From the NCBI GenBank assembly GCA_003563255.1, contig PWSL01000387.1, forward strand, positions 1 to 15,901: 15,901 nucleotides of DNA, given 5' to 3'. The position numbers and the translations under genes were made by a program. The notes under the pieces were generated by a model. It made no database searches. It saw nothing but the letters and a program-made list of their open reading frames with translations, and was not told the origin of the DNA. How positions within the stretch are numbered: the first letter of the stretch is position 1; each line of letters starts with the position of its first letter. Positions 1 through 15,901 of the stretch are shown piece by piece. The DNA is from Desulfonatronospira sp. (lineage in GTDB: Bacteria; Desulfobacterota; Desulfovibrionia; Desulfovibrionales; Desulfonatronovibrionaceae).

Positions 1-116
1 CGCGGCGGGGGGAGCACCTGAGCTTAGTGTCCAAAAATGAAACAGTCCCAGTGCCAAGTGCTGAACCCCCGTCATGGCTCAAATTTTTCTTGTTTTTTGT
101 GACAGGGTTTCAGGAG

Positions 117-196
117 TAAGCCACTAAACAGATACCAAAAAATAAATTCCGGGAGAGCCAGTCCCCGTGCTTTCCTTAAAAGCGCTAACCAGATAC
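117..196. repeat. Two degraded ends of the GTATCTGTTTAG repeat family
   Basis: Two successive copies of the same repeat terminus are visible. The first, CACTAAACAGATAC, ends at 135. The second, AAAAGCGCTAACCAGATAC, ends at 196 and is preceded by GAGAGCCAGTCCCCGTGC (153-170). The second matches the right end of the complete element at 13456-13606 and, on the reverse strand, its left end. No matching left ends are obvious, so these look like fragments or solo ends left by repeated insertion. In the rest of 1-329 I see no supportable gene. Bases 1-116 contain only short interrupted frames and G-rich or T-rich stretches. Confidence 0.6.
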
Positions 197-238
197 TTTT
201 ATTGACTTTTTATTTTTTAATATTTGTTAAAACAGGTC

Positions 239-268
239 TTGACTTATGTATGCTTGTGCATGTTATAA
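239..268 (+). promoter_or_regulatory. Putative sigma70-type promoter of the hdrA-mvhDGA operon
   Basis: A -35-like TTGACT (239-244) and a -10-like TTATAA (263-268) are separated by 18 bases and lie about 60 bases before the hdrA start. The surrounding 197-329 stretch is AT-rich. No clear operator was recognised. The call rests only on matches to the consensus hexamers. Confidence 0.45.
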
Positions 269-329
269 GAAATCATAAAGCAAATGAGTATCATCGTAAA
301 TCATTATCAATTGGCAAAGGGGGTAAAGT

Positions 330-3300
330 ATGAGCGCGGAAAAAGTAGGCGCGGTCATGGTTGTCGGAGGAGGAATCGCCGGTATCCAGTCAGCCCTGGA
401 TCTGGCTGATGCCGGGTATTATGTCTATCTTTTGGAGAAGTCTTCCGGCATAGGCGGGGCCATGGCTCAGCTGGACAAGACTTTTCCAACCAACGATTGT
501 GCAATGTGAATTATTTCGCCAAAACTGGTCGAGTGCGGTCGGCACTTGAATATCGAGCTTTTGACCCTGGCCGAGGTGGAAGGAATCAGCGGCCGGGAAG
601 GTAATTTCAACGTCAAGGTGCGCCAGAAATCGCGCATTATTGACATGGATAAATGTATAGCCTGTAACCTGTGTGCGGAAAAATGCCCCAAGAAAGTTCC
701 GGACGAGTTCAATGAGGGGCTGGACAAGCGCAAGTCGGCATACATCAAGTACGGGCAGACCGTACCCCTTAAGTACGCCATTGAAAAGGAGACATGTATC
801 TTTTTTGTCAAGGGCGGCAACAAGGGCAAAAAAGGCAAGGGCAAATGCCGGGCCTGTGAAAAGTACTGTCCCACCGGGGCCATTGACCTGGACCAGGATT
901 TCCAGGACGAAATCAAGGAAATAAGCGTCGGTTCGGTCATTTTGACCCCGGGATTCAAGCCCTTTGACCCTTCCGCGTTTGATACCTATGCCTATACCCA
1001 GTTCAAGGACGTGGTCACCAGTATGGAGTATGAGAGGCTTCTCTCCTCCAACGGTCCGTGCATGGGACATCTCACCAGGCCTTCCGACGGCCAGGAGCCC
1101 AAAAAAATCGCCTGGCTGCAGTGCGTAGGCTCCAGAAACATCAATAAATGCGACAACGGTTACTGTTCCTCGGTCTGCTGCATGTACGCCATCAAACAGT
1201 CCATGGTAACGGCGGAACATACCACCGGGGATACGGACCAGGCCATTTTCTACATGGACATCCGTACCCACGGCAAGGAGTTCGACAAGTATTTTGAGCA
1301 GGCCAAAGAAAACGGTGTGCGATTTGTCCAGAGCCGCATTCACACAGTTTACCCCGGCCAGGACGGTTGCGGGGTAAAGGTGGAGTACTTCAATGACCAG
1401 ACCGGGGAGAGGGTCAAGGAGGAGTTCGACCTTTTGGTTCTGTCTGTGGGCCTGGAAAACTCCAAGAGTTCTGTTGACCTGGCAGAGGTGCTGGGAGTGG
1501 AGCTGGACAAGTATAAATTCGCGGAAAGTTCCAGCTTTGCCCCGTCAGCCACCAACGTCCCCGGCATTTATGCCAGCGGCTGCTATCAGGGGCCCAAGGA
1601 TATCCCCCAGTCGGTAACCGATGCTTCCTGCGCCGCTGCCTCGGCTTCCATATCCCTTAGCAGTCAGCGCGGAACCCTGACCCAGGAAAGGACATTCCCC
1701 CCGGAAAAAGAAGTGGCCGGAGAAGAGCCCAGGGTGGGCGTCTTTGTGTGCTCCTGCGGCATCAATATCGCAGGCACCATAGATGTCAACGAGCTGGTGG
1801 AATACTCCAAGTCTCTGCCCAACGTGGTCATGGTGGAAAACAATCTCTTTTCCTGCTCCCAGGATACCCAGGTCATGCTCAAGGACAAGATCCAGGAGCA
1901 CAATCTGAACCGGGTGGTGGTGGCGGCCTGTACTCCCAGGACCCACGAGCCTCTTTTCCGGGAGACCATGAAGGATGCCGGGCTTAATGAGTATCTGTTT
2001 GAAATGGCCAACATCCGCAACCAGAACAGCTGGGTGCACGGCAAGGAGCCTGAAAAGGCCCTGGACAAGGCCAGGGATCAGGTACGCATGGCGGTGGTCA
2101 AGGCATCCATGCTCCAGCCCCTGGAGCACCTCTCGGTGAACGTCAACCAGAGCGCCCTGGTTGTTGGAGGCGGTCTCTCTGGCATGGTCAGCGCCCTGGG
2201 ACTGGCGGACCAGGGATACGAGACCATCCTCCTGGAAAAGGCGGACAAGCTGGGCGGCAACGCCTGGAACCTGGCCTCCACCTGGCGCGGGGAACAGATA
2301 AAGCCCTACCTGGAAGATCTTATTTCCAGGGTAGAAAACCATTCCAGTATAAAAGTATATAAAAACGCCCAGCTCAAGACCAATAAGGGCGCTGTGGGCG
2401 ATTTTGTAAGTGAAATAGAAGTAAACGGCGAGAAAAAGGCCATAAAGTACGGCATAGCTGTCGTCTGCACCGGGGGCCAGGAACACAAACCCCAGGAATA
2501 CCTCTATGGCCAGGATGAGCGGGTTTTTACCCACCTGGAATTCGACCGGGAGATGTCCGAGCATGCACCAGCCCTGGACAAGGCCAAAGGGGCCGTGTTC
2601 ATTCAGTGCGTGGGCTCCCGCGAGCCGGACAGACCCTACTGCAGCCGGGTGTGCTGCACGCATACCATGCATTCGGCCATCAAGCTCAAAAAGGCCAACC
2701 CCAAAATGCCTGTATATGTTCTTTACCGGGATATCAGGACTTACGGTGCCCGGGAGGACCTGTACAAAGAGGCCCGGGAACTGGGGGTCGTCTTCATCCA
2801 GTACGATCTGGACAACAAGCCCAGAGTCAGCAAGGACGGGGACGACCTGGTGGTGATGGCCAGAGACCACATCCTGTACCGGGACGTGGAAATAAGGCCA
2901 AGCTATCTGGTACTGGCCTCGGCTGTTGTACCCACCGAACATAAGAACCTGGTGGAGCTTTATAAGTGCGGGCTCAACAGCGAGGGATTCCTGCAGGAGG
3001 CCCATGCCAAGTTAAGGCCTGTGGACATGAGCGTGGACGGCATGTTTCTGGCGGGACTGTGCCACTACCCCAAGCCTGTGGACGAGTGCATCGCCCAGGC
3101 CCAGGCCGCGGTTTCCAGGGCATCCACCATCCTGTCCAGATCAGTAATGCCCCTGGACTCCATTAAGTCCTTTGTTACGGAAAATTGTGACGGCTGCGCC
3201 ATATGCGTGGACACCTGCCCTTACGGGGCCATTGGTCTGACAGACTACGATGTGGAGGGTGTTCAGCACAAAAAAATCGAAACCAACAAGGCCCTGTGCA

Positions 3301-3410
3301 AGGGGTGCGGCATCTGCGAAGCCACCTGCCCCAAGCAGGGAGTGTTTGTGCACGGTTTTACCAATGAGCAGCTCAGGGCACAGGTACATGCTGCCCTGGA
3401 AAATGTCTAA
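330..3410 (+). CDS. hdrA: Selenocysteine-containing, double-length HdrA (heterodisulfide reductase subunit A-like flavoprotein)
   Basis: This cytoplasmic iron-sulfur flavoprotein is the bifurcating subunit of Hdr-type complexes. I start it at ATG 330, after GGGGGTAAAGT, and read through TGA 507-509 as Sec60, giving 1026 residues. Starting after the TGA would remove the first FAD-binding motif (GGGIAG near 13-18). Sec60 lies in [18 protein letters not shown], where HdrA proteins carry a conserved cysteine. The order is: FAD domain 1; ferredoxin cysteines 109/112/115/119 and 173/176/180; QCVGSR plus a CC motif near 264-290; a second HdrA unit beginning GVFVCSCG (470-477); FAD motif GGGLSG from 613; a second QCVGSR near 759; and two C-terminal 4Fe-4S motifs (C953/956/959/963 and C990/993/996/1000). 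Methanogen HdrA is about 650 residues, so this is a tandem or fused form. mvhD follows 20 bases later behind AAGGAGAT. The HdrA assignment is firm; the high-potential acceptor is unknown. Confidence 0.93.
507..548 (+). promoter_or_regulatory. Sec codon and putative SECIS of hdrA
   Basis: TGA 507-509 is followed, 27 bases after the codon, by loop GGUCG closed by a 7-bp stem: CGAGUGC (530-536) with GCACUUG (542-548), including one G-U pair. The GGUC loop resembles the SelB-binding loop of the E. coli fdhF SECIS. A shorter alternative, ACU-GGUCG-AGU (524-534), lies nearer the TGA at 14 bases before the stem, but has only 3 pairs. The reading frame stays open and conserved on both sides of the TGA. 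Confidence 0.8.
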
Positions 3411-3430
3411 AAAACCAAGGAGATATAACG

Positions 3431-3865
3431 ATGGCTGAACATAAAGAACCTGTCATTGTGGGATTTCTCTGCAACTGGTGCGCTTATGCCGGAGCTGACC
3501 TGGCCGGCGTGTCCAGGCTGCAGTATCCGCCCAACATGCGTGCCATCAGGGTCATGTGCTCCGGGATGGTTCATCCCAACCTGGTGGTGGAGGCCCTGGA
3601 AAAAGGCGCCGACGGCGTCCTGGTCCTGGGCTGACACCTTGGTGAATGTCATTACCTGGATGGTAATCACAAGGCATACGCCAGGGCGCAAGCCATAAAG
3701 CTGGTACTGGAAGACCTGGACATCGACCCCGAGAGGTTCAGGCTGGACTGGGTATCTTCAGCAGAGGCACCAAGGTTCGCCAAGGTGGTCAATGAATTTA
3801 CCGAACAAATCAAGTCCCTGGGGCCCAATCCCCTGCGGGTCAGCAAGGAAACCCAGAGCGCCTAG
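3431..3865 (+). CDS. mvhD: Selenoprotein MvhD (hydrogenase-Hdr electron transfer subunit)
   Basis: A small [2Fe-2S] protein that carries electrons from the hydrogenase MvhAG to HdrA. Reading TGA 3632-3634 as Sec68 gives 144 residues, the usual size of the family. A plain reading would stop at 67 residues. The sequence shows C14 and C17 (GFLCNWCAYAGADLAG), C43 (VMCSGM) and GUHLGECHY at 67-75. The family motif is GCHxGxCHY, so Sec replaces the first cysteine and C73 remains; a selenium version is known in methanogen VhuD. The tail (from YLDGN to the TAG at 3863) continues as MvhD proteins do. The start is ATG 3431 with AAGGAGAT six bases upstream. It lies between hdrA and the hydrogenase small-subunit gene, the expected context. 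The frame and family are clear; Sec insertion itself is inferred. Confidence 0.95.
3632..3674 (+). promoter_or_regulatory. Sec codon and putative SECIS of mvhD
   Basis: TGA 3632-3634 is followed by a perfect 6-bp stem, AUUACC (3651-3656) with GGUAAU (3662-3667), around loop UGGAU (3657-3661). The loop begins 22 bases after the TGA. A possible outer stem pairs CCUUG (3637-3641) with CAAGG (3670-3674). Loop and distance are identical to those of the mvhA SECIS. Confidence 0.8.
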
Positions 3866-3904
3866 CGCTCCAGGTCCTTTCATTTCCTTAATGGAGGTAT
3901 TTAT

Positions 3905-4843
3905 ATGACCAAGGTAACAGTAGCCGAAGAATGGCTGAATGCCTGTGCAGGCTGTGAAATAGCCATATTGAACGTTGGCGATGTCCTGGTGGACCTACTG
4001 GTGAACAACCTGGATTTTGTGCATATCCCGGTCATCCTGGACAAGAAGTATTTCGGGCAGACCGGTGAGGAAGAACATCTGAGCATCCCCGAGGCGGTGG
4101 TGGGCATTGTCTCCGGCGGGGTCAGAAACGAGGAGCACAAGGAAGTCCTGCTGGAGATGCGCAAGAAATGCCAGATCCTTATAGCCCTGGGAACCTGCGC
4201 CACCGACGGCGGCATTCCGGCCATGATCAACATGTATTCCGACGAGGAGTTGAAACAGTTCTATTACAAGGATTCGCTCACAACCGATCCAGCGGAATAT
4301 CCAACCGAGCATATTCCACCGCTTCTGGACCAGTGCTATGCCCTGGATGAACTGGTCAAGGTGGACCTGTACCTGCCAGGATGCCCGCCGCATCCGGACT
4401 GGATCGCCGGGGCCGTCCTGGCCCTTCTGGAAGGCAAGACCGAATACCGGATGCCGGAAAAGTCGGTCTGTGATTCCTGTCCCACCATAAGAGAAAGCAA
4501 GAAGGGACTTGCAGACATAAAGCGCATGCTGTCCGCCCCGGAATTCGACCCGGAAAAGCCCCTGGACGAGATGCGCTGTCTGCTGGAGCAGGGTTTTCTG
4601 TGCCTGGGTCCTGTCACTGGAGTTGGCTGTGGCGGACATAAGGGGGCACCCAGGTGTATTTCCGCCCGGGTTCCCTGCCGGGGTTGTTACGGTCCTGTCA
4701 GAAAAGGTGCCAAGCCTCTGGTGGATTACATGGGGGCCCTGGCTTCTGTGGGGTTTGATCCAAACAAGATGCCCGACCGCCGGGGATACCTGGCCCGTTT
4801 TTCCGGGGCCCACGGCACACTCAAAAGACCCGTTAGGAGGTAG
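3905..4843 (+). CDS. mvhG: Group 3 [NiFe(Se)] hydrogenase small subunit (F420-non-reducing type)
   Basis: The iron-sulfur subunit relays electrons from the Ni-Fe centre of MvhA toward MvhD. It has 312 residues. The proximal-cluster cysteines are visible: C14 and C17 in NACAGCEIAI, C98 in LGTCATDGG and C160 in LPGCPPHPDW. A second group of cysteines in the C-terminal third (CDSCPTIRE; EQGFLCLGPVTGVGCGG; CISARVPCRGCYGP) would bind further 4Fe-4S clusters. There is no N-terminal Tat signal, so the enzyme is cytoplasmic, as expected for group 3. The start ATG 3905 has ATGGAGGT six bases upstream. The stop is separated from mvhA by only 2 bases, so the two are translationally close. No in-frame TGA occurs here, unlike in its three operon partners. 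Confidence 0.94.
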   Translation: MTKVTVAEEWLNACAGCEIAILNVGDVLVDLLVNNLDFVHIPVILDKKYFGQTGEEEHLSIPEAVVGIVSGGVRNEEHKEVLLEMRKKCQILIALGTCATDGGIPAMINMYSDEELKQFYYKDSLTTDPAEYPTEHIPPLLDQCYALDELVKVDLYLPGCPPHPDWIAGAVLALLEGKTEYRMPEKSVCDSCPTIRESKKGLADIKRMLSAPEFDPEKPLDEMRCLLEQGFLCLGPVTGVGCGGHKGAPRCISARVPCRGCYGPVRKGAKPLVDYMGALASVGFDPNKMPDRRGYLARFSGAHGTLKRPVRR

Positions 4844-4845
4844 AC

Positions 4846-6294
4846 ATGGGTAAGACACTGAATATAGCTCCCATAACCCGCATCGAGGGGCATGCCAGCG
4901 TGGCTGTGCACCTGGACGATACCGGAAATGTTTCCGATGCCAGGCTGCATGTGCTCTCCCTGCGCGGGTTTGAACAATTCGTACTGGGCCGTCCCGTAGA
5001 GGAGGTGTCCAGGATAGTAACCCGCATCTGCGGGATCTGCCCCTGGCAGCACCACCTGGCTGCCAATAAGGCTGCGGATGAGTGCCTGGGACTGGAACTG
5101 CCCCCCACGGGCAGAAAGCTCAGGGAACTTTGCCAGATGATGGCCTATATCCCGGACAAGATCCTGCATTTCTATTTTCTGGCTGCTCCGGATTTCGTCC
5201 TGGGCCCGGATGCGGATTATTCCGTGCGCAACGTGGTGGGCATCGTAGGCGCCAACCCGGAACTGGCCAAAAAGGTAGTGCACATGCGCTACAAGGCCCA
5301 GATGATGCTGGAAAAGTTCGCCGGCAAGGTCATTCATCCTATTGCCGGTGTGGTGGGTGGTTTTTCCAAACCCCTCAAGGAAGAAGAGCGAAAAGAGATC
5401 CTGGAAGGCATCCAGGAACTCAAGGAGTTCAGCCTGTTCACCATCAAGTTCGCCCGGGAAGAGGTTTTTCCCAAGTACCTGGATGCAGTCAAGGTCCTGG
5501 GAGTGTTCCCTTCCGGCTACCTGGGTACTGTTCGTCCTTCGGACGGCGCTCTGGAACTCTATGACGGAGAACTAAGGCTCATGGACCAGAATGGAGAATA
5601 TGACCAGTTCAAGTACTCAGAATACATGAACTACATTGGCGAACATACCGAACCATGGTCCTATCTCAAGTTCCCCTACGCCAAGAAATGGGGTGCTCTC
5701 AAGCTGGACGAGAACGATCCGGTGGGCGTATACAGGGCCAACACCCTGGCCCGGATCAATGTCTGCGACAGGATGGCGACTCCCCTGGCCCAGGAGGAAC
5801 TGGACATTTTCCGCAAGGAATTCGGGCGTCCCACGCACCTGACCCTCTTATACCACTGGGCCAGGCTCATCGAGCTGGTTCAGGCCAGTGAGCGGGCCGA
5901 GGAGCTTTTAAACGACCCTGAAATCACCGGCCGGGAAATCCGTTGCCAGGATATCCAGCCCAGGGCCGGTGAAGGGGTTGGATGTGTCGAGGCGGCCAGG
6001 GGTACACTGCTCCATCACTTCAAGACGGATGAGAACGGCTTTGTGACCATGGCTAACATGATAGTGGGCACCACCCACAACAATGCCCCCATGAACCTCT
6101 CGGTGCGGCAGGCGGCCAAGGCGGTGATCAAGGACGGCAAGTACGATCAGGGTCTTTTGAACCGGGTGGAGATGGCCATACGCGCCTACGACCCGTGAAT
6201 GAGCTGTGCCACTCACCGCCTGGATGGCGGCGTAAACGTAGAGCTCTCAGTTATTGATTCCAGCGGCAACGTCCTGGAGACCATGGGCAAATAA
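4846..6294 (+). CDS. mvhA: Selenocysteine-containing [NiFeSe] hydrogenase large subunit (MvhA/VhuA type)
   Basis: The catalytic subunit cleaves H2 at a Ni-Fe centre. The first metal motif, RICGICPWQH, supplies C62 and C65. The second is DPUMSCATH near the C-terminus: TGA 6196-6198 is Sec451, followed by C454 and H457, matching the DP(C/U)xxCxxH motif. Stopping at TGA would leave 450 residues with half a nickel site. Reading through to the TAA at 6292 gives 482 residues with a 25-residue tail after H457, the usual position of endopeptidase cleavage. In Methanococcus Vhu the selenocysteine motif sits on a separate tiny subunit (VhuU); here the large subunit is undivided. The start ATG 4846 is four bases after AGGAGGT, which overlaps the end of mvhG. 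The family and motif are firm; cleavage is inferred from the nearby maturation protease gene. Confidence 0.95.
6196..6230 (+). promoter_or_regulatory. Sec codon and putative SECIS of mvhA
   Basis: TGA 6196-6198 is followed by a perfect 5-bp GC stem, CCGCC (6216-6220) with GGCGG (6226-6230), closing loop UGGAU (6221-6225). The loop starts 22 bases after the TGA. The stem-loop lies in codons for the C-terminal tail predicted to be removed during maturation. Confidence 0.8.
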
Positions 6295-6365
6295 TTCAGC
6301 ATTTGTCAGTTCCCTGAAAATTATGCTGCGGTATTGTTAGACAGGAGCTGACAAATAGTTTATAA

Positions 6366-6405
6366 AAGGCCGTCTTCACCCTGGTGAAGGCGGCTTAATT
6401 TTTTT
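6366..6405 (+). terminator. Intrinsic terminator of the hdrA-mvhDGA operon
   Basis: An 11-bp stem, GCCGTCTTCAC (6369-6379) with GTGAAGGCGGC (6384-6394) and one G-U pair, has a CCTG loop and is followed by TTAA and a run of seven T (6399-6405). It lies 71 bases after the mvhA stop and 15 bases before the maturation protease gene, so it should separate or attenuate transcription between them. Confidence 0.88.
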
Positions 6406-6420
6406 GTTTGCGGGGGAGAA

Positions 6421-6921
6421 ATGGACTGGTCCATGATGTTTGATTCCAGAGTGGTGATTTTCGGATGCGGCAACACCTTGTACGGCGATGACGGCCTGGG
6501 GCCGCTGGTTGTCAAGGCAATTCAGGAACGAGGCGGACTTGGTGAAGACGTGGCCTGTATTGACGCGGGCACTTCCATAAGGCCCCTTCTTTTTGATCTG
6601 ATACTCAGTCCCAAGCACCCGGAAAGAGTGATAATAATCGACAGCACCACCGACCATGACCTGGCCCCCGGCCAAGTAAAAGAAATTGATATCACAGGGG
6701 TGGATCCCAAGAAGATCGCCGATTTTTCCATGCACCAGTTTCCAACCACCAACCTTTTAAAAGAGCTGCAGGAAACCACGGAAATCAGGCTCAATATCAT
6801 AGTGGTCCGGGCTGCACATATCCCGGAAAAAATGCAGGAGGGCTTAAGCCCCGAGGTGCAAAAGGCCCTGGATGAGGTGCAGGAGAAGGTATTGCAACTG
6901 GTCAACCGTAAAGTTCAATAG
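6421..6921 (+). CDS. Hydrogenase maturation endopeptidase (HycI/HyaD/FrhD-like protease)
   Basis: A 166-residue cytoplasmic protease that removes the C-terminal tail of a hydrogenase large subunit once nickel is in place. The N-terminal family motif is present: FGCGNTLYGDDGLGP (residues 14-28). By family comparison, the nickel-sensing ligands would be D24, D74 (in RVIIIDSTTD) and H105 (in DFSMHQFP). Its position directly after mvhA suggests MvhA as substrate, with cleavage expected after H457. The start is uncertain: ATG 6421 lies only two bases after GGGGGAG, while ATG 6433 or 6436 would have a longer spacing; the conserved domain begins near residue 11 in any case. It sits just downstream of a strong terminator, so it may be transcribed by read-through or from a weak promoter that I cannot identify. 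Confidence 0.88.
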   Translation: MDWSMMFDSRVVIFGCGNTLYGDDGLGPLVVKAIQERGGLGEDVACIDAGTSIRPLLFDLILSPKHPERVIIIDSTTDHDLAPGQVKEIDITGVDPKKIADFSMHQFPTTNLLKELQETTEIRLNIIVVRAAHIPEKMQEGLSPEVQKALDEVQEKVLQLVNRKVQ

Positions 6922-6942
6922 CACCACAGCGAAACTTATGAC

Positions 6943-7037
6943 TGACCTCCGGGGACAGGCAACCGGCCCCTTCTTTATAAAATCCGTCAGTTTTCTGTCA
7001 GAAATATTAAGTGCGGGGGGCCAGTCCCCGGAGGTCA
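6943..7037. repeat. Inverted repeat with 14-bp perfect arms
   Basis: TGACCTCCGGGGAC (6943-6956) is the exact reverse complement of GTCCCCGGAGGTCA (7024-7037). After one mismatch the pairing continues for three more bases on each side. The inside is about 60 bases of mostly AT-rich sequence. The arms carry the GGGGAC core shared with the other intergenic repeats. It lies directly after the maturation protease gene and could fold in RNA, but has no T run. Region 6922-7304 has no supportable gene; it holds this hairpin, the element at 7045-7222, and about 80 bases of AT-rich leader before lepA. Confidence 0.75.
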
Positions 7038-7044
7038 ATAATAG

Positions 7045-7222
7045 GTAACCATTCAGGGAGTCCTCGGTGTTGATTACTGGCACCAGGCCCTGGGGACTGT
7101 CCCCTGTTATGTACTAACTGTGCAGGGTCACACAACATCGCGTCTGTATTTTTTGTATTTGTGCAGAAAAGGTGTCGCGGGGACTGGCTCCGGGCCGATT
7201 GCGGCATCCCCTGAATGGTTAC
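7045..7222. repeat. 178-bp element with 14-bp terminal inverted repeats (GTAACCATTCAGGG family)
   Basis: GTAACCATTCAGGG (7045-7058) and CCCTGAATGGTTAC (7209-7222) are exact reverse complements. The right half (7143-7222), read on the reverse strand, matches 15697-15776 over about 80 bases with a few substitutions and one single-base indel. It contains a 13-base near-palindrome, GGGGACTGTCCCC (7092-7104), and GGGGACTGGCTC near 7179-7190. There is no open frame of note. The short AATAAT just outside both ends (7037-7042 and 7225-7230) could be a remnant of a target duplication but is weak. Confidence 0.75.
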
Positions 7223-7304
7223 AAAATAATTTTTGCGGTAGTATTGACCCCCTGCCCAGAATAAATAATCAACCTCGTGTTCCTCCAGGACTTATTTAGG
7301 CTAA

Positions 7305-9107
7305 ATGGTAAAACAGGAAAATATCCGTAATTTCAGCATTATCGCACATATAGATCACGGCAAGTCCACCCTGGCCGACAGGATACTGGAACTTACCGGT
7401 CTTTTGACTGACCGGGACAAAAAAGAGCAGTACCTGGACCGGCTGGACCTGGAGCGGGAACGCGGAATCACCATAAAGGCGCAGACTGTGCGCATTCCAT
7501 ACCGGGCCAGAGACGGCCGGGATTATATCCTGAACCTGATAGACACTCCGGGCCACGTGGATTTCTCTTACGAGGTGTCCAGGAGCCTGGCGGCCTGCGA
7601 TGGGGCACTGCTGGTGGTTGATGCCACCCAGGGGGTGGAGGCCCAGACTCTGGCCAATGTCTACCTGGCCCTGGATCACGACCTGGAAATAATCCCGGTT
7701 CTGAACAAGATAGATCTGCCAAGTGCTGACCCCCTGCTCATAGCCGAAGAAATCGAAGAGATAGTGGGGCTGGACTGTTCCGACCTGTCCCTGGTCAGCG
7801 CCAAGACCGGGGATGGGGTATCGGATCTCATGGAAAAGATAGTTCAATTGACTCCGCCTCCCAGAGGAAGCAATGATGCTCCTCTCAAAGCCCTTATCTT
7901 TGATTCCTGGTATGATTCTTACCTGGGGGTGATGGTTCTGTTTCGTATTCTGGACGGATCCATTCAGCAGGGCCAGGAAATAATGATGTTTTCCAACAGG
8001 AAGAGATTTGAAGTAGCCAGGCTGGGCATTTTTTCTCCTGGACCCAGGGATACTGACTGCCTGTACACCGGGGAGGTGGGTTTTCTTTGCGCGGGTATCA
8101 AGGACCTGAAGGAGGCCCGGGTGGGGGATACCATTACCAACCCTGCACGCCCTGCTCTCAGCCCTTTCCCGGGCTTCAAGAAGGTGCAGCCCATGGTCTT
8201 CTGTGGGTTGTACCCGGTGGAATCAGAGGATTACGAAGGGCTGAAGAATGCCTTGGAGAGGTTGCAGCTGAATGATGCTGCTCTGGAATTCGAGGCCGAG
8301 ACGTCGCAGGCCCTGGGGTTTGGTTTCAGGTGCGGCTTTCTGGGGCTTCTGCATATGGATGTCATCCAGGAGAGGCTGGAGCGCGAGTTCCAGGTAAGCC
8401 TCATTGCCACTGCTCCCTCGGTGGTATATAAGGTACTCAGGTTGGACGGCCGGTTGCTGGAAGTGGACAACCCGGCCAACCTGCCACCGGTGCAGGAAAT
8501 ACTGGAAGTTCTTGAGCCTTACGTGCGCATGGAGATCCACGTACCCAACGAATTTGTTGGCAACGTGTTGAGTCTTTGTGAGGAAAAGCGCGGCCGGCAG
8601 AAGGATATGCGCTACCTCTCCTCCACCCGGGTGATCATCACTTATGAGATACCATTTGCAGAGATCGTCTTTGATTTTTTTGACCGCTTAAAATCCCTTA
8701 CCAGGGGCTATGCCTCCCTGGACTACGAGGTTATGGATTTTCGCCGGGCTGACCTGGTCAAGATGGATATACTCATAAACCAGGAGCCCGTGGATGCCAT
8801 GTCTGTCATTGTGCACCGGGAAAAGGCCTATCACAAGGGCCGTTCCCTGGCCTTGAAGCTTAAAAGGGTCATACCCAGGCAGCTTTTCGAGGTGATTATC
8901 CAGGCTACCATAGGCAACAAGGTTATTGCCAGGGAAAGAACCCCGCCCATGCGCAAAAACGTCACCGCCAAGTGTTACGGGGGAGACATAACCCGCAAGA
9001 GAAAACTTCTGGAAAAGCAGAAGGAAGGCAAAAGGCGCATGAAAAAGATGGGCAGCGTGGAGATTCCCCAGGAGGCTTTTCTGGCAGCCCTGAGTTCTGA
9101 TGATTAA
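7305..9107 (+). CDS. lepA: Elongation factor 4 (LepA, ribosome back-translocase GTPase)
   Basis: A 600-residue translational GTPase that acts on stalled or mispositioned ribosomes. The G-domain motifs are all visible: AHIDHGKST (14-22), RGITIKAQT effector region, DTPGH (80-84) and NKID (134-137). The EF-G-like domains follow, and the C-terminus has the LepA-specific [20 protein letters not shown] stretch and ends at the usual length. The start ATG 7305 gives a normal N-terminus ([17 protein letters not shown]); the upstream ribosome site is weak (AGGA near 7287-7290 or TAGG near 7297-7300). lepB follows 73 bases downstream; lepA-lepB adjacency is common in bacteria and suggests cotranscription. 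Nothing unusual was seen in the coding sequence. Confidence 0.98.
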
Positions 9108-9180
9108 TAAGTGATTGCCGCCTGGACAAAATGTGCAGGCATAAAAAAATATCAACAACAACCTTACAGGACGGAAATAT

Positions 9181-9786
9181 ATGAATCCCAGATGGCACAA
9201 GCTATTGAAAGAGTATGCAGAAGCCCTGATCATAGCCCTCATTCTGGCAATATTTATCCGGACATTCGTGGTACAGGCCTTTAAGATTCCTTCAGGTTCC
9301 ATGCTTCCCACCCTGGAGATAGGCGACCACCTGCTGGTGACCAAGTTCAGCTACGGAATACAGATGCCTTTCATGGACAGATATATATTCGAATTCGACG
9401 GTCCGGAATTTCAGGACATAGTGGTGTTCGAGTTTCCTGAGAATCCTTCCAAGGATTTTATCAAGAGAGTCATAGGTACACCCGGGGATGAGATCTATAT
9501 TGATGATAAGGAGTTGTATATCAACGGGGAAAAAGTCCAGGAGGAATATGTACAGTATGCTGATCAGCGGGTGGTGGACAGCCGCGACACTTTCGGGCCC
9601 AAGGTGGTGCCAGAGGGTAAATATTTTGTTCTGGGTGACAACCGGGACCAGTCCTATGACGCCAGGTTCTGGGATGATCATTTCGTGCAAAGGGAAAAAA
9701 TTATCGGCAGAGCCTGGAGGATTTACTGGTCCTGGGAAGGTTTTTCTAATATCCGCTGGGACAGGATCGGAAGCAGGATACAGTGA
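9181..9786 (+). CDS. lepB: Signal peptidase I
   Basis: A 201-residue inner-membrane serine protease that removes signal peptides from exported proteins. One N-terminal membrane helix (residues about 13-33) is followed by the catalytic serine S40 in PSGSMLPTL. The general-base lysine is K95 in FIKRVIGTPGD, and the C-terminal family box GDNRDQSYDARFW is present. It has a single anchor and a compact size, unlike the two-anchor E. coli enzyme. ATG 9181 is preceded by CAGGACGGA. It is probably cotranscribed with lepA, and the comM start lies 18 bases after its stop. Confidence 0.97.
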   Translation: MNPRWHKLLKEYAEALIIALILAIFIRTFVVQAFKIPSGSMLPTLEIGDHLLVTKFSYGIQMPFMDRYIFEFDGPEFQDIVVFEFPENPSKDFIKRVIGTPGDEIYIDDKELYINGEKVQEEYVQYADQRVVDSRDTFGPKVVPEGKYFVLGDNRDQSYDARFWDDHFVQREKIIGRAWRIYWSWEGFSNIRWDRIGSRIQ

Positions 9787-9804
9787 TTTTCAACGGCAGG
9801 CCCA

Positions 9805-11346
9805 ATGTTCGCCAAGATTACCACTGCAGCACTCATAGGCATTGACGCCATCAGAATCGAACTGGAAGTGGATTATTCCAGGGCCGGTATGCCGGCGTTT
9901 ACGCTGGTAGGCCTGGCCGAAGGAGCAGTCAAGGAAAGCAAGGAACGGGTCTTTTCAGCTCTGAAAAACAGTGGATATAAGCTACCTCCCGCCAGGATAA
10001 CAATCAATCTGGCACCTGCTGACGTGCGCAAGGAAGGCAGCAGCTACGACCTGCCCCTGGCCCTGGGGCTGTTGGCCGCATCCGGCACTATTCCAGTGGA
10101 GAGTATACAGAACATTTTCATGTCCGGGGAGCTTTCTCTGACGGGAGAACTGAAGGCCATCAACGGCTCCCTGCCTCTGACCCTCAAAGCCAGAAACGAT
10201 AATGCCGGAGCTGTGATGGTACCAAAAATAAACGCTCAAGAGGCGGCTGTTGTCCAGGAGATGCCTGTTTACGGCCTGGATAACCTGGCCCAGGCAGTGC
10301 GCTTTTTGAACGGTGAAATCAACCTGGCACCTGTACGCTTTGATATCGACACTCTGTGGCAGCGTGGATCTGCGTTTTTTGTGGACTTCTCTGAAGTCAA
10401 GGGACAGGACAATGCCAAGCGGGCGATTGAAATAGCTGCTGCAGGCGCACACAATCTGCTTTTCATTGGGCCTCCGGGCAGCGGCAAGACAATGCTGGCC
10501 CAGAGAATTCCCACAGTCCTGCCTCGATTGAGTTTTGAAGAGGCTCTGGAAGTGACAAAGATATACAGTGTGTCCGGCCAACTGGATCCGGATCAGGCCA
10601 TGATAGTGCAGCGGGCCTTCAGAAGTCCCCATCATACCATATCTGATGCAGGGCTCATCGGCGGGGGGCATTACCCGCGTCCGGGGGAAGTCTCTCTGGC
10701 CCACAGGGGGGTACTTTTCCTTGACGAACTGCCGGAGTTTAAAAAGCATGTCCTGGAGGTCCTGCGCCAGCCCCTGGAGGATGGGGAGGTGACCATCTCC
10801 CGGGCGGCCATGTCCCTGCGTTACCCGGCTGATTTCATGCTGGTGGCGGCCATGAACCCCTGTCCATGCGGTTTCCTTACTCATGACCAGCACCCTTGCA
10901 TATGCACCCCTACCCAGATCCAGCGCTATCGCTACCGCATATCCGGACCCCTTCTGGACCGAATCGACCTGCATATTGAAGTTCCGGCAGTGCCTTATGA
11001 AGAACTCAAAAAGGCCAGAAGCTCTATGGACTCAAAGGAGATGAGTACAAACATAAACAGAGCCAGACAGATCCAGGAAAAACGCTACCAGAAATTGCCC
11101 TTTCTTACCAACAGCCAGCTTTCGGGGAAATGGCTGTCAGAGTTCTGCTGTCTGGGTCAGGAAGAGCATGCCTTTCTGGAGACGGCTGTTCAGCGTCTGG
11201 CCCTTTCCGCCAGGGCACATACCAGGATTTTGCGTCTGGCCAGGACCATTGCAGACCTGGAAGGTGTGGAGCGTATCAACGCTGCTCACCTGGGAGAGGC
11301 CATCAACTATCGCAGCCTGGACCGCCAGGAGCAGATGGGCCTGTAA
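9805..11346 (+). CDS. comM: ComM/YifB family AAA+ ATPase (Mg-chelatase-like)
   Basis: A 513-residue AAA+ protein. E. coli/Haemophilus relatives (YifB, ComM) are helicases that help branch migration during natural transformation; the role here is inferred by family only. The N-terminal domain (about 1-170) has the YifB signature PAFTLVGLAEGAVKESKERV. Walker A is GPPGSGKT at 222-229 and Walker B is VLFLDE at 303-308. A cysteine-rich loop AAMNPCPCGF...HPCIC follows, then GPLLDRIDLHIEVP, and a C-terminal Mg-chelatase domain (HTRILRLARTIADLEG). The length is normal. The start ATG 9805 lies 18 bases after lepB with only a weak ribosome site (CAGG), so translational coupling to lepB is plausible. 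Confidence 0.95.
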   Translation: MFAKITTAALIGIDAIRIELEVDYSRAGMPAFTLVGLAEGAVKESKERVFSALKNSGYKLPPARITINLAPADVRKEGSSYDLPLALGLLAASGTIPVESIQNIFMSGELSLTGELKAINGSLPLTLKARNDNAGAVMVPKINAQEAAVVQEMPVYGLDNLAQAVRFLNGEINLAPVRFDIDTLWQRGSAFFVDFSEVKGQDNAKRAIEIAAAGAHNLLFIGPPGSGKTMLAQRIPTVLPRLSFEEALEVTKIYSVSGQLDPDQAMIVQRAFRSPHHTISDAGLIGGGHYPRPGEVSLAHRGVLFLDELPEFKKHVLEVLRQPLEDGEVTISRAAMSLRYPADFMLVAAMNPCPCGFLTHDQHPCICTPTQIQRYRYRISGPLLDRIDLHIEVPAVPYEELKKARSSMDSKEMSTNINRARQIQEKRYQKLPFLTNSQLSGKWLSEFCCLGQEEHAFLETAVQRLALSARAHTRILRLARTIADLEGVERINAAHLGEAINYRSLDRQEQMGL

Positions 11347-11461
11347 CCCGGGGCTATTTTATTGGGGTCTTGATAGTCAAGGGTTATCGTTTAACACTCT
11401 GGATTTATTGCATTTATTTAAACTGCAGTATCACTACAGCGACACTTTATTTGAACTCGAA

Positions 11462-11570
11462 GGGGACTGGCACCCCCGCACTTATTTTTCCAAGAAATCG
11501 TAGACCATTTTAAAAATAAGTGCGGGGGAGAGCCAGCTCCCATGCCACATGTAAAGCCCTAAACAGATAC
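11462..11570. repeat. Palindromic repeat copy with a 17-bp perfect hairpin
   Basis: CCCCCGCACTTATTTTT (11473-11489) is the exact reverse complement of AAAAATAAGTGCGGGGG (11512-11528), separated by 22 bases. Outside it lie GGGGACTGGC (11462-11471) and GAGCCAGCTCCC (11529-11540). The right end, CATGCCACATGTAAAGCCC followed by TAAACAGATAC, matches the reverse complement of the left end of the elements at 13456 and 15782. A degraded left end may be GTTATCGTTTAACACTCT at 11383-11400. It fills most of the gap between comM and the flavoprotein gene. Confidence 0.75.
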
Positions 11571-11601
11571 AATATTTTTTTAACTCTCAAGGGGGGAATA
11601 T

Positions 11602-12177
11602 ATGCATGTAGTGGCTTTTAACGGCAGCGCCCGCAGGGATGGCAATACTGCAGGGCTTATCAAAATGGTGTTAAGCTCCATTGAAAAAGAAAATATTACA
11701 ACAGAACATGTCCAACTGGGCGGTAAACATATCCAGGGCTGTATTGCCTGCGTCAAATGTTTCAAGAATAAAGACAGGCATTGTTCTGAAAAAGACGACA
11801 TGCTCAATGAGTGTATAGATAAAATGCTGGCTGCTGACGGAATCATTCTAGGTTCGCCCACTTACTTTGCCAATGTCAGTACCAACATCAAGTCTCTGAT
11901 AGACCGTGCGGGTCTGGTGGCCAAGGCCAATGAAGACATGTTCGCCCGCAAGGTGGGTGCGGCCGTTGTTGCTGTGCGCAGATCAGGAGCAATTCACGTC
12001 TTTAATTCCATAAACCATTTCTATTTGATAAATCAAATGATTATACCGGGATCCAGCTATTGGAATATAGGTCATGGTCTGCACCCGGGAGAAGTGGAAA
12101 AAGACGAGGAGGGCAGACAGACTATGGAAAACCTGGGAAAAAATATGGCCTGGCTGTTGCAGAAAGTTGGGGCATAG
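11602..12177 (+). CDS. Flavodoxin-fold NAD(P)H-dependent oxidoreductase / iron-sulfur flavoprotein-like
   Basis: A 191-residue soluble protein of the NADPH-dependent FMN reductase group. The FMN phosphate loop is GSARRDGNTAG (8-18) and a second flavin-binding segment is GSPTYFANVSTNIKSLIDR. Between them lies GCIACVKCFKNKDRHC, a CX2CX2CX7C arrangement resembling the compact 4Fe-4S motif of archaeal iron-sulfur flavoproteins. It may therefore carry both FMN and a cluster and reduce small oxidised compounds or serve in electron transfer; the substrate is unknown. ATG 11602 has a strong AAGGGGGG seven bases upstream. It stands alone between an upstream repeat and the next gene, so it is probably its own transcription unit. 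Confidence 0.87.
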   Translation: MHVVAFNGSARRDGNTAGLIKMVLSSIEKENITTEHVQLGGKHIQGCIACVKCFKNKDRHCSEKDDMLNECIDKMLAADGIILGSPTYFANVSTNIKSLIDRAGLVAKANEDMFARKVGAAVVAVRRSGAIHVFNSINHFYLINQMIIPGSSYWNIGHGLHPGEVEKDEEGRQTMENLGKNMAWLLQKVGA

Positions 12178-12283
12178 CAATTTTTTGATTCGCCTGCATG
12201 AGTCGGTTTTGTGGGCGCAGAGGACAGAAGGCTTATGACTGGTATGTGTATCAGGGAGTAAATCACTGAAATGATTTTTAGTC

Positions 12284-12299
12284 CGGGCTTTTCAGCCCG
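12284..12299 (+). other. Small GC hairpin before the AI-2E transporter gene
   Basis: CGGGCT (12284-12289) pairs with AGCCCG (12294-12299) around loop TTTC. No T run follows, so it is not a typical terminator; it lies just before the start codon and could affect translation or be incidental. Confidence 0.3.
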
Positions 12300-12316
12300 A
12301 GTTCAGGTTGGAAGGG

Positions 12317-13414
12317 ATGCACCTTATAGCAGAATGGTTTAAACGGCATTTCGGAAATCAGCAGGTTGTTATACTTGTGGGTCTCCTGCTGTTTTTTTTC
12401 GGGGTTGTATATTTCTTCGGTCAAATGCTTCTGCCTTTTTTTGCAGGTCTGGTGATAGCCTATCTCCTGGACGGCATGGTCAAGATAATGACCAGGTATA
12501 GCATTCCCAGAATGTTGGCGGTTATCATTGTCTTTCTGGGCTTTCTTCTGCTTATGTTTTTCGGCTTTTTCTGGCTGGTGCCCATGCTTATCAAGCAGGT
12601 GACTCAACTGGTCCAGCAGTTGCCCTCGATGATATCCGAGGCCCAGATGCACCTGTTGCAACTACCAGAAAAATACCCGCACCTTGTCTCCGAAGAGCAG
12701 ATTCAGGAAGTGATTTCAGCCCTGCGTGCGGAAGTGGCCCAGCTCGGTCAGCAGATTCTGAGCATTTCCGTGGCCTCTGTGGTTGGCCTTATAACTATTC
12801 TGGTATACCTCATTATTGTTCCTTTGCTTGTGTTTTTCTTTCTCAAGGATAAAGACCTGCTGCTGGCCTGGTTTACCAGGTTCCTTCCCCGGGAACGCTC
12901 CCTGGCGGTCCAGGTCTGGGAGGATGTAAATATTCAAATCTCCAACTATGTCCGGGGCAAGACCTGGGAGATTATAATAGTTTGGGGAGTAACTTTTATT
13001 GTGTTTTCATTTCTGGGGCTGCAATATTCAGTCCTCTTAAGTCTTGCTGTGGGACTGTCAGTGCTGATACCCTATATAGGGGCAGCAGTAGTGACTGTCC
13101 CTATAGCCCTGGTAGCCTATTTTCAGTGGGGATTCGGTTCCGAGTTTGTCTGGGTACTTGTGGCTTACGCCATTATCCAGGCCATTGACGGTAATGTCCT
13201 GGCTCCTTTACTGCTTGGAGAGGTTGTCAATATTCACCCTGTGGGAATTGTTGCTGCAATTTTTATCTTTGGCGGTCTGTGGGGTTTTTGGGGGGTATTT
13301 TTCGCAATCCCCCTGGCCACCCTGGTGCAGGCTGTGATTCGGGCCTGGCCCAGAGTAGATTATTTGAGTAAAAAGCCGGCAGTCGATCCTCCGCCGGATT
13401 CACAGGAAGTCTGA
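12317..13414 (+). CDS. AI-2E/PerM family membrane transporter (formerly UPF0118)
   Basis: A 365-residue polytopic inner-membrane protein. Two hydrophobic segments at the start (VVILVGLLLFFFGVVYFF; LPFFAGLVIAYLLDG) and a third (AVIIVFLGFLLLMFFGFFW) are followed by a long polar, helical loop (about 100-150, EEQIQEVISALRAEVAQLGQQ), then about five further segments. Family signatures are VPLLVFFFLKDKD, GLSVLIPYIGA and the late AIDGNVLAPLLLG/HPVGIVAAIFIFGGLWGFWG. Members are proposed to export autoinducer-2, Na+/H+ or other solutes; the substrate cannot be told here. ATG 12317 is chosen; TTG 12308 in the same frame would add three residues. Neither has ideal Shine-Dalgarno spacing (CAGG 12304-12307 is nine bases before ATG). 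Confidence 0.92.
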   Translation: MHLIAEWFKRHFGNQQVVILVGLLLFFFGVVYFFGQMLLPFFAGLVIAYLLDGMVKIMTRYSIPRMLAVIIVFLGFLLLMFFGFFWLVPMLIKQVTQLVQQLPSMISEAQMHLLQLPEKYPHLVSEEQIQEVISALRAEVAQLGQQILSISVASVVGLITILVYLIIVPLLVFFFLKDKDLLLAWFTRFLPRERSLAVQVWEDVNIQISNYVRGKTWEIIIVWGVTFIVFSFLGLQYSVLLSLAVGLSVLIPYIGAAVVTVPIALVAYFQWGFGSEFVWVLVAYAIIQAIDGNVLAPLLLGEVVNIHPVGIVAAIFIFGGLWGFWGVFFAIPLATLVQAVIRAWPRVDYLSKKPAVDPPPDSQEV

Positions 13415-13447
13415 TTGCGATTATATTTATCCCTACAGTGAATCTTT

Positions 13448-13615
13448 GTTTTCGCGTATCTGTTTAGCGCTTTGCATGTGGCATGGGGGCTGGCTCTTCC
13501 GGGACCCACTTGTAGCAAAAAATGAGATATTTTAAGCACAAAATGATGCTCAAGTGGGTCCCGGAGTGCCTGTCCCCTGCTTTCCTTAAAAGCGCTAAAC
13601 TGTTACGTTTTCGCG
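13448..13615. mobile_element. Complete MITE/REPIN-like element with flanking direct repeat
   Basis: The element spans 13456-13606 (151 bp). The left end GTATCTGTTTAGCGCTTT and the reverse complement of the right end, GTAACAGTTTAGCGCTTT, match at 16 of 18 bases. Inside is a perfect 14-bp inverted repeat, CCGGGACCCACTTG (13499-13512) and CAAGTGGGTCCCGG (13551-13564). GTTTTCGC occurs directly outside both ends (13448-13455 and 13607-13614); the match extends to 9 bases if the following G is counted. This looks like a target-site duplication. It codes for nothing and must be moved by an enzyme encoded elsewhere. Confidence 0.75.
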
Positions 13616-13683
13616 AACAGATGCGATTACAGCAATCGAATGTGTAATGCGTGGTCTTGACCAACTTTATGGAGAATCATTAT

Positions 13684-14220
13684 ATGATACTTCGAGGTAC
13701 TACTATTCTGGCTGTTAAAAAAAACGGTCAGACGGCTATGGCCGGCGACGGACAGGTGACCATGGGTCAGGCCGTTGTAATGAAACATACAGCCAGAAAG
13801 GTGCGGCGCATGTACAAGGACAGTGTTCTGGCTGGTTTTGCAGGGGCTACTGCGGACGCTTTCACCCTGTTTGAGCGTTTTGAAGCCAAGCTTGAGGAAT
13901 ACCGGGGCAACCTTCTTCGTGCCAGCGTGGAACTGGCCAAGGAATGGCGCATGGATAAATACCTTAGGCGTTTGGAAGCCCTGCTGGTTGTGGCTGACAA
14001 GAACAATGTACTCATTATCAGTGGAACTGGTGATGTTATCGAACCCGACGACGGCATAGCTGCCATCGGTTCAGGCGGACCATACGCTCTGGCAGCTTCC
14101 AGGGCGCTTATTTCAAATACAGACCTGAGCGCAAGCGATATAGTAACCCAGGGCATGCAGATAGCTTCCCAGATCTGTGTTTATACCAACAACAACATCA
14201 TTACGGAAACAATTGATTAA
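13684..14220 (+). CDS. hslV: ATP-dependent protease HslV, peptidase subunit
   Basis: The proteasome-like threonine protease of the HslVU (ClpQY) complex, a cytoplasmic double ring capped by HslU. It has 178 residues. The start [11 protein letters not shown] puts a short propeptide before the catalytic threonine, T6, which becomes the mature N-terminus. [38 protein letters not shown] and [16 protein letters not shown] are family-conserved. I choose ATG 13684 because GGAG (13671-13674) lies nine bases upstream; a GTG at 13651 in the same frame would add 11 residues that the family lacks. hslU follows after 15 bases, so they form an operon. Heat-shock control is common for this pair, but I did not identify a heat-shock promoter. 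Confidence 0.97.
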
Positions 14221-14235
14221 CAAGGAAAGCATTTG

Positions 14236-15654
14236 ATGAGCACCACACTGACTCCCAGAGAGATAGTATCTGAACTGGACAAGTATATAATCGGCCAGCA
14301 GGATGCCAAGAACATGGTGGCCATTGCCCTGCGCAACAGATGGCGCAGGCAGCAGCTGGATCCGGAGATGCGCGAGGAGATAGCCCCGAAAAATATCATT
14401 ATGATCGGCCCCACAGGGGTGGGTAAGACCGAAGTGGCCAGACGTCTGGCCAAGCTTGCCGGGTCGCCCTTTTTTAAAGTGGAGGCATCCAAGTTTACCG
14501 AGGTGGGTTACGTGGGCCGGGATGTGGAATCAATGATCCGGGACCTGATGGAGATCGGGGTCAACCTGGTCCGTTCCGAGGAGAGGGAAAAAGTGCAGGC
14601 CAAGGCCGAGACCAATGCCGAAGAGAGGCTTTTGGACCTTTTGCTGCCTCCAAAAAAGGCACCTGAGGGCCAGCAGGCAGGCCAGGGTTATCAGGGACAG
14701 CAGCAGGTTTCTTTTCAACTTGAGACCCCGGGCAGGCAGGAGAGAGGTCCAGGCGCAGGGGAACAGGCCCGGGCAGATGAAAACAGGACCAGGGAAAAAC
14801 TGCGCAAGCTGTGGCGTGAGGGACGTCTGGACGATCGCACTGTCGAGGTGGAGGTGCAGACCGGCTCCAATGTGGAAATCATGTCCATGCCCGGTATGGA
14901 AGACATGGAGATGCAGTTTCGGGACATGTTCAGCCGGGTATTTCCCAAGAAAAAGAAGACCAAGAAGGTCAAAGTCAAGAACGCTTACGAAATTCTGTTG
15001 CAGGAGGAAACCGAGCGTTTGGTGGACATGGACAAGGTCACCGAAATAGCCAAGGAACGCGTGGAACAAAGCGGGATCATATTTATCGACGAGATTGACA
15101 AGGTGTGCACCAGTGAAAAATCTTCCAGGGCGGATGTGTCCAGGGAAGGTGTGCAGCGCGATCTCCTGCCGGTGGTGGAGGGGTGCGTGGTCAACACCAA
15201 GTACGGCATGGTCAGAAGCGATCATATACTGTTTATTGCAGCGGGAGCATTTCACTATGCAAAGCCTTCAGACCTGGTTCCGGAGTTGCAGGGTAGATTC
15301 CCCTTGCGGGTGGAATTGTCGGCCCTGACCGGGGAAGACTTTTACCGCATCCTTACAGAGCCTCAGAATGCCCTTACCAGGCAGTACAGGGCTCTTCTGG
15401 AAACAGAGGGAATAAGCCTGGAGTTTTCTGATGAAGCACTTGTGGAGTTGTCTTCTTTTGCCCAGAAGGTCAATGACGAGACAGAGAATATCGGGGCCAG
15501 ACGTCTTTACACCATCATGGAAAAGTTGTTGCAGGACCTTTCTTTCAAGGCTCCGGAACTAGCAGGGCAAAAGATCAGCGTGGACAAGGAATACGTCCAG
15601 GAGCAGCTCAAAGATGTGCAGGAAGACCGGGATTTGACCCGCTATATTCTTTAG
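14236..15654 (+). CDS. hslU: HslU, ATPase subunit of the HslVU protease
   Basis: A 472-residue AAA+ unfoldase that feeds proteins to HslV. It begins with the usual [21 protein letters not shown]. Walker A is GPTGVGKT (58-65), followed by the pore loop motif GYVGRDVES, and Walker B is IIFIDE (281-286). The intermediate domain (about 110-260) includes a Gln/Gly-rich stretch [15 protein letters not shown], a typical variable part. [13 protein letters not shown], the sensor-2 region [13 protein letters not shown], and the docking tail DLTRYIL at the extreme C-terminus are intact; the tail is what activates HslV. ATG 14236 follows AAGGAAAG; a TTG one codon earlier is unlikely. It is cotranscribed with hslV. 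Confidence 0.98.
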
Positions 15655-15696
15655 AACCATCAGCATTTTTCGGGGTGTAGACTGGAAGCCCGGACA

Positions 15697-15779
15697 GTAA
15701 CCATTCATGGGGATGCCGAAACCGGCCCGGGGACAGTCCCCGCGACACCTTTTCTGTACAAATACAAAAATTACATACG
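15697..15779. repeat. Half copy of the GTAACCATTCAGGG repeat family
   Basis: The sequence matches the reverse complement of the right half of the element at 7045-7222 for about 80 bases, from GTAACCATTCA to AAATACAAAAATTACATAC. It contains the palindrome CGGGGACAGTCCCCG (15728-15742). No second terminal repeat is present; the next family member begins right after it, so this may be a half element truncated by that insertion. Confidence 0.7.
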
Positions 15780-15781
15780 CG

Positions 15782-15901
15782 GTATCTGTTTAGCGCTTTG
15801 CATGTGGCATGGGGACTGGCTCTTCCGGGACCCACTTGTCCCAAAAAATGAGATGTTTTAAGCACAAAATGATGCTCAAGTGGGTCCCGGAGTGCCTGTC
15901 C
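15782..15901. mobile_element. MITE/REPIN-like element, cut by the window end
   Basis: It begins GTATCTGTTTAGCGCTTTG and follows the copy at 13456-13575 across all 120 visible bases with about four differences. The inner inverted repeat is CCGGGACCCACTTG (15825-15838) with CAAGTGGGTCCCGG (15877-15890). The right end lies outside the window. It is inserted directly beside the half element at 15697-15779, after hslU. No hslU terminator with a T run was recognised in 15655-15700. Confidence 0.75.

Follow-up and report, generated by a model that had tools for sequence, protein, structure and literature searches.

Probable selenocysteine in three subunits of a bacterial hydrogenase/HdrA operon with a fused double HdrA

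Three genes of a hydrogenase/heterodisulfide reductase operon in Desulfonatronospira sp. each contain one in-frame TGA. Are these codons read as selenocysteine (Sec), what would selenium do in such a complex, and where might the operon have come from? The window (the whole stretch of DNA that was analysed, 15,901 nucleotides) carries on its forward strand, in this order, hdrA (330..3410, 1026 aa), mvhD (3431..3865, 144 aa), mvhG (3905..4843, 312 aa) and mvhA (4846..6294, 482 aa), which is the order of the bacterial Sec operon described in PMC1794560. The hdrA product is a fused double ("type II") HdrA by translation, alignment to PDB 5odc, Pfam and NCBIfam; MvhD is the delta subunit, of the FlpD family, by PDB alignment and Pfam; MvhG is the hydrogenase small subunit. 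The FlpD, [NiFe(Se)] large-subunit and small-subunit proteins all pass Pfam cut-offs, and the NCBIfam models HdrA2, VhuD, VhuG, VhuA and VhuU match the operon proteins below cut-offs that are tuned to archaea. Below cut-off, the VhuA model covers residues 2-429 of MvhA and the VhuU model residues 434-460, the single chain spanning what these models treat as two proteins. MvhA carries the N-terminal RICGIC and C-terminal DPU/CxxC motifs that mark the large subunit of [NiFeSe] group 3 (Mvh/Vhu) hydrogenases.

Downstream of mvhA on the same strand is a terminator-like stem (6367..6396, 13 pairs with a T-rich tail), a pattern match only; 16 such patterns occurred in 7320 bases where shuffles gave 8.3, and this stem has the most pairs. 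A promoter scan gave three promoter-like sites, every one on the reverse strand, with a higher mean (4.8) in shuffles. A forward-strand gene further on (6421..6921, 166 aa, over cut-off for PF01750 and TIGR00072) encodes a hydrogenase maturation protease of the HycI family, which, going by the role of that family, likely trims the MvhA C-terminus. The operon neighbourhood is alike in three loci of same-genus or same-family genomes (L167, L169 and L170).

The TGA codons are codon 60 of hdrA (507..509), codon 68 of mvhD (3632..3634) and codon 451 of mvhA (6196..6198, within DPUMSCATH), all on the forward strand. Each of the three genes has exactly one inner TGA, aligned with a cysteine of its solved relative; mvhG and the eight further window genes examined lack one, and all 12 are free of inner TAA and TAG. 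An earlier note on this DNA had claimed one in-frame TGA at a conserved cysteine of HdrA, MvhD and MvhA, with conserved sequence on both sides; its coordinates and codons were exact, and the conservation of the flanks holds.

A possible objection is that these TGAs are stops, arising from sequencing errors or broken genes whose true state is TGC or TGT. TGA is indeed an ordinary stop in this genome, ending two of the 12 window genes (9181-9786 and 12308-13414), and the hdrA match in one related locus, L032, comes to an end with two stops. We examined 62 related loci, found with the window's own MvhA, which with the window make 63 rows. The aligned codon is TGA, TGC or TGT in all 45 mvhD matches, in all 60 mvhA matches and in 33 of the 50 hdrA matches (TGA in 23, TGC or TGT in 10); the remaining 17 hdrA matches, with gaps or other codons, we read as having aligned to a different flavin domain. 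All three sites are readable in 26 of the 63 rows (L074, L077 and L080, for instance, end ahead of the mvhA codon), with 18 rows UUU (including the window), five CCC, two UCU and one CUU, where U is Sec and C is Cys. TGA thus stands at all three sites in 17 other loci. It also stands in the operons of six further genomes of the same genus or family, at HdrA in 6/6, at MvhD in 6/6 and at MvhA in 4/4, two of these contigs stopping before the mvhA codon and some possibly being the same assemblies as among the 62 loci. Together with the conserved flanking sequence and the downstream hairpins that accompany TGA, this leaves the stop reading with next to no probability and makes sequencing error at the three codons very unlikely. 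We separately considered a TGA in an FlpD-like match on contig C58 as a Sec codon and rejected it, as it is that gene's own stop.

The earlier note had pointed to SECIS elements as the place to look further, and comparison does reveal a SECIS-like hairpin downstream of each TGA, on the forward strand. In hdrA it occupies 529..549 (TCGAGTGC-GGTCG-GCACTTGA), with 27 nt between TGA and loop; in mvhD it occupies 3651..3667 (ATTACC-TGGAT-GGTAAT, gap 22 nt) and in mvhA 6216..6230 (CCGCC-TGGAT-GGCGG, gap 22 nt), so that the latter two share an identical loop at an identical distance from the TGA. The hairpins go with TGA at counts far above those of a synonymous-codon null. The mvhD hairpin is found in 25/25 TGA rows (null expectation 1.29) versus 3/20 Cys rows, the Cys rows including two each from L063 and L090; the mvhA hairpin in 30/31 TGA rows (null expectation 5.33; the exception is L039) versus 0/29 Cys rows. 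The inner 6-bp stem of the hdrA hairpin is found in 16/23 TGA rows (null expectation 1.93) versus 0/7 Cys rows, two of these from L090, with L043, L048 and L050 excluded from the Cys count as the CxxC/U motif is absent in their alignments. The other seven Sec hdrA rows have a hairpin of another shape. Pair 5 of the mvhA stem varies on both sides, being CG in 27 and TA in four of the 31 rows.

Folding energy was rejected as a test for SECIS elements: the three sites rank 12, 17 and 46 among 92 Cys/TGA codons, and it is hairpin position and conservation, not energy alone, that single them out. No Rfam family reached its gathering threshold in the window. The mvhD/mvhA hairpin pattern matched the window's own genome at 20 places, both known sites among them, versus seven for a reversed control.

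The machinery to decode Sec, which the earlier note had also thought worth seeking, is present in the same genome: selA (537 bits), selC (80.6), selB (338.3) and selD (391.9) are all over cut-off, the selB match covering 1-358 of 581 positions in a gene that runs to the contig end. An open frame is by itself silent on the inserted residue, and one might suppose that a suppressor or an altered code puts in something other than Sec. TGA terminates other genes here, however, the four sel genes are present, TGC and TGT are the sole codons that replace TGA at the MvhD and MvhA sites, and the SECIS-like hairpins are in place; decoding as another residue is therefore exceedingly improbable. Since the sel genes are present and the hairpins go with TGA while being mostly absent from Cys rows, hdrA, mvhD and mvhA very probably encode selenoproteins with bacterial SECIS elements, as judged from sequence comparison.

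What might the selenium do? We consider it very likely that the bacterial four-gene operon encodes a selenium form of the H2-oxidizing, flavin-based MvhADG-HdrA electron-transfer complex. Its HdrA has two thioredoxin-reductase/FAD domains in one chain, the arrangement that defines type II, and PDB 5odc HdrA aligns to residues 10-391, 465-643 and 885-1020. The first half (about 8-450) contains an inserted ferredoxin domain and U60, which aligns gap-free with position 197 of 5odc HdrA. In an alignment of 22 full-length HdrA, that of the window among them, every one has U or C at residue 60 together with C57, and C474, C476, C509 and C534 are kept in all 22, as are E235 and K289 of the first half, the residues tied to bifurcation. 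The second half differs: its corresponding stretch (638-707 in the window) has a CxxC in 0/22, no Cys in 17/22 and a lone Cys in 5/22, and the bifurcation lysine of the second flavin is K in only 3/22, with H781 in the window. One could read U60 and C57 as a redox pair (a selenenylsulfide) in a CxxU motif instead of U60 as a cluster ligand, since CxxU is a typical redox motif and C57 is kept throughout the 22. Against this, the equivalent Cys197 is stated to ligate a cluster in the structure from a methanogen (PMC9012536), and we regard the redox pair as unlikely.

By the same account, Cys197 of one HdrA serves as a ligand for the N-terminal Fe-S cluster in the second HdrA of the pair, and this cluster sits on the branch where electrons exit the flavin toward ferredoxin (PMC9012536). 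We infer that Sec would be the actual ligand of these clusters, and, because HdrA is here a fused double HdrA, U60 may bridge its two halves. The earlier note had placed selenium at the nickel and at two steps of the path toward the bifurcating flavin. This stands for U451 of MvhA, at the nickel, and for U68 of MvhD, on the path in, but not for U60, whose alignment with Cys197 puts it on the exit branch after the flavin (PMC9012536).

The electron path can be laid out by analogy with methanogens (PMC6019823 and PMC9012536, in the parts that describe it). By comparison, the hairpin just 3' of each UGA, inside the coding sequence, would let SelB and Sec-tRNA insert selenocysteine. H2 is predicted to be oxidized at the Ni-Fe-Se centre of MvhA (U451) and electrons to pass to MvhG, then to the [2Fe-2S] cluster of MvhD (U68), to the C-terminal ferredoxin domain of HdrA, and on to the flavin of its first half, with E235 and K289. 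The N-terminal Fe-S cluster bound in the second half would receive its remaining ligand, U60, from the first half, and one fused polypeptide would thereby do the job of the two HdrA copies in the methanogen dimer. Electrons would exit via the U60 cluster toward ferredoxin, the other branch presumably serving a disulfide-type acceptor subunit whose gene lies elsewhere. No hdrB or hdrC lies beside the operon in the window; a partner may be encoded elsewhere, and on contig C445 a CCG-domain gene adjoins one resembling hdrC (hdrB/hdrC labels assigned by reading).

As to origin, recent import from Sec-using methanogens was proposed for Deltaproteobacteria in PMC1794560. Gene order and Sec families are the same in those methanogens (PMC1794560), and, as in archaea, the operon of the window consists of four genes in that order and seems to lack GlpC. 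The MvhG trees, from which matches covering <240 query residues were excluded, speak against recent import. First, 53 operon-group rows, Sec and Cys, form one group (100/100), apart from the archaeal rows save one titled Thermoplasmata; the archaeal rows number 21 or 22, come from among the matches listed (120 of 2397), carry no Sec/Cys assignment and lack Asgard rows. Second, the 23 Cys rows cluster together (100/100) and branch from among the Sec rows. Third, with test groups picked after the first MvhG tree was seen, placing the 27 bacterial Sec rows with archaeal rows, Cys rows outside, was rejected for the 11 Methanococcales/Methanopyrus rows (p-AU 6e-89), for the five rows of the VhuG-titled group (p-AU 1e-60) and for both archaeal sets (p-AU 8e-54). 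The trees thus reject a grouping of bacterial Sec operons and sampled Methanococcales rows without bacterial Cys operons. We judge recent import very improbable, which brings the published view into question; an ancient transfer is possible.

We tentatively propose, short of favouring it outright, one complex with selenium at three metal centres. Two would be the nickel and a [2Fe-2S] cluster; the third would be a [4Fe-4S] cluster that both halves of the fused double HdrA share, with a single Sec as the clasp across their internal joint. The bacterial Sec form would be old and not recently from methanogens, and the sampled Cys operons would derive by one loss. The comparison gives strong support to bacteria putting selenium in three subunits of one hydrogenase-Hdr complex. 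The role of selenium as an Fe-S ligand becomes testable, because this operon occurs naturally with Sec, with Cys and in mixed states.

The operon itself belongs to a kind already known. The earlier note found three Sec in a bacterial operon striking, but a bacterial operon carrying Sec in these three families has been known since 2006, when hdrA-frhD-frhG-frhA operons, HdrA, FrhD and FrhA being the Sec proteins, were described in Syntrophobacter fumaroxidans, which has three of them, and in Desulfotalea psychrophila (PMC1794560, which also mentions doubled hdrA and hdrA fusion events). In 2009 a Sec hydrogenase, MvhA2DG, clustered with a Sec HdrA1, was reported in Desulfobacterium autotrophicum HRM2 (PMC2702500), and a 2026 review counts the operon as typical (PMC13188914). 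The window shares its gene order with the S. fumaroxidans and D. psychrophila operons and, with all three species, Sec in HdrA, FrhD/MvhD and FrhA/MvhA, none in FrhG/MvhG, and a bacterial host with sel genes. The bacterial operons of PMC1794560 have a fifth gene, GlpC, beside hdrA, which the archaeal operon lacks; no GlpC-type gene was found beside the operon in the window's family, the window being cut 329 bases upstream of hdrA. A CCG motif search found none in those 329 bases or elsewhere in the window, and none at L032, L074 and L077, each with at least 4.9 kb upstream. Of 31 other Sec loci, 13 have a Cys-rich (CCG) gene immediately before hdrA; short contigs account for some of the misses, and the search skipped L082, L084 and L089, Sec loci with only the mvhA end.

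Relative to Vhu and HdrA of Methanococcus and Methanocaldococcus, the hdrA-D-G-A order, the three Sec families, and Sec in the HdrA CxxU and the large-subunit UxxC are alike (PMC13188914), whereas the window has VhuA and VhuU as one chain, SECIS-like hairpins within the gene, a double HdrA, and an MvhG far off on the tree. Archaeal VhuD has a CxxU motif, with two Sec in the review's example (PMC13188914), while MvhD of the window has one Sec, at 68, and CxxC as Cys at 14 and 17. The earlier note's claim of the same three positions as in Methanococcus may therefore not extend to MvhD. Compared with HdrABC-MvhAGD of Methanothermococcus thermolithotrophicus (PDB 5odc), subunit families and aligned cysteines are alike, but the window operon is without hdrBC, has Sec for Cys at three places, and has its double HdrA in a single chain. 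Finally, type II HdrA of methane-metabolizing archaea (PMC12054007) and the ANME HdrA3/4 fusions (PMC9012536), likewise have two thioredoxin-reductase domains, with the N-terminal domain and Cys197 present in complementary fashion; relative to both, Sec replaces Cys197 in the window and the second bifurcation lysine is seldom kept in the HdrA aligned here, and relative to the HdrA3/4 description the halves of the window HdrA are in opposite order.

The hydrogenase-Hdr operon consists of hdrA (330-3410, 1026 aa), mvhD (3431-3865, 144 aa), mvhG (3905-4843) and mvhA (4846-6294, 482 aa). With TGA read as sense, hdrA, mvhD and mvhA each hold a single inner TGA (codons 60, 68 and 451), confirming the earlier note, and mvhG, between mvhD and mvhA, holds none. 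TGA is a normal stop here, since two of the downstream window genes end in it. Downstream of mvhA lie a terminator-like stem (6367-6396) and a gene matching HycI-type maturation protease profiles (6421-6921); the genes that follow are presumably, in order, lepA, lepB, comM, FMN reductase, an AI-2E-type transporter, hslV and hslU, of which the FMN reductase has a profile match and the others are labelled by reading the sequence. Intergenic GGGGACTGTCCCC-like inverted repeats, which we take to resemble REP-type elements, occur at 6934-7104 and about 150-167.

The genome (3.5 Mb in 532 contigs, 99% complete) has matches above the family cut-offs to selA, selB, selD and tRNA-Sec (selC), the genes that the earlier note proposed to look for; the selD match too contains a TGA. 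Using the window MvhA as query, we collected 62 related loci from named genomes, giving 63 rows with the window; the nearest by MvhA is Desulfonatronospira B1Sed10_27m (95%), which makes the Desulfonatronovibrionaceae the probable family of the host. TGA, TGC or TGT stood at the aligned position in all 45 MvhD matches, all 60 MvhA matches and 33 of the 50 HdrA matches, the remaining HdrA gaps and other codons being read as alignments to other flavin domains. All three sites were readable in 26 of the 63 rows (window included): in the order HdrA, MvhD, MvhA, with U for TGA and C for Cys, 18 were UUU, five CCC, two UCU and one CUU. The mixed rows (L079 and L088 with Cys in MvhD, L039 with Cys in HdrA) show that the sites can switch singly. 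A sample of 150 genomes from this order included 139 with an MvhD-like match (E <= 1e-20), and all seven genomes of the genus (own included) have a close MvhD match with one inner TGA counted, the site itself being confirmed in two of the other six.

Selenocysteine at the three sites gains support from SECIS-like hairpins, which sit at a fixed place 3' of each TGA and accompany it far above a synonymous-codon null. In mvhD (ATTACC-TGGAT-GGTAAT) and mvhA (CCGCC-TGGAT-GGCGG) the loop begins after 22 intervening nt, with identical loop letters and distance despite the unrelated proteins; in hdrA (TCGAGTGC-GGTCG-GCACTTGA) it follows after 27 nt. Among TGA rows, which are related and so not independent, the stem is present in 25/25 for mvhD, 30/31 for mvhA and 16/23 for hdrA, where random synonymous codons encoding the same proteins gave expectations of 1.29, 5.33 and 1.93 and reached the observed counts in 0 of 2000 draws. 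The remaining seven hdrA TGA rows have a different possible hairpin. Among Cys rows the stem occurs in 3/20, 0/29 and 0/7, respectively. Pair 5 of the mvhA stem varies on both sides (CG in 27 of 31, TA in four), and mvhD pairs 1 to 6 are invariant in TGA rows, even at silent positions where the Cys rows show variation. Folding energy by itself did not single out the three sites. A SECIS search program was also applied to its genes by the 2006 study (passages of PMC1794560). The mvhD of L051, a Phycisphaerae MAG locus, has a TGT codon yet a complete downstream hairpin (CATTACCT-TGA-AGGTAATG), possibly a remnant SECIS after a Sec-to-Cys change, or chance.

We take the position of MvhA U451 to be the nickel ligand, as in its family, and the MvhD site-68 Cys to be a [2Fe-2S] ligand. 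U451 lies in DPUMSCATH, aligned with DPCLSCATH in PDB 5odc (HdrABC-MvhAGD of Methanothermococcus thermolithotrophicus), and U68 in GUHLGEC, aligned with GCHIGDC in a solved relative. In HdrA, residue 60 falls on 5odc residue 197 in a gap-free alignment that sets query 10 against chain 147. According to passages of PMC9012536, Cys197 of one HdrA is a ligand to the other copy's N-terminal cluster, which electrons pass when they leave the flavin by way of the inserted ferredoxin. The earlier note's placing of selenium on the path toward the bifurcating flavin therefore suits MvhD, and not HdrA, whose equivalent cluster sits on the flavin's way out.

The window HdrA is a fused double HdrA, matched by 5odc HdrA at 465-643, 10-391 and 885-1020. 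Its first half has U60 and lacks the N-terminal Fe-S domain; its second half has that domain, with C474, C476, C509 and C534 in 22/22 full-length sequences. In the second-half stretch matching the Cys197 region (638-707), CxxC occurs in none of the 22 rows, 17 (window included) having no Cys and five a lone Cys. Residues E356 and K409 are tied to bifurcation in passages of PMC12054007; their first-half equivalents, E235 and K289, are kept in 22/22, and the second half has the lysine in 3/22 (H781 in the window), from which we infer a single bifurcating flavin. Since passages of PMC1794560 (2006) mention doubled hdrA and fusion events for the bacterial operons, the fusion as such is unlikely to be new. 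ANME fusions with such complementary halves, proposed in passages of PMC9012536 to act as their own partners, have the halves in the reverse order.

Three listed loci from this genus or family (L167, L169, L170) share the operon's surroundings, the common order, labelled by reading, being an opposite-strand lipoprotein-like gene, hdrA-mvhD-mvhG-mvhA, protease, lepA, lepB and comM. Of the 31 other Sec loci examined, 13 have a CCG motif (GlpC/HdrB-like) directly before hdrA; none was found in the 329 bases that the window has there, nor in L032, L074 or L077, and short contigs explain some misses. Multiple Hdr systems are present in this genome. A CCG-domain gene next to an hdrC-like one lies on contig C445. 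Contig C439 (L109) contains a further Hdr cluster, whose HdrA-like, FlpD and CCG matches are free of inner stops; by reading, a GltD-like insert is present in one HdrA, and a second HdrA is doubled.

The MvhG trees, with 75 and 76 rows, unite all 53 rows of the operon's group (100/100), apart from the sampled archaeal rows. Within it the 23 MvhA-Cys rows are one group (100/100) nested within the 27 Sec rows, which amounts to a single change. A recent-transfer grouping, joining bacterial Sec rows with Methanococcales to the exclusion of bacterial Cys rows, was rejected in three forms: with 11 Methanococcales/Methanopyrus rows (p-AU 6e-89), with five VhuG-titled-group rows (1e-60) and with both sets (8e-54). 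These tests concern MvhG, with groups defined after the first tree was seen, loci fetched with the window MvhA, and non-Asgard archaeal rows of unassigned Sec/Cys state picked among relatives of one methanogen. L063, an archaeal-titled Thermoplasmata MAG locus, has its MvhG within the bacterial Cys group, reflecting either transfer or a binning error.

The earlier note found three selenocysteines in a bacterial operon striking, but this had been described. Passages of PMC1794560 (2006) report the operon with the three Sec families in Deltaproteobacteria and propose transfer from archaea, those of PMC2702500 (2009) an MvhA2DG that contains selenocysteine and lies in one cluster with Sec HdrA1, and those of PMC5109826 Sec in HdrA and MvhD of Desulfococcus multivorans; PMC13188914 (2026) counts the operon among the typical selenoprotein operons. 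The operon is therefore of an already known type, the window being a further member. Neither the idea that the Sec of a fused HdrA serves as its Cys197 clasp nor the MvhG test was met in the literature passages; either may have been published.

Archaeal VhuD has a CxxU motif, with two Sec in the example in passages of PMC13188914, which also mention several Sec in archaeal FrhD/VhuD; in the window MvhD the corresponding motif is CNWC, and Sec stands instead at 68, so the MvhD position that the earlier note equates with Methanococcus may not be the same. An MvhD paralogue with two in-frame TGAs occurs in three loci of the same order (L173:5719-6135, genome G013; L174:1808-2224, G023; L175:1758-2150, G047), at window MvhD positions 17 (CTWU, i.e. 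CxxU) and 68, each followed by a possible hairpin by eye (CTGACC..GGTCAG; ATTACC/GTTACC..GGTAAT/GGTAAC). Sec and Cys forms coexist in the window's genome, since contig C145 carries a Cys-type mvhD-mvhG-mvhA; this resembles Vhu/Vhc of Methanococcus, but the two forms here are distant from each other (identity 44% for MvhA, 56% for MvhD).
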